Part shown: positions 1 to 64,000 of the stretch, piece after piece
Layout of the letters: every line of letters starts with the position of its first letter
Numbering within the stretch: the first letter of the stretch is position 1
Source: Sphingomonas sp. LY29
Lineage (GTDB): Bacteria > Pseudomonadota > Alphaproteobacteria > Sphingomonadales > Sphingomonadaceae
NCBI RefSeq assembly: GCF_035593985.1
Contig: NZ_CP141587.1
Location: forward strand, 1,488,001 to 1,552,000
DNA length: 64,000 nt
Reading direction: 5' to 3'
The notes under the pieces: model-generated
Seen by the model: the letters and a program-made list of their open reading frames with translations, nothing else
Told to the model about the DNA's origin: nothing
Databases searched by the model: none
Made by a program: the position numbers and the translations under genes

Positions 1-93
1 TGGGCGAACCTTGCCGTTGACCGCGGCGATCCCGAGCGCAGGGGTCATGATCAACGCGGCCACTGCCAGCGCCGACGCCGTTCCCTTCCCCAT
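1..93 (-). CDS. N-terminus of an exported protein (partial, runs off the window)
   Basis: Only the first 31 codons are inside the window. The reading frame starts at an ATG at 93 with an AGGGTGAAA stretch upstream. It encodes Met-Gly-Lys followed by a hydrophobic run rich in Ala, Leu, Val and Ile, with a likely signal peptidase site near Gly-Ile-Ala-Ala. This is a typical Sec signal peptide, so the product is probably periplasmic or outer membrane. No domain is visible and no function can be given. The gene is divergent from the DUF3576 lipoprotein gene. Confidence 0.55.
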   Translation of the reverse strand, partial: MGKGTASALAVAALIMTPALGIAAVNGKVRP

Positions 94-305
94 CGGTTTC
101 ACCCTGTTCAACACGTGAACGACTCCCATTCACAAGTGATATAGCTCGACGAGCCTGACTGTTCCATGACTCCGCCGATTCAAATCGACTCTGTTGCCCA
201 TTGGGCACAAATCGGCCCGGTGCGGGACAGTCGAATGCTTGCTTGCCGTCACGCGGTCAGCATCTATAACGCCAGCGACGACGCCCTTATCGCATGAGAG
301 ATTCC
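94..305. other. intergenic region between divergent genes
   Basis: About 210 bases without a convincing gene. It should hold the promoters of the leftward exported protein and of the rightward DUF3576-leuS-lptE-holA group. A short inverted repeat, TGCCC-ATT-GGGCA, lies at 195-207. I see no RNA gene or clear terminator. Confidence 0.4.
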
Positions 306-749
306 ATGGCCAGACCGACCCCGACCATCGTCACCCTGATCGCCGCCGGCGTCGCCGCCGCCGCGCTGAGCGGATGCGCGCGCAATCGCGACGTCCCGAC
401 CAGCCTGGCCCCCGCCCGGATGACCTCGATCGGGGTCAACAGCTATCTGTGGCGCGCCGCGGTCGACACGCTTTCGTTCGCCCCGCTCGTCACCGCCGAT
501 TCCAATGGCGGCGTGATCGTCACCGACTGGTACGCCAACCCGCGCACTCCGGGCGAGCGCGTCAAGCTGACCGTCTCGATCCTCGACCAAGAACTGCGTG
601 CCGATGCGCTTCGCGTCGCCGCCAGCCGCCAGGTCAACCAGAACGGCGCATGGGTCGAGGCGCCCGTCGCCGCGGCCACGGTGCAGAAGCTGGAAGACAT
701 CATCCTGACGCGTGCCCGCGACCTTCGCCGCACGACCATCGGCGGCTGA
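306..749 (+). CDS. DUF3576 family lipoprotein
   Basis: 147-residue predicted lipoprotein. The N-terminus has a hydrophobic segment ending in the lipobox Leu-Ser-Gly-Cys, so Cys24 would be lipidated and the protein anchored in the envelope. The remainder resembles the alphaproteobacterial DUF3576 family (Val-Asn-Ser-Tyr-Leu-Trp-Arg and the Asp-Trp-Tyr segment), whose role is not known. The ATG at 306 is preferred over 294 because GAGAG lies at a good distance before it and the signal peptide then begins directly. It sits 16 bases before leuS, and this DUF3576-leuS-lptE-holA order is common in alphaproteobacteria. Confidence 0.85.
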
Positions 750-765
750 GGCACCAGATCCAGCC

Positions 766-3291
766 ATGACCGACCGCTTCGACCCGGCGGTTGCCGACGC
801 CGCGTGGCAGCAACGCTGGTCGGACGCCGGGACCTTCCGCGCCGATTCGGCCAGTCCCAAGCCCAAGGCCTATGTGCTCGAGATGTTTCCGTACCCGTCG
901 GGACGGATCCACATGGGGCACGTCCGCAACTACACCATGGGCGACGTCCTCGCCCGCTATCGCCGCGCGCAGGGCTTCGAAGTGCTCCACCCGATGGGCT
1001 GGGACGCGTTCGGAATGCCCGCCGAGAATGCGGCGATGGAGCGCGGCGTCCATCCCGGCGCGTGGACCCGAGAGAATATCGCGGCAATGCGCGCGCAGCT
1101 CCAACGGATCGGCTTCGCGCTCGACTGGAGCCGCGAACTCGCCACCTGTGAGCCCGATTATTACGGCCATGAGCAGGCGCTGTTCCTTGACCTGATGGAG
1201 GCCGGCCTCGTCTTCCGCAAGGAGAGCGAGGTCAATTGGGACCCGGTCGACATGACCGTCCTCGCGAATGAGCAGGTCATCGACGGCAAGGGCTGGCGGT
1301 CAGGCGCGACGGTCGAGCGGCGCAAGCTGAGCCAGTGGTTCCTGCGCATCACCGACTTCGCCGACGAGCTGCTCGAAGGACTGGGTACGCTCGACCAGTG
1401 GCCCGACAAGGTCCGCCTGATGCAGGAAAACTGGATCGGCCGGAGCAAGGGGCTGCAATTCTGCTTCCGCCTGGTCGGCACCGCCCCGGGCGGCGCGTGC
1501 GATATCGAAGTCTTCACGACGCGGCCCGACACGATCTTTGGGGCAAGCTTCGTCGCCATTTCGCCGGGCCACCCGATCGCCGAAGCGCTCGCCACGGACA
1601 ATCCGAAAGTCGCCGAGTTCATCGCCACGGCGCGCGCGGGCGGCACCAGCGCCGCCGAGATCGAGACCGCGGAGAAGCTGGGCTTCGACACGGGGCTTGA
1701 GGTCGTCCACCCGCTCGATCCGGACCTGCGCCTGCCGGTGTGGATCGCGAATTTCGTGCTCATGGATTACGGCACCGGCGCGCTGTTCGGCGTTCCTGCA
1801 CACGATGTTCGCGATTTCGAGTTCGCGACCAAGTACCGCCTGCCGATCCGCCGCGTCGTCGGCGACAGCATCGATGATGCCAGCGCCCCGGTCGGCGAGG
1901 CCGAAACCGCGCACGGCATCGCGGTCAATTCGCGTTTCCTCGACGGAATGACGACCCAGCAAGCTGCGGCGGAGGTCATTTCCCGCGCTGAAACGGCCGG
2001 TTGGGGCCAAGGCAAAACGCAATACCGCCTGCGTGACTGGGGCGTCAGCCGCCAGCGCTATTGGGGCACACCGATCCCGGTTATCCACTGCGAGACATGT
2101 GGCCCGGTCGGCGTGCCGCGCGAGCAGTTGCCGATCGTCCTTCCCGAGGACGTCAGCTTCGATATCCCCGGCAACCCGCTCGACCGCCATCCCACCTGGA
2201 ACAAGGCCGCTTGCCCCAAGTGCGGCAGTCCGGCGCGGCGCGAGACCGACACGCTCGACACCTTCGTTGATTCCAGCTGGTACTTCATCCGCTTCGCCAG
2301 CCAGCCCAAGGACAAGCCATTTGATCGCGCCGAGGCCGAGGCGTGGCTTCCCGTCGGTCAATATATTGGCGGGGTCGAGCATGCGATCCTGCACCTGCTC
2401 TATGCCCGGTTCTGGACCCGCGCGCTTGAGCGGATCGGCAAACTGTCGGTCAAGGAGCCGTTCAAGGGGCTCTTCACCCAAGGCATGGTGACGCACGAAA
2501 CGTATCGCAGCGAAGACGGGCGCTGGTTGTCGCCGGCGGAACTGACGATCGGCGAGAAGGGCGCGCTGGTAGAAACCGCGACCGGCGGCGGCGTCACGCC
2601 CGGCCGCGTCGAGAAAATGTCGAAGTCGAAGCGCAACACGGTCGATCCCGAGCCAATCCTCGACCGTTACGGTGCCGACGCGGTGCGCTGGTTCATGCTG
2701 TCGGATTCGCCGCCCGAACGCGACCTCGAATGGTCGATCGGCGGGATCGAAGGCGCTGCGCGCTTCGTCCAGCGGGTGTGGCGCCTCGCAATGTCGCCAC
2801 GCACGCCCGATGGTGCCGCCGACGTGTCACTGACCCGCAAGCTACACCGCGCGATTGCTGCGGTCGGCGCGGCGATCGAGGGCCTGCAGTTCAACAAGTC
2901 GGTCGCGGCGCTGTACGAGTTGACCAGCGCGGTCGAAAAGGCCGCGCCCGGTCCTGACCGCGATGCCGCCATTCGCGCGCTGCTGATCCTGGTGTCGCCT
3001 GGCGCCCCGCATCTTGCCGAGCAAGCTTGGTCGGAGCGCGGCGAAAGCGGCCTGATCGCCGACGCACCGTGGCCAACGCACGATCCCGCTCTGCTGGTCG
3101 ACGACGAAGTCACGATCGCGGTGCAGGTGAACGGAAAGCTGCGCGATACTCTTACCGTCGCCCGCGGCCTCGACAAGGCGAGCCTCGAGGAACAGGCGCT
3201 CAGCCTCGCCAAGGTTCAGGCCCAGCTTGGCGGCGGCGTCCCACGCAAGGTGATTGTGGTTCCCGACCGACTGGTCAATATCGTCGCATGA
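766..3291 (+). CDS. leuS: leucyl-tRNA synthetase
   Basis: Class I aminoacyl-tRNA synthetase that charges tRNA-Leu in the cytoplasm. At 841 residues it has normal family length. The HIGH-type signature reads HMGH at residues 49-52, and the KMSKS signature is at 617-621. Between them is a large CP1 editing domain (roughly 220-420) and a Cys-X2-Cys zinc-type insert (HCETC and CPKC motifs). The anticodon-binding domain and the Leu-specific C-terminal domain follow. The start at 766 gives the conserved Phe-Asp-Pro N-terminus. Its stop overlaps the lptE start by 4 bases (ATGA), implying translational coupling. Confidence 0.98.
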
Positions 3292-3788
3292 TGCGTCTCG
3301 CCGCCCTCGCCCTGTTGATTGGCCTGTCCGGCTGCGGGCTGCGACCGATGTACGCCGGGGGCGCCTCCGGCGCGGTGGTGGGAAGTCTGTCGACGATCCA
3401 GGTCGCGCCGATCCCCGAGCGCCAGGGATGGCTGGTCCGCAACGCCGTCGTCGATCGCCTCGGCGGAGAAGCGCGCGACCCCGCATACCGGCTCGAGATC
3501 GAACTCGACGACGACCTCACCAGCCTGGGTATTCGCGGCGACAGCGCGGTCACCCGCGAACGACGGACGTTGCGCGCGCGCTATCGCCTCGTCGACGTTA
3601 CCGACGGCCAAGTCGTCCTCGATGCGACCGCGGGATCCGATGCCGGGATCGACGTCGTCAGCAGCGAATATGCGACCATCGCCGCCGAACAGAGCGCGCT
3701 CGAACGGCTTTCGGTCGTCGTCGCCGATCAGATTGTCGGCCGGTTGGCGCTGTTCGTCAGCCGCGGAGCCGCAGCGCCGCGTCGATGA
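3288..3788 (+). CDS. lptE: LPS-assembly lipoprotein LptE
   Basis: Outer membrane lipoprotein that plugs and helps assemble the LptD translocon for lipopolysaccharide. The 166-residue product starts with a lipoprotein signal ending Leu-Ser-Gly-Cys, with the lipidated Cys at residue 16, followed by Gly-Leu-Arg-Pro-Met-Tyr, the usual LptE/RlpB start. Two consecutive ATG codons (3288 and 3291) are possible; the first overlaps the leuS stop by 4 bases. Its own stop overlaps holA by 4 bases. The leuS-lptE-holA order matches many proteobacteria and supports the assignment more than sequence similarity, which is low in this family. Confidence 0.9.
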
Positions 3789-4804
3789 AGTCGGCGAAGG
3801 GCAGCCTCAACGTGGCGCTCGACCGGCCCGATCCGTCGATCCGCTTCTACTTGTTCTACGGGCCCGACGAGGCCGGTTCGCGCGCCCATGCGCTGCGCCT
3901 GCTCAAGGGCATCGGGGATGCCGAGCGCTTCATCGTGATGGGGCAATCGATCAAGTCGGACCCAGCAACGCTCGCCGACGAGGCCGGCGCGATGTCGCTG
4001 TTCGGCGGCAAGCGCGCGGTCTGGATCGAGCCGGCCGGCGACGAAATCACCGAGGGGGTGAGCGCCTTGCTCGATGGCGGCGCAAGCGAGAGTGCGGTGA
4101 TCGCTCTGGCGGGGCCGCTGCGCAAGACGTCGTCGTTGCTCAAGCTCGCCGAGAGCCACCCTCGCGCATTGGCGCACATCAGCTATGTGCCCGAGGGACG
4201 CGAAGTCGAGCGCGTCGTCATCGATCTGGGTTCGGCCCTCGGCCTTCGCCTGTCGCCGGACGTCGCCCAGCGCATCGCCGGCGCGGCGAACAACAATCAG
4301 GCGATCGCGTCTCAGGAGCTGGAGAAGCTCGCCCTATTCGTCGGCGCCAGCGGGTCGAACCCGAAGGACCTCAGCCACGAATCGATCGACGCGGTCGGCG
4401 CCGACTCGTCGGAGGGTGACATGCTGAGACTCGGCGACCTCGCCCTTGGCGGACGAATGGACGAACTGGTCGAGGAATTGACCCGTCTTCCCCGCCACGG
4501 GTCGGAGGCAATCCCCGCTCTCCGCGCCCTCCAACGCCGCTTGCTCATGCTCGCCCCACTGCGGGCAAAAATCGAGAATGGCGAGCGCGTTGATGGCGTC
4601 ATGGCGGCAATGGGTAAGTCTTTGTTTTGGAAAGACAAACCACTGATCCAGAAACTCTTGTCGACGTGGTCCGCCGAACGGATCGCGGAGGCGGCGTCGC
4701 GGGTGGCTGAGCTGGAGAAGCAGCTTATTTTTGCCGGCGTCCCATCAGACTCCGCGCTCGGCGAAACGCTCGTATCCTTCGCCCGCGTCGCGCGGCCGCG
4801 CTAG
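3785..4804 (+). CDS. holA: DNA polymerase III subunit delta
   Basis: Clamp-loader delta subunit, which opens the beta sliding clamp. The 339-residue product has the typical beginning (Arg-Phe-Tyr-Leu-Phe-Tyr-Gly-Pro-Asp-Glu) where an AAA+ fold lacks a functional Walker motif, and a family-like C-terminal helical collar. The ATG at 3785 overlaps the lptE stop as ATGA. Its stop overlaps the convergent parB stop by 3 bases, so the two operons meet without an intergenic terminator. Confidence 0.95.
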   Translation: MKSAKGSLNVALDRPDPSIRFYLFYGPDEAGSRAHALRLLKGIGDAERFIVMGQSIKSDPATLADEAGAMSLFGGKRAVWIEPAGDEITEGVSALLDGGASESAVIALAGPLRKTSSLLKLAESHPRALAHISYVPEGREVERVVIDLGSALGLRLSPDVAQRIAGAANNNQAIASQELEKLALFVGASGSNPKDLSHESIDAVGADSSEGDMLRLGDLALGGRMDELVEELTRLPRHGSEAIPALRALQRRLLMLAPLRAKIENGERVDGVMAAMGKSLFWKDKPLIQKLLSTWSAERIAEAASRVAELEKQLIFAGVPSDSALGETLVSFARVARPR

Positions 4805-5673
4805 ATCGGTTCGCCGCTCAATCGCTGGCAGATCATATCTAGCTGATCGAGGCTGCTATAGTGGACGACGACATTCCCTCCGCCCTTCCCATGCGCCACC
4901 TTCACCCGCAGGCCGAGCAAATCTCCGAGCTGCCGCTCAAGGGCGGCGAGATCGGCATCGACCGGTCGGCGATCGCCGGTCTCAGTCTTCGCCTTGGCCT
5001 TGGCCGGCTTGGCGTCGCGAACGAGCGCTTCGGCCTGACGCACCGATAGGCCCTCTGCCACGATTTGCCGCGCAATCTCTTCGGCATTCGGCGCGGAGGC
5101 AATTGCTCGGGCGTGACCCATGCTGAGGTCGCCAGTCACGAGCATGTCGCGCACCGGCTTGGGAAGATCGAGCAATCGAAGCAAATTGCTGATGTGGCTT
5201 CGAGATTTGCCGACGACCTTCCCCAGGTCGTCCTGCGTATGATTGAAGTTATTGATCAGCTGACGATAACCCTCGGCTTCCTCGATCGCGTTGAGGTCTT
5301 CGCGTTGGATGTTCTCGATGAGCGCGACTTCGGCCGCAACGCCGTCGTCGAAGGTTCGAACGATTGCGGGGATCGTATGAAGCCCGGCCTTCTGCGCCGC
5401 GCGCCAGCGCCGCTCTCCGGCAATGATCGAATATCCGTCAGACGCGGTGCGGATCAGGATCGGCTGAAGGACCCCGCGCTCCTTGATCGATGAAGATAGC
5501 TCTTCGATCGCCGCATCGTCGAACCGCTTGCGTGGCTGGGTATCGTTCGGACGAATTCGGCCGATCTCGATTTCCCGGACCATCGCGCCGTGGTCCTGTC
5601 CCGTGGCTGGCGGCCGGAATGATTCGTCGATGAGTGCACTCAGTCCGCGACCAAGACCGCCTGGCTTCTTCAT
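4801..5673 (-). CDS. parB: chromosome partitioning protein ParB
   Basis: Centromere-binding CTPase that loads at parS and spreads, working with ParA to segregate origins. The 290-residue product has the N-terminal LGRGLSALI segment, the CTP-binding GERRWRA box (about 86-92), ENIQRE (about 120-125), a central helix-turn-helix (KVVGKSRSHISNLLRLL) and a C-terminal dimerisation domain. The ATG at 5673 overlaps the parA stop by 4 bases and gives the usual Met-Lys-Lys-Pro start; upstream in-frame sequence is parA coding in another frame. Candidate target sites are at 7013-7028 and 8911-8924. Confidence 0.97.
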   Translation of the reverse strand: MKKPGGLGRGLSALIDESFRPPATGQDHGAMVREIEIGRIRPNDTQPRKRFDDAAIEELSSSIKERGVLQPILIRTASDGYSIIAGERRWRAAQKAGLHTIPAIVRTFDDGVAAEVALIENIQREDLNAIEEAEGYRQLINNFNHTQDDLGKVVGKSRSHISNLLRLLDLPKPVRDMLVTGDLSMGHARAIASAPNAEEIARQIVAEGLSVRQAEALVRDAKPAKAKAKTETGDRRPVDADLAALERQLGDLLGLRVKVAHGKGGGNVVVHYSSLDQLDMICQRLSGEPI

Positions 5674-6455
5674 GCCGCCACCGCCGCGATCGACGGAAGT
5701 CGCGACATGATCTCTCGCGCCAGCTTGATATACGCTTCGGAGCCCGGACACTTCAGGTCGTAGATCAACGCGGGAAGTCCATGGCTCGGCGCTTCCGACA
5801 GGCGGACGTTGCGGGGAATGACGGTGGAGAACACCACGTTGCCAAGGCAGGCGCGGACGTCCTCCGCCACCTGCTGCGACAAATTGTTGCGACGGTCGAA
5901 CATCGTGAGTGCGACACCGAGAATCGAAAGTGAGGGATTAAAAGCAACGCGGATCCGCTCGACCGTCTGCAACAGCTGGCTCAACCCTTCGAGCGCAAAG
6001 AACTCGCACTGCAGCGGAACCAGCAAATGCTGCGAGGCCACGAGCGCGTTCACCGTCAACAGTCCGAGCGACGGTGGGCAGTCGAGGAGGCACACGTCCC
6101 AGCGGCCTGCGGGCACCTCGGCAAATGCCTGGTAAAGTCGGTGCGTCCGGTCCTCCATCGACACCATTTCAACCTCGGCGCCTGAGAGGTCGACCGTTGC
6201 AGGCAGCAGATCGAGCCTCGGTACGGGCGTGGCGACTGCGGCCTCGGCAATCGACGCCTCCCCGATCAGCACGTCATAGCTTGAGCTTGTCCTTGCCGCC
6301 TGACCGATGCCAAGACCAGTCGACGCATTTCCTTGCGGATCCAGGTCGACCAGCAAGACTTTCCATCCAATGGCTGCGAGCGCCGTCGCGAGATTGATCG
6401 CCGTGGTGGTCTTCCCCACGCCGCCTTTTTGGTTGGCGACCGCTATCCGGATCAT
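5670..6455 (-). CDS. parA: chromosome partitioning ATPase ParA
   Basis: Deviant Walker ATPase (ParA/Soj) that moves ParB-parS complexes over the nucleoid. The 261-residue product has the deviant Walker A box KGGVGKTT at residues 10-17, the following VDLDPQGNAS segment and a Walker B-type hydrophobic strand ending in Asp (CLLDCPPSLG). There is no N-terminal HTH, so it is the chromosomal type rather than the plasmid P1 type. The start overlaps the rsmG stop (ATGA), and parB follows with another 4-base overlap. Confidence 0.97.
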   Translation of the reverse strand: MIRIAVANQKGGVGKTTTAINLATALAAIGWKVLLVDLDPQGNASTGLGIGQAARTSSSYDVLIGEASIAEAAVATPVPRLDLLPATVDLSGAEVEMVSMEDRTHRLYQAFAEVPAGRWDVCLLDCPPSLGLLTVNALVASQHLLVPLQCEFFALEGLSQLLQTVERIRVAFNPSLSILGVALTMFDRRNNLSQQVAEDVRACLGNVVFSTVIPRNVRLSEAPSHGLPALIYDLKCPGSEAYIKLAREIMSRLPSIAAVAA

Positions 6456-7060
6456 GGCCTTCCCCTCCGCCGTACTCGCTCGGCGACGACAATTGCCGCG
6501 TCGTCGCTTGTCACGCTGGGAACCAGCGTGAATTCACCCTGCCACCTTATCATGGCTTCATCCAGTTCGGATTTCACCTGTCGCCCCTTAGGCAGGATCC
6601 ACCGAGTCTTCTTGCGGGACAGATGATTGGCCAGAGAAAAGAACTTGTCCAACGAGGCAACCGCGCGAGCCGTGATATTGTCGAAGGAACCGTGGACACG
6701 CTCAGCCTTCGCGGTCGATACAGTCACATTCGGTAGATTAAGTTCGAGCGCCACTTGCTTAAGAAACATCGCGCGAAGCGGCCGCGGCTCGATCAGTGTG
6801 ATGGGTTGGTCGACCAAGATCGCCAAGACGATACCGGGGAGCCCCGCCCCACTGCCAATGTCGCAGGTCGTGCCCGGAATAAGAATCGAGGCAAGCTGGG
6901 CACTATCAAGAATGTGGCGGTCCCAGAGATCATCCAGCGTCGATGCGCTTATCAAATTTTGTTTTGTTGCTTCCGACCGAAGCAAGCCTTCGAAGGCCCG
7001 TAGCTTTGTAAGTGTTTCACGTGGAACATCGAGATTTGTTGATCGGGCGATGTCCGTCAC
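6452..7060 (-). CDS. rsmG: 16S rRNA (guanine527-N7)-methyltransferase
   Basis: SAM-dependent methyltransferase (GidB) of G527 in 16S rRNA. The 202-residue product has the SAM-binding motif [13 protein letters not shown] and the following acidic and aromatic segments of the family. It starts at a GTG at 7060 that overlaps the mnmG stop as GTGA. Codons for Asp-Val-Pro-Arg-Glu-Thr near residues 11-16 overlap a parS-like palindrome, so this coding sequence may also serve as a centromere. It belongs to the mnmE-mnmG-rsmG-parA-parB cluster. Confidence 0.96.
7013..7028. other. parS-like ParB binding site (inside rsmG)
   Basis: TGTTTCACGTGGAACA is a near-perfect 16-bp palindrome differing from the widely conserved parS consensus TGTTTCACGTGAAACA at one base. 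It lies in the N-terminal coding part of rsmG, about 1.3 kb from parB. Assigned from consensus match and from adjacent parAB; not tested. Confidence 0.85.
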
Positions 7061-8865
7061 GCGGCTTCCCGTATGAGAGCAAAATGAAGGGCCGAGAGGG
7101 CAGCCGGCGTCATTCCGTTAATACGCCCCGCCTGATCGAGATTTGCGGGGCGAGCAGATGTAAGTCGCTCACACATTTCGGAAGATAGTCCAGGAATGTC
7201 TGAGAAGGACAATGTTGCCGGGATCGACATTCCGCGATCTCGCTCCCGCGCGGCGAGGTCGCTAGACTGCCGATCCAGATATGGCTGATAAAGCGCGTCG
7301 TCGATTGCCTCCGACGTGGCAGCGTCATCAGGCAGGTGCGATCGGACGCTTGTCTCGGCGAGCGGGCGGCGAACCCATTCCTCCAGTGGGCGCCTTGCTG
7401 GGTCCTCGATGCCGAGCTCCCGTCCAGTCACCGAGCAAGAGTGCAGGACGTTTTGCGCATAACGCTTTGCCACGACATGCTCATCCGCCTTCTTTGCGTT
7501 ATCCCCGCCAATTAGCCCTAATCGAATTGCAGTTCCTCCCAGCCGCGACACGGCATTGTCGGCACGGAGGTGCAGGCGGTATTCCGACCGTGCAGTAAGC
7601 ATGCGATACGGCTCTGCCACCCCTTGGATCGTTAGATCGTCAATCATGACACCTACATAGCTTTCGGCGCGATGAGGTCGCAACGCTTCAAGGCCTATCG
7701 CCACGGCGGCGGCGTTGGCCCCTGCCACCAGCCCTTGCGCGGCGGCCTCCTCGTACCCGGTGGTGCCGTTTATCTGACCAGCCAGGAAAAGGCCGGTGAC
7801 CTCACGATGCTCAAGGGTCGGACTGAGTTGGCGCGGATCGCAATAAGAGTATTCGACGGCATAGCCCGGCTGCACAATTTCCGTCCGCTCCAAACCCTCT
7901 ACCGTTCGTAGCATGGCGAGTTGAACGTCTGCCGGAAGCGAGGTCGAGATTCCATTAGGATAAATCAGATGTGTCGACAGACCCTCGGGTTCTAGGAAGA
8001 TCTGATGCCCGTCACGGTCCCCGAAGCGCACGACTTTATCCTCGATCGAAGGACAGTAGCGCGGCCCCCTGCCTTCGATGTCGCCACCGATTAAGGGAGA
8101 ACGAGGAAGCCCAGCACGGATGACGTCATGACTTCGAAGGTTGGTCCTCGTCATCGCGCAAGCGAGCTGGGGAAGTGGTCGTGACTTCTCGAAGAACGAC
8201 ATCTGCCATTCCTGCTGGTCACTCGGCTGCGGCGTCAGCGTCGACCAATCAATTGAGCGACCATCGAGCCTGGGGGGCGTTCCCGTCTTCAGTCGTCCGA
8301 CCCCGCCACTCAATTCATGGAGTTGATCGGCCATTCGCGCTTGCGTTGGCTTCGCACCTGACCGTCCACCGGTCCAACGTTCTTCCCCTCGAAACAGGGT
8401 AGCGCCCAAGAACGTTCCGGTTGCCAAGACGACCGACGGACAGGACAAGAACCGCCCGTCACTAAGCTCTACTCCGCTTACGGCTCCAGTCTCGAAGCGG
8501 AGTTCCGACACTTCTCCCTCAAGGACTTCGACACCTGACTCGTTGACCAAGTCACGGACGGCAGCCCGGAAATAATCGCGATCTGCTTGAACACGCGGGC
8601 CACGAACGGCGGATCCTTTGCTGGCGTTGAGCATACGGCGGTGAATGGCGGCCCGGTCGGCCGCAATCGCCATTACACCCCCGAGAGCGTCGATTTCCCG
8701 GACGAGATGACCTTTACCGACCCCGCCGATCGACGGGTTGCAGGACATTTGGCCCAAATCGCTGGCCGAGAGGGTGACGATCGCCACTCGCGCACCGCGC
8801 CGACGGGCGGCGCAAGCCGCCTCCACGCCCGCATGGCCGCCTCCGATCACGATGACATCGAACAT
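7057..8865 (-). CDS. mnmG: tRNA uridine-5-carboxymethylaminomethyl modification enzyme MnmG
   Basis: FAD-dependent partner of MnmE that installs carboxymethylaminomethyl groups on the wobble uridine of certain tRNAs. The 602-residue product opens with the FAD-binding dinucleotide motif IGGGHAG and carries family blocks such as [23 protein letters not shown] (two overlapping family signatures, first at about residues 45-60) and the [10 protein letters not shown] segment. Length fits bacterial GidA. mnmE lies directly upstream in the same orientation, with a parS-like site between them. The stop overlaps the rsmG GTG start. Confidence 0.97.
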
Positions 8866-8910
8866 TCACGGCACTTACCGCAGCCCCGCATGACATTCAA
8901 ACCAAGGAGT

Positions 8911-8924
8911 GTTCCACGTGGAAC
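8911..8924. other. parS-like ParB binding site (mnmE-mnmG intergenic)
   Basis: GTTCCACGTGGAAC is a perfect 14-bp palindrome matching the core of parS sites described in Caulobacter and relatives. It lies in the 66-bp gap between the mnmE stop and the mnmG start, about 5 kb from the proposed origin and 3.2 kb from parB. Confidence 0.85.
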
Positions 8925-8931
8925 CTACGGC

Positions 8932-10212
8932 CTATTTCCCGAGGCAGAATTGGCCAAACAGGCGGTCAAGCATGTCTTCTACGCCAGCTCGACCCGAAAT
9001 TCTGTCGACTGCACTTCGCGCATGACGAAGTTCTTCGCTGATTAACACAGGGTCGTGAAGGCCGCCGGCCCGTAGAAGCGCGTCGGCAGACTCGCAAAGC
9101 AATTCACGCTGGCGCGCATTGATCGCAAGCTGGTCTGCATCGGGGAGAAGGGCCATTGCCTTTGTTGATAGCAGCGCGACGAGGTCCGTGAGTCCTTCCC
9201 CCGTGACGACGGAGATCTGCAATCCGGGCGGAGGGAGCGACTCATGAAGGTCTGCTTTGGGCAATATCAGTTCGGCCCCAGGAGGATGCTCGCGGGCCGG
9301 GCCCATCCAAAGAACGATATCGGCGCCGGCCATTTGCTGCCCTGCCCGCTCAATCCCAATCGCTTCGACAGGATCGCTTGTTTCGTGAAGTCCTGCGGTA
9401 TCAATGAGTACGAACGGAATGCCGTCGATGGCGATCGGGACCTCAATGACGTCGCGCGTCGTGCCGGCGACCGGCGTGACAATCGCTTTTTCGGATTGCG
9501 ACAACGCATTGACCAGGCTCGACTTCCCGCTGTTGGGAGGTCCAGCGATGACCACGCGGATGCCGTCACGCAAAGGCTCGACGCGGGGGCCTGAAAGTAC
9601 TTCGCGAAGCTCCGCGGCCAGGCGCGCTGCATCTTGTCCCAACGTCAGGTCTTCCGCGCCGTCGTCCTCGTCGGCGTAGTCGATCGCGACCTCGGCCCGA
9701 GCGCTCAACACCAGCAGACGCTCGCGCCATTCATCGAGGCGTCGGCGAAGTCCGCCGCCCGCGCGCTCGACTGCGGACCGGCGTTGCCATTCGGTTTCGG
9801 CGGCAAGGAGGTCGGCCAGACCTTCGGCTTCGGTCAGGTCGATGCGACCGTTCGCCAGGGCCCGGCGCGTAAACTCACCGGGTTCTGCCAAGCGGAAGCC
9901 GGGTTGCGAGCGCAACACCGATAGGATGGCCTCGATAGTGGCACGGCCGCCATGGCATTGATATTCAACGACATCTTCGCCGGTCGAGGAAGCAGGCGCA
10001 TCGAAGCGCAGAACGACGGCCTCATCGAGAAGGGAGTGGTCCTCCGGATCGCGGAGACGGCAAAAAGCGGCCTGTCGGGCGGGCGGAAGCCGACCGATCA
10101 GCCGCTCCGCCGCGGCAAAGGCATGAGGCCCACTGCTTCGAATGACCGAGATGCCTGCCGGCGGACGACCGCTGGACAGCGCGACGATGGTGTCGGGCGA
10201 CTGCCCGACCAT
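8932..10212 (-). CDS. mnmE: tRNA uridine-5-carboxymethylaminomethyl modification GTPase MnmE
   Basis: K+-activated GTPase acting with MnmG on wobble uridines. It has the N-terminal formyl-THF-binding domain (Thr-Ile-Val-Ala-Leu-Ser-Ser start), the helical domain, an inserted G domain with GPPNSGKSS, TTRD and DTAG motifs, and the obligatory C-terminus ending Cys-Leu-Gly-Lys. The G4 motif is altered: the expected Asn-Lys-X-Asp reads Pro-Lys-Ala-Asp. The product is 426 residues, slightly short. The ATG at 10212 shares one base with the terC stop; a GTG at 10215 is also possible. Confidence 0.95.
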   Translation of the reverse strand: MVGQSPDTIVALSSGRPPAGISVIRSSGPHAFAAAERLIGRLPPARQAAFCRLRDPEDHSLLDEAVVLRFDAPASSTGEDVVEYQCHGGRATIEAILSVLRSQPGFRLAEPGEFTRRALANGRIDLTEAEGLADLLAAETEWQRRSAVERAGGGLRRRLDEWRERLLVLSARAEVAIDYADEDDGAEDLTLGQDAARLAAELREVLSGPRVEPLRDGIRVVIAGPPNSGKSSLVNALSQSEKAIVTPVAGTTRDVIEVPIAIDGIPFVLIDTAGLHETSDPVEAIGIERAGQQMAGADIVLWMGPAREHPPGAELILPKADLHESLPPPGLQISVVTGEGLTDLVALLSTKAMALLPDADQLAINARQRELLCESADALLRAGGLHDPVLISEELRHARSAVDRISGRAGVEDMLDRLFGQFCLGK

Positions 10213-10937
10213 CACATGAACAGGCGGCCCAGCCCGACCTGCGGATCGACCCAGCCGTCATAGATCATCTTCACCGCGACGTAGAGGATCACGACGAGGC
10301 CGATGTACGCGATCCAGCGATAGCGCTCGATATACTTGGCGATGACGTTGGCCGCGAGGCCCATCAGCGCGACCGCGAAGATCAGGCCGACGATGAGGAT
10401 GCCAGGGTGCTCACGAGCCGCGCCAGCGACCGCCAAGACGTTGTCGAGGCTCATGGACACATCCGCGACCGCAACGGCCCAGGCGGCCGCTGCAAAGCTC
10501 TTGGCGGGGCGAAGACCGCTATGCTCGTCGCCCTCGATCTCGGCCGAACCTGCGCTCTCGCCGCCATGGTGAAGCTCGCGCCACATTTTCCAGGCTACCC
10601 AGAGGAGAAGAAGGCCGCCGACAAGGATGAGGCCGATGATCTGGAGCAACTGAGTGACAATCAGCGCGAAGGCGATGCGAAGGACGAGCGCGGCGATGAC
10701 GCCGATCAGGATGACCTTGCGGCGCTGTTCGGCAGGGAGGCCCGCCGCGAGCGCGCCGACGACGATGGCATTGTCGCCCGCGAGGACGAGATCGATCATC
10801 AGCACCTGAAGGAAGGCCGAGAAGGCTGCCGGCTCGGTGATGTTCGAGAAGTCCTTGACGATCGACGCCCAAATGTCGGCGGGCCCGCCAAAACCGGCCG
10901 GTGCCTGTGCGACGGCGGCAAGTACGAAATCGATCAT
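10212..10937 (-). CDS. TerC family integral membrane protein (YjbE-like)
   Basis: 241-residue polytopic inner membrane protein of the TerC superfamily. It has the family signature LVLAGDNAIVVGAL near the first transmembrane helix and a second, related DVSMSLDNVLAVAGAA repeat half. These conserved Asp-Asn pairs are typical, and metal (Mn2+ or Ca2+) efflux has been shown for some relatives. A charged cytoplasmic loop (about 120-150) separates the halves. It sits between rho and mnmE, and its stop shares one base with the mnmE start, so it is likely co-transcribed with the tRNA modification and partition genes. Confidence 0.88.
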   Translation of the reverse strand: MIDFVLAAVAQAPAGFGGPADIWASIVKDFSNITEPAAFSAFLQVLMIDLVLAGDNAIVVGALAAGLPAEQRRKVILIGVIAALVLRIAFALIVTQLLQIIGLILVGGLLLLWVAWKMWRELHHGGESAGSAEIEGDEHSGLRPAKSFAAAAWAVAVADVSMSLDNVLAVAGAAREHPGILIVGLIFAVALMGLAANVIAKYIERYRWIAYIGLVVILYVAVKMIYDGWVDPQVGLGRLFM

Positions 10938-11025
10938 CGACTATTCCCTGTTATCCGGTCTCCGTCGAAAGCGCGACGGAAGAAGAGGTTCCGACCCGCC
11001 ATCGGGCGGGCTGCCCCGAAACGCC

Positions 11026-12282
11026 TTACTGGTTCATCGACGCGAAGAAATCCTCGTTCGACTTGGCGTCCTTCATCTTGTCGAGAAGGAACTGCATCGC
11101 GTCGATCGTGCCCATCTGCATGAGGATGCGGCGAAGCACCCACATCTTGCTGAGCGTGCCCTGCTCGACCAGCAGCTCTTCCTTGCGGGTGCCGGACTTG
11201 CCGACGTCGAGCGACGGGAAGATGCGCTTGTCGCTGACCTTGCGGTCAAGCACGATTTCGCTGTTACCCGTGCCCTTGAACTCTTCGAAGATGACCTCGT
11301 CCATCTTGGACCCGGTGTCGATCAGCGCGGTGGCGATGATCGAGAGCGATCCGCCCTCCTCGATATTGCGCGCGGCGCCGAAGAAGCGCTTGGGGCGCTG
11401 CAATGCGTTGGCGTCGACACCACCGGTCAGGACCTTGCCCGACGACGGAACGACGGTGTTGTAGGCGCGGCCGAGGCGCGTGATCGAGTCGAGCAGGATG
11501 ACGACATCCTTCTTGTGCTCGACGAGGCGCTTGGCTTTTTCGATCACCATTTCGGCGACCTGGACGTGACGCTGCGCGGGTTCGTCGAAGGTCGAGGAAA
11601 CGACCTCGCCGTTGACCGAACGCTGCATGTCGGTGACTTCCTCGGGCCGCTCGTCGATCAGCAGGACGATCAGGAACACCTCGGGGTGGTTGTCGGTGAT
11701 CGCCTTGGCGATGTTCTGCAGCAGCACGGTCTTGCCGGTACGCGGCGGCGCGACGATCAGCGCGCGCTGGCCCTTGCCGAGCGGCGCGACGATGTCGATC
11801 ACGCGCGCGCTCTTGTCCTTGACGGTCGGGTCGAGCGTGTCGAGCCGCAGCTTGCTGTCGGGATAGAGCGGTGTGAGGTTGTCGAAGTTGACGCGATGGC
11901 GAACCGCTTCGGGCTCGTCGAAATTGATCTGGCTGACGCGGGTCAGCGCGAAATAACGTTCGCCGTCCTTGGGCGCGCGGATCTCACCCTCGACGGTGTC
12001 GCCGGTGCGGAGCCCGAAGCGGCGGACGAGGTTCGGCGCGACATAGATGTCGTCGGGGCCGGCGAGATAATTGGCTTCCGGGCTGCGCAGGAAGCCGAAA
12101 CCATCGTTGAGGACCTCGATCGTCCCCATGCCCATGATCTCGGCGCCATTCTCGGCGCGGACCTTCAGAATGCCGAACATCAAGTCCTGCTTGCGCAGGG
12201 TCGATGCGCCTTCGACGCCCATTTCCTCGGCCATCGCGACGAGGTCGGCGGGGCTTTTCTGCTTGAGGTCCTTGAGATGCAT
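11026..12282 (-). CDS. rho: transcription termination factor Rho
   Basis: Hexameric RNA-dependent ATPase and helicase for factor-dependent termination. The 418-residue product has the N-terminal helical domain ([19 protein letters not shown]), the cold-shock-like RNA-binding domain with DGFGFLR, Walker A APPRTGKT and the [13 protein letters not shown] segment. It lacks the long charged insert seen in actinobacteria. A GC-rich hairpin (10995-11010) lies just after the stop but has no T run, so it is only a weak terminator candidate. The rho-mnmE-mnmG order is typical of alphaproteobacterial origins. Confidence 0.98.
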
Positions 12283-12450
12283 GGATTTTTTTCCGAGTAT
12301 TCGAATGATCAGGAGATGACGCGCGGCAGGACGCCGGACATGGGACGGAACTGGTGGCTCACCGGATCGACATGGGACTGGACCGGTGCAGCCGTCTTGC
12401 CCCTGCGCTTAAGTCGCGCGGGGTGGTCAAGTCAATCGCAAGGCGCCGAA

Positions 12451-12906
12451 TTAGAAGGGGCGGACGATGACCAGGACGACGATGATCGCGGTCAGGATGC
12501 CCGGGACCTCGTTCATCAGCCGGAGGCGTTTGTCCTCGAGGTCGCGATGCCCCGCGGCAAGCTTTCGGCCGTAGGCGCCGATCCAGCCCTGGTAGCCGGT
12601 CAGGAGCAGCACGAAAGCCAGCTTGGCCGAGAACCAGACCTGCCCAAACGCATTGAGGTGCACCGCTAGCATCAGCCCCAGCGTCCACACGATCAGCATC
12701 GCCGGCGTCAGGATGATCGTCCGGGCGCGGTCCTCGCGCTCGATCCAGGCGCGGTCCTCGGCCGATCCGGGCGCCGCCTGGCTGTGATGGATGTAATAGC
12801 GCGGAACGATGAACAGGCCCGCGATCCAGAAGATTGCAAAGGTCAGGTGCGCGGCCTTCACCCAAAGGTAGGCGCTTCCCAGAAATCCCTGATATTCGCT
12901 CAGCAT
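12451..12906 (-). CDS. hemJ: protoporphyrinogen IX oxidase HemJ (CopD family)
   Basis: Heme-binding inner membrane enzyme thought to oxidise protoporphyrinogen IX to protoporphyrin IX. The 151-residue, four-helix protein has the family features: a His in the first helix (Lys-Ala-Ala-His-Leu-Thr), the GLFIVPRYYIHH segment and the conserved Arg-Leu-Met-Asn-Glu-Val-Pro at the start of the last helix. It directly follows hemE on the same strand with only a 4-base gap, so both act in heme synthesis. Confidence 0.9.
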   Translation of the reverse strand: MLSEYQGFLGSAYLWVKAAHLTFAIFWIAGLFIVPRYYIHHSQAAPGSAEDRAWIEREDRARTIILTPAMLIVWTLGLMLAVHLNAFGQVWFSAKLAFVLLLTGYQGWIGAYGRKLAAGHRDLEDKRLRLMNEVPGILTAIIVVLVIVRPF

Positions 12907-12910
12907 CGCC

Positions 12911-13963
12911 TCAGCCCTTTACCAGCCGAACGAGCTGTTCGACGTGCGCGATCGGCGTCGTCTGCTGGATCCCGTGGCCGAGGTTGAAGATGTGGGGCCG
13001 CATGGCGAAGGCGTCAAGGATGCGCTGTACGGCATCCTCCAGCGCGTCCCCGCCCGCGATCAGCGCGAGCGGGTCGAGGTTGCCCTGAACGGGCATCCCC
13101 GGCGGCAGTTCGCGGTGGGCCCAAGCCGGATCGACCGTCTCGTCGATGCCGATCGCGTCGACCCCGGTTTCACGCGCATAGGCCGCAAGCTTGCCGCCCG
13201 CGCCCTTGGGGAAGCCGATGATCGGCGTGTCGGGGTGGCGCTGTTTCAGCTGGTCGACAATCCACGCGGTGCGCGCGATGACGAGTTGCTCGAACTGCGT
13301 CGGCGACAGGCTTCCCGCCCAACTGTCGAACAACTGGACCGCATCGACCCCCGCCTCGATCTGACCCGACAGATAATCGACCGTGATCGATGCAACGATG
13401 TCGAGCAGCGCGCCCATCTTCGCCGGATCGGCGTAGGCGAGCATGCGGGCCTCGGCCTGCTCGCGGCTGCCCTGACCCGCAATCATGTAGGTGGCGACGG
13501 TCCACGGGCTGCCGGCAAAGCCAAGCAGCGTGACGTTGCCGGGAAGCGCGGCCTTCACCCGCCGCACCGTCTCGTAGATCGGGTCGAACTGCTCGAAGTG
13601 AGGCTTCAGGTCGCGGATGCGCGCCTTGTCCATCGTCGGCGAAAGCCGCGGGCCCTCGCCGGCAACGAAGGTCAGGTCCATGCCCATCGCGTGCGGAACG
13701 ATCAGGATGTCGGAAAACAGGATCGCGCCGTCGAACGGGAAGCGCGCGAGCGGCTGCAAGGTGATCTCGGCCGCGGCGGCGGGATCGTAGACCATGTCGA
13801 GGAAGCCGCCCTTCTCAGCCCGAAGCGCGCGATATTCGGGCAAGTAGCGGCCAGCCTGGCGCATCAGCCACATCGGAGGCGGATCCTGCCGCTCGCCGCG
13901 GAGAACGCTGAGCAGGGGCTTAAACGGGGCACCCGGCGACGGGTCGGACGGGACGCGGGCCAG
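12911..13963 (-). CDS. hemE: uroporphyrinogen decarboxylase, probable CTG start
   Basis: Decarboxylates uroporphyrinogen III to coproporphyrinogen III. An ATG at 13873 gives Met-Trp-Leu-Met-Arg-Gln-Ala-Gly-Arg-Tyr, but that omits the conserved upstream part. In the same frame the upstream codons read PLLSVLRGERQDPPP, the normal HemE N-terminus. No ATG, GTG or TTG codon occurs there. A CTG at 13961-13963 is preceded by AGGAG (13971-13975) at 7-base spacing, giving about 350 residues, the family length. Internal motifs such as FSDILIVPHAMGM and the conserved Arg and Asp of the active site are intact. The start is thus placed at 13963; the rest is certain. Confidence 0.9.
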   Translation of the reverse strand: MARVPSDPSPGAPFKPLLSVLRGERQDPPPMWLMRQAGRYLPEYRALRAEKGGFLDMVYDPAAAAEITLQPLARFPFDGAILFSDILIVPHAMGMDLTFVAGEGPRLSPTMDKARIRDLKPHFEQFDPIYETVRRVKAALPGNVTLLGFAGSPWTVATYMIAGQGSREQAEARMLAYADPAKMGALLDIVASITVDYLSGQIEAGVDAVQLFDSWAGSLSPTQFEQLVIARTAWIVDQLKQRHPDTPIIGFPKGAGGKLAAYARETGVDAIGIDETVDPAWAHRELPPGMPVQGNLDPLALIAGGDALEDAVQRILDAFAMRPHIFNLGHGIQQTTPIAHVEQLVRLVKG

Positions 13964-13970
13964 CCTCTTT

Positions 13971-13975
13971 CTCCT
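13971..13975 (-). promoter_or_regulatory. Shine-Dalgarno sequence for the hemE CTG start
   Basis: On the minus strand AGGAG precedes CTG (13963-13961) by seven bases. It is the only good ribosome binding site near the conserved HemE N-terminus and decides the start. Confidence 0.6.
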
Positions 13976-14116
13976 AATATAGAGTCTTATAGTCTTAGAC
14001 TGATGATGATGATGGGGCGTTGGCAGCGGGGTTTAAGCGCGGCTTCCGACTTTGCCAACAGCGGCGATTCAATCGCGACGTCGGGGAATCCGGCGAGTCG
14101 CACCAACTCATTCCCA

Positions 14117-14125
14117 TGATTCACA
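14117..14125 (+). promoter_or_regulatory. DnaA box-like sequence 1
   Basis: TGATTCACA, one mismatch from TTATNCACA, and close to the G-box form (TGATCCACA) described at the Caulobacter origin. It contains an overlapping GATTC methylation site. Confidence 0.6.
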
Positions 14126-14148
14126 GGCTGGGGAGAAGATTCATCCCC

Positions 14149-14157
14149 TGTGGACAA
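14149..14157 (-). promoter_or_regulatory. DnaA box-like sequence 2
   Basis: The minus strand reads TTGTCCACA, one mismatch from TTATCCACA. It lies 23 bases beyond box 1, in opposite orientation. Confidence 0.65.
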
Positions 14158-14239
14158 GAGTCGCAAAACTGCGCGCGCAGCGGGGAGCGATCGGGCCAGT
14201 TGGGTCATCCCCGGCCTTGCGCTAGGGATGCGCACCGGT

Positions 14240-14248
14240 TTTTCCACA
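14240..14248 (+). promoter_or_regulatory. DnaA box-like sequence 3
   Basis: TTTTCCACA, one mismatch from TTATCCACA, ten bases before the maf start codon. If bound, DnaA could also affect maf expression. Confidence 0.6.
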
Positions 14249-14258
14249 GGCTTCTCCC

Positions 14259-14834
14259 ATGACTCTCATTCTCGCCAGCAGCAGCGCCATCCGGCGATCG
14301 ATGCTCGACCAGTCCGGGGTCGAATATCGCCCGGAAAGTCCCGATTTCGACGAGGATGCGGCCAAGCAGTCGCACGACGGCGACGGCGCAAGCCTGGCGC
14401 TGCAGCTCGCCAAGGGAAAGGCGTTGTCGGGGCGCGGCGATGACTGGAGCATCGGGTCGGACAGCGTGCTCGAGGTCGATGGCGTCCGCTATTCGAAACC
14501 GCGTGATCGCGACGAAGCCGCGGATCACCTTCGCCGCTTCTCAGGACGAAAGATGCGCCTGTCGAGCGCGGTGGCGTTGGCGAAGGACGGCCGCATCGAC
14601 TGGAGCCATGTCGATACTGCCACCCTCGTCGTGCGCGCGTTGAGCGACGAGTTCATCGCCTCCTATCTCGATGCCGAGTGGCCCGACGTCGGCTATTGTG
14701 TCGGGGTCTTCCGGATGGAGGGTCGCGGCGTGACGCTGTTCGACCGCATCGATGGCGACTTCTACACCATCCTCGGCATGCCCCTGCTCCCCCTGCTCGG
14801 CGCGCTTCGGGCGCGCGGACTGGTGGCCGCATGA
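14259..14834 (+). CDS. maf: Maf-like nucleoside triphosphate pyrophosphatase
   Basis: Cytosolic Maf/HAM1-type pyrophosphatase, of the family that hydrolyses dTTP, UTP or modified nucleotides. The 191-residue product begins with the family motif Leu-Ala-Ser-Ser-Ser-Ala-Ile-Arg-Arg (usually SxSPRR, here with Ala-Ile), has a Ser-Asp-Ser catalytic region and the Ser-Lys-Pro loop. Which nucleotide it acts on cannot be told. First gene to the right of the proposed origin; its stop overlaps aroE by 4 bases. Confidence 0.9.
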   Translation: MTLILASSSAIRRSMLDQSGVEYRPESPDFDEDAAKQSHDGDGASLALQLAKGKALSGRGDDWSIGSDSVLEVDGVRYSKPRDRDEAADHLRRFSGRKMRLSSAVALAKDGRIDWSHVDTATLVVRALSDEFIASYLDAEWPDVGYCVGVFRMEGRGVTLFDRIDGDFYTILGMPLLPLLGALRARGLVAA

Positions 14835-15646
14835 CCCGCCCCTATGCCGAAGTGATTGGCGACCCGATCGAGCATAGCCGCTCGCCGTTGATCCATAATT
14901 TCTGGCTCGAGGTGCTCGGGATCGACGCCGACTATCGGCGATATCGGGTCGATCGGGCGACGCTGCCCGCCTATCTTGCCGAGCGACGCGCCGACCCCGC
15001 TTGGCGCGGGACCAACGTCACCATGCCGCTCAAGCTCGACGCGCTGCATCTCGCGGACGAAGCGACCGATCAGGCGCTCGCGGCCGGCGCGGCCAACCTG
15101 TTGATCCGGCGAAACGGCGGGCTGACCGCGGTGAACACCGATGTCCGGGCCATCGGCATGCTGCTTGGGCGGCTGGCGAAGCGTGGGGCCGCATTCGGCT
15201 CGGTCACGATCCTCGGCAATGGCGGCGCGGCGCGGGCGGCGCTGGTCGCACTGAAGTTGCTCGGGGTGTCGGCGGTGCGGATCCAGGCGCGTGACATGGT
15301 CGCGGCGCGCAAGCTCAGCGTCGAGTTCGGGCTCGATGTCGAGCCGGCGCCACTGACGGCGCCGATCGAAAGCGATGGACTGATCAACGCGACCCCGCTC
15401 GGCATGCCCGGTCGCGACTGCCTTAATTGCGAGCTTGGCGGACTTCCCGACAAGGGATGGGTGTTCGACATGGTCACCGACCCCGACGATACGCCGCTGC
15501 TGCAGGCGGCGCGGGCGCGGGGATTGAGGACCGTCGCGGGGCTCGACATGCTGGTCGAGCAGGCCGACCGCAGCTTCCGGTTGCTGTTCGGGGTGGACGC
15601 GCCGCGTGACCGCGACGTCGATCTCTGGCAAAAGCTGGGGCGATGA
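14831..15646 (+). CDS. aroE: shikimate dehydrogenase
   Basis: Reduces 3-dehydroshikimate to shikimate with NADPH in aromatic amino acid synthesis. The 271-residue product has the substrate motif SRSPLIHN, the catalytic Lys in NVTMPLK, and the nucleotide-binding GNGGAARA. It begins with ATG at 14831 overlapping the maf stop (ATGA), and its stop overlaps coaE by 4 bases, so maf-aroE-coaE are translationally coupled. Confidence 0.96.
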
Positions 15647-16236
15647 TCACGCTTGCGCTCACCGGGTCGATCGGCATGGGCAAATCGACCGTCGCCGCGA
15701 TGTTTCGCGATGCCGGCATCCCTGTCTTCGACGCCGATGCGACGGTGCGCATGCTCCAAGGCGAAGGCGGCCGGCTCGTCCCCGCCATCGAACGCCGCTT
15801 CCCGGGCACGACGCGCGACGGCAAGGTCGATCGCGACGCGCTGTCGGCGGCGGTGCTCGGCGATCCCGCGGAATTGTCGGCGCTGGAGGCGATCGTCCAT
15901 CCCGCAGTCCATCATGAACGCACGCGCTTCATCGTCAACAACGGCGATGCCAAGGCGCTGCTGTTCGACATTCCGCTATTGTTCGAGACCGGCGGCGAGG
16001 CTGCGTTCGACAAGGTGATCGTCGTATCGGCGCCGCCCGAGGTCCAGCGCGAACGCGTGCTCGGCCGGCCCGGCATGACCGCGGAGAAGTTTGAGCAAAT
16101 CCTGTCGCGCCAACTGCCCGATGCCGACAAGCGCGCGCGCGCCGACTTCGTGATCGACACGTCGGGTCCGCTCGACGCGACGAAAGCCCAGGTCGACACG
16201 ATCCTTGCTTGCCTCGGCCTGCGTGCGGGTGTTTAA
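15643..16236 (+). CDS. coaE: dephospho-CoA kinase
   Basis: Last step of coenzyme A synthesis, phosphorylating the ribose of dephospho-CoA. The 197-residue product has the P-loop [10 protein letters not shown] at residues 7-16, the DADATV substrate region and the C-terminal FVIDTSG block. Start overlaps the aroE stop; dnaQ starts 7 bases after the stop. Confidence 0.96.
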
Positions 16237-16243
16237 GAAGGCC

Positions 16244-16957
16244 ATGCGCGAAATCGTCTTCGACACCGAAACCACGGGCCTGAGCCCCGCGGGGGGCGAC
16301 CGCATGGTCGAAATCGGCTGCATCGAAATGATCGGCCGGGTCGAGACGGGGCGGCATTACCACGCCTATTTCAATCCCGAACGATCGATGCCGGGTGAGG
16401 CGGAAGCGGTTCACGGGCTTGGCGACACCTTTCTGTCGGACAAGCCGCTGTTCGCTGACAAGGTCGAGGAATTGCTCGAATTCATTGGCGATTCCCCGCT
16501 GGTCGCGCACAATGCCAGCTTCGACTTCGGCTTCCTTAATCACGAGCTTGGCCGGTGCGGGCGCCCGTCGGTGTGCATGACCCGCATGGTCGACACGCTG
16601 ACGATCGCCCGCTCGCGCCATCCGGGCGCCAAGCATAGCCTCGATGCGCTCTGCACCCGCTTCGGGGTCGATCGCAGCCAGCGCGTGAAGCACGGCGCGT
16701 TGCTCGACGCGCAATTGCTGGCGCAGGTCTATATCGAACTAACCGGTGGGCGGCAGATCGGCCTTGGCTTGGTCACCGACCGCCCGAGCGCGGAGACCGT
16801 CTCCAGCGCGCAGATCCTGTCCGAACGCCCGGTGCGACCGGCTCGTCCTCATTTTGCATCGCCTGAGGAACTGGCGCGTCACCGTGCGTTTCTTGTGAAG
16901 GTGGCCAATCCGCTGTGGGCTCGTTTCGACGATCCCGCGGAAACCCGGGCCGCCTGA
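16244..16957 (+). CDS. dnaQ: DNA polymerase III subunit epsilon
   Basis: 3'-5' proofreading exonuclease of the replicative polymerase. The 237-residue product has the DEDDh exonuclease motifs: FDTETTG at the N-terminus, HNASFDFGFL in the middle, and the C-terminal motif with His-Gly-Ala-Leu-Leu-Asp-Ala. The ATG at 16244 has an AAGAAGG ribosome binding site; an upstream in-frame start would lie within coaE. The maf-aroE-coaE-dnaQ order beside the origin is the usual alphaproteobacterial one. Confidence 0.95.
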   Translation: MREIVFDTETTGLSPAGGDRMVEIGCIEMIGRVETGRHYHAYFNPERSMPGEAEAVHGLGDTFLSDKPLFADKVEELLEFIGDSPLVAHNASFDFGFLNHELGRCGRPSVCMTRMVDTLTIARSRHPGAKHSLDALCTRFGVDRSQRVKHGALLDAQLLAQVYIELTGGRQIGLGLVTDRPSAETVSSAQILSERPVRPARPHFASPEELARHRAFLVKVANPLWARFDDPAETRAA

Positions 16958-17001
16958 TTCGTCGCGTCAGCGTCACACAAGTTTTTCCAAGGAGACATCA
17001 C

Positions 17002-17571
17002 ATGGACATCAGGGTCGCGGGTCATCAGGTCGACACCGGCGAGGCGCTGCAGGGTCATGTCTCGGATCGAATGTCCGCGATGGCGGATCGATATTTCTCG
17101 CGGGCCGTGGCGGCCAACGTCACCTTCGGCAAGGCGCCGCACGAGCATTTCACCTGCGACATCGTCGCACCGGTGGCGCAGGGCGTGGTCCTGAAATCGT
17201 CAAACCGCGCCAGCGATGCACACGTCGCCTTCGATGGCGCCGCCGACAAGATCGAGCGGCAGCTGAAGCGCTACATGAGCCGCCTTCGCGAACGGCGCGG
17301 CAATGGCGCCGAAGCCGGTCTCGAGGAGAATGCGGCCTACACCGTTTTCGCTGCGCCCGAGGACAATGAATCGCCGCTGCCGCCGTCGCCCGCGATCGTG
17401 GCGGAAACCCGCGTCGACATTCCCGAAGCGAGCGTGTCCGACGCGGTGATGATGCTCGATCTGCGCAACACCAACGCGCTAATGTTCAAAAACCCGAAAA
17501 CCGGCAATTTCAACATGGTCTATCGCCGTGACGACGGAACCATCGGCTGGGTCGAACCGTCGGGCAAGTGA
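17002..17571 (+). CDS. hpf: long-form ribosome hibernation promoting factor
   Basis: Binds the decoding centre and dimerises idle 70S ribosomes. The 189-residue product has the N-terminal S30AE/sigma-54 modulation domain (about 1-100) and a C-terminal dimerisation domain (about 130-189, including NALMFKNPKTGNFNMVYR), which makes it the long form. The start at 17002 has a strong AAGGAGA site. ptsN follows 73 bases downstream, as in many proteobacteria where rpoN-hpf-ptsN cluster; rpoN is not here. Confidence 0.94.
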   Translation: MDIRVAGHQVDTGEALQGHVSDRMSAMADRYFSRAVAANVTFGKAPHEHFTCDIVAPVAQGVVLKSSNRASDAHVAFDGAADKIERQLKRYMSRLRERRGNGAEAGLEENAAYTVFAAPEDNESPLPPSPAIVAETRVDIPEASVSDAVMMLDLRNTNALMFKNPKTGNFNMVYRRDDGTIGWVEPSGK

Positions 17572-17644
17572 CAGCGACGGGCGACTGGTCTAGCTAGCCG
17601 GCGCCCGATCCGTCGGCGCTTATCGCTTGTATCGGGTATTGATC

Positions 17645-18109
17645 ATGCAACTCTCCCAGTTCCTCGATTTCGATGCGATCCGCACCGACCTGTCGGCCGG
17701 CAACAAGCGCCAGCTGCTCAACCAGCTCGCGCAGATCGCTGGTCAGCGATTGTCGGTTGATACCACCATGATCGCCGACGCGATCGCCGAGCGCGAGCGC
17801 TTGGGGTCGACCGGGTTCGGCGGCGGGGTCGCGATCCCGCACGGCAAGCTTGCCGGGCTCGACCGGGTCTACGCGCTGGTGACGCGATTGGCGGCTCCGC
17901 TCGATTACAAGGCGATTGATGGTGCGCCGGTGGATCTCGTCTTCCTCCTCCTCTCCCCGCCCGACGCGGGTGCTGAGCATCTGAAGGCGCTCGCCGCGGT
18001 CAGCCGACTCGTCCGCCATGCCGCGACGGTCGAGAAAATCCGCGGGGCGCGCTCGCGCGATGCCTTGTCGGCAGTGCTGCTCGGTGCAGAGGAACGCGAT
18101 GCCGCCTGA
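17645..18109 (+). CDS. ptsN: PTS IIA-like nitrogen regulatory protein PtsN
   Basis: EIIA-Ntr of the nitrogen phosphotransferase system, which is phosphorylated on His and regulates by protein contacts rather than sugar transport. The 154-residue product has the phosphorylatable His66 in GVAIPHGK. ATG at 17645 gives the usual Met-Gln-Leu start. The stop overlaps the next gene by 11 bases. Confidence 0.94.
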   Translation: MQLSQFLDFDAIRTDLSAGNKRQLLNQLAQIAGQRLSVDTTMIADAIAERERLGSTGFGGGVAIPHGKLAGLDRVYALVTRLAAPLDYKAIDGAPVDLVFLLLSPPDAGAEHLKALAAVSRLVRHAATVEKIRGARSRDALSAVLLGAEERDAA

Positions 18110-18566
18110 CGAGGCGCTCAGCGGCGAGGAAGCGCATCTCCGTTCGCTGGAATCGCTCTATCGGTCGGCGCCGATCAACCAATATTTCGATACTGACCTC
18201 GTCCTCGGGCGGGCGGGGCAGAGCGAGATTCGCTTCGCCATTTCCCCCGACCTGTTCCACGCTGCGGGCGCGGCGCACGGGACGCTCTATTTCAAGATGC
18301 TCGATGATGCGGCTTTCTATGCCGCCAACAGTTTGGTCAGCGATCGCTTTCTGCTGACGACCGCCTTCAACCTCCACTTCACCAAACCGATGAAGGAGGG
18401 CGCGGCTCGCGCGGAGGGACGCTGGATCTCGGGTCGGCGCCGGGTATTCGTCGCGGAGGCGCGGATCGTTGATTCAACCGGCGAGGAATGCGCGCGCGGG
18501 ACCGGAACCTTCATGCGCTCGGGAATCGCGCTGGCCGGGCTGCCCGGTTACCGCGCCGCCCGGTGA
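18099..18566 (+). CDS. PaaI-family hotdog thioesterase
   Basis: 155-residue hotdog-fold protein resembling YigI/PaaI acyl-CoA thioesterases. The segment AAGAAHGTLYFKMLDDAAF fits the family's HGG...D pattern, with Ala-His-Gly in place of His-Gly-Gly. Start at 18099 has AGAGGAA just before it and lies inside the end of ptsN. The substrate is unknown. Its stop overlaps the following DUF1491 gene by GTGA. Confidence 0.82.
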   Translation: MPPDEALSGEEAHLRSLESLYRSAPINQYFDTDLVLGRAGQSEIRFAISPDLFHAAGAAHGTLYFKMLDDAAFYAANSLVSDRFLLTTAFNLHFTKPMKEGAARAEGRWISGRRRVFVAEARIVDSTGEECARGTGTFMRSGIALAGLPGYRAAR

Positions 18567-18904
18567 ACGACCGGCTTCCCGCCCGCGTCGAGGCCAGCTC
18601 GCTGCTCCGCCGAGCCGAGGCGGAAGGCGGGTTCGGCATGGTGATTCGCAAGGGCGACCCCGACCGCGGGGCGATCATCCTGACGCTCGCAAGTCGCGGC
18701 CAACACTCCGCTTTCGTCGAACGCACCCTTCAACCGAACGGCGATTACCGCTGGCAGATCGTCGGCCCCAATGCCGAATCCTCGGCGGAAGACCGGGCGA
18801 AATGGATCGATCGCCGGGTTAAATTCGACACCGATCTGTGGCTCATCGAACTGGATATCGCGGAGGCGGAACGATTCATCGCTGAAACGATCGCCATCGG
18901 TTGA
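18563..18904 (+). CDS. DUF1491 family protein
   Basis: 113-residue soluble protein of the alphaproteobacterial DUF1491 family, recognised by the Arg-Val-Glu-Ala-Ser-Ser-Leu-Leu-Arg-Arg N-terminus, the Gly-Asp-Pro-Asp-Arg-Gly-Ala-Ile segment and the Asp-X-Asp-Leu-Trp-Leu-Ile-Glu-Leu-Asp C-terminal stretch. Function unknown. It starts with GTG at 18563, overlapping the thioesterase stop, so the ptsN-thioesterase-DUF1491 set looks like one coupled unit. Confidence 0.85.
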   Translation: MNDRLPARVEASSLLRRAEAEGGFGMVIRKGDPDRGAIILTLASRGQHSAFVERTLQPNGDYRWQIVGPNAESSAEDRAKWIDRRVKFDTDLWLIELDIAEAERFIAETIAIG

Positions 18905-19080
18905 CCCGGCGGAACCATCGGCGAATAGCGGGTCAACAACAGAGCGGGGGGCATCCGCACACCGGCGTTTGAAGGCCGACATGAGATGCCACGCAGTCGG
19001 GGGATCACCCTCGGCGAGCGGTGCGTAAGTTCACGCATCAATCGCCGGACGGCCGGTTCACCGCACAGATAAGTGAATAC

Positions 19081-19740
19081 ATGTTCGTGACCTTTCGTTC
19101 CGTCCTGACGGTGATTGCCGCCCTGACCGCCTCCTCGGTCGCACCGGCAAAAGTTGCTCCCCAGATGGAGCCGCTCACTACTGTCGAGACGACCAAGGTT
19201 CCACTGACCTACGCCAGCCTTCCGATCCCGGCCCGTCCGACTGAAACGCTGCTGACGCCGCCCGCCTCGACCGAAGGTGAGAGCGAGCCCGCCACCGACA
19301 CCGCCGAAGAAGAAGCCCTCGCTGCCAAGGCATCGCTGGCCGAGACCGTTGCCAGCCTGCGCTCCACCGAGGCGGGAAGCCGCGAGCTAGAATGTCTCGC
19401 CGGCGCCATTTACTTCGAATCGAAAAGCGAGAGCCTCAAGGGCCAGCTTGCGGTTGGCCACGTGATCGCCAACCGCACGACCTCGGGCAAATACCCGAAG
19501 AGCTTCTGCGGCGTGGTGTATCAGCGCGGCCAGTTCAGCTTCGTGCGTGGCGGCTCGATGCCGTCGATCGCTCGTGGCGGGCTGCAGTGGAAGAATGCCG
19601 TCGCGGTGGCGAAGATCGTCGCCAACAAGCTTCACGATTCGCCCGTCGGCAAGGCACTGTCCTTCCATGCGCGCCGCGTCTCGCCAGGCTGGCGTATGAC
19701 CCGCGTCGCGACGCTCGGGAATCACGTTTTCTATCGCTGA
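19081..19740 (+). CDS. SleB-type cell wall hydrolase (exported)
   Basis: Secreted peptidoglycan hydrolase of the Hydrolase_2 (SleB/CwlJ) family. The 219-residue product has a signal peptide, an acidic low-complexity linker (about 40-85) and the catalytic domain from ECLAGAIYFES onward, with the family Glu, and GHVIANRT and RGQFSFV blocks. The ATG at 19081 is chosen because the signal peptide starts there; an in-frame GTG at 19021 would add 20 polar residues before it. A rho-independent terminator follows. Confidence 0.88.
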   Translation: MFVTFRSVLTVIAALTASSVAPAKVAPQMEPLTTVETTKVPLTYASLPIPARPTETLLTPPASTEGESEPATDTAEEEALAAKASLAETVASLRSTEAGSRELECLAGAIYFESKSESLKGQLAVGHVIANRTTSGKYPKSFCGVVYQRGQFSFVRGGSMPSIARGGLQWKNAVAVAKIVANKLHDSPVGKALSFHARRVSPGWRMTRVATLGNHVFYR

Positions 19741-19770
19741 GTTGCCCGCGCAACTGCGATGAACACAGGG

Positions 19771-19799
19771 GACCGGCCTTTGCGCCGGTCTCTTTTTGT
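19771..19799 (+). terminator. rho-independent terminator after the SleB-like gene
   Basis: GACCGGC and GCCGGTC pair around a short loop, followed by TCTTTTTGTT. It lies 30 bases after the stop codon. Confidence 0.85.
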
Positions 19800-19813
19800 T
19801 CTAACGACGGGGC

Positions 19814-20311
19814 ATGTCCAGCGCCCCGATTCCCGCTCCTGATTCATCCTGCTTCGACGATCTTCCGCCGGTCGCGCTCGACGTCGCGCGCGGGGTGACG
19901 CGACTGTTCTGCCGGCACGACCTGTTCGCGATGTGCGAAGTGCCGTTGCCCAACGGCCGCCGCGCCGATCTGATGGCGATTGGCGCCAAGGGCGAACTGA
20001 CGATCGTGGAGATCAAGGTCAGCCGTGCAGACCTGCTGGGCGACCAGAAATGGGGCGACTATCTCGATTATTGCGATCGTTTCTTCTGGGCAGTGCCGCA
20101 GGCGCTGGCCTCGCTGCTCGACGATGCGCGCTTCTTGCCGGGACAAGCGGGACTACTCGTGGCTGATCGCTATGATGCCGCCGTGGTCCGCGAAGCGTCC
20201 ACGCGCCCCTTGGCCCCAGCCCGCCGCAAGGCTGAGACGCTTCGCTTCGCCCGTCGTGCCGCCCGTCGATTGTCGGCGTCGATCGACCCCAGCCTTGGCG
20301 ACGATCGCTAA
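19814..20311 (+). CDS. mmcB: MmcB family DNA repair protein
   Basis: 165-residue protein of the MmcB family, first linked to mitomycin C tolerance in Caulobacter. It has a PD-(D/E)XK-nuclease-like core: ADLMAIG, then TIVEIKVSRADLLGDQKW, followed by YLDYCDRFFWAVP. The Asp, Glu and Lys of the core are present. It may be a nuclease acting in DNA damage repair, but this is inferred from the fold. The convergent ankyrin gene overlaps its 3' end by 4 bases. Confidence 0.88.
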   Translation: MSSAPIPAPDSSCFDDLPPVALDVARGVTRLFCRHDLFAMCEVPLPNGRRADLMAIGAKGELTIVEIKVSRADLLGDQKWGDYLDYCDRFFWAVPQALASLLDDARFLPGQAGLLVADRYDAAVVREASTRPLAPARRKAETLRFARRAARRLSASIDPSLGDDR

Positions 20312-20907
20312 AGGTTGGGACCGGCGGCCTTGCGCCGCGTCGACTTGACCGTTTCGATCAGCTTTAGGATCCGCGGATTGCGGCTGTCGCGCTTGGCGTA
20401 GTCGCGCGCCGAATAACCGGCGGCGAAATCGGACTTGTCGGCGTCGGCACCCGCTTCGAGCAGCATTTCGACGATATCCGGCTGCCGCGCCTGAACCGCC
20501 ACGATTAAGGCGGTCTCTCCGCGCTTGTTGGCCGTGTCGACCCGCGCGTTGCGCGCCAGCATCCATCCGACCGCGTCGGACATGCCAATCCGCGCCGCGA
20601 GGATCATCGGCGTATCACCATTACGATCGCCAATGTTCGGGTCGGCGCCCTTGCCCAGCAAGTGGCCGACCCAATCGGTCTCCCGCTGGCGCGTTGCGAT
20701 GTGCAGCGCGGTGTCGCCCGCGAACCCGCGAAAGTTGACGATCCGACCGCCGCTACTGTCGATCATCGGCAAGGCCTTGCTGGCATCGCCCTCCTTGACG
20801 GCGGTAAGGAATGCTTCGCCTTCCGACCCGTTCATCGCTTGACCAAGCGCCGGTCCCGCCGTCGCGATCATGATCGCGGTTACTGCCGCCGTGCCCCAGT
20901 CACGCAT
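20308..20907 (-). CDS. exported ankyrin-repeat protein
   Basis: 199-residue protein with a signal peptide ([18 protein letters not shown], cleaved near Ala-Leu-Gly-Gln-Ala) and about four ankyrin repeats, recognisable from [23 protein letters not shown] and [11 protein letters not shown] with following LLxxGAD turns. Ankyrin repeats mediate protein contacts; the partner is unknown, and the location is probably periplasmic. Start at 20907 is the one that puts the signal peptide at the N-terminus. Confidence 0.85.
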
Positions 20908-20962
20908 CTCGATACCCTTTGCCTTGATCTTGCCGCCCTGCCGCACCAAGGCTGAGCGCCTC

Positions 20963-21400
20963 ATGAATAGCGCAAAACCCTTTTGGGAAAAGCCCTTGGC
21001 CTCGCTCGACCGTGGGGAGTGGGAAGCGCTGTGCGACGGCTGCGGCCGCTGCTGCCTCCACAAGCTCGAAGACGAGGACACTGGACAGCTCTACGCGACC
21101 AACGTGGCGTGCAAGCTGCTCGACCGGCGACAGGGGCAGTGCACCGATTATTCGAACCGCAAGAAGCTGGTCAGCGATTGTGTGCAACTGACCCCCGGCA
21201 AGGTCGACGGCCTCGAATGGTTGCCCTCGACCTGTGCCTATCGCCTTCGCGCCGACGGCGAGCCGCTTCCCGAATGGCATTACCTCGTCTCCGGCAGCCG
21301 CGAGACGGTACACCAGGCGGGACAGTCGACCCGCGGCTGGACCGTCAGCGAGCTCGACGCGGGCGAGCTGGAATATCACCTTGTCGATCGCCCGCTCTGA
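20963..21400 (+). CDS. YcgN family cysteine-cluster protein (UPF0260)
   Basis: 145-residue protein of the YcgN/UPF0260 family. It has the characteristic [15 protein letters not shown] cluster near residue 22 and additional conserved Cys residues, probably a metal or iron-sulfur binding site. Function unknown. Start at 20963 has AAGG upstream. Divergent from the ankyrin gene; the following metallopeptidase gene starts inside its end. Confidence 0.88.
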
Positions 21401-22094
21401 GGCGCTGACGGTCGACGGGCTGGCGTGGCCGGTCGAAATCCGGCCCCATCCGCGCGCACGAATGCTCCGCCTTCGCCTCGACGAAGCGCGCGAGTGCCTG
21501 ACGCTGACCTGCCCGAAACGCACCAGCCGGCGCGCCGCGTTGGACTGGGCGCGTCGCCAGTCGGACTGGGTCGACGCGCAGATCGCGAGACTGGCGCCGA
21601 GCGAGCCGTTCGTCCCCGGCGTCTCGATTCTGGTCGAAGGGCGCGAGGTGCAGCTTCACTGGGACGCGCAGGCGCCACGAACCGCCCGCCTTGTCGAAAA
21701 CCGGATGATCTGCGGCGGCGAGCCCGCCTCGTTCGCCGCGCGGATCGAGCGGCACCTGCGGAGCCTGGCGCGCGAACGATTGAGCGAGGAAACCGCCGCC
21801 GCGGCAAAACGCGCGGGCGTGACGATCTCATCGGTCAGCGTCGGTGACGCCGGCACGCGCTGGGGAAGTTGCTCGGCCAGCGGCTCGATCCGCTACAATT
21901 GGCGGCTGGTGATGGCGCCGCCTGCCATTCTGCGATGGGTGGTCGCGCACGAGGTCGCGCATCGGCTTCACATGAATCACGGAGCGGCGTTTCGCGAGGC
22001 CGAAGCGGCATTGTTCGACGGCGATGTAGCGACGGTGCGCGCCGAATTACGTGCCCTGAGCCCCCGGCTCAAACGGCTCGGGCGGGGGCGCTGA
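21381..22094 (+). CDS. YgjP-like zinc metallopeptidase (M48/DUF45)
   Basis: About 237 residues with the C-terminal signature [17 protein letters not shown], then [15 protein letters not shown], i.e. a zinc HEXXH motif followed by a third ligand region. This is the YgjP-like (formerly DUF45) metallopeptidase family. Substrate is not known. The start is uncertain: there is no ATG near the expected N-terminus, and TTG at 21381 (overlapping the previous gene) or CTG at 21405 are the options. The 3' end overlaps the convergent PBP gene by 48 bases. Confidence 0.82.
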
Positions 22095-24119
22095 GGGCGG
22101 CGGCGGGCTCGGCTGTGCCGGTCGCGGCCGATCGAGAACTTCATCGAGCCATTGCTGGTCGACCTGTCCCTGCTCGGGGGTCGGAGGCGCCGAGCCCGGG
22201 GCGAGCGGATCGGCCGGCGCAGGACCGATCGGATTGCCGTCGGCGTCGACCATCATCGGCGCCTCGTCTTCCAGATTGAGGCCCCATGCCTCTTCGTCGG
22301 GTTCGAGCTGCCAATCGGGCAGCGGCGCCTCGGTCTCGAAGGATTCGACCGGGCGCTTGGCCACCGCAACCTTCATGAAATCGGAGAAGGCGCGGGCCGG
22401 GGCGGTTCCGCCCTGGAGGCCGGCAACGGTGCGCGCGTCGTCGCGCCCCATCCACACCCCGGTCGTCAGCCCGCTTGAAAAGCCGATGAACCAGCCGTCC
22501 TTGTTCGACGTGGTCGTCCCGGTCTTGCCTGCGACCGGTCGCCCGATGGCGGCGGCACGGCCCGTCCCGGACAGCACTGCCGATTGCAGAAGGTCGGTCA
22601 TTCCCGCCGCAACCCACGGCGCGACGAGCACGCGCTCCTCGGTCGCCTGGTGCTGGTAGAGCAATTGCCCGTCGGCGGTGACGACGCGGCGGATCGCGTA
22701 GGGCATCACGCTGACGCCGCGGTTCTGTACCGCCGCAAAGGCGCGGGTCATGTCGATCAGGCGAACGTCGCTGGTCCCCAACACCATCGACGGATAGGTC
22801 GAGATGGTGCCTGAAATGCCAAACCGGCGCGCCATGTCGGCGATCGTCCCGAACCCCAAGGCATCGCCGATCTTCGCGCTGACGGTGTTGATCGACCGCG
22901 AAAATGCCTCGCGCAGCGTGATCGGGCCAAGATTAGTGCGGGTGGAATTGCGCGGGGTCCAGCCGTTGATCGTCACCGGTTCGTCGACGACCGTGTCGGT
23001 CGGCTTCATCCCCGATTCGAGCGCGGCGAGATAGACGAACAGCTTCCACGCCGATCCCGGCTGACGCTCCGCCTGGGTCGCGCGGTTGTAGATCGAATCG
23101 ACATAATCGCGCCCGCCGATCATCGCGCGCACCGCCCCATCGCGATCGACCGCAACCAGCGCTCCCTGCGCGCCGCGCGGCGTGTTGGCGTTCACCGCGC
23201 GATTGGCGGCGGTCTGCATTCCGGGGTCGAGCGTGGTGAACACGTCGATCGGCTCGCTGGTCTCGTCGATGAGCGTGTCGAGCTGCGGGAGCGCCCAATC
23301 GGTAAAATACCGGACGCTGTTCTGTTTGGTGGCGGGCTGAACCCGGATTTCGGCAGGGTCGACTGACGCGGCTGCCGACGCGGGCAGGAAGCCGTTGCGC
23401 ACCATCGAATCGAGCACCACCCCCGCACGGCCGCGGGCAGCTTCCACATCGGCGGTGGGCGAATAGTTGGACGGCGCCTTGACCAGGCCGGCAATGATCG
23501 CCGCCTCGCCGAGCGTAAGATTCTCGCCGCCATGTCCGTAGAAGGTGCGGCTGGCAGCATCGATGCCGTAGGCGCCGCCGCCGAAATAGACGCGATTGAG
23601 GTAGAGTTCGAGGATCTGGTCCTTCGAGAATTTGCGCTCGAGCGCGAGCGCGAGCACCGCCTCGCGGATTTTGCGGCCGAAGGTGCGGCTGTTGGTCAGG
23701 AAGATGTTGCGCGCCAGCTGCTGCGTGATCGTCGATCCGCCCTGACGCCATTGGCCGGTGTCGAACCGCACCTTGACCGACCGCGCCATGCCGATCGGGT
23801 CGACGCCAAGGTGGCTCCGGAAGCGGCGATCCTCGACCGCGATCATCGCCGACCGCATCGTCGCGGGGATCTCGTCGTAGGGGAGCCAGCGGCCGAACGT
23901 CGGCCCCAGTGACACGAGTAGCGACCCGTCGGCGGCGCGAACGCGAACCATCTGGCCAAGGTCGGAGCGGCGCGTGAGTTGGCGATAGTCGGGGAGCGAC
24001 ATCATCGCGATCACGACCGCGATGATCAGCGCGACCAGTCCGGCGACGGCAAAACCCAGACCCCATTTGAATGCGGTCAGCGCCATCGCCTTGAAGCTGC
24101 TCGGGGTCGCGCGGGCCAT
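22047..24119 (-). CDS. mrcA: penicillin-binding protein 1A (class A PBP)
   Basis: Bifunctional peptidoglycan glycosyltransferase and transpeptidase. The 690-residue product has one N-terminal membrane helix (about 15-40), a GT51 domain with the catalytic EDRRFRSHLGVD and QGGSTITQQLARN motifs, and a transpeptidase domain with Ser356-X-X-Lys359 and the KTGT triad at 532-535. A Pro-rich tail ends the protein. Whether it is the main PBP1A or a second paralogue (PbpC/1B type) cannot be told here; the overall layout suits PBP1A/1B of sphingomonads. Confidence 0.9.
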   Translation of the reverse strand: MARATPSSFKAMALTAFKWGLGFAVAGLVALIIAVVIAMMSLPDYRQLTRRSDLGQMVRVRAADGSLLVSLGPTFGRWLPYDEIPATMRSAMIAVEDRRFRSHLGVDPIGMARSVKVRFDTGQWRQGGSTITQQLARNIFLTNSRTFGRKIREAVLALALERKFSKDQILELYLNRVYFGGGAYGIDAASRTFYGHGGENLTLGEAAIIAGLVKAPSNYSPTADVEAARGRAGVVLDSMVRNGFLPASAAASVDPAEIRVQPATKQNSVRYFTDWALPQLDTLIDETSEPIDVFTTLDPGMQTAANRAVNANTPRGAQGALVAVDRDGAVRAMIGGRDYVDSIYNRATQAERQPGSAWKLFVYLAALESGMKPTDTVVDEPVTINGWTPRNSTRTNLGPITLREAFSRSINTVSAKIGDALGFGTIADMARRFGISGTISTYPSMVLGTSDVRLIDMTRAFAAVQNRGVSVMPYAIRRVVTADGQLLYQHQATEERVLVAPWVAAGMTDLLQSAVLSGTGRAAAIGRPVAGKTGTTTSNKDGWFIGFSSGLTTGVWMGRDDARTVAGLQGGTAPARAFSDFMKVAVAKRPVESFETEAPLPDWQLEPDEEAWGLNLEDEAPMMVDADGNPIGPAPADPLAPGSAPPTPEQGQVDQQWLDEVLDRPRPAQPSPPPPSAPPPEPFEPGAQGT

Positions 24120-24166
24120 TGGCCCAATTCCCTATTGAACCGCACGCGCCCCGACAAGCGTTACCG

Positions 24167-24610
24167 TCACGCGTCGCGCGCGGTCGAAACTTCTTCGTCT
24201 TCTTCGGCGTGATCGCTCTTCTGGTCGTCGAAGTCGAGCGACGCGCTGTTGATGCAATAGCGGAGCCCGGTTTCGCCCGGTCCGTCGGGAAATACATGGC
24301 CCAGATGGCCTTCGCATTTCGCGCAGCGGACTTCGGTGCGGCTCATGCCATGGCTGTGGTCGGTCTTTTCCTCCACCGCATCGCCTTCGATCGGCGCGGT
24401 GAAGCTCGGCCAGCCCGAGCCGCTGTCATATTTGGTGTCGCTGCCGAACAGCGGCTCGCCGCACGCGGCACATCGGTAGGTGCCCTCACCCTTGTTGTTG
24501 AGCAATTCGCCGGTGAACGGCGCTTCGGTGCCCGCTTCGCGCAGGATTCGATATTGTTCGGGGCTCAGGGACGCGCGCCAGTCGGCGTCGGTTCGGCGTT
24601 GATCGGTCAT
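24167..24610 (-). CDS. msrB: peptide-methionine (R)-S-oxide reductase
   Basis: Reduces methionine-R-sulfoxide in oxidised proteins. The 147-residue product has both zinc Cys-X2-Cys pairs (YRCAACGEP and VRCAKCEGH), the SGSGWPSF block and the catalytic Cys in RYCINS. It has no signal peptide, so it is likely cytoplasmic. The C-terminus has an acidic extension of about 20 residues. PBP1A follows 47 bases downstream on the same strand. Confidence 0.96.
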
Positions 24611-24690
24611 CGTCGGCAGTTCCGTTCGGTGAAGTGCGTGAAAGCATCGTTAACCCTGTTTCAACGCTCCTTGCGTAGCTTGGTGCCTTG

Positions 24691-25221
24691 ATGGGCCTCC
24701 AACTTGCCCCTTTCGTCCTCGCGACCTTATTCGCGACGGGACTTGCAACGCCGGCGGCTTCGCAATCGGTGCTGGCCCCCTGCCGCCTCTGTTCGGTCGA
24801 TCCCGCCAAGCAAAGCAGCGGAAACGAAACTGCGGTTCGTCTCGACGTGGAAACGACGCTAGACTTCGACCGCCTGATCCTCAGCGGCAGCGGCGCGGGC
24901 ATGGCGGAACTCGGTCCGGACGGCGCGCGCAGCGTCGGGGGATCGATCCAGGCGATCGGCGCGCGGGCGATGGTCGGCCAGGTCGTCATTCGCGGGGAGC
25001 CGGGCCGCCATGTCCGGATCGGACTGCCCGACCAGATCGTGCTGCACGGCCTGTCCGGCGGGACGATCCAACTCGAATCGATTCGCACCGACCTGATCGC
25101 GGCGCCGCGCCTCGGTGCGAACGGCACGCTGACCTTCCGATTCGGCGGAATCCTGAAGATCGACGGCGACAGCGACGGCGAATTTCGCGGCGACGTGCCG
25201 ATCGACGTCGAATATTTCTAA
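24691..25221 (+). CDS. DUF4402 family exported protein (first copy)
   Basis: 176-residue protein with a signal peptide ending near Ala-Ala-Ser-Gln-Ser. The mature part resembles DUF4402: a hydrophobic beta-rich pattern with a leading Thr-Leu-Asp-Phe-Asp-Arg-Leu-Ile-Leu motif and a C-terminus ending Val-Asp-Val-Glu-Tyr-Phe-like (Ile-Asp-Val-Glu-Tyr-Phe). Such proteins commonly sit beside a PapD-like chaperone and an usher, and are thought to be surface-fibre subunits; here the final beta-strand ending in an aromatic fits that. Start is ATG 24691. It opens the proposed fibre locus. Confidence 0.75.
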   Translation: MGLQLAPFVLATLFATGLATPAASQSVLAPCRLCSVDPAKQSSGNETAVRLDVETTLDFDRLILSGSGAGMAELGPDGARSVGGSIQAIGARAMVGQVVIRGEPGRHVRIGLPDQIVLHGLSGGTIQLESIRTDLIAAPRLGANGTLTFRFGGILKIDGDSDGEFRGDVPIDVEYF

Positions 25222-25380
25222 GGCGCTGCCAGGAAAACTCTCCATTCCGGACCAATGCTTAATGCGCCGGAAACCATAGGCCTGAGCAAAGCGGAAAGCG
25301 GTCAAGGTTAATGACGTCCTCACCGTTGGACGGCCGGCTCGGCTGGCCCTCCGGCATCGAAACAAGTGGGGATAAATTTC

Positions 25381-25893
25381 ATGAACAAGTTCACTCTGGC
25401 GGCGCTCGCCGCGACCGCAGCGCTCGTCGCCACCCCGGCGCTGGCTGCTCCGACTTCGGCCAATCCGAAGGCGACCGCGACCGCGAAGATCGTCAAGCCG
25501 CTGACGCTGACCGCCGCGCGCAACCTCAACTTCGGCACGATCCTGGTCGGCACGCTCGCCGCGCCGCAGACCGTTTCGATCAGCCAGGCAGGCGTCCTGT
25601 CGGGCTGCACCGGCGCGCTCACCTGCTCGGGCACCGTCTCATCGGCCGACTATAACGTCACCGGCACCAAGTCGATGACCGTCAACATCGCCGCCGTCGC
25701 ATCGGACCTGACGAACACGACTTCGGGCAACAACGAGAAGCTCGTCTTCACGCCGAACGCGCCGACGACGCACACGCTCGCCAACTCGGGCGCGCCGGGC
25801 AGCAACTTCCAGGTCGGCGGCGCGATCACGCTGACCTCGACCACGGTCGACGGCCTCTATGTCGGCAACATCGAAGTCACCGTCGACTATTAA
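25381..25893 (+). CDS. DUF4402 family exported protein (second copy, likely fibre subunit)
   Basis: 170-residue secreted protein: signal peptide to Ala-Leu-Ala-Ala, then a Thr/Ala/Asn/Ser-rich beta-type sequence with the DUF4402 features Leu-Asn-Phe-Gly-Thr-Ile-Leu-Val-Gly and a C-terminal Val-Thr-Val-Asp-Tyr. Two Cys (Gly-Cys-Thr and Thr-Cys-Ser) could form a disulfide. Low complexity and the abundance of Thr and Ala fit a secreted repeating subunit. ATG 25381 is preferred to GTG 25366. A strong terminator follows, so expression may exceed that of downstream genes, as for a major pilin; this is inference. Confidence 0.8.
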   Translation: MNKFTLAALAATAALVATPALAAPTSANPKATATAKIVKPLTLTAARNLNFGTILVGTLAAPQTVSISQAGVLSGCTGALTCSGTVSSADYNVTGTKSMTVNIAAVASDLTNTTSGNNEKLVFTPNAPTTHTLANSGAPGSNFQVGGAITLTSTTVDGLYVGNIEVTVDY

Positions 25894-25941
25894 GTCGGGA
25901 CGACCAGAAAAATCGGCGGCTCGTCAGTCGCCGAACCAGGA

Positions 25942-25974
25942 AAGGGCTGCCGGGCAACCGGCGGCCCTTTTTGC
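25942..25974 (+). terminator. rho-independent terminator after the second DUF4402 gene
   Basis: GGGCTGCCGG and CCGGCGGCCC pair (one T-G wobble) around GCAA, followed by a run of five T's. Readthrough would reach the chaperone gene, a common way of setting subunit excess. Confidence 0.85.
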
Positions 25975-26066
25975 GTGGCCGGATCCCGCACTTCGAACGC
26001 CATGGTTAGGCGGATGATAACCATTTCGGATGCATCAGTGCCTTCAGCCATTTTGGAGGAATATGC

Positions 26067-26894
26067 ATGCGTCTCTCGATCCTTCCCCTGCTCGCCCGTG
26101 CAACGCTGCTCGCGCCCGCGTTGCTGCTTGCGGCTCCGGCGGCGAACGCCGGCGTTGGGGACCTGCTGGTCGCGCCGACCCGGATCGTGCTCGACGGGCG
26201 CCGCGGGACCGAGGTCATCCTCAACAATATCGGCGATGAGGTCGCAACCTACCGCATTTCGGTCGAGCTTCGCCGCATGACCCCCGACGGGCGCCTGACC
26301 GACGTGACCGCGCCTTCGGATGGCGAGAAAGCGGCGCAGGAGATGATCCTGTTCGCCCCGCGCCGCGTCACTTTGCCGCCGAATCAGCCGCAGGCGATCC
26401 GGCTGTCGGCGCGCGCCCCGCAGGGACTGGCCGATGGCGAATATCGCGCGCACCTGTTGTTTCGCGCCGTGCCGCCGCCCCGCGCTGCCGCTGCGCCGGG
26501 CGCAAAAGTCGAAGGCGTCGCCTTCCAGCTGACCCCGATCTACGGGGTCACCATCCCGGTCATCGTCCGCCTCGGCAATCTCGAGGCCAAGGCCGGCATC
26601 GCCAATGTCCGCAAGGTGGTCGAAGATGGCCAGCCCGCGGTCGCGGTCGATCTCAGCCGGTCGGGCAAGCGCTCGACTTTCGGCGAAGTGCGCGTGCTGA
26701 AAGCCGGCGTCTCGGACCCGATCGCGGTCGTCCGCGGCGTCGCGGTCTACACCGAACTCGATTCGCGGTCAGTGTCGGTGCCGATCGATCCCAAATATGC
26801 TGCGCAGGCCAACGGCGCGGTGACCGTCCAATATATCGAGCCGACCGATACCGGTCCGGTGACCATCGCCGAAACCAGCGCGGTCCTGCGCTAG
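26067..26894 (+). CDS. PapD-like periplasmic chaperone
   Basis: 275-residue exported chaperone. Signal peptide ends near Ala-Ala-Asn-Ala; the mature N-terminus (LLVAPTRIVLDGRRGTEVILNNIG) matches the first Ig-like domain of fimbrial chaperones, and a conserved Ile-Pro-Val-Ile-Val-Arg G1-strand-like block is seen. The second domain is shorter and Val-rich. It is preceded by a strong TGGAGGA site (26054-26060). It would cap DUF4402 subunits for the usher gene 27 bases downstream. Confidence 0.85.
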   Translation: MRLSILPLLARATLLAPALLLAAPAANAGVGDLLVAPTRIVLDGRRGTEVILNNIGDEVATYRISVELRRMTPDGRLTDVTAPSDGEKAAQEMILFAPRRVTLPPNQPQAIRLSARAPQGLADGEYRAHLLFRAVPPPRAAAAPGAKVEGVAFQLTPIYGVTIPVIVRLGNLEAKAGIANVRKVVEDGQPAVAVDLSRSGKRSTFGEVRVLKAGVSDPIAVVRGVAVYTELDSRSVSVPIDPKYAAQANGAVTVQYIEPTDTGPVTIAETSAVLR

Positions 26895-26921
26895 GGAGGG
26901 CCGGGGGGCGGAGCCAGCAGC

Positions 26922-29649
26922 ATGAACCGGCCGCAAGGCCTGGTGCGCGGCGCTCTTGCGTCGATGGCGCTCGCCGCGGCGGGCGCTGTCGCTGCGTGGG
27001 CGGCCACGCCGGTGACGCCAGGCTGGACCGCCGACCCCGAGACCCAATATCTGCTCGACGTCAACATTCGCCAATTGCGCCTTGGCGACGGAGTGCGCGC
27101 CTATCAGACGCCCGAAGGCACTTGCGTCGTCCTTGGCGACTTCCTGACGACGCTCGACGTGCCGATGAAGATCGACCTCGCCGCCAAGCACGCAAGCGGC
27201 TGGGCGTTCCGCGAAGATCACAAGATCGATATCAACGTCGCTGCCGGAACGGTTCGCTTCGGAAGTGTGCAGGAAAAGCTTTCTCCCTACAGCGTCCGCG
27301 AAACACCCGAAGGTTGGTGCGTCGACAGCGCGGCGTTGGGCCGTTGGTTCAAGCTTGGGATCACGGCGGTGCCGTCGGGCTCGATCCTGCTGCTCGAATC
27401 GGAGGCCAAGCTTCCGATCGAGCTGCTGCGCGAGCGGGAGGCCCGCGCCGCCCGGATCAGGCCCGCATCGATGCCGCTCGAAGGCGCGCCGCGGGTCAAG
27501 CTCCCCTATCGAATGTGGCGAGCGCCCGCGCTCGACTTCATCGTCAGCGCCGGCGTCACATACAATGCCGGCACCGGGACCAAGGTCGATCGCGGCGCGT
27601 CAGTGCTCGCGGCGGGCGAAATCGCCAATCTCAGCTACGACGCGGCACTGGCGACCGACAATCGCGGAAAACCGCGCTCGCTCCGCCTTCGCGCTTATCG
27701 CTCCGAACCCGATGGCGGCCTGCTTGGACCACTCAACGCCACCCATTTCGCGGTCGGTGACGTGCAAGGCCTCACCAGCCGACTCGTTCCAGGCCTGACC
27801 GGGCGTGGCGCAGAGGTCACCAACCGCCCGCTGTACAACCCGGTCGCCTTCGACCGCACCCGCTTCGAGGGCGAACTCCCGCCCGGTTGGGACGCCGAAC
27901 TTTACCGCAACGGTGAATTGCTCGCCTTTAGTCGCTCGACCGGCGCCAATCGCTATCAGTTCGACGACGTGTCGCTCGTCTATGGCGACAATCGGTTCGA
28001 AATCATCCTCTACGGTCCGCAGGGACAGCAGCGCAGCCGGCTCGAATCGATCAACGTCGGTGACAATCAGGTGCCGGCGGGAAAGACCTGGTATTGGGCG
28101 GGGGCCAGCCAGCCCGGCAAGAGTCTGCTCGGCAAAATGCTGGGCGAGGACGGCACCACGACGCCGCTGGCCCGCAATGGACCCGCCGACTTCCGCCAGC
28201 CCGATCTCCAGGCCGCGGTGCAGGTCGAGCATGGCCTCGACAAGCGCACCTCGGTCGGCGTGCTCGCGACGATGTTGCTCGACGGGGAAGAGCGGCTGAC
28301 CTTCGTCGAAGGCTCGATCCGACGATCGATCGGACCGGCACTGGTCGAAACCGCCGTCGCGAGGGACAGCCGCGGCGGCACTGCCGTGCGTGCGCAGGCG
28401 CTTGGGCGGATCGGATCGGTTAGCGTCAGCGCCGATGCGCTGATGGCGAACGACTTCACGCTCAACGGCCGCCGCCAGCAGCATTATCGCGACGCGCGGC
28501 TGTCGCTCGACGCGCCGATCAAGCTCGGCCAGCGGCGGATCGCCGCGCATGCCGACGTTCGGATGATCGAGGAAGGAAAGGGCAATCGCTCGCTCGAAGC
28601 AGCGGGGCGGCTGTCGACCAACTTCAATGGCTTTAACTTGTCCGGCCAGGCACGCTGGCAGCGCGACATCGGCTCGTCCGACGCGAGGCCCGACCAGGTC
28701 GACCTGTCGCTGATCGGGACCGGCCGGATCGGCGAAGTTCGTGTTCGCGGTGAAGCCGTGTTCGACGCGGCGCCGCAGCGACGTTTCAAGGCGACCGAGC
28801 TGTCAGGCTATTGGTCCGCTTCGGAAAATGCCGATTGGGAAGGCGCGGTGGGGTATGACGCGTCGGTCAAACGCGGCCGCGCGCGCGTCTCGCATATCCG
28901 CCGCTTCAACGCGGTGGCAGCAGCAGCGTCGATCGAGGCGGGAACCGACGGCAGCGTCGCCGCGGGGATCAACCTCAACTTCTCGCTCGACGCGAGTGCT
29001 GGCGGCTTCCGCCCGACCAGCCAGCGACTGGCGAGCACCGGCGCGGTCGAGGCGCGGATCTATCGCGACCTTAACGACAATGGCGTCCGCGATTCGGCCG
29101 AACCGTGGGAAAAGGGCGCGAGCATCACCACCGGACAGCGCGTCTCGGACGCAGTCAGCGACGATGAAGGCCGCGTGCGGGTCGCGGGGCTCGCGCCATT
29201 TCCAGCCGCTTGCCGTGGGGATCGACACCTCGACGCTGTCCGATCCCTCGCTCGCGCCGCGCAAGGCGCTCCAGCGGATCGTCCCGCGTCCGGGCGTCGC
29301 CGCGACGATCGAGATCGGGCTCGTGGGGGCGGGCGACATCGAAGGGATGCTGGTGCGCGACGACGGGCGCGGGTTCGAAGGACTCGATGTCGAGTTGGTC
29401 GACGCGGCGGGCAAGGTCGTCGCGGCATCGCGCAGCGACTATGACGGCTTCATCCTATTCGAACGCGTCGCGTACGGTCGTTATTCGCTGCGACTGACGT
29501 CCACCAGCGTCGCCGCCTCGGGGTCAGCCCCAGAAATCGGCAATCCGATCGAGATCGGCGCGGATCGGACGGTCATCCGGCTGGGCGCCATCCGCATCGT
29601 CAAAGCCGACCGCGTCGCGCTCGCCGAGACGCCCGGGCCGCCGCGTTAA
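26922..29649 (+). pseudogene. usher-like outer membrane protein with a one-base frameshift
   Basis: A large exported protein: signal peptide to Ala-Ala-Trp-Ala, a soluble N-terminal domain, a usher-type beta-barrel region (for example GWDAELYRNGELLAFSR and RFEIILYGPQGQQRSR) and C-terminal carboxypeptidase-like domains with Asp-Leu-Asn-Asp-Asn-Gly-Val-Arg-Asp. The first frame is open to 29444, but homology jumps at about 29200: after Val-Ala-Gly-Leu-Ala-Pro-Phe the expected Gln-Pro-Leu-Ala-Val-Gly-Ile continues in another frame to 29649. Removing one T of the run at 29199-29201 rejoins both into about 908 residues. Either a real mutation or a sequencing error. Confidence 0.78.
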
Positions 29650-29651
29650 CC

Positions 29652-29672
29652 AAAAGTCGTCTGGCACGACTT
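29652..29672. terminator. candidate terminator between the usher gene and tRNA-Leu
   Basis: AAGTCGT and ACGACTT form a perfect 7-bp stem with a 5-base loop. On the minus strand it is followed by TTTTGG, so it may end the tRNA-Leu transcript. The T run is short. Confidence 0.45.
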
Positions 29673-29727
29673 GGGCTGCGGACGCGGCTGGGCGGCCCGA
29701 AGGCAAGACTTTGATTTTACTGAAAAA

Positions 29728-29814
29728 TGGTGCGGTCGAGAAGACTCGAACTTCCACGGGCTTTCGCCCACAACGACCTCAACGTTGCGCGTCTACCAGT
29801 TCCGCCACGACCGC
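29728..29814 (-). tRNA. tRNA-Leu (anticodon GAG)
   Basis: 87-nt cloverleaf on the minus strand. Acceptor stem GCGGTCG pairs with CGACCGC; the anticodon stem CAACG/CGTTG encloses loop TTGAGGT with anticodon GAG, reading CUC and CUU. A long variable arm (GTGGGCGAAAGCCCGT) marks a class II tRNA, and the T arm has GTTCGAGTC. The CCA end is encoded in the DNA. Confidence 0.95.
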
Positions 29815-29977
29815 ACTCATGAAAAGGCAGCGGTCCATCCGGGTGCCGCTGCCTCTGGTAGGGCGCGGCCTCTAGCAAAGCATCGGGAGGCTGGCAACGG
29901 CAAAGGCGGCGTTTGCGTTTCGGTCCAAAATGGAACAATCCCTAACGGCGCGGTAACCAACCTGCGCGCTAGTCGTT

Positions 29978-30244
29978 ATGGTGACCGAGATGATTGCGTC
30001 TTTGGCTATCCTGGCAGGCCTCGCGGCTCTCCCCGCCACCCCGGCGGTGTCGGAGCGCGTGGACACCACGACCTTGACCGCGAGCAGCGGTGCCAGCGTA
30101 CGCGCGCAGGCCAGCATCAGGATCGTGTCGGGCGCGCGCTTCGGTCCCGGCCATCGCGGCAAGTCGGAAGGCGCCGGACAACGCCGCGCGCAGATCAACG
30201 AGCAGGGCATCGCCTACCCAGCCCAACTGCTTGAATTTCAATAG
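29978..30244 (+). CDS. small exported protein of unknown function
   Basis: 88-residue product with a hydrophobic N-terminus (MIASLAILAGLAALPATPA) resembling a signal peptide, then a basic, Gly/Arg/Gln-rich mature part. ATG at 29978 or 29990. No family recognised. The opposite strand is also open, as usual at this GC content, so the coding status rests on the signal peptide and on a position just before a convergent gene, whose end lies 4 bases downstream. Confidence 0.45.
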   Translation: MVTEMIASLAILAGLAALPATPAVSERVDTTTLTASSGASVRAQASIRIVSGARFGPGHRGKSEGAGQRRAQINEQGIAYPAQLLEFQ

Positions 30245-30247
30245 TTT

Positions 30248-31153
30248 TTAGACGCCAGTCGCGGGCGCGTTGCCCAAGCTGATCGTCAGTTCGTCGCCGC
30301 CTTCGGGGACGTCGGTCTTCGCGCTGTTGAAGTTCGCGCTCGCCCGCGGCGCCAGTTGCTGCGTCGGCGGGGCGATCGTCCAGCGATGGATGACCGCCTT
30401 CGACTCCTTGTTGCGTAGCTCGGCCTGGATCGGCGGGACATTCTGCGACTGATCGGTCGGATTGATGACCCGTCCGCTGATGACGACGAGCTCGTTACCG
30501 CTTTCGAGCTGCTGACGATCCTTCGTGGTGATCATGAGGAGCAAGGGGCTCGTTCCCGCCTGCGCGATGCCCGCACGAGCCTTCCATTCGGTCGGAGCCA
30601 AATACCAGAAGGCGACCGCGGCGAGCGCGATCAGGAAAACCAGCAAGATCGCCCACGGCCAACGGCGCCGCGGGCGCTCCTCGTCCTCGTACGGATCGAG
30701 ATAGCCGATATATTCTTCCTCGGCCGCGGGCGCGGGCGGCGGAGCAGGCTCCCGCTCATACGCCGGCGGCGCAAAGGGCAGAGCGTCGCGGGCGGGCGGC
30801 GCGGGATCGGCTTCGACGGGATCGGTCGCCGGTTCGGGCGGGACTGGGTCCGACCAGCGATCGTAGGGCTCCGGCGTCTCGGCGATCATGCCGTGCGCTT
30901 CGGCCTCCGCGGGCACCTCGGCCGTCGTGTCCGTATCGGGCTCGCCGACGGCCCCGGGAACGGGCGGGCCACCGCCGATATCCTCGGCGACGGGGACATC
31001 GACTGGCGGGGCCGGATCGATCGCGGCGACAGGCTCGGGATCCTGGTGCCAGCTGTTCTTGCACGCGGCGCAGCGGACCTGGCGGCCGCCCGGCGGGACG
31101 GCGCCGTCCTTGACGACATATTTGGTGCCGCATGCGGGGCAGGTCAGGATCAT
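30248..31153 (-). CDS. MJ0042-type zinc-ribbon membrane protein
   Basis: 301-residue protein with an N-terminal MJ0042 zinc ribbon (Cys-Pro-X-Cys ... Cys-Ala-Ala-Cys, residues about 5-32), a long Pro/Ala/Glu/Asp-rich disordered linker (about 40-165), a membrane helix (WAILLVFLIALAAVAFWY) and a soluble C-terminal DUF3426/FxLYD-like domain. ATG at 31153 with a GGAGG site upstream. Likely inner membrane protein with a periplasmic beta domain; role unknown. Divergent from ftsE, a neighbourhood found in other sphingomonads. Confidence 0.86.
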   Translation of the reverse strand: MILTCPACGTKYVVKDGAVPPGGRQVRCAACKNSWHQDPEPVAAIDPAPPVDVPVAEDIGGGPPVPGAVGEPDTDTTAEVPAEAEAHGMIAETPEPYDRWSDPVPPEPATDPVEADPAPPARDALPFAPPAYEREPAPPPAPAAEEEYIGYLDPYEDEERPRRRWPWAILLVFLIALAAVAFWYLAPTEWKARAGIAQAGTSPLLLMITTKDRQQLESGNELVVISGRVINPTDQSQNVPPIQAELRNKESKAVIHRWTIAPPTQQLAPRASANFNSAKTDVPEGGDELTISLGNAPATGV

Positions 31154-31264
31154 TGGTCGCGGGCCCTCCTCAACGGGTAATCCTCGATAAACAGCAATGC
31201 TCCCTCCTTGGCAAGGCAGGCGCGGACGTGCCACATCGCACGTGGGGGACAGGGAGCGTACGCG

Positions 31265-31990
31265 TTGGCCGACAGCATCGTCGAATTTGACTCGGTCGGC
31301 CTGCGCTACGGCACGGGCGCCGAGGTGTTGCGCGACCTCGACTTTCGGCTGTCGGCGGGCGGATTCTACTTCCTGACCGGCCCGTCGGGCGCGGGCAAGA
31401 CCTCGCTTCTCAAGCTCCTCTACCTCGACCAGCGGCCGACACGCGGGCGATTGAGCCTGTTCGGCGAGGAGCTGGGCGAGGCGTCGCGCGACGTGCTGCC
31501 CCTCTATCGCCGCCGCATCGGCGTGGTGTTCCAGGACTTCCGGCTGATCCGGCACCTGTCCGCCTTCGACAATATCGCGCTTCCGCTTCGCATCGCCGGC
31601 GCCGACGAGACCTCGGTCGAGGGGCCGGTCCGCGAAATGCTGGCCTGGGTCGGACTGGCCGATCGCGCCAGCGCGCGCCCGCCGACCCTGTCGGGCGGGG
31701 AACAGCAGCGGGTGGCGATCGCGCGAGCGGTCATTGCCCAGCCCGAACTGATCATCGCCGACGAACCGACCGGCAATGTCGACGCCGGCATGGCCGAGCG
31801 TATCCTTCACTTGCTGACCGCGATGAACCGCCTCGGGACGACGGTCATCGTCGCGACCCACGACCTCGGCCTGATCGCCGCAACGCCGGGCGCGCAGCTG
31901 ATCCGGCTGGAAAACGGGCGGTTGATCGATCCGACCGGCTCGCTTCGCCACCCGCCGCAAGCCTCGGCGCACCGTGAGGCGCGCGCGTGA
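31265..31990 (+). CDS. ftsE: cell division ATP-binding protein FtsE
   Basis: ABC ATPase of the FtsEX complex that controls peptidoglycan hydrolases during division. The 241-residue product has Walker A GPSGAGKTS, the signature LSGGEQQR, Walker B ELIIADEPTG and the switch His. The probable start is TTG at 31265 with GGGAG upstream; no ATG fits. Its stop overlaps ftsX as GTGA. Confidence 0.92.
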   Translation: MADSIVEFDSVGLRYGTGAEVLRDLDFRLSAGGFYFLTGPSGAGKTSLLKLLYLDQRPTRGRLSLFGEELGEASRDVLPLYRRRIGVVFQDFRLIRHLSAFDNIALPLRIAGADETSVEGPVREMLAWVGLADRASARPPTLSGGEQQRVAIARAVIAQPELIIADEPTGNVDAGMAERILHLLTAMNRLGTTVIVATHDLGLIAATPGAQLIRLENGRLIDPTGSLRHPPQASAHREARA

Positions 31991-32853
31991 AGAGCTTGAC
32001 CGCCTCTCCGCCCGAGCGCCGTCTGCTTCCCGGAGGCGGCGTGCGCGGCCCCGTTCCCTTGCTCATCGCCATCATGATGTTCGTCATGATCATCGTGTCG
32101 GCCACCGCGCTCGCGCTCGGCAACATGGCGGCGTTGGTGCGAACCGGGGTCGAGAATCGCTACTCGATCCAGATCGCGGACGGCGCGGCGAAGCAGCATA
32201 TTGCGGTGGCGGCCGCGCGCCGTGCGCCGGGGGTGGTCGACGTATCGCCCGTTCCGCAGGAGGAGCTTCGCCGGACGCTCGAGCGATGGCTTGGCCCCGC
32301 CGCAGCCGACGCCGACCTGCCCTTGCCCGCCATGATCGACGTCGACCTGGCGCCGGGCGCGAATGTCGATGCGGTCAGGTCGATCGTCGAGCGAGCCGTG
32401 CCAAGCGCAAGGCTGACGGCCCAAGGCGACAGCCTCGCCCCGCTGCTCGCGGCGCTTCGCGGGTCGATCGCGCTTGCGGTCGGCCTGGTGGTGCTGATCG
32501 CGCTCGCAACCGGGGCGGCGGTCGTGCTTGCCGCGCGGGGCGCGCTCAACACGCACCGCGCGACGATCGAGGTAATGCATGGGATCGGCGCCACCGACCA
32601 GCAGATCGCGCGGCTGTTCCAGCGACAGATAGCGGTGGATTCGCTGATGGGCGGGGTCGCGGGCGCCACGCTCGCGGGGGTCGTCCTGCTCCTGGCACTG
32701 GGCGGCGGCGCGCTCGACACCTTGCTTGGCGGAACGCGCCCGCTCGGCTGGAGCGATGCGCTTCTGCTCGCGGTCTTTCCGCTGATCGGGGCGGCGCTTG
32801 CAACTTTGGTTGCGCGAAGAGCCGTGCTCGGGGCATTGCGGGCGCGACTATGA
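31987..32853 (+). CDS. ftsX: cell division protein FtsX
   Basis: Permease-like partner of FtsE. The 288-residue product has an N-terminal cytoplasmic tail, a first membrane helix (LLIAIMMFVMIIVSATALAL), a periplasmic domain, and three more C-terminal helices of the FtsX/MacB fold. It starts at a GTG at 31987 overlapping the ftsE stop. Identification rests partly on its coupling to ftsE. Confidence 0.9.
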   Translation: MKSLTASPPERRLLPGGGVRGPVPLLIAIMMFVMIIVSATALALGNMAALVRTGVENRYSIQIADGAAKQHIAVAAARRAPGVVDVSPVPQEELRRTLERWLGPAAADADLPLPAMIDVDLAPGANVDAVRSIVERAVPSARLTAQGDSLAPLLAALRGSIALAVGLVVLIALATGAAVVLAARGALNTHRATIEVMHGIGATDQQIARLFQRQIAVDSLMGGVAGATLAGVVLLLALGGGALDTLLGGTRPLGWSDALLLAVFPLIGAALATLVARRAVLGALRARL

Positions 32854-33389
32854 TTACTCGCCTGCTGTCCTTCCTGGCCATCGGCTACGCGCTCGCCTTT
32901 GCCTTGTTCGCGGTCACGCTCGGCAAGCCCGCGCCCGCCGCCACACCAGCCGTCGACGCGATCGTCGTTATCACGGGGGGCAAGGGGCGCATCGAATATG
33001 GCGTCGACCTGCTCAGCGACGGCAAAGGCAAGCGCCTGCTCATCGCCGGCGCCGATCCCTCGGTGCGCAAGGCCGACCTGGTCGCCCGTGTCGGCGGCAA
33101 GAAGCGCGAGCTGTTCCGCTGCTGCGTCGATCTTGGATCGGAATCGGTCGACACGCGATCGAACGCGGAGGAGGCCAAGCGCTGGCTCGACCGGCGCGGC
33201 TACAAGCGTTTCCGCCTCGTCACCAGCGACTGGCACATGCGCCGCGCCATGTACGAGTTCAACCGCGCCTTCGACGACCGCTATACCATCGTCCCCGACG
33301 GCGTGCGAACCGAGCCGGGATTCATGACCCTGTTCGCCGAATATAATAAGCTGGTGTTGCGCCGGCTCAGCGTCTGGCTCGACATCTGA
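32850..33389 (+). CDS. YdcF family (DUF218) membrane protein
   Basis: 179-residue protein with an N-terminal membrane segment and a DUF218 domain: VDAIVVITGGKGRIEYGVDLL, then GESVDTRSNAEEA-type sequence (Glu-Ser-Val-Asp-Thr-Arg-Ser-Asn-Ala) and VTSDWHMRRAM. Relatives (YdcF, SanA, ElyC) act in cell envelope integrity. ATG at 32850 overlaps the ftsX stop as ATGA, and its stop shares one base with plsC. Confidence 0.88.
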   Translation: MITRLLSFLAIGYALAFALFAVTLGKPAPAATPAVDAIVVITGGKGRIEYGVDLLSDGKGKRLLIAGADPSVRKADLVARVGGKKRELFRCCVDLGSESVDTRSNAEEAKRWLDRRGYKRFRLVTSDWHMRRAMYEFNRAFDDRYTIVPDGVRTEPGFMTLFAEYNKLVLRRLSVWLDI

Positions 33390-34078
33390 TGGATGCGATA
33401 CGCTCTGCGCTGTTCGCGCTGCTCTTCTATCCCGGCACGCTGGTCTACGTGCTCACCGTGATCGCGGTCGCGCCGTTCGGCGACCGGCCGGTGCAGGCGG
33501 TGGTCCATGCATGGTCGGCGTTCCACCATCTGCTCGTGAAGCATGTACTCCGGATCCGGATCGAGTGGGACGGCCGCATTCCCGACGGCGCCTACCTGAT
33601 CGCGGTCAAGCATCAGTCGATGATGGAAGCGGTCGATACGCTCCACTTCGCGGATACGCCGGTGGTGGTGATGAAGCGAGAGCTGACGGTAATCCCGCTC
33701 TTCGGCTGGGTCACGCGGCGCTACGGCGTCATCGGCGTTGACCGGGAGGCTGGCGCGGCGGCGCTGCGGGTGATGATGGCCGAGGCCAAGGCGGCGGTCG
33801 CCGGCGGGCGCCCGGTGATCATCTTCCCCGAAGGAACGCGCATCGCCTACGGCGAATCGCCACCGCTGCGCCCGGGCTTCGCCGGCCTTTACCGTGCGCT
33901 CGGCCTGCCGGTCGTCCCGGTCGCGCACGACGTCGGCAGGCTGTGGCACAAGGGCTTCCTCAAGCGGTCGGGCACCGTCCACTTCAAGGTCGGCGAAGTC
34001 ATTCCCGCCGGCCTGAAGCGCCCCGAGATCGAAGCGCGCGTCCACGCCGCGATCAACGCGCTTACCCTCGAAGCGTAG
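33389..34078 (+). CDS. plsC: 1-acyl-sn-glycerol-3-phosphate acyltransferase
   Basis: Membrane-associated enzyme that acylates lysophosphatidic acid to phosphatidic acid. The 229-residue product has an N-terminal hydrophobic segment, the acyltransferase H(X)4 block as HQSMMEA (Glu instead of the more usual Asp) and FPEGTR. Start ATG 33389 is coupled to ydcF by one base (TGATG). The 3' end overlaps the convergent pheT by 17 bases. Confidence 0.88.
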   Translation: MDAIRSALFALLFYPGTLVYVLTVIAVAPFGDRPVQAVVHAWSAFHHLLVKHVLRIRIEWDGRIPDGAYLIAVKHQSMMEAVDTLHFADTPVVVMKRELTVIPLFGWVTRRYGVIGVDREAGAAALRVMMAEAKAAVAGGRPVIIFPEGTRIAYGESPPLRPGFAGLYRALGLPVVPVAHDVGRLWHKGFLKRSGTVHFKVGEVIPAGLKRPEIEARVHAAINALTLEA

Positions 34079-36434
34079 CGCCCAGCTTCGCCGCGGCCGC
34101 GACGACGCGCTCACCGATCGCGGCGATTTCCGCTTCGGTGAAGCTCTTCTCGCCCGGTTGCAGCGCGACCTCGACCGCAAGGCTCAGGCCGGCGTCGCCT
34201 TCATAACGATCGAACAGGCGCACGCCCGTGATCGACGCCTTGTCGGCGCCGCGGATCGCGCGGAGCAGCGCATCGGCGGCAAGTTCGGGCGGGACGATGA
34301 ACGCGAAGTCGCGCGTCACCGGCTGAAGCGCGGGTGGAGTGAAGGCGGCGCGAGCGCGGCCTGATCCGCGCGCGGGCGGGATCGCGTCGAGGTAGAGTTC
34401 TGCCGCGACCGTGCCGTCGGGCGCATCGAGCGCCTTGGCCACGCGCGGATGCAGTTCGCCGAACGCGGCCAATATCGCTTTGCCGAGGCGCAGCGTCGCC
34501 GATCGGCCGGGGTGCCAGGTGTCGCCCGCGTTCATGTCAAGTTGCAGGTTCGCCACCGGTGCGCCGGCCGCTTCCAGTAGCGCCATGACCTCGGCCTTGG
34601 CGTCGTAGGCGTCGAAACGGCCGGGCTTGCCGGCCTGCCAGTCGCGCGGCCCGCGGTCGCCCGCCAGCAGCAGCCCGACGGTCGGCTTCTCTCCGTCGGC
34701 GAGGTAGCGCCGGCCAAGCTCGAACAAGCGGACAGATGTCGCGCCGCGATCGACGTTGCGGCGTGCGGCAGCGGCAAGGCCGGGAAGCAGCGAGGGACGC
34801 ATGTGCTTCATTTCCTCGCTAATCGGATTGGCGAGCACGTGCGCGGCGCCACCGAACAACGCGGCGTCGGCCTCGCCGATGAAGCTCCAGTTCACCGCCT
34901 CGTCGAGCCCGCGCGCGGCGGCGGCGCGGCGAACCCGGCGCTCGATCATCTGCGATCGGGTCGCGGTCGGGCGGGCGACGCCTTCGGCACGCGGAAGCGG
35001 GGTCGAGGGAATGGCGTCGTAGCCGACGATCCGCAGCACTTCCTCGACGATGTCGGCAGGACCGTGGACGTCGCGGCGGCGGCCCGGCGCCACGATCGAC
35101 CAGTCTTCGCCGACTTCGAAGCCGAGCCGCGACAGGATGTCGCGCTGCTGCGGTTCGGGCACGGAAATCCCGCCGAGCGTCTCGGTAAGCGTGGGATCGT
35201 AGCGGAAGCGGTGCTCATGCTCGGGCACGTCGTCGGCCTGGTCGTACAGCGCGGCGCGGCGTGTGACGTCGCTCGGGCTGCCACCGCACAGCTCGAGGAT
35301 CATGCGCGTGGCGAACTCGATCCCGCCTTCGACGAAATCGGGATCCACGCCGCGTTCGAACCGCTGGCGGGCGTCGCTGGTCAGGTTGAGCTTCTGCCCG
35401 GTGCGGGCGATGCTCTCGGGGTCGAAGAAGGCGCATTCGAGGATGATGTCGGTCGTGTCGGCCTGAACGCCCGAATGCTCGCCGCCCATGATCCCGCCGA
35501 TGTCGTGCGCGGCATGATTGTCGGCGATCACGGTCATCGTCTCGTCGAGCGTGTAGCTCTTGCCGTTGAGCGCGACCACTTCCTCGCCCGCCTTCGCCTT
35601 GCGGACGATCATCGGGCCGGAGAGCTTGGCGACGTCGTAAACGTGGAGCGGTCGCCCAAGGTCGAACATGATGTAGTTGGTGATATCGACCAGTGCGCTG
35701 ATCGGCTTCTGACCGATCGCCTTCAGCCGCGCCTGCATCCACTCGGGCGAGGCGCCATTCGTCACCCCGTCGATGCGGCGGGCGTAGAATGTTGGGCAGC
35801 CATAGGGATCGTCGAGGCGAACCTCCGGTCCGGCACCCGTCCCGGCGACGGCTTCGATCTTGAGCGGCTTCAACGTGCCAAGGCCCGCGGCGGCAAGGTC
35901 GCGCGCGATCCCGCGGACGCCCATGCAATCCTGGCGGTTGGGCGTGATCGCGACATCGAACACCGCGTCGTCGAGCCCGGCATAGTCGGCGTAGCTCGCA
36001 CCGACCGGAGCGTCGGGGGCAAGCTCGATGATGCCGTCATGATCGTCGCCAAGCTCGAGCTCGCGCGACGAACACATCATGCCGTTGGATTCGACCCCGC
36101 GGATCGACGTCTTCTTCAGCGTGAAGTCGCTGCCCGGGACATAGGTCCCCGCGCCGCCGAACACGCCGACCAGACCGGCGCGCGCGTTGGGCGCGCCGCA
36201 CACGACCTGCAGCGGTTCGCCCTCGCCGGTATCGACGGTCAGCACCTGCAGCTTGTCCGCCTGCGGATGGCGTTCGGCGGTCAGCACGCGCGCCACCCGG
36301 AACGGCGCAAGTGCCTCGGCGGGATTGTCGACGCTTTCGACTTCAAGCCCGATGCGGGTCAGCGTTTCCGAAATGACGGTTGCGTCAGCGTCGGTGTCGA
36401 GGTGGTCCTTCAACCACGAAAGGGTGAACTTCAT
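34062..36434 (-). CDS. pheT: phenylalanyl-tRNA synthetase beta subunit
   Basis: Beta subunit of the alpha2-beta2 PheRS. The 790-residue product has the N-terminal tRNA-binding domain (Cys-Gly-Ala-Pro-Asn-Ala-Arg block), B3/B4 editing domains (with an EHSGVQ-type block), the B5 domain and a C-terminal FDX-ACB domain. The ATG at 36434 gives the usual Met-Lys-Phe-Thr-Leu-Ser-Trp-Leu start and overlaps the pheS stop by 4 bases. Confidence 0.97.
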
Positions 36435-37486
36435 GCGCCGACTCCCCCGCTCAGCGTGGGAACGTCGAGGAAGCCGAACCCATAATGTTTCATCCAGCGA
36501 AGGTCGCCGTCGAAAAAGGCGCGCAGGTCGTCCATGCCATATTTGAGCATCGCCAGCCGGTCGACGCCGGTGCCGAAGGCGAAGCCCTGCCACTCGGCGG
36601 GATCAAGCCCGCAATTTGCGATGACGCGCGGGTGAACCATGCCGCTGCCCAGCACTTCCATCCATCCTTCGGACCCGCCGACGACGCGGCGCCCCTTTTC
36701 CATCGACCAGCCGACATCGACCTCGGCCGACGGCTCGGTGAAGGGGAAATAAGACGGTCGCAGGCGAAGCACGATGTCGTCGCGCTCGAAAAAGGCCTTA
36801 AGAAAGGTCTCGAGCGTCCACTTGAGGTGACCCATGTGGATCCCGCGATCGATCACCAGACCTTCGATCTGGTGGAACATCGGGGTGTGGGTCGCGTCGG
36901 AATCGCTGCGATAGACGCGCCCCGGCGCGATCACGCGGATCGGCGGCTTCTGCGACATCATCGTGCGGATCTGCACCGGCGAGGTGTGCGTGCGCAGCAC
37001 CATCCGCGGCGCCTCGCCCTCGACGTAGAAGGTGTCGTGCATCGCGCGAGCGGGATGCGTCTCGGGAATGTTGAGCGCGGTGAAATTGTGCCAGTCGTCC
37101 TCGATCTCGGGACCTTCGGCGACCGCGAAGCCAAGGTCGGCGAAGATTTCAGCGAGTTCGTCCATCACCTGACTGACCGGATGGATCGACCCCTTCGGCG
37201 TTTCACGCGCCGGAAGCGACAGGTCGACGCGCTCGGTGGCGAGGCGGCGATCGAGTTCGGCGGTCTCGAGCGCGGCCTTGCGGTCGGCGATCGCGGCCGT
37301 GACCGCTTCGCGCAGCGCGTGGATCTTGGGGCCTTCGCTCTGGCGCTGTTCTGGCGTCATGCCGCCAAGCGTCTTCATCAAGGCGGTGACGCTGCCCGAC
37401 TTGCCCAGCGTCGCAACGCGCAGGGCGTCCAGCGCGGCGAGGTCGGGGGCGGCGGCGATATCGGCGGTAATCTGCTGCGGTTCCAT
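36431..37486 (-). CDS. pheS: phenylalanyl-tRNA synthetase alpha subunit
   Basis: Catalytic class II subunit of PheRS. The 351-residue product has the coiled N-terminal domain (residues about 1-85), then class II motif 2 ([19 protein letters not shown]) and motif 3 ([13 protein letters not shown]), with the substrate-pocket blocks between. ATG at 37486 chosen over an upstream one because the N-terminal helix then begins as usual. Coupled to pheT. Confidence 0.97.
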
Positions 37487-37542
37487 CGCCCAGCGCCTTA
37501 GCGTCGCCGCGCCGCACAATCAAAGGTGCGTGCGGTTCGTCT

Positions 37543-38949
37543 TTATCCTGCCACGAACGGATAAGGCGAAATCGTCTTCTGCAGCCGATCGACCGCCAGC
37601 TTGCGTCCCGCCGGCGCGGTCGCGCGATAGCCGCAGTCGGTGCGTGGACACAGCGCACACGCCGGCCCGACCGGGGTCACCGGCGCTCGCTCGAGGTCAA
37701 TCCCTTCGGCGCACGACAATTTGTGCGCATGGGCAATGTCGCAGCCAAGACCGATCGCCATCAGTCCGCCCGACAGGTCGGTCTTGATCGGTCGTTCGAT
37801 CGTCCGTGCGACGGTGAAATAACGGTGGCCGTCGGGCGTCTCGATCAGCTGCGTGACGACCTGCCCCGCCGCCTGGAACGCCGCGTGCAGGTTCCAGCGC
37901 GGGCAGGTGCCGCCGAAGCGCGAGAAGGGAAATTGGTCGCCGGCGTAACGCTTCGAGATGTTGCCCGCGGGATCGACCCTCAGCATGAAGAAGGGCACGC
38001 CGCGCGCTCCGGGGCGGCCGAGCGTGGTGAAGCGATGCGCGACCTGCTCGACGTTGGCGCCGAACTCGCCGCACAGCCGGTCGATCGAATAACGCATCTC
38101 CTCGCACGCGCGCAGGAAACGGCCGTAGGGCATCATGATCGCGCCCGCGGCATAGTTGGCCAGGCTCATGTGGAGCAGCTGCGCGATGCCCTCGTCGGGC
38201 GGCGCGGCGGCGGCGACCATCGTGGTCAGCACGTCGGCGAACTCGGTCAGCGCCAGTTGGTAGGCGAGCGCGAAGGTCCGGTTCTCCGCGCGAAGTTGCG
38301 ACGACAGCAGCAACTGACGGCGATCGGGATCGAACTGCTGGCTGATCCCGCCCAGATCGGCCTGCGGCACGACGCGTGCGTCGATCCCCCACGCGTCCTT
38401 CAGCCGTCGCCGCATCGGTTCGGCCATCGACAGCGGATCGCTCAGCGCGCCGCCGAGCGTCTCGGCACACCGCTCGAGTTCGGGATAATGGTTGCGGTGC
38501 TGCTGGATATAGTCGCGCACCCAATTCTCCGGCGTAACCAGCACCCGCGCATCGCCGCCTTCGGCCATGCTCGGATGACGGTCGGCCTCCTTCAGCGCGC
38601 CATAGAGGCGGGCAATGGCGTCGGCGATCGCGGGGGCATTGTGCGCCAACTCGGCCAATTCGTAGCGCGGGACCCCGAGGTCGCCGAGCAGCGTGTCGGC
38701 AAAGATTTCCGACAGTTCGTCAGGTCCGGTGCGCGTCCCGCCGCCCGCGGCAAAGCTGCGCACGTCGATCTCGTAGCGTTCGGCCAATCGTAGGAGCAGC
38801 GTCGCAGTGACCGGGCGCTGATTGCGTTCGAGGTGGTTGAGATAGCTTGGACTGATCCCGAGCGTTCCCGCCATGTCGGTTTGCGACAGCGACTGATCGC
38901 GGCGCAGGCGGCGCAGGCGGTGGCCTAGGAAGAGCTTGGCGGTGGACAT
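37543..38949 (-). CDS. ScfR/RamB-like transcriptional regulator (XRE plus DUF2083)
   Basis: 468-residue cytoplasmic regulator. It has an N-terminal XRE helix-turn-helix (about 10-65; SLSQTDMAGTLGISPSYLNHLE), a central IrrE/M78-like region whose zinc HEXXH is not apparent (so probably non-catalytic), and a C-terminal DUF2083 domain with Cys clusters (LGCDIAHAHKLSC and CALCPRTDCGYRA). The ScfR/RamB family regulates acyl-CoA and glyoxylate metabolism. The gene is divergent from aceA, the isocitrate lyase gene, so it likely controls the glyoxylate shunt. ATG at 38949 is chosen; 38976 would add nine residues. Confidence 0.9.
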   Translation of the reverse strand: MSTAKLFLGHRLRRLRRDQSLSQTDMAGTLGISPSYLNHLERNQRPVTATLLLRLAERYEIDVRSFAAGGGTRTGPDELSEIFADTLLGDLGVPRYELAELAHNAPAIADAIARLYGALKEADRHPSMAEGGDARVLVTPENWVRDYIQQHRNHYPELERCAETLGGALSDPLSMAEPMRRRLKDAWGIDARVVPQADLGGISQQFDPDRRQLLLSSQLRAENRTFALAYQLALTEFADVLTTMVAAAAPPDEGIAQLLHMSLANYAAGAIMMPYGRFLRACEEMRYSIDRLCGEFGANVEQVAHRFTTLGRPGARGVPFFMLRVDPAGNISKRYAGDQFPFSRFGGTCPRWNLHAAFQAAGQVVTQLIETPDGHRYFTVARTIERPIKTDLSGGLMAIGLGCDIAHAHKLSCAEGIDLERAPVTPVGPACALCPRTDCGYRATAPAGRKLAVDRLQKTISPYPFVAG

Positions 38950-38985
38950 AAGGGCGATGCTGTCAACTTCGCTCAACGATCACAA

Positions 38986-38998
38986 GTCACGATGTGAC
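38986..38998. promoter_or_regulatory. inverted repeat in the regulator-aceA intergenic region
   Basis: GTCAC-GAT-GTGAC forms a perfect inverted repeat between the divergent regulator and aceA, with a further TCAC copy just before it. It is a candidate operator for the ScfR/RamB-like protein; this is inferred from position only. Confidence 0.4.
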
Positions 38999-39086
38999 AA
39001 GGCCGCACTAATTGCCGGTGCTTTTGCGACCCGCCTCTGTTGCACTGCACCATCAGCCAATGACGGTACGCGAAGAGAGCAAGCCC

Positions 39087-40361
39087 ATGACAAGTTTTGA
39101 CCAGTTCGTCCCCGCCCCTCCCGGTCGCTTCGAAGGAATCGTTCGCCCCTATTCGGCCGACGATGTCGCTCGGCTGCGCGGTTCGTTCGTCCCCGACCAT
39201 TCACTCGCCCGCCGCGGCGCGCTCAAGCTGTGGGAGCGGCTCAAGCAGCCCGACCCGGTGCGCGCCCTCGGCGCGGTCACCGGCAACCAGGCGATGCAGA
39301 TGGTCCGCGCCGGGCTCGACGCCATCTATCTGTCGGGCTGGCAGGCGGCGGCCGACGCCAACACCGCCGGCGCGATGTACCCCGACCAGTCGCTGTACCC
39401 CGCCAACAGTGGGCCGGAGCTTGCGCGGCGGATCAACCGCACGCTGCAGCGCGCCGACCAGGTCGAGCATCAGGAAGGCGGTGCCTCACGCGACTGGTTC
39501 GCGCCGATCGTCGCCGATGCGGAGGCCGGGTTCGGCGGGCCGCTCAACTGCTTCGAGATCATGAAGGCCTATATCGAGGCGGGCGCGGCCGGGGTCCATT
39601 TCGAGGACCAACTGGCGAGTGAAAAGAAGTGCGGCCACCTTGGCGGAAAGGTGCTCATTCCGACGCAGGCGGCGGTGCGCAACCTCGACGCAGCCCGGCT
39701 CGCCGCCGACGTGATGGGCGTGCCGACCTTGCTTGTCGCGCGCACCGACGCCGAAAGCGCCAAGCTGATCACCTCGGACATCGACGAGCGCGACCGGCCG
39801 TTCCTGACCGGTGAGCGGACTCCCGAAGGATTCTTCCGCCTCAAGGACGGCACCGGGCTCGACCATTGCATCGCGCGTGGGCTGGCATTCGCCGAGCATG
39901 CCGACTTGCTATGGTGGGAAACCAGCCATCCCAACCTCGACGAGGCGCGCCAGTTCGCCGAGGCGGTGCACGCGGTGCATCCGGGCAAGCTGCTCGCCTA
40001 CAATTGCTCGCCCAGCTTCAACTGGGCAGCGAAGCTCGACGCCGCCACCATCGCCAAATTCCAGCGCGAGCTGGGGGCGATGGGCTACAAGTTTCAGTTC
40101 GTCACGCTCGCGGGCTTCCACAGCCTCAACTATTCGATGTTCGAACTGGCGAGCGGCTATCGCGACGAGGGGATGGCGGCCTATTCGCGGCTTCAGCAGG
40201 CCGAGTTCGGGAGCGAGGCGGCGGGCTACACCGCCACCCGTCACCAGCGCGAGGTCGGCACCGGCTATTTCGACGCGGTCGCCAGCGCGATCTCGGCCGG
40301 GCAAGCGTCGACCGGCGCACTCGCCGAATCGACCGAAGCCGCGCAGTTCGCCCACGCCTGA
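39087..40361 (+). CDS. aceA: isocitrate lyase
   Basis: Splits isocitrate to glyoxylate and succinate, opening the glyoxylate bypass for growth on acetate or fatty acids. The 424-residue product has the signature KKCGH at 180-184 with catalytic Cys182, and family blocks [15 protein letters not shown] and YNCSPSFNW. It is the short bacterial form. ATG at 39087 is preceded by GAGAG. The next two genes are close, so aceA-DUF4170-aceB is an operon. Confidence 0.97.
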
Positions 40362-40375
40362 CGGGAGCCCGCATC

Positions 40376-40575
40376 ATGACCCATCGTTACTGGATCGTCG
40401 GCGGCGATTATGCCGACTGCAACTTCGCCCGGATCACCCCGGGCACCGAAACCATGGCCGGTCCGTTCGCGGACGAAGGCCGCGCGCGCACCGAGTGGCA
40501 GCGGCTGACCTTCCGCGACCGCTGCAACGCCACCACGCGTTACTCGATCGCGGTCGAACCGCAGGGGATGGGCCA

Positions 40576-40579
<4 letters not shown>
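40376..40579 (+). CDS. DUF4170 domain small protein
   Basis: 67-residue protein between aceA and aceB. The sequence (RYWIVGGDYADCNF...GPFADEGRARTEWQRLTF...RYSI) matches the alphaproteobacterial DUF4170 family, of unknown role. Its start is 14 bases after the aceA stop, and its own stop overlaps the GTG start of aceB. The conserved placement suggests a link with the glyoxylate shunt, which is inference. Confidence 0.85.
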
Positions 40580-42140
<1,561 letters not shown>

Positions 42141-42144
<4 letters not shown>

Positions 42145-42689
42145 TCGAACAGGCGGTCTAGTCCCTTGCGCTTCTCGACGTCGCAGCGGTCGAGCGCTTC
42201 GAACATCAGGCCGAACAGCGTCATGTCGCTTGAAACCTGCTTGGTCGCGGCATGGAATTCGTTGAGCGGGTAGCGTTTGGCCAGGTCGTCGAGCACGGGC
42301 TCGGCCTCGGCGTCGCTCGCCTGCCCGTCCTTGGTCACCGCCTTCAGACGGGCGTAGTCGGGGCTCTTGTAGAATGCAGTCAGCTCGCGGCGCTGCGCCG
42401 ACGTCAGTTTCAGCGCGGTCTCCCGAAGCGCCCGGCGCACCGCGTCATTGTTCGCCTTGGCAGTGCACGCGGTGAAGTCGCGGAATATCAGCCGGACCGC
42501 ATCGACCTGCTTCGGATGCTCCTTTTCGGCGAGCGCTCGTTGCTCCGCCGTGGCGGCATCTTCCTTCGCCGGCTGATCGATCGTCTCATATTCAGGAAGC
42601 GCGGCCAGGAAGGCCGAAACTTCGGCCTCGGTCGAGGCATCGGCCGGGGTCTGCATGGCGAGCGCGGCGGCAAGGAAAGTCAGCAACAT
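42141..42689 (-). CDS. exported protein of unknown function
   Basis: 182-residue product with a signal peptide (LLTFLAAALAM) and a charged, helical mature part with a DUF2059-like look (Thr-Ser-Ala-Gln-Arg-Arg-Glu-Leu-Thr-Ala-Phe-Tyr-Lys-Ser-Pro). Two Cys (Thr-Ala-Cys-Thr and Arg-Cys-Asp) could form a disulfide. GGGGGAA precedes the ATG at 42689. Only a weak DUF2059-like resemblance; function unknown, probably periplasmic. Confidence 0.7.
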
Positions 42690-42819
42690 GGTCGTTCCCC
42701 CAAACGAATGATGCCTCGTTGATATCGCGGCCCGGGCGCGGCGTTAAGTGGCTCGTGACCGGGCTTCCCGCACCTCGTGGCGCGGAGTAGGCTGGCGACT
42801 CAGCAAGGGGAGGGTGCCG

Positions 42820-43734
42820 ATGCCGTGGCCACGTCTCGACGAACAGCAGGATCATGACACGATCGCGCTGCTCCATTTCGCCAGCCAGATGCTCGGCAAG
42901 CTTCGCGTCGCTCATTCGACCTGGACCAACCACGGCTGGAACGTGACGCTTCACCCGGTGCCCGAGGGCCTGACGATCGAGCCGATCGCCGCGCCCAACC
43001 TCACTTTCGCGCTGACGATCGACCTGACCCGCCACGCGATCGTGCTGAGCGCGGGCGATGGCGAGCGCGACGTGCTGCCGATCGATCTGGGAAGCGTTGC
43101 GGCGCTGCATCGCAACCTCGTTGCCATGCTCGACGCGCATGGGCTGCCGTCCAACTTCAACGGCGTACCCAACGAGATCGAGGGCGCGCTTCCCTTCGCT
43201 CAGGATGTCGCCCCGCGTGTTTATTCTGAAGACAGCGCCGAGCGGCTGCACGCTGCTTTGTCACTGATCGAACCCGTGTTCGACCGCTTCCGCGCAGGCT
43301 TTGCGGGCAAGTGCAGCCCGGTGCATTTCTTCTGGGGAAGCTTCGACCTCGCGGTCACGCGCTTCTCGGGTAAGCTGGCGCCGCCGCATCCGGGCGGAAT
43401 CCCTGGCCTTCCCGACCGCATTACGCGTGAGGCCTATAGCCACGAAGTCTCGAGCGCGGGCTTCTGGCCCGGCGGTGCGGCAATGGTGAGCGAGCCGATC
43501 TTCTACAGCTACGCCTATCCCTCGCCCGACGGGTTCAGCGCGGCGGCCGTGCAACCCGACGCCGCGCGGTTCGACGAGGCACTCGGCGAATTCGTATTGC
43601 CTTACGAAGCGGTGCGGACCGCCGCGGACCCAGCCGCGACGCTGCTCGCCTTTCTGGAAAGCACTTACGCCGCTGCTGCCGAGCTTGCCGGCTGGGACCG
43701 CGAGGCGCTCGAGCGGGTACCGGTCGCCCCATAG
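42820..43734 (+). CDS. DUF5996 family protein
   Basis: 304-residue soluble protein resembling DUF5996. Recognisable blocks are Pro-Trp-Pro-X-Leu near the start, HSTWTNHGWNVTLH, SPVHFFWGSFDLAVTRFSG and the C-terminal AYPSPDGF. Function unknown. The start at 42820 has an AAGGGGAGGG site. It is divergent from the exported protein and is followed by a terminator. Confidence 0.82.
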   Translation: MPWPRLDEQQDHDTIALLHFASQMLGKLRVAHSTWTNHGWNVTLHPVPEGLTIEPIAAPNLTFALTIDLTRHAIVLSAGDGERDVLPIDLGSVAALHRNLVAMLDAHGLPSNFNGVPNEIEGALPFAQDVAPRVYSEDSAERLHAALSLIEPVFDRFRAGFAGKCSPVHFFWGSFDLAVTRFSGKLAPPHPGGIPGLPDRITREAYSHEVSSAGFWPGGAAMVSEPIFYSYAYPSPDGFSAAAVQPDAARFDEALGEFVLPYEAVRTAADPAATLLAFLESTYAAAAELAGWDREALERVPVAP

Positions 43735-43737
43735 GAA

Positions 43738-43767
43738 AAGGGCGCCGCCGTCGCCGGCAGCGCCCTT
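43738..43767. terminator. bidirectional terminator between DUF5996 and rplT
   Basis: AAGGGCGC and GCGCCCTT pair around a 14-base GC-rich loop between convergent genes. On the minus strand TTTTCC follows the stem, so it serves rpmI-rplT best. Confidence 0.75.
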
Positions 43768-43789
43768 GTCTGTTTCACAAGTCGGTCGT

Positions 43790-44167
43790 TTACGCGGCCT
43801 GCTTGGCTTCCTTGGGAAGCGCGGCCTTCGCCTGGGCGATGATGGCCGAGAATGCTTCGCCTTCGTGCATCGCGATGTCGGCCAAGACCTTCCGGTCCAG
43901 GTCGATGTTCGCCAGCTTCAGCGCGTGGATGAACTGACCATAGGTCAGGCCTTCGGCGCGGACGGCGGCGTTGATGCGCTGGATCCACAGGGCGCGGAAG
44001 CTGCGCTTCTTAACCTTGCGATCGCGATAGGCGTACTGCCCGGCCTTTTCGACGGCCTGGCGGGCGATACGGATCGTGTTCTTGCGACGGCCGTAATAGC
44101 CCTTCGCATTTTCCAAGATCCGCTTGTGCTTTGCGCGGGTGGTTACACCCCTTTTGACGCGTGCCAT
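43790..44167 (-). CDS. rplT: 50S ribosomal protein L20
   Basis: 125-residue 23S rRNA-binding ribosomal protein. The sequence [18 protein letters not shown], the [17 protein letters not shown] block and the C-terminal globular part match L20. rpmI is 13 bases upstream. L20 can autoregulate this operon in other bacteria; no infC is adjacent here. Confidence 0.98.
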
Positions 44168-44180
44168 GGTTCGCTAGCTC

Positions 44181-44384
44181 CTAGTTGAGGCCGTAAGGGG
44201 CCCAGAGCTTGACGCGGGCCGTGTCGGCCTCGGCAAGCACGAAGGTGCCGCGGTTCTGGCGAATATACTTGGCGTTGTGGCTGATCAGACGGTGGCGCTT
44301 TCCAGCGACGCCGTGCTTGATCTTGCCCGTGGCCGTGAGCTTGAAGCGCTTCTTCACGCCGCTCTTGGTCTTGAGCTTGGGCAT
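44181..44384 (-). CDS. rpmI: 50S ribosomal protein L35
   Basis: 67-residue ribosomal protein. [15 protein letters not shown] and the [10 protein letters not shown] segment are diagnostic. AAGGAGA precedes the ATG at 44384. First gene of the rpmI-rplT pair. Confidence 0.98.
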
Positions 44385-44529
44385 TTTCGTCTCCTTGTAG
44401 TCCCGCGCAGGTTTCCCTGGGGGACGACGTTATGAAAACCGCCACGGCAGCCCTAACTGGCCGGGCGATTCGTTTTTCCAACGATCTGGAAAGCGCGCCC
44501 CTTAAGAGACGGTGCGGTTTTGCGCAAGC
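44385..44529. other. gap between prs and rpmI
   Basis: 145 bases with promoter and leader of rpmI-rplT. On the minus strand TTTCCA-GATCGT-TGGAAA followed by AACG may terminate prs or be part of the ribosomal leader. No gene visible. Confidence 0.35.
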
Positions 44530-45462
44530 TTAGTCGAACAGGCTCGACACGCTGCTTTCATCGGCAATCCGGTGAATCGCCTCGCCGAACAGCGGCGCGA
44601 TGGTCAGTCGGCGGATCTTGCCTCCGACGCTGAGGCCCTCGCGATAGATCGAATCGGTAACCACCAGCTCGGTCAGCACCGACGCACCCACGCGCGCTTC
44701 GGCGGCGCCCGACAGGACACCGTGGCTGCAATAAGCGATGACCTCGGTCGCGCCCTGGTCCTTCAGCGCGGCGGCGGCGTTGCAGAGCGTCCCTGCCGAA
44801 TCGACAATGTCGTCGACCAGGATGCAGCAATGCCCTTCGACGTCGCCGATGATGTTCATCACCTCGGACTCGCCGGCGCGCTCGCGGCGCTTGTCGACGA
44901 TGGCCAGCGGCGCGTTGTCCAACCGCTTGGCAAGGCTGCGCGCGCGCACCACGCCGCCGACGTCGGGCGACACCACCATGAGGTTCTTCGCCGAGTATCG
45001 CGCCTGGATATCCGCCGCCATCACTGGCGCAGCCCATAGATTGTCGGTCGGAATGTCGAAGAAGCCCTGGATCTGCCCGGCGTGGAGATCCATCGTCAGC
45101 ACGCGGTCGGCGCCGGCCTTGGTGATGATGTTGGCGACCAGCTTGGCCGAGATCGGGGTGCGTGGACCTGGCTTCCGATCCTGCCGGGCATAGCCGAAAT
45201 AAGGGACGACCGCGGTGATCCGCTTGGCCGACGCGCGTTTCAGCGCATCCATGCAGATCAGCAGTTCCATCAGATTGTCGTTGGTCGGGAAGCTGGTCGA
45301 CTGGATGACGAACACGTCCTCGCCGCGCACATTCTCATGCACTTCGACGAACACTTCCTCGTCGGCGAAGCGACGGACGCTGGCGCCGGTCAACGGCAAT
45401 TCGAGGTAATCGGCGATCGCTTTCGCCAGCGGCAGGTTCGAATTCCCGGCGAGCAGCTTCAT
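44530..45462 (-). CDS. prs: ribose-phosphate diphosphokinase
   Basis: Makes PRPP from ribose-5-phosphate and ATP for nucleotide, His and Trp synthesis. The 310-residue product has the family start [13 protein letters not shown], the [12 protein letters not shown] flexible loop region, [11 protein letters not shown] and the PRPP-binding [12 protein letters not shown]. The ATG at 45462 fits the family N-terminus; the frame stays open far upstream, antisense to nadE, by chance. Confidence 0.97.
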
Positions 45463-45561
45463 GTGTCGATCATCCGTGTCGGTGGCCCCTGACGCCCTCT
45501 TAGTCGCGTTGGCGGTCAGGGCAAGGTTGCGGTGACGCGCCGCGGCGCTATTGCACGTGGC

Positions 45562-47208
45562 GTGACCGATCGGCTTCGCATCGCCCTTGCACAGATGACC
45601 CAGCGCGTCGGCGACCTCGACGGCAATGCCGCGGCGATGCTCGAATGGCGCGCACGGGCAGGGGCAGAGGGCGCGGACCTCGTGCTCTTTCCCGAAATGC
45701 AGCTGCCCGGCTACCCGGCCGAAGACCTGATCCTGAAGCCAGAATTTGTGCGGCGGACGATGGAAGCGGCCGAGCGGCTGGTCGACGCGACCGCCGAGCC
45801 GGGGCCCGCGATCCTGTTCGGAACGATCCATTCCGAAGGCGGCGTGAACTACAACGCGATGATCCTTGCCGACGACGGGCGCATCGTCGGGCGCACGCTT
45901 AAGCATGAGCTCCCCAATTACGGCACCTTCGACGAAAAGCGTGTGTTCGCGCACGGGCCCCTGCCCGACCCGATCGAGTTTCGCGGCGTCCGGATTGGCG
46001 TGCCCATCTGCGAGGACATCTGGCAGGAAAAGGTCGTCGCCCACCTGGCGCGCGCCGGCGCCGAAGTCCTGCTGGTGCCCAACGGAAGTCCGTTCGAACT
46101 CGACAAGGACGATCTTCGCGGTCGGCTGGTGCGCGACCGGGTGATCGAGTGCGGGCTGCCGATGGCCTACCTCAACCGCGTCGGCGGGCAGGACGAATTG
46201 GTGTTCGACGGGTCGAGCTTCGTCGTCAACGACGATGGTGGCGTCGCGGTGCAGATGCCCGATTGGGAGGAGGCGCTTCAGCTCACCGACTGGGTGCGCG
46301 GTCCCAATGGCTGGCGCTGCGAGCCCGGGCCGCGCGCGACGCTCGCGCCCTACCCTGAGGACATCTATCGCGCGATGGTGGTCGGGCTTCGCGACTATGT
46401 CGGCCAGAACGGCTTCCCGGGCGTCATCCTGGGCCTCAGCGGCGGGATCGACAGCGCGCTCAGCGCCGCGGTCGCGGTCGATGCGCTTGGGGCGGACAGG
46501 GTGCGCTGCGTGATGATGCCGTCCAAATATACCTCGGACCACAGCCTGGAGGATGCCGCCGAATGCGCGCGCCTGCTCGGCGTGCGGCATGACGTCATCC
46601 CGATCGTCCCCGGCGTGAATGCGCTTGCCGACATGCTCCCGGGGATCGAGGGGCTGGCGGCGGAGAATATTCAGGCGCGGTTGCGGATGGTCACGCTGAT
46701 GGCCCTGAGCAACGCCGAAGGGCAGATGCTGCTCACCACCGGCAACAAGAGCGAGATGTCGGTCGGATATGCCACGCTCTACGGTGACATGGCTGGCGGC
46801 TACTCGGTGCTGAAAGACGCGTACAAAACGACCTGCTTCGCCCTGTCGCGCTGGCGCAACGCGCATCGGCCGAAGGGCGCGCTCGGCCCCGACGGTCCGG
46901 TCATGCCGCAACGCGTGATCGACAAGCCCCCGACTGCCGAGCTTCGACCCGATCAGAAGGATGAGGACAGCCTTCCGCCCTATCCGCTGCTCGACCGCAT
47001 CCTTGAAGCGATGGTCGAGCGCGAACTGTCGGTGCGCGAGACCGCCGAGGCAACCGGCGCCGATCCCGCGCTGGTTGCCGATATCGAGAAGAAGCTGCTT
47101 CGGGCCGAGTACAAACGCCGCCAAGCCCCGCCGGGGGTGAAGCTCGGCAGCCGCAATTTCGGCCGCGATCGCCGCTACCCGATCACGAACGCCTTCCACA
47201 CCCGCTGA
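45562..47208 (+). CDS. nadE: glutamine-dependent NAD+ synthase
   Basis: Converts nicotinate adenine dinucleotide to NAD+. The 548-residue product has an N-terminal nitrilase-type glutaminase with the Glu ([10 protein letters not shown]), Lys (LKHELPNY) and Cys (VPICEDIW) triad, and a C-terminal synthetase domain with the SGGIDS P-loop. Two GTG starts are possible, 45532 and 45562; the second gives the conserved [10 protein letters not shown] start and is preferred. Divergent from prs. Confidence 0.95.
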
Positions 47209-47250
47209 CGCCTCTCTGGCCTCCGCCCCGCGATGGCGTATAGGCGGCGC

Positions 47251-48570
47251 ATGACCGTCACCACCCGTTTCGCCCCCTCGCCGACCGGCCGGCTTCACGT
47301 CGGCAACATCCGCACCGCGCTTCACAACGCACTGTTCGCCAAGGCGCATGGCGGGCGCTTCCTGTTGCGGATCGACGATACAGATGCCGAGCGCAGCCGC
47401 GACGAGCATGTCGACGCGATCCGCGCCGATCTTGGCTGGCTTGGCCTGATCCCCGACGGCGAGGCGCGCCAGTCGGAGCGGTTCGACCTGTACGAGCGCG
47501 AATTCCAGCGCCTTCGTGACGCGGGCCGAGTCTACGCCTGCTACGAAACGCCCGAGGAACTCGACGTCCGCCGAAAGGTGCTGCTCGGTCGCGGCCTGCC
47601 GCCGGTGTACGAGCGCAAGCCGGTGGACGCGCCGGTCCCCGACGGCATCGCGCCGCACTGGCGTTTCCGCCTCGACCACGATGCCCCGATCGAGTGGGAC
47701 GACCTTGTCCGCGGCCACCAGAAATTCGACCCCGCGCTGATTAGCGACCCTGTGGTCCGCCGCGCCGACGGCAGCTGGCTCTATCTGTTGCCCTCGGTGA
47801 TCGACGACATCGACCTTGGCATCACCCACGTCGTTCGCGGCGAGGATCACGTCTCGAACAGCGCGGTGCAGCTGCAGATGTTCGCCGCGCTCGGCGCCGC
47901 GCCGCCCGCTTTCGCGCACGAAGCGCTGATCGTCGCGGCGGAGGGCAAGCTGTCGAAGCGGCTGGGCTCACTCGGCGTCGACGCGCTCCGTGACGCCGGG
48001 ATCGAACCGATGGCGGTCAATTCGCTGCTGGCGAGGCTCGGCACCAGCCAGCCGGTCGAAGCGCGTGCGACGCTCGACGACCTCGCTGCCGGGTTCGACT
48101 TCGCGACCTTCGGGCGAGCGCCCGCTCATTTCGATTTGGCCGAGCTCGAACTGCTCAACGCAAAGCTGCTTCACGCGCTCGACTACGCGCAGGTCGCCGA
48201 CCGACTGCCTGCCGAACTCGGCGAAGCGGAGTGGGCGGCCTTGCGCGGAAACCTTGCACATCTCGGCGAGGCGGCGAACTGGATCGATGTCCTCCACGGC
48301 GACATCGCAACGCCGGAAGTCGTGCCAGACGACAAGCCGTTCCTCGCATCGGCGGCCGAAATCGCCGCGACGATCGAGTGGGACGACAATCCCTGGAAGG
48401 CGCTCACTGACGCGCTCAAGCAGGACACCGGGCGCAAGGGTCGGGGCCTGTTCCACCCGCTCCGCCTTGCGCTCACCGGTCGCGACTCGGGCCCCGAGAT
48501 GGCGTCAATGATCCGCCTGATCGGCAAGGCTCGCAGCGTGGCGCGCTTACAGGCAGCCGCGCAAAACTGA
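47251..48570 (+). CDS. gltX: glutamyl-tRNA synthetase
   Basis: Class I synthetase for tRNA-Glu. At 439 residues it is shorter than E. coli GltX, as in the alphaproteobacterial second type. The HIGH signature reads HVGN at 16-19 and the KMSKS signature reads KLSKR at 233-237. The C-terminal anticodon-binding domain is present. Alphaproteobacteria often have two GltX copies, one specialised; which this is cannot be told from the sequence. ATG at 47251 is used. Confidence 0.93.
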
Positions 48571-48605
48571 GGAAATTGACGGTTTTTCTTTCCTTCAAGA
48601 CCAGC

Positions 48606-48633
48606 TTGTCAACGTAATGTAATAGTGTATCAT
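48606..48633 (+). promoter_or_regulatory. sigma-70-like promoter of the tonB-like gene
   Basis: TTGTCA (48606-48611) and TATCAT (48628-48633) with a 16-base spacer, about 27 bases before the ATG. The region is notably AT-rich compared with its surroundings. Confidence 0.55.
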
Positions 48634-48659
48634 CACAGCTTCCCAGTAGGAGGCTCGTG

Positions 48660-49349
48660 ATGTTAGGTTACGCTTCCCCGTCCCGGCCCGCCGAGCGCGC
48701 CGGATCGCCCAAGTTCCTCGGCCTGATTCTGATCGGCCACATCGCAGTGGTCGGAATCGCCCTGACCACGAAGATGGCGATCGATCCCGGCGGCCTTCCG
48801 GTACCGATCGACATCTTCAACGTGCCGCTCAAGCCGCCCCCGCCCCCTCCGCCCAAGCCGACCGAGCCGGTCGAACCGCGCCAGACGGTGGAGCCTCGCA
48901 CCGAGACGATCGTGATCCCCCCGCCCCCACGTCCGCTGCCCAACCCCTTGCCTGGGCCGACGCTGGACAGCGGAACGACGACGCCAAACAGCGGACCCAC
49001 GATCGGCAGCGGAGATGTCGACTTGCCCCTGCAGCCACCGCCGCGGCCGCTGGTCATGCCGGTGCGCAAGGCGGCGCGCTTCATCACCCCGCCCGATTCG
49101 ATCCGGCCGCCCTATCCCGTGTCGAAGATCCGGTCGGAGGAAGAGGCGTCGCTTCGCCTTCGCCTGACGATCGATGCGCGCGGGCGGGTGACGGCGGTCG
49201 AGCCCGCAGCGGCGGCCGACCCGGCGTTCCTGGAAGCGGCACGACGTCATATCGTCAGGGCGTGGCGTTACGCCCCTGCGACGCTCGACGGCGAAGCGGT
49301 GGAATCAACGACGGTGATCACGCTGCGCTTCCAGCTCGACGACGCGTGA
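48660..49349 (+). CDS. TonB family energy transducer
   Basis: 229-residue inner membrane protein that links the proton motive force to TonB-dependent receptors. It has a single N-terminal membrane helix (about residues 18-38), a periplasmic Pro-rich region (several PPPP and Pro-X-Pro runs) and a TonB C-terminal domain (PPYPVSKIRSEEEASLRLRL, then Val-Thr-Ala-Val-Glu and RAWRYAPATLDG). GGAGG precedes the ATG. No exbBD is adjacent. Confidence 0.9.
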   Translation: MLGYASPSRPAERAGSPKFLGLILIGHIAVVGIALTTKMAIDPGGLPVPIDIFNVPLKPPPPPPPKPTEPVEPRQTVEPRTETIVIPPPPRPLPNPLPGPTLDSGTTTPNSGPTIGSGDVDLPLQPPPRPLVMPVRKAARFITPPDSIRPPYPVSKIRSEEEASLRLRLTIDARGRVTAVEPAAAADPAFLEAARRHIVRAWRYAPATLDGEAVESTTVITLRFQLDDA

Positions 49350-49405
49350 CGTGAAAAGGGCGGGGCTGGCGAAGCGCGCCGTCCCGCCCTATCTTTGACG
49401 GCGTC

Positions 49406-49726
49406 ATGCCCATGCTTCCCCCCGCGGTCAGCCCCCGCGCCGCCTTCGCCGACCTTCGCGCCTTTCTTCGCCAGCGGAGCCGCGAACAGGTGCTCGGCCT
49501 GATCATGTCGCTGCTGGTGACGACGATCATCCTCATCATCTTCACCGTGGATGCGAAGGTGAACACCGCCCCGCCGCCGACAATCGTCTATGTCGAAAAT
49601 TACGCCCCCGACCGCACCGATGCCGACATCATCGCCCAGCAGAAGATCGATGCCGAGGCGAAGCGCGCCGCGGCCGAGAAGCGCCGTCAGGAATATCAGG
49701 CGCTGGAAAAACAGCTTGGCATGTAA
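49406..49726 (+). CDS. small membrane protein of unknown function
   Basis: 106-residue protein with one membrane helix (VLGLIMSLLVTTIILIIFTV) and a C-terminal coiled coil rich in Ala, Lys, Arg and Glu. No family recognised. It sits between the TonB gene and ribD, 15 bases before ribD. Start ATG 49406, or 49412. Confidence 0.75.
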   Translation: MPMLPPAVSPRAAFADLRAFLRQRSREQVLGLIMSLLVTTIILIIFTVDAKVNTAPPPTIVYVENYAPDRTDADIIAQQKIDAEAKRAAAEKRRQEYQALEKQLGM

Positions 49727-49741
49727 GCCGGCGGCACGCGC

Positions 49742-50725
49742 GTGATCGGGTCGGGGGGCGACGATGCGCGCTGGATGGCCGAAGCCGTCCGCCTAGGCGA
49801 CGCCGCGCGCGGACGCACCGCACCCAATCCGAACGTCGGATGCGTGATCGTCGCGGACGGTGAGATCGTCGGGCGAGGCGCGACCGCTCCGGGTGGCCGA
49901 CCGCATGCCGAGGCGGTCGCGCTCGGAGAGGCCGGTCAAAAAGCCAAGGGCGCCACGCTCTATACCTCGCTTGAACCCTGCGCGCATCGAAGCGTTCGCG
50001 GCCCGACCTGTTCGGACCTGATCGCCGCCGCCGGGATCGGCCGCGTCGTCGCCGCGCTAGAAGATCCCGATCCGCGCACCGCGGGCCAAGGGTTCTCCCG
50101 CCTTCGCGACGCCGGGATCGAGGTCGACGTCGCCGTCGGCGCCGAAGCCGCGCGCCGGTCGATGGCCGGGTATCTGACCCGCATGGCGCTTGGCCGTCCG
50201 CGCGTCACGCTCAAGCTGGCGCTGTCGATCGACGGCAAGATCGCGCTCCCCTCGGGCGAATCGAAGTGGATCACCGGGGAGGACGCGCGCGCCCACGTCC
50301 ACCTTGAGCGCGCGGCGAGCGACATGATCCTGGTCGGTCGCGGTACCTACCTCGCCGACCGGCCAAGTCTGGACGTTCGCCTGCCGGGGCTGGAAATGTG
50401 GTCGCCGCGCAAGGCGCTGCTCACCCGCGGCGAACCCGTCGACGGCTGGGAAACGCTTTCTTCTCCGCAGGATGTCCATCGACTTCATGACGTCAACGAC
50501 CTGCTGGTCGAGGGCGGATCGTCGACCGCGACCGCCTTCCTCGCCGCCGACCTGGTCGACCGCATCCTGATCTACCGCGCCCCGATCCTGGTCGGGGAGG
50601 GCAAGTCGAGCGTCGGCTACATCGGGCTCGATGCGATCGCCGATGCCCACGGCCGCTGGCGCGCCGCCGATGCCGCTCACCTTGGCATCGACCGGCTCGA
50701 AGTCTACGAGCGCGTCAGGGATTAG
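49742..50725 (+). CDS. ribD: bifunctional riboflavin deaminase/reductase RibD
   Basis: Two-step pyrimidine deaminase and reductase of riboflavin synthesis. The 327-residue product has the N-terminal zinc deaminase (His-Ala-Glu in PHAEAVAL and the Cys pair in EPCAHRSVRGPTCSDL) and the C-terminal reductase (TLKLALSIDGKIA). GTG at 49742 is the best start. First of ribD-ribE-ribB-ribH. Confidence 0.94.
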   Translation: MIGSGGDDARWMAEAVRLGDAARGRTAPNPNVGCVIVADGEIVGRGATAPGGRPHAEAVALGEAGQKAKGATLYTSLEPCAHRSVRGPTCSDLIAAAGIGRVVAALEDPDPRTAGQGFSRLRDAGIEVDVAVGAEAARRSMAGYLTRMALGRPRVTLKLALSIDGKIALPSGESKWITGEDARAHVHLERAASDMILVGRGTYLADRPSLDVRLPGLEMWSPRKALLTRGEPVDGWETLSSPQDVHRLHDVNDLLVEGGSSTATAFLAADLVDRILIYRAPILVGEGKSSVGYIGLDAIADAHGRWRAADAAHLGIDRLEVYERVRD

Positions 50726-50792
50726 CTGAGTGTCATCAGGAGTAGCGGGATCCGATTTTCCGCCCAAATGATACGACAAGAAAAGGCCGCGC

Positions 50793-51395
50793 ATGTTCAC
50801 CGGAATCATCACCGACATCGGCACGGTTCGCACCCGCGAGGAACGCGGCGACACGCGGCTGGTGATCGGCTGCCGCTACGATACCGACACCATTGCGCTC
50901 GGCGCATCGATCGCTTGCTCGGGCGCCTGCCTGACCGTGGTCGACAAGGGCCCCGACTGGTTCGCGGTCGATGTCAGCGCGGAAACGATCGCGCGCACCG
51001 GCGGCGGACTGTGGAATGAAGGCGCTCGCCTCAACCTCGAACGCGCGCTCCGCATGGGCGACGAACTCGGCGGGCATATGGTCACCGGTCACGTCGATGC
51101 GGTGGCAACCGTGTCCTCGGTGGAGGAGGTCGGCGGCAGTTGGACGGTCACGATCGACGCGCCGCGCAAGCTAGGGGGCGGGATCGCGCCCAAGGGATCG
51201 ATCGCGCTCGACGGCGTCTCGCTGACCGTCAACGACGTCCGCGACGAGGGCGACGTGACGCGGTTCACCGTCAACCTCATCCCCCACACCGGCGATCACA
51301 CCACGCTAGGCGGGATCGCCGTCGGCCGCCAGCTCAACCTCGAAATCGACGTGCTCGCACGTTATCTCGAGCGGATGGCCGCCGCACGAATGTGA
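50793..51395 (+). CDS. ribE: riboflavin synthase alpha chain
   Basis: Dismutates two lumazine molecules to riboflavin. The 200-residue product has two lumazine-binding repeats (MFTGIITDIGTVR and the HMVTGHVDAVATV segment) as in the family. ATG at 50793. No FMN riboswitch is visible upstream; the gap to ribD is only 67 bases. Confidence 0.96.
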   Translation: MFTGIITDIGTVRTREERGDTRLVIGCRYDTDTIALGASIACSGACLTVVDKGPDWFAVDVSAETIARTGGGLWNEGARLNLERALRMGDELGGHMVTGHVDAVATVSSVEEVGGSWTVTIDAPRKLGGGIAPKGSIALDGVSLTVNDVRDEGDVTRFTVNLIPHTGDHTTLGGIAVGRQLNLEIDVLARYLERMAAARM

Positions 51396-51440
51396 ATCGG
51401 CCCGCTGGCATATCACACTGGAATGTGATAGCCGGCGTTC

Positions 51441-52727
51441 ATGTCTACCAATCTCATCGAACGGCTCAGCAGCCTCGTGTCCTCGGGCGAGGCGAGCCGT
51501 AGCGGCCTCGCCCGCGCCGCCGGCCTCCACCCCAACTCGCTCCGCAAGCTTGGCGCGGCCGACTGGAATCCGACCGCGGATACGCTCGTCCGGCTCGAAA
51601 AGCTGCTCGACCGCGGCGTCCAGGACGTTTTGGTCGGGGCCGAAGCGATCATCGACGAGGCGCGCAACGGGCGCATGTACATCCTTGTCGACGACGACGA
51701 CCGCGAGAATGAGGGCGACCTTATCATCCCGGCACAGATGGCGACCCCCGATGCGATCAACTTCATGGCGCGCCATGGCCGCGGGCTGATCTGCCTGGCG
51801 CTCGGCAAGGCGCGGGTCGACCAGCTTGGGCTGGAGCCGATGACTCGCAACAACCGCACCTCGATGGAGACTGCCTTCACCGTGTCGATCGAGGCGCGCG
51901 AGGGCGTCACCACCGGGATCAGCGCCGCCGACCGCGCGCGCACCATCGCGGTGGCGATCGATTCGTCGAACGGGCCCGACGCGATCGTCTCGCCCGGCCA
52001 TGTCTTCCCGCTCGTCGCCCGTCCAGGCGGCGTCCTGGTGCGCGCCGGTCATACCGAGGCCGCCGTCGACGTGTCGCGGCTCGCCGGGCTCAATCCCTCG
52101 GGCGTGATCTGCGAGATCATGAGCGAGGACGGCACGATGGCGCGCCTCGACGGCCTGATGGAGTTCGCGCGCACCCACGGGCTGAAGATCGGCACGATCC
52201 GCGACCTCATCGCTTACCGCTTGAAAAAGGACCACATGGTCGAGCCGGTGGCGGAAACGCGGTTCACCGCTCGGTCGGGCGCGGCGTGGACGGCGCGCGT
52301 GTTCCGCGACAAGGCGAGCGGCGAGGAGCAACTAGCGCTCGTCCACGGAGCGATCGACCCGTCTGCGCCGACGCTGGTGCGGATGCACTCGATCGACCTG
52401 TTCGCCGACCTCCTTGGCGAGGCCAGCCCGCGCGCCGGCCTGCTCGACGGGGCGATGGCGATGATCGAGGCCGAGGGCTCGGGCGTGGTCGTCGCGCTGC
52501 ATGCCGCCGCCGCCGGTTCGCTCAGCCGCGCGACCGACCTCCGATCGGGCAAGCCGGGTGACGCCAATCCGACGCTGCGCGGATATGGCATCGGGGCGCA
52601 GATCCTCGCCGCGCTCGGCATCCACGACATGATCCTGCTCAGCAACACCAGCCACACGCCGGTCGGCCTGAGCGCATATGGCCTCGCGATCGTCGAGGAA
52701 CGCTGCATCACCGGGAAGGACGCCTGA
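51441..52727 (+). CDS. ribB: 3,4-dihydroxy-2-butanone-4-phosphate synthase with degenerate GTP cyclohydrolase II domain
   Basis: Makes the four-carbon precursor of lumazine from ribulose-5-phosphate. The 428-residue product has three parts. Residues 15-57 look like an HTH ([16 protein letters not shown]). Residues about 66-265 are the DHBP synthase with DDRENEGD and the [13 protein letters not shown] and HTEAAVD blocks. The C-terminus is GTP cyclohydrolase II-like, but where the family has a three-Cys zinc site (usually CX10CXC after VRMHS) this protein has none (residues 318-335). GTP cyclohydrolase II is therefore probably missing here. It resembles the DHBPS-RibX hybrids. Confidence 0.92.
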
Positions 52728-52728
52728 C

Positions 52729-53148
52729 ATGGCCCATGTGCTGATTGCCGAGGCGCGCTTCTACGCTCACCTCAACGACATGCTCCTCGCCGGTGCGCGC
52801 GGGGCGCTCGACGCGGCGGGGCATAGCCACGAAACGATCACGCTTCCGGGCGCGCTCGAACTCCCCGGCGCGATCGCGCTTGCCGCCGAAAGCTCGCGCT
52901 TCGACGCCTATGTCGCGCTCGGCGTCGTCATTCGCGGCGAGACGTGGCATTTCGAGATCGTCGCCGGCGAAAGCGCGCGCGGCCTGATGGCGCTGACGAT
53001 GGACGGGCTTGCGGTCGGCAACGGCATCCTCACTGTCGAGAATGAAGCGCAGGCGATCGTTCGTGCCGATCCGGCACAGGCGAACAAGGGCGCCGGCGCC
53101 GCCGAGGCCGCGCTGGCGCTGCTCGCCGTCCGCAACTCGTTCAGCTGA
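52729..53148 (+). CDS. ribH: 6,7-dimethyl-8-ribityllumazine synthase
   Basis: Joins the RibB and RibD products to lumazine. The 139-residue product has the family blocks [28 protein letters not shown] and GNGILTVEN. Start at 52729, one base after the ribB stop. The 3' end overlaps the convergent SOUL gene by 8 bases. Confidence 0.95.
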
Positions 53149-53770
53149 GCGGCAACCACACTTCGTTGCGGCGCAGTGGTCCGGGAATCATCGGCGAATT
53201 GTAAAAGGCATATTCGGGCTCGGCCTCGCTCGCCTCGCCGCGACGGGCAAGCCAGCCGCGAAGCCGGTCCTCCTGCTCGGCCAGCAACCGATCGTCGGCG
53301 CGACCGGCAAAGCTGATCACCGCGACGCGGCGTGCGCCGATCTCGATCAGGTCGACACCGTCGGGCGCGGCGGGAAGGTCATCCTCGGTCCGCCCGGCGG
53401 GCATGACGAAGCGGGTCCGCCACGCGCCTTCCAGATCGTCGTCGAACAAGGGCGGATCGCTCGCCATCGGATCGCCCGCGTCCTGCATGACGGGGACCGT
53501 CATCGGCAATTCCTCTCCGTCCCGCGACTTGGCGAAAATATAGTCGGCGAGCACGCGGAAGCCGCGGCCCAACGCGTCCTTGCGTCCGCCCTCGACGACC
53601 GTCTCGGCGACCGTGATCGCGGGATATTCGCGAATCTGGCAATCGCCATCGGTCGCGAGCACGCGGTAGTCGGGTTCTTCGGTCTGCCGCTCGCGCAGGA
53701 CGTATAGCGCCGCACCGCCGAGCAGGGCCGCGCCCACCGCGGCCGCACCAACCATCACATCCTTGCGCAT
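53141..53770 (-). CDS. SOUL-family heme-binding protein
   Basis: 209-residue protein with an N-terminal membrane anchor or signal (about 6-26) and a SOUL/HEBP domain ([16 protein letters not shown]...[35 protein letters not shown]). The family binds heme or tetrapyrroles in some members. Start at 53770 has AGGAGG at six bases; 53776 is too close to it. Confidence 0.88.
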
Positions 53771-53804
53771 CGTCATCCTCCTGATTGGATGAACGACGAA
53801 CCGG

Positions 53805-54893
53805 TCAGGCGGGGTTACGTTCCCCCAGTGTCGGGTAATCGGTGTAGCCCTGCGGTCCCGGCGAGTAGAAGGTGCCGACGTCCCAATCGTTGAGCTCGGC
53901 GTCCTTGCGAAGCCGATCGACGAGGTCGGGATTGGCAAGGAACGGCCGGCCGAAGCTGATCGCGTCGGCATTGCCTTCGTCGAGCCGCGCCTGCGCGGTC
54001 CCGCCGACATAGTCGCTGTTGAGCACGAGCGTCCCGGAAAAGACCTTGCGGATCGCCGGGCTGACCGGCGGTTCGTCGGTCGGGCGGAAGGTCGAGCCGG
54101 GACCGGGCTCGCGCAGTTCGAGCCACGACACGCCGAGATCCTCGAGCGCCGCCGCCGCCGCGGTGAATAGCGCGTGATTGTCGCTATCGTCGCAACCCTG
54201 AACGTCGCCGTTGGGCGACAGGCGAATGCCGGTCAGGCCCGTTCCAACCTCGGCAACCACCGCCTCGACGACCTCGCGCATGAAGCGCAGGCGGTTCTCG
54301 ACCGGCCCGCCATAATCGTCGGTGCGAAGGTTGGTGCCGTCGCGAAGGAATTGGTCGATCAGATAGCCGTTGGCGCCGTGGATCTGGACGCCGTCGAACC
54401 CTGCCGCGATCGCGTTGCGCGACGCGGTCGCATAGTCGCCCAGGATGCGCTGAATGTCGTCGTGCGTCGCGGCGCGGGCCTGCGGATAATCCTTCTTGCC
54501 CTCATAGGTGTGGGCGTAGTGCGGCGCGTTGGTCGCCGATGCGCTGATGTTCGGAAGGCCGCTGACATTGTCGTGGACCAGCCGCCCCATGTGCCACAGC
54601 TGCGCGACGATGCGGCCACCGGCCTTGTGAACCGCCTCGGTGACCGGCATCCAGCCTTCGACCTGCTGCTGCGTCCACAGGCCCGGCGCATTGGGCCAGC
54701 CCAGACCTTCGCGGCTGATCCCGGTCGCTTCGGAAATGATCAGTCCGGCATCCGCGCGCTGCGCATAATATTCGGCCATGATCGGCGTCGGCACCGCTTC
54801 GCGGTTCGACCGTCCGCGAGTCAGCGGCGCCATCAGGATGCGATTGGGAAGGCTGAGGTCGCCCAATTCCACGGGGTCGAACAACGTAGGCAT
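53805..54893 (-). CDS. alkene reductase (old yellow enzyme family)
   Basis: FMN-dependent ene-reductase of the NemA/OYE family. The 362-residue product is a TIM barrel with MAPLTRGR, the substrate-binding HGANGYLIDQF and the Tyr-Gly-Gly, and FGRPFLANPDL near the end. Start ATG 54893 is preferred over 54902, since AAGGA overlaps the latter. The SOUL gene follows on the same strand. Confidence 0.93.
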   Translation of the reverse strand: MPTLFDPVELGDLSLPNRILMAPLTRGRSNREAVPTPIMAEYYAQRADAGLIISEATGISREGLGWPNAPGLWTQQQVEGWMPVTEAVHKAGGRIVAQLWHMGRLVHDNVSGLPNISASATNAPHYAHTYEGKKDYPQARAATHDDIQRILGDYATASRNAIAAGFDGVQIHGANGYLIDQFLRDGTNLRTDDYGGPVENRLRFMREVVEAVVAEVGTGLTGIRLSPNGDVQGCDDSDNHALFTAAAAALEDLGVSWLELREPGPGSTFRPTDEPPVSPAIRKVFSGTLVLNSDYVGGTAQARLDEGNADAISFGRPFLANPDLVDRLRKDAELNDWDVGTFYSPGPQGYTDYPTLGERNPA

Positions 54894-54921
54894 GGGCAGC
54901 ATTCCTTAGTAAGGGGACCGG

Positions 54922-55845
54922 GTGGCAGAGATAGTAGCAAATCGAAACTTGCCAAGGGCGCATCCATGGGCGTTCGTCGCGCTTCTGGTCGGAAACCTTG
55001 CGCTGGCAGGGGGGCCGTTCCTCGTGCGCCACTCCGGCGTCGGGCCGATTTCGGCGGGTTTCTGGCGGCTGGCGCTGGCCTTGCCATTCTTGTGGCTGAT
55101 CGCGCGGATGGCAAAGCAGCCGGTCGACTGGCCGAAGCGCGCCGTGACCGTCGCGATCCTGTTCGCCGCCGCCTTCTTCGCCGCCGACCTTGCCGCCTGG
55201 CATGCGGGGATCGAGTTGACGAAGCTCGGCAACGCAACGCTGTTCGGCAATCTCTCGAGCTTCCTGTTCGCGGCATGGGGCCTGTGGCTGATCCGCAAAT
55301 GGCCGTCGCTGGTTCAGGCGGTAGCGCTCGCGCTGGCGGCGCTCGGCTGCGGGTTGCTGATGTATGGCAGCGCCGAACTGTCGGCAGCGCATTTGCGCGG
55401 CGACCTCCTGTCGGCGCTCGCGGGGCTGCTCTACACCGGCTACCTGATCCTGGTCGAACGGACGCGCGGGACAGTGAAGCCGGTTCCGCTGCTGTTCATC
55501 GCCTCGCTGTTCGGGGCGGCGCTGCTGCTCCCCGCCGCGATCGTATCGGGTGAACAGGTCGTGCCCGCCGACTGGACCGGGCTCGTCGCTCTGGCGCTGT
55601 GCAGCCAGGTCGTGGGGCAGGGGCTGCTGGTCTACGCGCTTGGCCATGTACCGCCGTTGGTGGTCGGGATCGCGATGCTGACCCAGCCCGCGCTCTCCGC
55701 GCTGCTGGGTTGGCTCTATTATGGCGAAAGCTTCACTCCGCTCGACTGGACCGGCGCGGCGATGATCGTGGTCGCGCTGGTACTGGTCAAACGCCCCGAC
55801 AGTGGACCACCGAACTTGCGCGCCGAAGCGCCCGTGCCCAAGTAA
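54922..55845 (+). CDS. EamA-family (DMT) transporter
   Basis: 307-residue inner membrane protein with ten predicted helices in two EamA repeats (for example GPISAGFWRLALALPFLWLI and VVGIAMLTQPALSALLGWLYYGE). Drug/metabolite transporter superfamily; substrate unknown. GTG at 54922 with AAGGGGA upstream. Divergent from the ene-reductase; coupled to COQ9 by one base. Confidence 0.9.
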   Translation: MAEIVANRNLPRAHPWAFVALLVGNLALAGGPFLVRHSGVGPISAGFWRLALALPFLWLIARMAKQPVDWPKRAVTVAILFAAAFFAADLAAWHAGIELTKLGNATLFGNLSSFLFAAWGLWLIRKWPSLVQAVALALAALGCGLLMYGSAELSAAHLRGDLLSALAGLLYTGYLILVERTRGTVKPVPLLFIASLFGAALLLPAAIVSGEQVVPADWTGLVALALCSQVVGQGLLVYALGHVPPLVVGIAMLTQPALSALLGWLYYGESFTPLDWTGAAMIVVALVLVKRPDSGPPNLRAEAPVPK

Positions 55846-56504
55846 TGGCGATGGCCGACCCCACTCCGCTCGAGGCGCTTCGCCTCCGACTCGCGCTTCC
55901 CGTTGGCGAAAATGCCGTGTTCGACGGATGGACCCAAGCGGCAGTCGACAGCGCCGCCGCGCAGATTGGCTTCGACGCGGCGCAGGCGCGCTTGGCCTAT
56001 CCCAAGGATCCGGCGGGAATGATCGACGCGTGGATCCAGGGCGTCGACGCGGCAATGGAGGCGCATTTCACGCCTGAAGTCGTCGCGGCGATGAAGGTGC
56101 GCGACCGCATCCGCTCGATGATCTGGTTCCGCCTTGAAACAACCGCGCCGGCCCGGGAGGCGGTGCGCAAGGCGCTCGCGATCCTGTCGATGCCGCAAAA
56201 CGTGCCGCTCGCGCTTCGCACCGGCTGGCGCTCGGCGGACCTGATGTGGCGGCTGGCGGGCGACACCGCGACCGACTTCAACCATTACACCAAGCGCACC
56301 ATCCTTGCGGGCGTCTACACCTCGACCCTGCTGGCGTGGCTCGACGATGACAGCGACGATTTTGCCGACACCGCCGCCTTCCTTGACCGCCGCCTCGGCG
56401 ACGTGATGCGCTTCGAAAAGTGGAAGGCCGGCTGGAAGGGCAGCGATATGACGCGGCCCAGTCTTTCACGATTCCTCGGCCGCCTGCGCTACCCGCCGCG
56501 CTAA
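55845..56504 (+). CDS. COQ9 family protein (ubiquinone biosynthesis)
   Basis: 219-residue protein of the COQ9 family, which aids ubiquinone biosynthesis by presenting lipid substrate. It has a TetR-like fold N-terminally and the family block TDFNHYTKRTILAGVYTSTLLAWLDDDS in two adjoining parts (first at about residues 145-158). Start ATG 55845 shares one base with the previous stop. Confidence 0.92.
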   Translation: MAMADPTPLEALRLRLALPVGENAVFDGWTQAAVDSAAAQIGFDAAQARLAYPKDPAGMIDAWIQGVDAAMEAHFTPEVVAAMKVRDRIRSMIWFRLETTAPAREAVRKALAILSMPQNVPLALRTGWRSADLMWRLAGDTATDFNHYTKRTILAGVYTSTLLAWLDDDSDDFADTAAFLDRRLGDVMRFEKWKAGWKGSDMTRPSLSRFLGRLRYPPR

Positions 56505-56536
56505 GGCATAAGCGATAGCGCTTTGCATTTCGTGCT

Positions 56537-56555
56537 GTTATTGATAATCAGTCGC
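56537..56555. promoter_or_regulatory. Fur box-like operator upstream of feoAB
   Basis: GTTATTGATAATCAGTCGC matches 14 of 19 positions of the Fur consensus, including the TGATAATCA core. It ends two bases before the feoA ATG, so bound Fur would block initiation. Confidence 0.65.
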
Positions 56556-56557
56556 AA

Positions 56558-56812
56558 ATGGCTGACGATCTCTTTCTCGATCAACTGAAGCTTGGACACC
56601 GGGCGCGGATCGCCGCGATCGCCTGGGCCGAGCTGGACGAGGGCGAAGCGAGCCGCCTGCGCCACTTCGGCTTCGACGAAGGCGTCGCGGTCCAGCCGCT
56701 CCATCTTGGTCCGTTCGGGCGCGATCCGCTCGCGGTTCGCGTCGGCCGAATGACCGTCGCCATCCGCAAGGTTCACGCCCGCGCTGTTCGAGTCGTTCCC
56801 GAGGCCGCATGA
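56558..56812 (+). CDS. feoA: ferrous iron transport protein A
   Basis: 84-residue SH3-like accessory protein of FeoB. The sequence (GHRARIAAI, then RLRHFGFDEGV and VRVGRMTVAIRK) fits FeoA. ATG at 56558; the stop overlaps feoB by 4 bases. Likely repressed by Fur-iron. Confidence 0.92.
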   Translation: MADDLFLDQLKLGHRARIAAIAWAELDEGEASRLRHFGFDEGVAVQPLHLGPFGRDPLAVRVGRMTVAIRKVHARAVRVVPEAA

Positions 56813-58659
56813 TCGAACTCCCGCTGGTCGCGGTCGTCGGCAACCCCAATGCCGGCAAGAGCGTCCTGTTCAACGCGCTGACCGGCGCTCGCCAGAAGGT
56901 CGGCAACTACCCCGGCGTCACGGTCGAGCGCCACGTCGGCCGCGCCAGCCTGCCCGACGGGTCGGCAATCGAACTGGTTGACTTGCCCGGCGCCTACGGC
57001 CTCGACCCGACCAGTCCCGACGAGGAAGTCACTCGCGATGTCCTGCTCGGCAAGCAGCAGGGCGAACGGCTTCCGCAGGCGCTTCTGATCGTCGTCGATG
57101 CCTCCAATCTCGACAACCATCTTCGCTTTGCCTTGCAGCTGATCGACCTCGGCCTGCCGACGGTGGTTGCGCTCAACATGGTCGACCTTGCCAAGCGGGA
57201 CGGGCTCGAACTTGACGCCAAGCGGCTCGAGGAACAGCTCGGCGTTCCGGTGATCGAAACCGTCGCGGTGCGGAAGCGCGGGCTCGACGAGCTTCGCACC
57301 ACGCTCGGCGACCTGCTCGCCACGCCGACGAAGATCCGCGCCGGCGACGGGCCGAGCCACGATCCGCTGCTGCTGCAACGCCGCGCGCGCGATATCGCGA
57401 TGGCCTCGATCCTCAGCGAAACGCCGACCCGTCTGATCACGCATCGCCTCGACGGCGTGCTGCTCCACCCCTTCATCGGCCCGCTGATCCTCGCCGCCGT
57501 CCTGTTCGTCATGTTCCAGGCGGTGTTCGCCTGGTCCGCGGTCCCCGCCGACGCGCTGGAGGCGGCAACGATCGGACTGGGCCAGGCGATCGGCGACGCG
57601 ATGCCCAGCGGCGTTCTGCGCTCGCTGGTTGTCGACGGGCTGTTCGCGGGCGTCGGCGCAGTGATCGTTTTCCTGCCGCAGATCCTGATCCTGTTTCTAT
57701 TCATCCTCGTCCTCGAATCGACCGGCTACATGGTCCGCGCCGCCTTCCTGATGGACCGGCTGATGAGTCATGCCGGGCTGTCGGGGCGGGCGTTCATCCC
57801 ACTGCTGTCGAGCTTCGCCTGCGCAGTGCCGGGGATCATGGCGACGCGCACAATCGCCGATCCCAAGGACCGGCTGACGACGATCCTCGTCGCGCCGTTG
57901 ATGACCTGCTCGGCGCGGCTTCCGGTCTACACGCTGATCATCGCCGCCTTCATTCCCGAGCGCTCGCTCGCGCCCGGGATCGGGCTGCAGGGCGTGGTGA
58001 TGTTCGTGCTCTACCTCGCCGGGATCGTCGGCGCGCTGATCGCCGCGGTCGCTCTGCGCAAGACCGTGGTGAAAGGCGGCGGCGGGGCGTTCATGATGGA
58101 ATTGCCCAAATATCAGATGCCGCGCCTCGCCGACGTCGCGATCGGCCTGTGGCAGCGCGCGGCGATTTTCCTCAAGCGCGCGGGCACGATCATCCTGTTG
58201 ACCACTGTCATCCTGTGGGCGCTGGCCAGCTTCCCGCAGGCGGGACCGGGGCAGAAACAAAGCGACGTGTCGATCGCGGGGCGGATCGGCGATGCGATCC
58301 ACGTCGTCGTCGCGCCGATCGGCTTCAACAAGGACATCAGCCTCGCGCTCTTGCCCGCCATGGCCGCGCGCGAAGTCGCGGTCGCGGCGATCGGCACCGT
58401 CTATTCGCTCGATGCCGAGGACGAAGGCGGGCTGCAGACGCTCGAACAACGGATCGCGGGCCGATGGAGCCTCGCCACCGCGCTCGCCTTCCTCGCCTGG
58501 TTCGTGTTCGCGCCGCAGTGCATCTCGACCATCGCCGTCACCCGCCGCGAAACCAACGGGTGGAAGTGGCCGATCTTCATGGTCACCTACCTGTTCGTGC
58601 TGGCCTATATCGCCGCCGGCGCGACCTACTGGACCGCGGTCGCCTTGGGGCTCGGATAG
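56809..58659 (+). CDS. feoB: ferrous iron transport protein B
   Basis: Inner membrane GTPase-permease for Fe2+. The 616-residue product has an N-terminal G domain (GNPNAGKS at 11-18, GVTVE, DLPG, NMVD) and a polytopic C-terminal part with nucleoside-recognition gates. Coupled to feoA by ATGA. Confidence 0.97.
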   Translation: MIELPLVAVVGNPNAGKSVLFNALTGARQKVGNYPGVTVERHVGRASLPDGSAIELVDLPGAYGLDPTSPDEEVTRDVLLGKQQGERLPQALLIVVDASNLDNHLRFALQLIDLGLPTVVALNMVDLAKRDGLELDAKRLEEQLGVPVIETVAVRKRGLDELRTTLGDLLATPTKIRAGDGPSHDPLLLQRRARDIAMASILSETPTRLITHRLDGVLLHPFIGPLILAAVLFVMFQAVFAWSAVPADALEAATIGLGQAIGDAMPSGVLRSLVVDGLFAGVGAVIVFLPQILILFLFILVLESTGYMVRAAFLMDRLMSHAGLSGRAFIPLLSSFACAVPGIMATRTIADPKDRLTTILVAPLMTCSARLPVYTLIIAAFIPERSLAPGIGLQGVVMFVLYLAGIVGALIAAVALRKTVVKGGGGAFMMELPKYQMPRLADVAIGLWQRAAIFLKRAGTIILLTTVILWALASFPQAGPGQKQSDVSIAGRIGDAIHVVVAPIGFNKDISLALLPAMAAREVAVAAIGTVYSLDAEDEGGLQTLEQRIAGRWSLATALAFLAWFVFAPQCISTIAVTRRETNGWKWPIFMVTYLFVLAYIAAGATYWTAVALGLG

Positions 58660-58719
58660 GCTGTTGCCGCCGCCGTCTGCGCGGCTTAACGCTCATCCAA
58701 ATCGAAAAAGGAGAGCGGC

Positions 58720-59229
58720 ATGGCCGGCGTGAACAAGGTGATTTTGGTGGGCAATCTGGGCCAGGACCCGGAAAGCCGCTCGTTCAGCAACGGCGGCGAG
58801 GTGGTCAACCTGCGAATCGCCACGTCGGAAACCTGGAAGGACCGTGACGGCAACCGCCAGGAAAAGACCGAATGGCATTCGGTCGCGATCTTCAACGAAA
58901 ACCTCGGCCGTGTCGCCAAGAGCTATTTGCGCAAGGGTTCGAAGGTTTACATCGAAGGCCAGCTTCAAACCCGCAAGTGGCAGGACCAGTCGGGCGCCGA
59001 CCGCTACACGACCGAGATCGTGCTCCAGAAATTCCGCGGTGAACTCGTCCTGCTCGACGCGCGCGGCGAAGGAGGCGGCGGTTCGGGCGGCGGCGACTAT
59101 GGATCGTCCTCGGGCGGCGGTGGCGGCGGCTTTGGCGGCTCGGGTTATGGCGGCGGCGGCTCGAAGCCCCAGTCGCGCCCGCAACCGTCGGCGTTCGACA
59201 GCGACCTCGACGACGACGTGCCGTTCTAA
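58720..59229 (+). CDS. ssb: single-stranded DNA-binding protein
   Basis: Protects single-stranded DNA in replication and repair. The 169-residue product has an OB fold (about 1-110, [18 protein letters not shown]), a Gly-rich linker and the acidic DDDVPF tip that binds partners. AAAAGGAGAG precedes the ATG. Confidence 0.97.
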
Positions 59230-59238
59230 ACGACATGA

Positions 59239-59264
59239 GGCGCGCCGCCATTGGGGGGCGCGCC
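59239..59264. terminator. hairpin between ssb and yceD
   Basis: Two GGCGCGCC sequences (self-complementary) pair around a 10-base loop between convergent genes. No strong T run, so terminator function is a guess. Confidence 0.5.
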
Positions 59265-59274
59265 GCTCTTCCGC

Positions 59275-59802
59275 CTAGGCGTCGGATCCGCCCATCTTCG
59301 CCTTGAGCGCGGCGAGTGCAGCGAAGGGTCCCGCTTCTTCCTCGCTGACCACGCCCGCCTCCCGCAGCGCCTCTTCGGCGTTCGCGCTGCGCGGATAGGG
59401 ATCTAGCTCCAGCGCCAGCGTATCGGCGACCGCGGTGCCGAGGTCGATCGCCGCGCCGTCGTGGAAACTGGTGTCGAGGTCGTCGGCCTTCAGCTCGACC
59501 TCCTCGTCCCCCGGAACGCCGGTCGGCGCGGGGATGAAGCGCAGGCTGAACGCCTCGTCGACATGCTCCGACACCGGCTCGCCCGTCGCGACGCACGCTT
59601 GGGTGAGCGCGGCCTTCAGCCTTCCAGTCGCCAGCACGGTATCGCCATCGCGCATCAGCACCGCATGCGCGTCGAGCCGATCGAGCGAAAGCAGCCGCAG
59701 CCGGTCCGCGACCGCCTGGCATTCCTCGGGCGTCGCGACCAAATCGATGCGATCGCCGGTGCGGATCGAATCGAGCGACAGGCGGTGTGCAAAATCGCTC
59801 AT
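59275..59802 (-). CDS. YceD family protein (DUF177)
   Basis: 175-residue DUF177 protein, a family often next to rpmF and implicated in 23S rRNA metabolism in plants and bacteria. Blocks include ACVATGEPVSEHVDEAFSLRF (shorter part: CVATGEPV) and the LALELDPYPRS tail. ATG at 59802 overlaps the upstream gene by 4 bases. No rpmF is adjacent here. Confidence 0.85.
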   Translation of the reverse strand: MSDFAHRLSLDSIRTGDRIDLVATPEECQAVADRLRLLSLDRLDAHAVLMRDGDTVLATGRLKAALTQACVATGEPVSEHVDEAFSLRFIPAPTGVPGDEEVELKADDLDTSFHDGAAIDLGTAVADTLALELDPYPRSANAEEALREAGVVSEEEAGPFAALAALKAKMGGSDA

Positions 59803-60314
59803 CCGATTTTTCCTTCGATCAGGTGGCGGTCGTTCAGCCCGGACAGGCCTTCGTCGAACCGGCGCAACGCCTCGCTCGAATAGGTCAGCGCGGTTTCGAC
59901 CGGCGGAAGCGAATCGCGATAGACGCTGAAGCGCACCGCATCTTCCCATAGGTCGCGATCCTCGCGCGCATTGCGCCAGCGGTCGACCCGCGTCGCCAGC
60001 GCCCCGACCATCGATCGAACCTGCTTGCCGATCGACGGATCGCCGAACCCCTGTTCGCGCATCTGCGCATCCATGTCGGCGATGAAGCTCTCGGTCAGCG
60101 CGACCGAGTGGCGCACCGCGGCTTCCTCGCCCGTCTCGAGGCGCAGGATGGTGAGCGCGGTCAGGCTGGCGAGCACCGCGAAACGACCGTCGAGCGTGTC
60201 CGCCACCGCGCCTTCGCGGTACCAGGCCGGGCGGCGAGCCTCCGCGACGACCGCGGCATAGAGCGGCCCCGCGTCGGGTCCCTTGGGGCGAAACATCGCC
60301 ATGATCGAGCGCAT
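59799..60314 (-). CDS. ubiquinol-cytochrome c chaperone family protein (CBP3-like)
   Basis: 171-residue protein of the Ubiq_cyt_C_chap family, related to mitochondrial Cbp3, which aids cytochrome b assembly. The family core is seen as FAVLASLTALTILRLE, then ESFIADMDAQMREQGFGD and GKQVRSMVGALATRVDRW. ATG at 60314 has an AGGAGA site. Together with COQ9, it fits an organism with a bc1 complex. Confidence 0.88.
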   Translation of the reverse strand: MRSIMAMFRPKGPDAGPLYAAVVAEARRPAWYREGAVADTLDGRFAVLASLTALTILRLETGEEAAVRHSVALTESFIADMDAQMREQGFGDPSIGKQVRSMVGALATRVDRWRNAREDRDLWEDAVRFSVYRDSLPPVETALTYSSEALRRFDEGLSGLNDRHLIEGKIG

Positions 60315-60430
60315 CGAGTGTCTCCTGAGGCGGGCTGACGCCACGCGCGGCTTGCACCTGCCGCCTGTCCCAGCATATTGAGCGTCGCGGGGCATGTGAC
60401 AAGACACCCGATCCAACGGAGACGTGACGA

Positions 60431-60886
60431 ATGACCAAGCGCGCCATCGCAGCGACCATCGCCCTCGGACTGACGCTCAGCGCCTGCGCCGGGATCCGCG
60501 ATCATCGCGGCTACGTCATCGACCGCACGCTCGCCGACGCCATCCAGCCGGGAATCGACAATAAGGAATCGGTGACCCGTTCGCTCGGCCGCCCGACCCT
60601 GACCGGCCAGTTCGACGCGAACGAGTGGATCTACCTGTCGCGCGACACCGCGCAGCTTGCTTTCCGCAACCCGCGCGTCACCGACCAGGAAGTGCTCCGC
60701 ATCCGCTTCGACGCGGCGGGCAACGTCGCTTCGGTCCAGAAGAGCGGCGAGGAGTTGATCGCCTCGGTCGCGCCGTCGGGCGACGCCACACCGACGCTTG
60801 GCCGCCAGCGCAGCTTCTTCTCCGAACTGTTCGGCGGAATCGGCACCATCTCGCAGCCCGGCCTTCCCGGTTCGAGCCCCCAGTAA
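60431..60886 (+). CDS. bamE: outer membrane protein assembly factor BamE
   Basis: Lipoprotein of the BAM complex that inserts outer membrane beta-barrels. The 151-residue product has a signal ending Leu-Ser-Ala-Cys, and the SmpA/OmlA domain (GIDNKESVTRSLGRPTLTG, then WIYLSRDT and the Glu-Val-Leu-Arg-Ile-Arg-Phe). A tail of about 40 residues follows. Divergent from the CBP3-like gene; kynA follows 18 bases downstream. Confidence 0.92.
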   Translation: MTKRAIAATIALGLTLSACAGIRDHRGYVIDRTLADAIQPGIDNKESVTRSLGRPTLTGQFDANEWIYLSRDTAQLAFRNPRVTDQEVLRIRFDAAGNVASVQKSGEELIASVAPSGDATPTLGRQRSFFSELFGGIGTISQPGLPGSSPQ

Positions 60887-60904
60887 GCGAAAGGGTGCGT
60901 CGTC

Positions 60905-61666
60905 ATGACCGCGACTCCGTCCGGCATGAGCTACGCCGACTATCTGCATCTCGACACCTTGCTGTCGGCACAGCGGCCGCTGTCCGACCTGCACGACGAG
61001 ATGCTGTTCGTCATCATCCACCAGACCAAGGAACTCTGGCTCAAGCAGATGCTGCACGAGGTCGCGCTGGCGATCTCGCTCGTCCGGCAGGACCAGTTCG
61101 CCAAGGCCTATAAGGCGCTGTCACGGGTCAGCCGGATCCAGACGGTGATGACGCTGTCGTGGGACGTCCTCGCGACGCTCACCCCGGTCGACTACAGCGC
61201 CTTCCGTCACGTGCTCGGCACGTCCTCGGGCTTCCAGTCGGCGCAGTTTCGCGAACTTGAGTATCGGCTGGGCATCAAGGACCCCAAGTTCCTCGCCTAT
61301 CACGAGGGCGGCGAGGAAGGTCGCGCGAAGCTCCAGCGCGCGCTTGACGACCCGTCGCTGTGGGACGCCGCCAATGCCGCGCTTGCCCGCGCCGGGTTCG
61401 ACGTGGACGGCGACGACGCCATCGAAGCGTCGTGGCTCGCGGTCTATCGCGCGCCGGAAACCTATTTCGGACTGTATCAACTCGCCGAGAAACTGGTCGA
61501 TCTCGATGACGCGCTTGCCGCATGGCGGCACAAGCACCTGCTTACCGTCGAGCGGATCATCGGCATGAAGACCGGCACCGGCGGATCGGCGGGGGCGGCC
61601 TATCTGGCCTCGACGCTGACCAAGCGCGCCTTCCCCCAACTCTGGTCGCTGCGAACCTCTCTGTGA
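60905..61666 (+). CDS. kynA: tryptophan 2,3-dioxygenase
   Basis: Heme enzyme that cleaves L-tryptophan to N-formylkynurenine. The 253-residue product has the family blocks MSYADYLHLDTLL, LFVIIHQTKELWLKQML (with the substrate His) and a C-terminal heme-binding His. The stop overlaps the next gene as GTGA. Confidence 0.96.
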   Translation: MTATPSGMSYADYLHLDTLLSAQRPLSDLHDEMLFVIIHQTKELWLKQMLHEVALAISLVRQDQFAKAYKALSRVSRIQTVMTLSWDVLATLTPVDYSAFRHVLGTSSGFQSAQFRELEYRLGIKDPKFLAYHEGGEEGRAKLQRALDDPSLWDAANAALARAGFDVDGDDAIEASWLAVYRAPETYFGLYQLAEKLVDLDDALAAWRHKHLLTVERIIGMKTGTGGSAGAAYLASTLTKRAFPQLWSLRTSL

Positions 61667-62823
61667 GTTTCAAGCATCTGTTCTCGCGCTCGCTGGGCGC
61701 GGCGCCGAAGCGTCTGCACATGGCGGCGCACAGCCATCATCTGTGGCCCGATGCCTCGTTCGACGGGCAGGTCGAATGCTGGGAAGATGCCTCGCGCCTC
61801 GCCGACCGCAAGTGGGAACGGGTGATGGGCGAGGTCTGGCCCGAGGCGCAGCGCCACGTCGCCGAAGAGCTTGGCACCGGCGATCCGTCGGCGATCGTCT
61901 TCGCGGCGAATACCCACGACTTCCTGATCCGACTGGCCGCAGCCTGTCCGCGCGCCGATCCGCGTCGCCTCAAGGTGCTCGCCAGCGACGGCGAATTCCA
62001 TAGCGCGCGGCGACAATTCGCGCGCTGGGCCGAGGACGGCTGGTTCCAGGAGACACGGGTCGCCGCCGAGCCGTTCGACGACTTCACCGACCGCTTCGTG
62101 GCGTCCGCCGAATCGGGCGATTACGATCTGATCCTGGTCAGCCATGTTCTGTTTGGAAGCGGGCAGCGGTTCGAGGGGCTCGAACAGCTGGCCGCGCTGG
62201 CTCGCCCCGACGGTCCGTGGGTCGTCATCGACGGCTATCACGCCTTCATGGCGATCGATGCGCCGCTTCCCGCTTCGCTCGCCGACCGCCTGTTCTACCT
62301 CGGCGGCGGCTACAAATATGCGATGGCGGGCGAGGGCATGGGTCTGATGCACTGCCCGCCGGGCTTCGGCCCGAGGCCGCCGCTCACCGGATGGTATGCC
62401 GAGTTCGACGATTTGACGCTTCCGCCGGGCATGGTCGGCTACGCGCCCGACGCGATGCGCTTCATGGGCGCGACCTTCGACCCGTCGTCGCTCTATCGGT
62501 TCAATTCGATCAAGCGGATGCTTGCCCGCGAGGGCCTGACGACCGCCACCATTTCGGCGAGGGTCGGCGATCTTCACCAGCGCCTGCTCGATTCGATCGA
62601 CGGGTCGGCGCTGGCCAAGGCGGAGCTGCTCAACCCGCTCGACGGCAAGCCGCATGCGCGCTTCCTCGCCTTCCGCAGCTCCGAAGCTGCCCGCTGGTGC
62701 GAAGCGCTGATGAATCAGGGCTGCGTCACCGACGTTCGCGGTGACGTGCTTCGCATCGGGTTTGGCCTCTATCATGACGAGGCGGACATCGACGCCTTCG
62801 CCGCGCTCGTCCGAACGCTCTAG
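61663..62823 (+). CDS. PLP-dependent class V enzyme, kynureninase-like
   Basis: 386-residue fold-type I PLP enzyme coupled to kynA by GTGA. The PLP Lys is probably Lys218 in FYLGGGYKYAMAGEG, close to but not identical to the kynureninase SYKYLNxGPG block. The order kynA-this gene suggests it hydrolyses kynurenine to anthranilate, but another class V aminotransferase-like role is possible. GTG at 61663. Convergent with the TetR gene, with a 4-base overlap. Confidence 0.82.
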   Translation: MSFKHLFSRSLGAAPKRLHMAAHSHHLWPDASFDGQVECWEDASRLADRKWERVMGEVWPEAQRHVAEELGTGDPSAIVFAANTHDFLIRLAAACPRADPRRLKVLASDGEFHSARRQFARWAEDGWFQETRVAAEPFDDFTDRFVASAESGDYDLILVSHVLFGSGQRFEGLEQLAALARPDGPWVVIDGYHAFMAIDAPLPASLADRLFYLGGGYKYAMAGEGMGLMHCPPGFGPRPPLTGWYAEFDDLTLPPGMVGYAPDAMRFMGATFDPSSLYRFNSIKRMLAREGLTTATISARVGDLHQRLLDSIDGSALAKAELLNPLDGKPHARFLAFRSSEAARWCEALMNQGCVTDVRGDVLRIGFGLYHDEADIDAFAALVRTL

Positions 62824-63473
62824 GATCCCATCCCGCGCCGGATAAGCGCGTTGGCGTGCGCCGCGACTTCGTCCGGGTCTTCGTCGCCCCACACCCCGAA
62901 GCGCAGGCCCAGGAAGACGTTCATTCCCATCAGCGCCCAGGCGCGAACCTCGGTCGCGAGCGCGTCGGCGGGCGCGATCTCGCCGCGTGTCGCTGCCGCA
63001 TCAAGCCGCGAAGCGATGCGCTCCGCCGTCGTCTCATAATGCATGCGAAAGCCCGCCGGATCGACGAATTCGGCCTCGTCGATGATGCGGTACACTTCCT
63101 TGTGGCCCTCGACGAAGCGGAGGTAGGCGGCGAGCGCGCGGCCTTCCCCGTCCAGTCCGCTGGTCGCACCCTGTAATGCGGGGGCGACATGGTCGCGGAC
63201 CTGTCCCGACATGTCGCGGACCAGCGCGGCGAACACCGCCTCCTTGCTGTCGAAGTAGGTATAAAAAGTGCCCAGCGCGACCTTCGCGCGCGCGGTAATT
63301 CCGACAATCGAGCTTTCGTGAAATCCCCGCTGGCCGAATTCGGCGAGCGCGGCATCGAGAATCTTGCGAAGCGTCTTTTCACCCCGCGCAGTGCGCGGCG
63401 CCTTGCCCTCGCTCGCGGGCGATTCCGCCTCGCGCGCCGCCGCTTCCAAATCCTGCTCGGTCGTTCCCCCCAT
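62820..63473 (-). CDS. TetR family transcriptional regulator
   Basis: 217-residue DNA-binding repressor. Residues about 32-75 form the TetR HTH (ILDAALAEFGQRGFHESSIVGITARAKVALGTFYTYF in separate motifs), and the C-terminal half is a ligand-binding domain. Start ATG 63473 is chosen because a palindrome (63491-63510) then sits just upstream; an alternative ATG at 63515 would place the palindrome inside the gene. Divergent from a TonB-dependent receptor. Confidence 0.9.
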   Translation of the reverse strand: MGGTTEQDLEAAAREAESPASEGKAPRTARGEKTLRKILDAALAEFGQRGFHESSIVGITARAKVALGTFYTYFDSKEAVFAALVRDMSGQVRDHVAPALQGATSGLDGEGRALAAYLRFVEGHKEVYRIIDEAEFVDPAGFRMHYETTAERIASRLDAAATRGEIAPADALATEVRAWALMGMNVFLGLRFGVWGDEDPDEVAAHANALIRRGMGS

Positions 63474-63490
63474 GCTTTTCTTATTCCATA

Positions 63491-63510
63491 AGTTGAAACC
63501 CGGTTCAACT
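63491..63510. promoter_or_regulatory. operator-like palindrome between tetR and the TonB receptor gene
   Basis: AGTTGAA and TTCAACT form perfect 7-bp arms around ACCCGG. The position between a TetR gene and its divergent neighbour is typical for an operator controlling both. Confidence 0.6.
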
Positions 63511-63578
63511 TTCATTATGCCTGTGTCTGAGGCCAAGACCGCGAACGGCGGCGCGTGCCACGCAAGGGGAGGATTTTC

Positions 63579-64000
63579 ATGTCAAAGCGTTACCTTACGT
63601 CGCCGCGCGCGCTGCTTCTGGCGGGCAGTGCATTGCTCGCATTGCCGACCGCCGCGCAGGCGCAGGACCAGGAACAGGTTGCCGCCGACGCCAATGCCGC
63701 GACGCAGGCCGCCGAGCCCGCATCGACCGTCGACACCGGCGAGATCGTCGTCACCGCGCGCCGCCGCGTCGAAAACCTGATCGACGTTCCGATCGCCGTC
63801 ACCGCTTATTCGGGCGCCGCGCTTGAACGGCAGGGCGCGACCGACATCACCGACCTTGGCGACACCACGCCCAACGTCACGCTGGAACCGTCGCGCGGAA
63901 CCAACACCACGCTGACCGCCTTCATTCGCGGCGTCGGGCAACAGGATCCGGTCGCCGGCTTCGAATCGGGCGTCGGCATCTATCTCGACGACGTCTATCT
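63579..64000 (+). CDS. TonB-dependent receptor (partial, runs off the window)
   Basis: Outer membrane receptor; only the first 140 codons are present. The N-terminus is a signal peptide (MSKRYLTSPRALLLAGSA, cleaved at Ala-Gln-Ala), followed by the TonB box-like Glu-Ile-Val-Val-Thr-Ala, and then the plug domain (VPIAVTAYSGAALERQGA, then TPNVTLEP and FIRGVGQQDPVAGFE). AAGGGGAGG precedes the ATG at 63579. Probably regulated by the divergent TetR protein. Substrate unknown. Confidence 0.93.
   Translation, partial: MSKRYLTSPRALLLAGSALLALPTAAQAQDQEQVAADANAATQAAEPASTVDTGEIVVTARRRVENLIDVPIAVTAYSGAALERQGATDITDLGDTTPNVTLEPSRGTNTTLTAFIRGVGQQDPVAGFESGVGIYLDDVY

Follow-up and report, generated by a model that had tools for sequence, protein, structure and literature searches.

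The chromosomal origin of Caulobacter crescentus, Cori, is located between hemE and a gene of the COG1806/DUF299 family, and it holds an AT-rich stretch, weak DnaA boxes whose second base is G (TGATCCACA) and several GANTC sites, the latter being present in Caulobacter origins according to PMC3973325. For most Sphingomonadaceae, an origin near hemE with conserved DnaA boxes and a DNA unwinding element (DUE) has been proposed (PMC4741004). In Wolbachia, the origin lies between hemE and COG1253, and both this origin and that of Neorickettsia are without a COG1806/DUF299 neighbour (PMC1914354). Concerning methylation sites, the repABC origin ori2 of Agrobacterium is rich in GANTC, and its activity depends on some of these sites (PMC11514494), while oriC of E. 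coli, the model of the Dam/SeqA type, is crowded by GATC, with some sites on weak DnaA boxes.

The locus considered here is the gap between hemE and maf, at 1.502 Mb of a Sphingomonadales chromosome of 2,463,131 bases (2.46 Mb). The chromosome is a single contig, and the analysed stretch of 64 kb that contains the gap (the window) spans 1,488,001–1,552,000 of it. With Cori, the gap shares the position beside hemE, an AT-rich stretch, several GANTC and weak DnaA boxes in which the second base is G. It differs from Cori in having no DUF299 neighbour and no exact CtrA site, in that one of its boxes (box B) carries a second change that creates a GANTC site, and in the distance to dnaA, 0.96 Mb. 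With the oriC of Sphingopyxis and other Sphingomonadaceae, it shares the place beside hemE, the conserved DnaA boxes and a candidate DUE, but its other neighbour is maf rather than DUF299, and GANTC is absent from the origin discussion in the passages of PMC4741004 consulted. The Wolbachia origin is likewise at the side of hemE with the other neighbour exchanged, but a rearrangement took place there and COG1806 was kept elsewhere, whereas the studied genome has no PF03618 match. Agrobacterium ori2 is GANTC-rich like the gap, but it is started by RepC, not DnaA, and the GANTC sites act largely through the transcription of repABC and repE. As in E. coli oriC, methylation sites crowd the gap and one overlaps a weak DnaA-like site, but they are of the GANTC/CcrM kind, SeqA was not found and any effect of methylation is putative. 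A hemE-side origin has already been proposed for Sphingomonadaceae, and the place and kind of the present one are ordinary; no paper on the replication origin of Sphingomicrobium was found in the open-licence literature.

The hemE–maf gap and its flanking genes

The gap and the nearby features of the segregation system are the following:

13964..14258, no strand: putative chromosomal origin (oriC), hemE–maf intergenic gap (DnaA-box pair, GANTC and AT peaks, skew, conservation)
12911..13963, minus strand: hemE, uroporphyrinogen decarboxylase, probable CTG start (PF01208, E 1.8e-116 over a longer frame)
14259..14834, plus strand: maf-like gene (PF02545), right neighbour in place of DUF299
4801..6455, minus strand: parB (4801–5751) and parA (5670–6455)
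7013..7028, no strand: parS-like site, one mismatch to TGTTCCACGTGGAACA
8910..8925, no strand: parS-like site, one mismatch to TGTTCCACGTGGAACA

A previous reading of the sequence only (the sequence-only reading) had described a gene-free gap beside hemE, genes running outward on both sides, and parAB and parS sites nearby, all of which was borne out. The limits of the gap (13964–14258, 295 bp) are set by the hemE CTG at 13963 and the maf start at 14259, and a profile search gave a full URO-D match for hemE starting at this CTG. Nine genes run leftward (parB, parA, rsmG, mnmG, mnmE, terC, rho, a UPF0093 gene and hemE) and five rightward (maf, aroE, coaE, an exonuclease gene of the dnaQ type and a gene for a ribosome protein of the S30AE type). 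The two parS-like sites were found with TGTTCCACGTGGAACA, which we take to be the parS consensus, the expected number of sites with up to three mismatches being 0.09. An intergenic gap beside hemE, with parAB and parS near it, is thus found here as in hemE-type alphaproteobacterial origins. No known RNA family was matched in 13000–15000 up to E 1. The hemE start codon at 13961–13963 appears to be CTG; the aligned codon in the genus is GTG in 65 of 70 rows, CTG in 2, TTG in 2 and GGG in 1.

The gap was compared in two sets of relatives. Within the genus, hemE was found in 70 of 71 genomes and the upstream gap was examined in 69, the last one having too little contig upstream; adding the Sphingomicrobium MAG L045, whose HemE is identical to one of the 69, gave 70 rows. 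In all of them maf is next, 353–413 bp from the point aligned to window position 13873. Among 80 named loci, 77 gave a gap (all except L109, L110 and L115), with DUF299 next in 74 and maf in three, i.e. L045 and two Devosia loci. The outside set consisted of 64 of these loci (L041–L106 and L114, minus L045, L101 and L103), mostly with sphingomonad names; five of them (L043, L048, L049, L080 and L089) carry the label Alphaproteobacteria, Bacillus or Microvirga and were placed by HemE identity. The layout of the gap described below is kept across the genus and is looser in the other sphingomonads, which have DUF299 next.

DnaA boxes, AT-rich stretch and other blocks

The motifs and blocks in the gap are these:

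14117..14125, plus strand: DnaA-like box B, TGATTCACA, two mismatches to TTATCCACA; overlapped by GATTC at 14118–14122 (composite site)
14149..14157, minus strand: DnaA box C, TTGTCCACA, one mismatch to TTATCCACA
14240..14248, plus strand: DnaA box D, TTTTCCACA, next to maf, the most conserved box, one mismatch to TTATCCACA
14129..14134, minus strand: TCCCCA within TTCTCCCCA, like the Caulobacter W-box, a very weak DnaA site (W-box consensus from PMC4285127)
13964..14013, no strand: AT-rich stretch, candidate DUE (66–73% AT in 50–30 bp windows)
14019..14060, no strand: conserved block with inverted ends GTTGGC ... GCCAAC (alignment; right arm GCCAACA nearly fixed)
14215..14227, plus strand: conserved GCGCTAG block (alignment; GCGCTAG in 43/70)

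The sequence-only reading had counted three near-consensus DnaA boxes in both orientations. This holds for boxes C and D, on opposite strands and with one mismatch each, but 'near-consensus' was generous for box B, with two. Genome-wide there are 22 TTNTCCACA sites, and the only pair less than 1 kb apart is the one in the hemE–maf gap. The total is no higher than that of the reversed-pattern control (9+13 versus 9+12 in the whole genome), and about 0.02 pairs within 91 bp would be expected from 22 randomly placed sites (hand calculation). When the 800 kb sampled were scanned with 295-bp windows placed every 5 bp, none contained two boxes of at most one mismatch. Taken as a whole, the 64-kb window is not clearly enriched (5 boxes with up to one mismatch versus 2.6 expected, 7 of 100 shuffles reaching 5), so the boxes of the gap are notable because of their closeness to each other and not for their number in the window. 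They form a cluster as in hemE-type alphaproteobacterial origins.

Concerning conservation, TTNTCCACA occurs at the columns of box D in 67 of the 70 genus rows, and somewhere in the gap in 37/64 outside loci. Box C is poorly kept: across 12 bp, the 70 rows show 51 different forms. This, together with the fact that only two boxes of the gap are within one mismatch of the consensus, counts against the origin. Box B is a composite with GANTC in 47/70 rows, reads ATCCACA in 14/70 and has other forms in 9/70. According to PMC4285127, the G-boxes of Caulobacter (TGATCCACA) have a change at the second position and the boxes of Helicobacter (TCATTCACA) one at the fifth. Box B joins both changes and, because of this combination, it may be a weak DnaA site.

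The AT-richer stretch which had been noticed in the gap is a true peak, with 70% AT over 40 bp from 13968, a value reached in 0.024% of the windows of the 39 sampled stretches that are readable throughout; across the window lengths used, 0.02–0.04% of the sampled windows were as high. The gap is therefore AT-rich above the level of the genome, as hemE-type alphaproteobacterial origins are. The stretch has no fixed sequence in the genus, where it often has a TATAT core (TATAT in 41/70 gaps). The GAT repeats at 14001–14013 were considered as a DnaA-trio motif and discarded, as by eye they did not fit it.

TTGCCAACA was found in 69/70 gaps of the genus and in 23/64 outside gaps. The promoter of hemE, on the minus strand, could lie within the block at 14019–14060, as tentatively suggested by a promoter-like pair facing hemE, formed by TTGGCA at 14058–14053 (two mismatches to the consensus used) and GCTTAAAC at 14038–14031. 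A hairpin formed by the inverted ends of the block was also considered; its left arm takes 59 forms in the 70 rows, and no claim is made for the hairpin. The GCGCTAG block could possibly be the −10 region of the maf promoter; no −10-like motif facing maf was found in the gap with one mismatch to the consensus used. Unlike in hemE-type alphaproteobacterial origins, there is no exact TTAA-N7-TTAA site, the CtrA motif, in the gap, the best CtrA-like site having two mismatches. No match was found in the gap to the IHF consensus used, which is also missed by the Cori IHF site given in PMC4285127.

GC skew and the position of dnaA

A GC-skew analysis over the full chromosome had been proposed as a check of the origin. 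It was run on a sample of 40 stretches of 20 kb (800 kb, 32% of the chromosome; the gap itself is outside the sample), one of which contained 5,000 unreadable bases and contributed the skew of the remainder. The cumulative GC skew reached its maximum near 0.26 Mb and its minimum near 1.55 Mb. In the best two-segment fit, one break falls at 1.559–1.601 Mb, 57–99 kb from the gap, and the opposite one at 0.266–0.308 Mb, 48–50% of the chromosome away from it. The check thus confirmed a turn in the region, but not a minimum on the gap itself. AT skew showed no matching break. A skew turn, as expected for hemE-type alphaproteobacterial origins, is present in the best fit, although coarsely located. 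Skew alone does not pick the gap, because the next-best fits, slightly worse, move the break nearer the gap to about 1.72 and 1.66 Mb and leave the opposite one where it was. It is the skew that points to the region, and the DnaA boxes and their conservation that point to the place. No dif site was found with up to three mismatches to the proteobacterial core used, an uninformative result, so that the terminus is placed by the skew. The gene dnaA is at the start of the deposited contig (C-terminal domain at 1330–1536), 0.96 Mb from the gap.

Probable loss of the DUF299 neighbour

The absence of the DUF299-type protein, noted as an anomaly by the sequence-only reading, is genuine and has an ordinary explanation. 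No match to PF03618 was found in the whole studied genome, nor in any of the 71 genomes of the genus, 53 of them with a completeness of 90% or more and a contamination of 5% or less. In the family, PF03618 is missing in 9 of 149 sampled genomes. A second domain, PF01326, which forms the N-terminal part of pyruvate phosphate dikinase and PEP synthase, has no match in 69/71 genomes of the genus and in 8/149 of the family. Within the family, PF01326 is missing in 6 of the 9 genomes without PF03618 versus 2 of the 140 with it. The six genomes without both comprise three from the studied genus, two from one other and one from a third. The pairing is broken in 5/149 family genomes (three with PF01326 but without DUF299, two the reverse), all of them assemblies of 80–450 contigs. 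Two of the 71 genus genomes have PF01326 without DUF299 and may hold a PEP synthase.

In E. coli, the DUF299 protein switches PEP synthase off and on (PMC2817694). It seems reasonable to interpret that the regulator was probably lost together with its target PEP enzyme, which left maf as the neighbour of an origin that kept its place. The COG1806/DUF299 boundary of hemE-type origins is thus absent here, and it is not indispensable, as seen in Wolbachia and Neorickettsia. Since the outside gaps share a looser form of the layout, the origin would most likely have existed before DUF299 was lost. The customary gene on the right can thus vanish with its metabolic target while the origin remains in place. 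The two Devosia loci (L107 and L117) also have the order hemE–gap–maf, with no DUF299 found at the locus, perhaps an independent loss.

GANTC sites

Two entries describe the GANTC sites:

13982..14265, no strand: cluster of eight GANTC at 13982, 14066, 14086, 14095, 14118, 14138, 14158 and 14261
14095..14099, no strand: most conserved GANTC, GAGTC within GCGAGTCGC (same column in 66/70 genus rows and 44/64 outside rows)

The dense set of GANTC that had been reported in the gap amounts to 7 sites versus 0.51 expected per 295 bp from the sampled genome, the eighth being just past the gap. Only 0.03% of the sampled 295-bp windows had six or more sites. All of them were in one of the 40 stretches, around 431,978 (8 sites), a location taken from the list of best windows per stretch; the other stretches had at most 5. 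Another five-base motif, AGNCT, is likewise overrepresented in the gap (5 versus 0.53), so part of the GANTC signal may be due to composition. CGAGTCG occurs in 55/70 gaps of the genus. The GANTC at column 14118, within box B, occurs in 3/64 outside rows; GANTC figures for the outside set refer to aligned columns only, because bases preceding the aligned start of DUF299 swell its totals (82 hits at the insertion after column 14258). The composite state of box B was followed on a hemE tree with 69 of the rows, a short HemE having been left out. It is present in 46 of them and changes 9 times, versus 19.5 in shuffles. The composite state is therefore inherited, and it has been gained or lost repeatedly.

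The gap resembles sequestered origins of the Dam/SeqA type only in part: the crowd of methylation sites is present, as GANTC instead of GATC, but no match to SeqA (PF03925) was found in the studied genome. GcrA is present in it, and RAMA-domain proteins occur in 68/71 genomes of the genus (67 over the cut-off). The gene behind the cluster around 431,978 codes for a DNA methylase (PF01555) with the RAMA domain found in CcrM (430832–431131). That crowd (at least 6 sites per 295 bp in the sample), at 431998–432268 of the chromosome, is directly before this CcrM-type gene and extends into the upstream one, RNase HII-like by eye. It may reflect self-regulation by methylation.

Concerning reports on other origins, no mention of GANTC in sphingomonad origins was found in the part of the open-licence literature that was consulted, and the passages of the CcrM/GANTC literature consulted gave no GANTC count for origins of Sphingomonadales.

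Interpretation of the gap

Position, motifs, their rarity and conservation, and regional skew are directly seen. Taken together, the unique box pair, the AT and GANTC peaks, the skew and the conservation support the proposal of a chromosomal origin between hemE and maf, and the gap is very probably the origin from which DnaA initiates replication of the main chromosome. That the origin is instead at dnaA would agree with the location of this gene at the contig start, which is on the other hand a common place for cutting the circle. There is next to no chance of it, as the skew turns at about 1.56–1.60 and 0.27–0.31 Mb and not at 0, none of the 22 TTNTCCACA sites is within 25 kb of the contig start, and dnaA is not kept near the origin in Sphingomonadales (PMC8116508); this reading is discarded on the basis of skew and box positions. 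The assignment to the gap thus places an origin in a group where dnaA is no guide. It is also highly improbable that the conserved blocks and the GANTC cluster represent no more than two divergent promoters, those of hemE and maf, on which GcrA and CcrM would act, with the origin elsewhere in the region. Both promoters must sit in the gap, where a promoter-like pair faces hemE and GCGCTAG faces maf, proteins of the GcrA and CcrM type exist, and the one other sampled GANTC peak of at least six sites directly precedes ccrM. However, this leaves the genome-unique pair of DnaA boxes unexplained, as well as the AT-rich stretch, the nearby parS-like sites and the skew turn, and promoters and origin can overlap. 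For the gap as an origin, the most likely sequence of events, as drawn from Cori and E. coli, is the following: DnaA-ATP would first hold box D (14240) and box C (14149), and would spread to the left over box B (14117) and the weak TCCCCA-type sites; the AT-rich stretch beside hemE (13964–14013) would open and the helicase would be loaded there. ParB, on the two parS-like sites 5–7 kb to the left, would then separate the copied origins.

On top of the origin, and not instead of it, CcrM methylation could gate initiation, GANTC sites (above all that of box B) altering the binding of DnaA in such a way that newly copied, hemimethylated origins do not refire. We consider this rather unlikely. The 7 GANTC of the gap versus 0.51 expected, the site at 14095 kept in 66/70 rows, and the GANTC within box B in 47/70, with 9 changes on the 69-row hemE tree, are in its favour; moreover, weak DnaA sites with an overlapping GATC are blocked by SeqA in E. 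coli (PMC4285127), and in Agrobacterium, where GANTC sites affect the repABC origin ori2, the authors suggest that hemimethylation may stop its refiring (PMC11514494). On the other side, the studied genome is without SeqA, 23/70 genus rows and 61/64 outside rows have no GANTC at the box B column, and alphaproteobacterial intergenic DNA is, according to a passage of the literature, generally enriched in GANTC. An older model of Caulobacter assumed that full methylation of the origin was needed for firing (PMC2217572), but Caulobacter without CcrM has normal control of initiation (PMC3973325), and depletion of CcrM in Agrobacterium delays ori2, with its GANTC sites, with no obvious effect at the DnaA-dependent ori1 (PMC11514494). 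Methylation may tune DnaA binding at the gap. The stronger form, in which the origin of the genus senses its own copying state through a CcrM site in a weak DnaA box, DnaA itself reading full versus hemimethylation as a SeqA-free brake, is quite doubtful. Conserved GANTC sites, one of them inside a DnaA-like box, nevertheless offer a test case for methylation control of a DnaA origin outside the Dam/SeqA bacteria, and this layout is the part that deserves a bench test.

Two minor observations concern GANTC numbers. The 64-kb window is depleted in GANTC, with 125 sites versus 357 in shuffles, about a third. Among the relatives, L161, L094, L096, L104 and L085 have 13–15 GANTC in the gap as cut, over twice the usual number.
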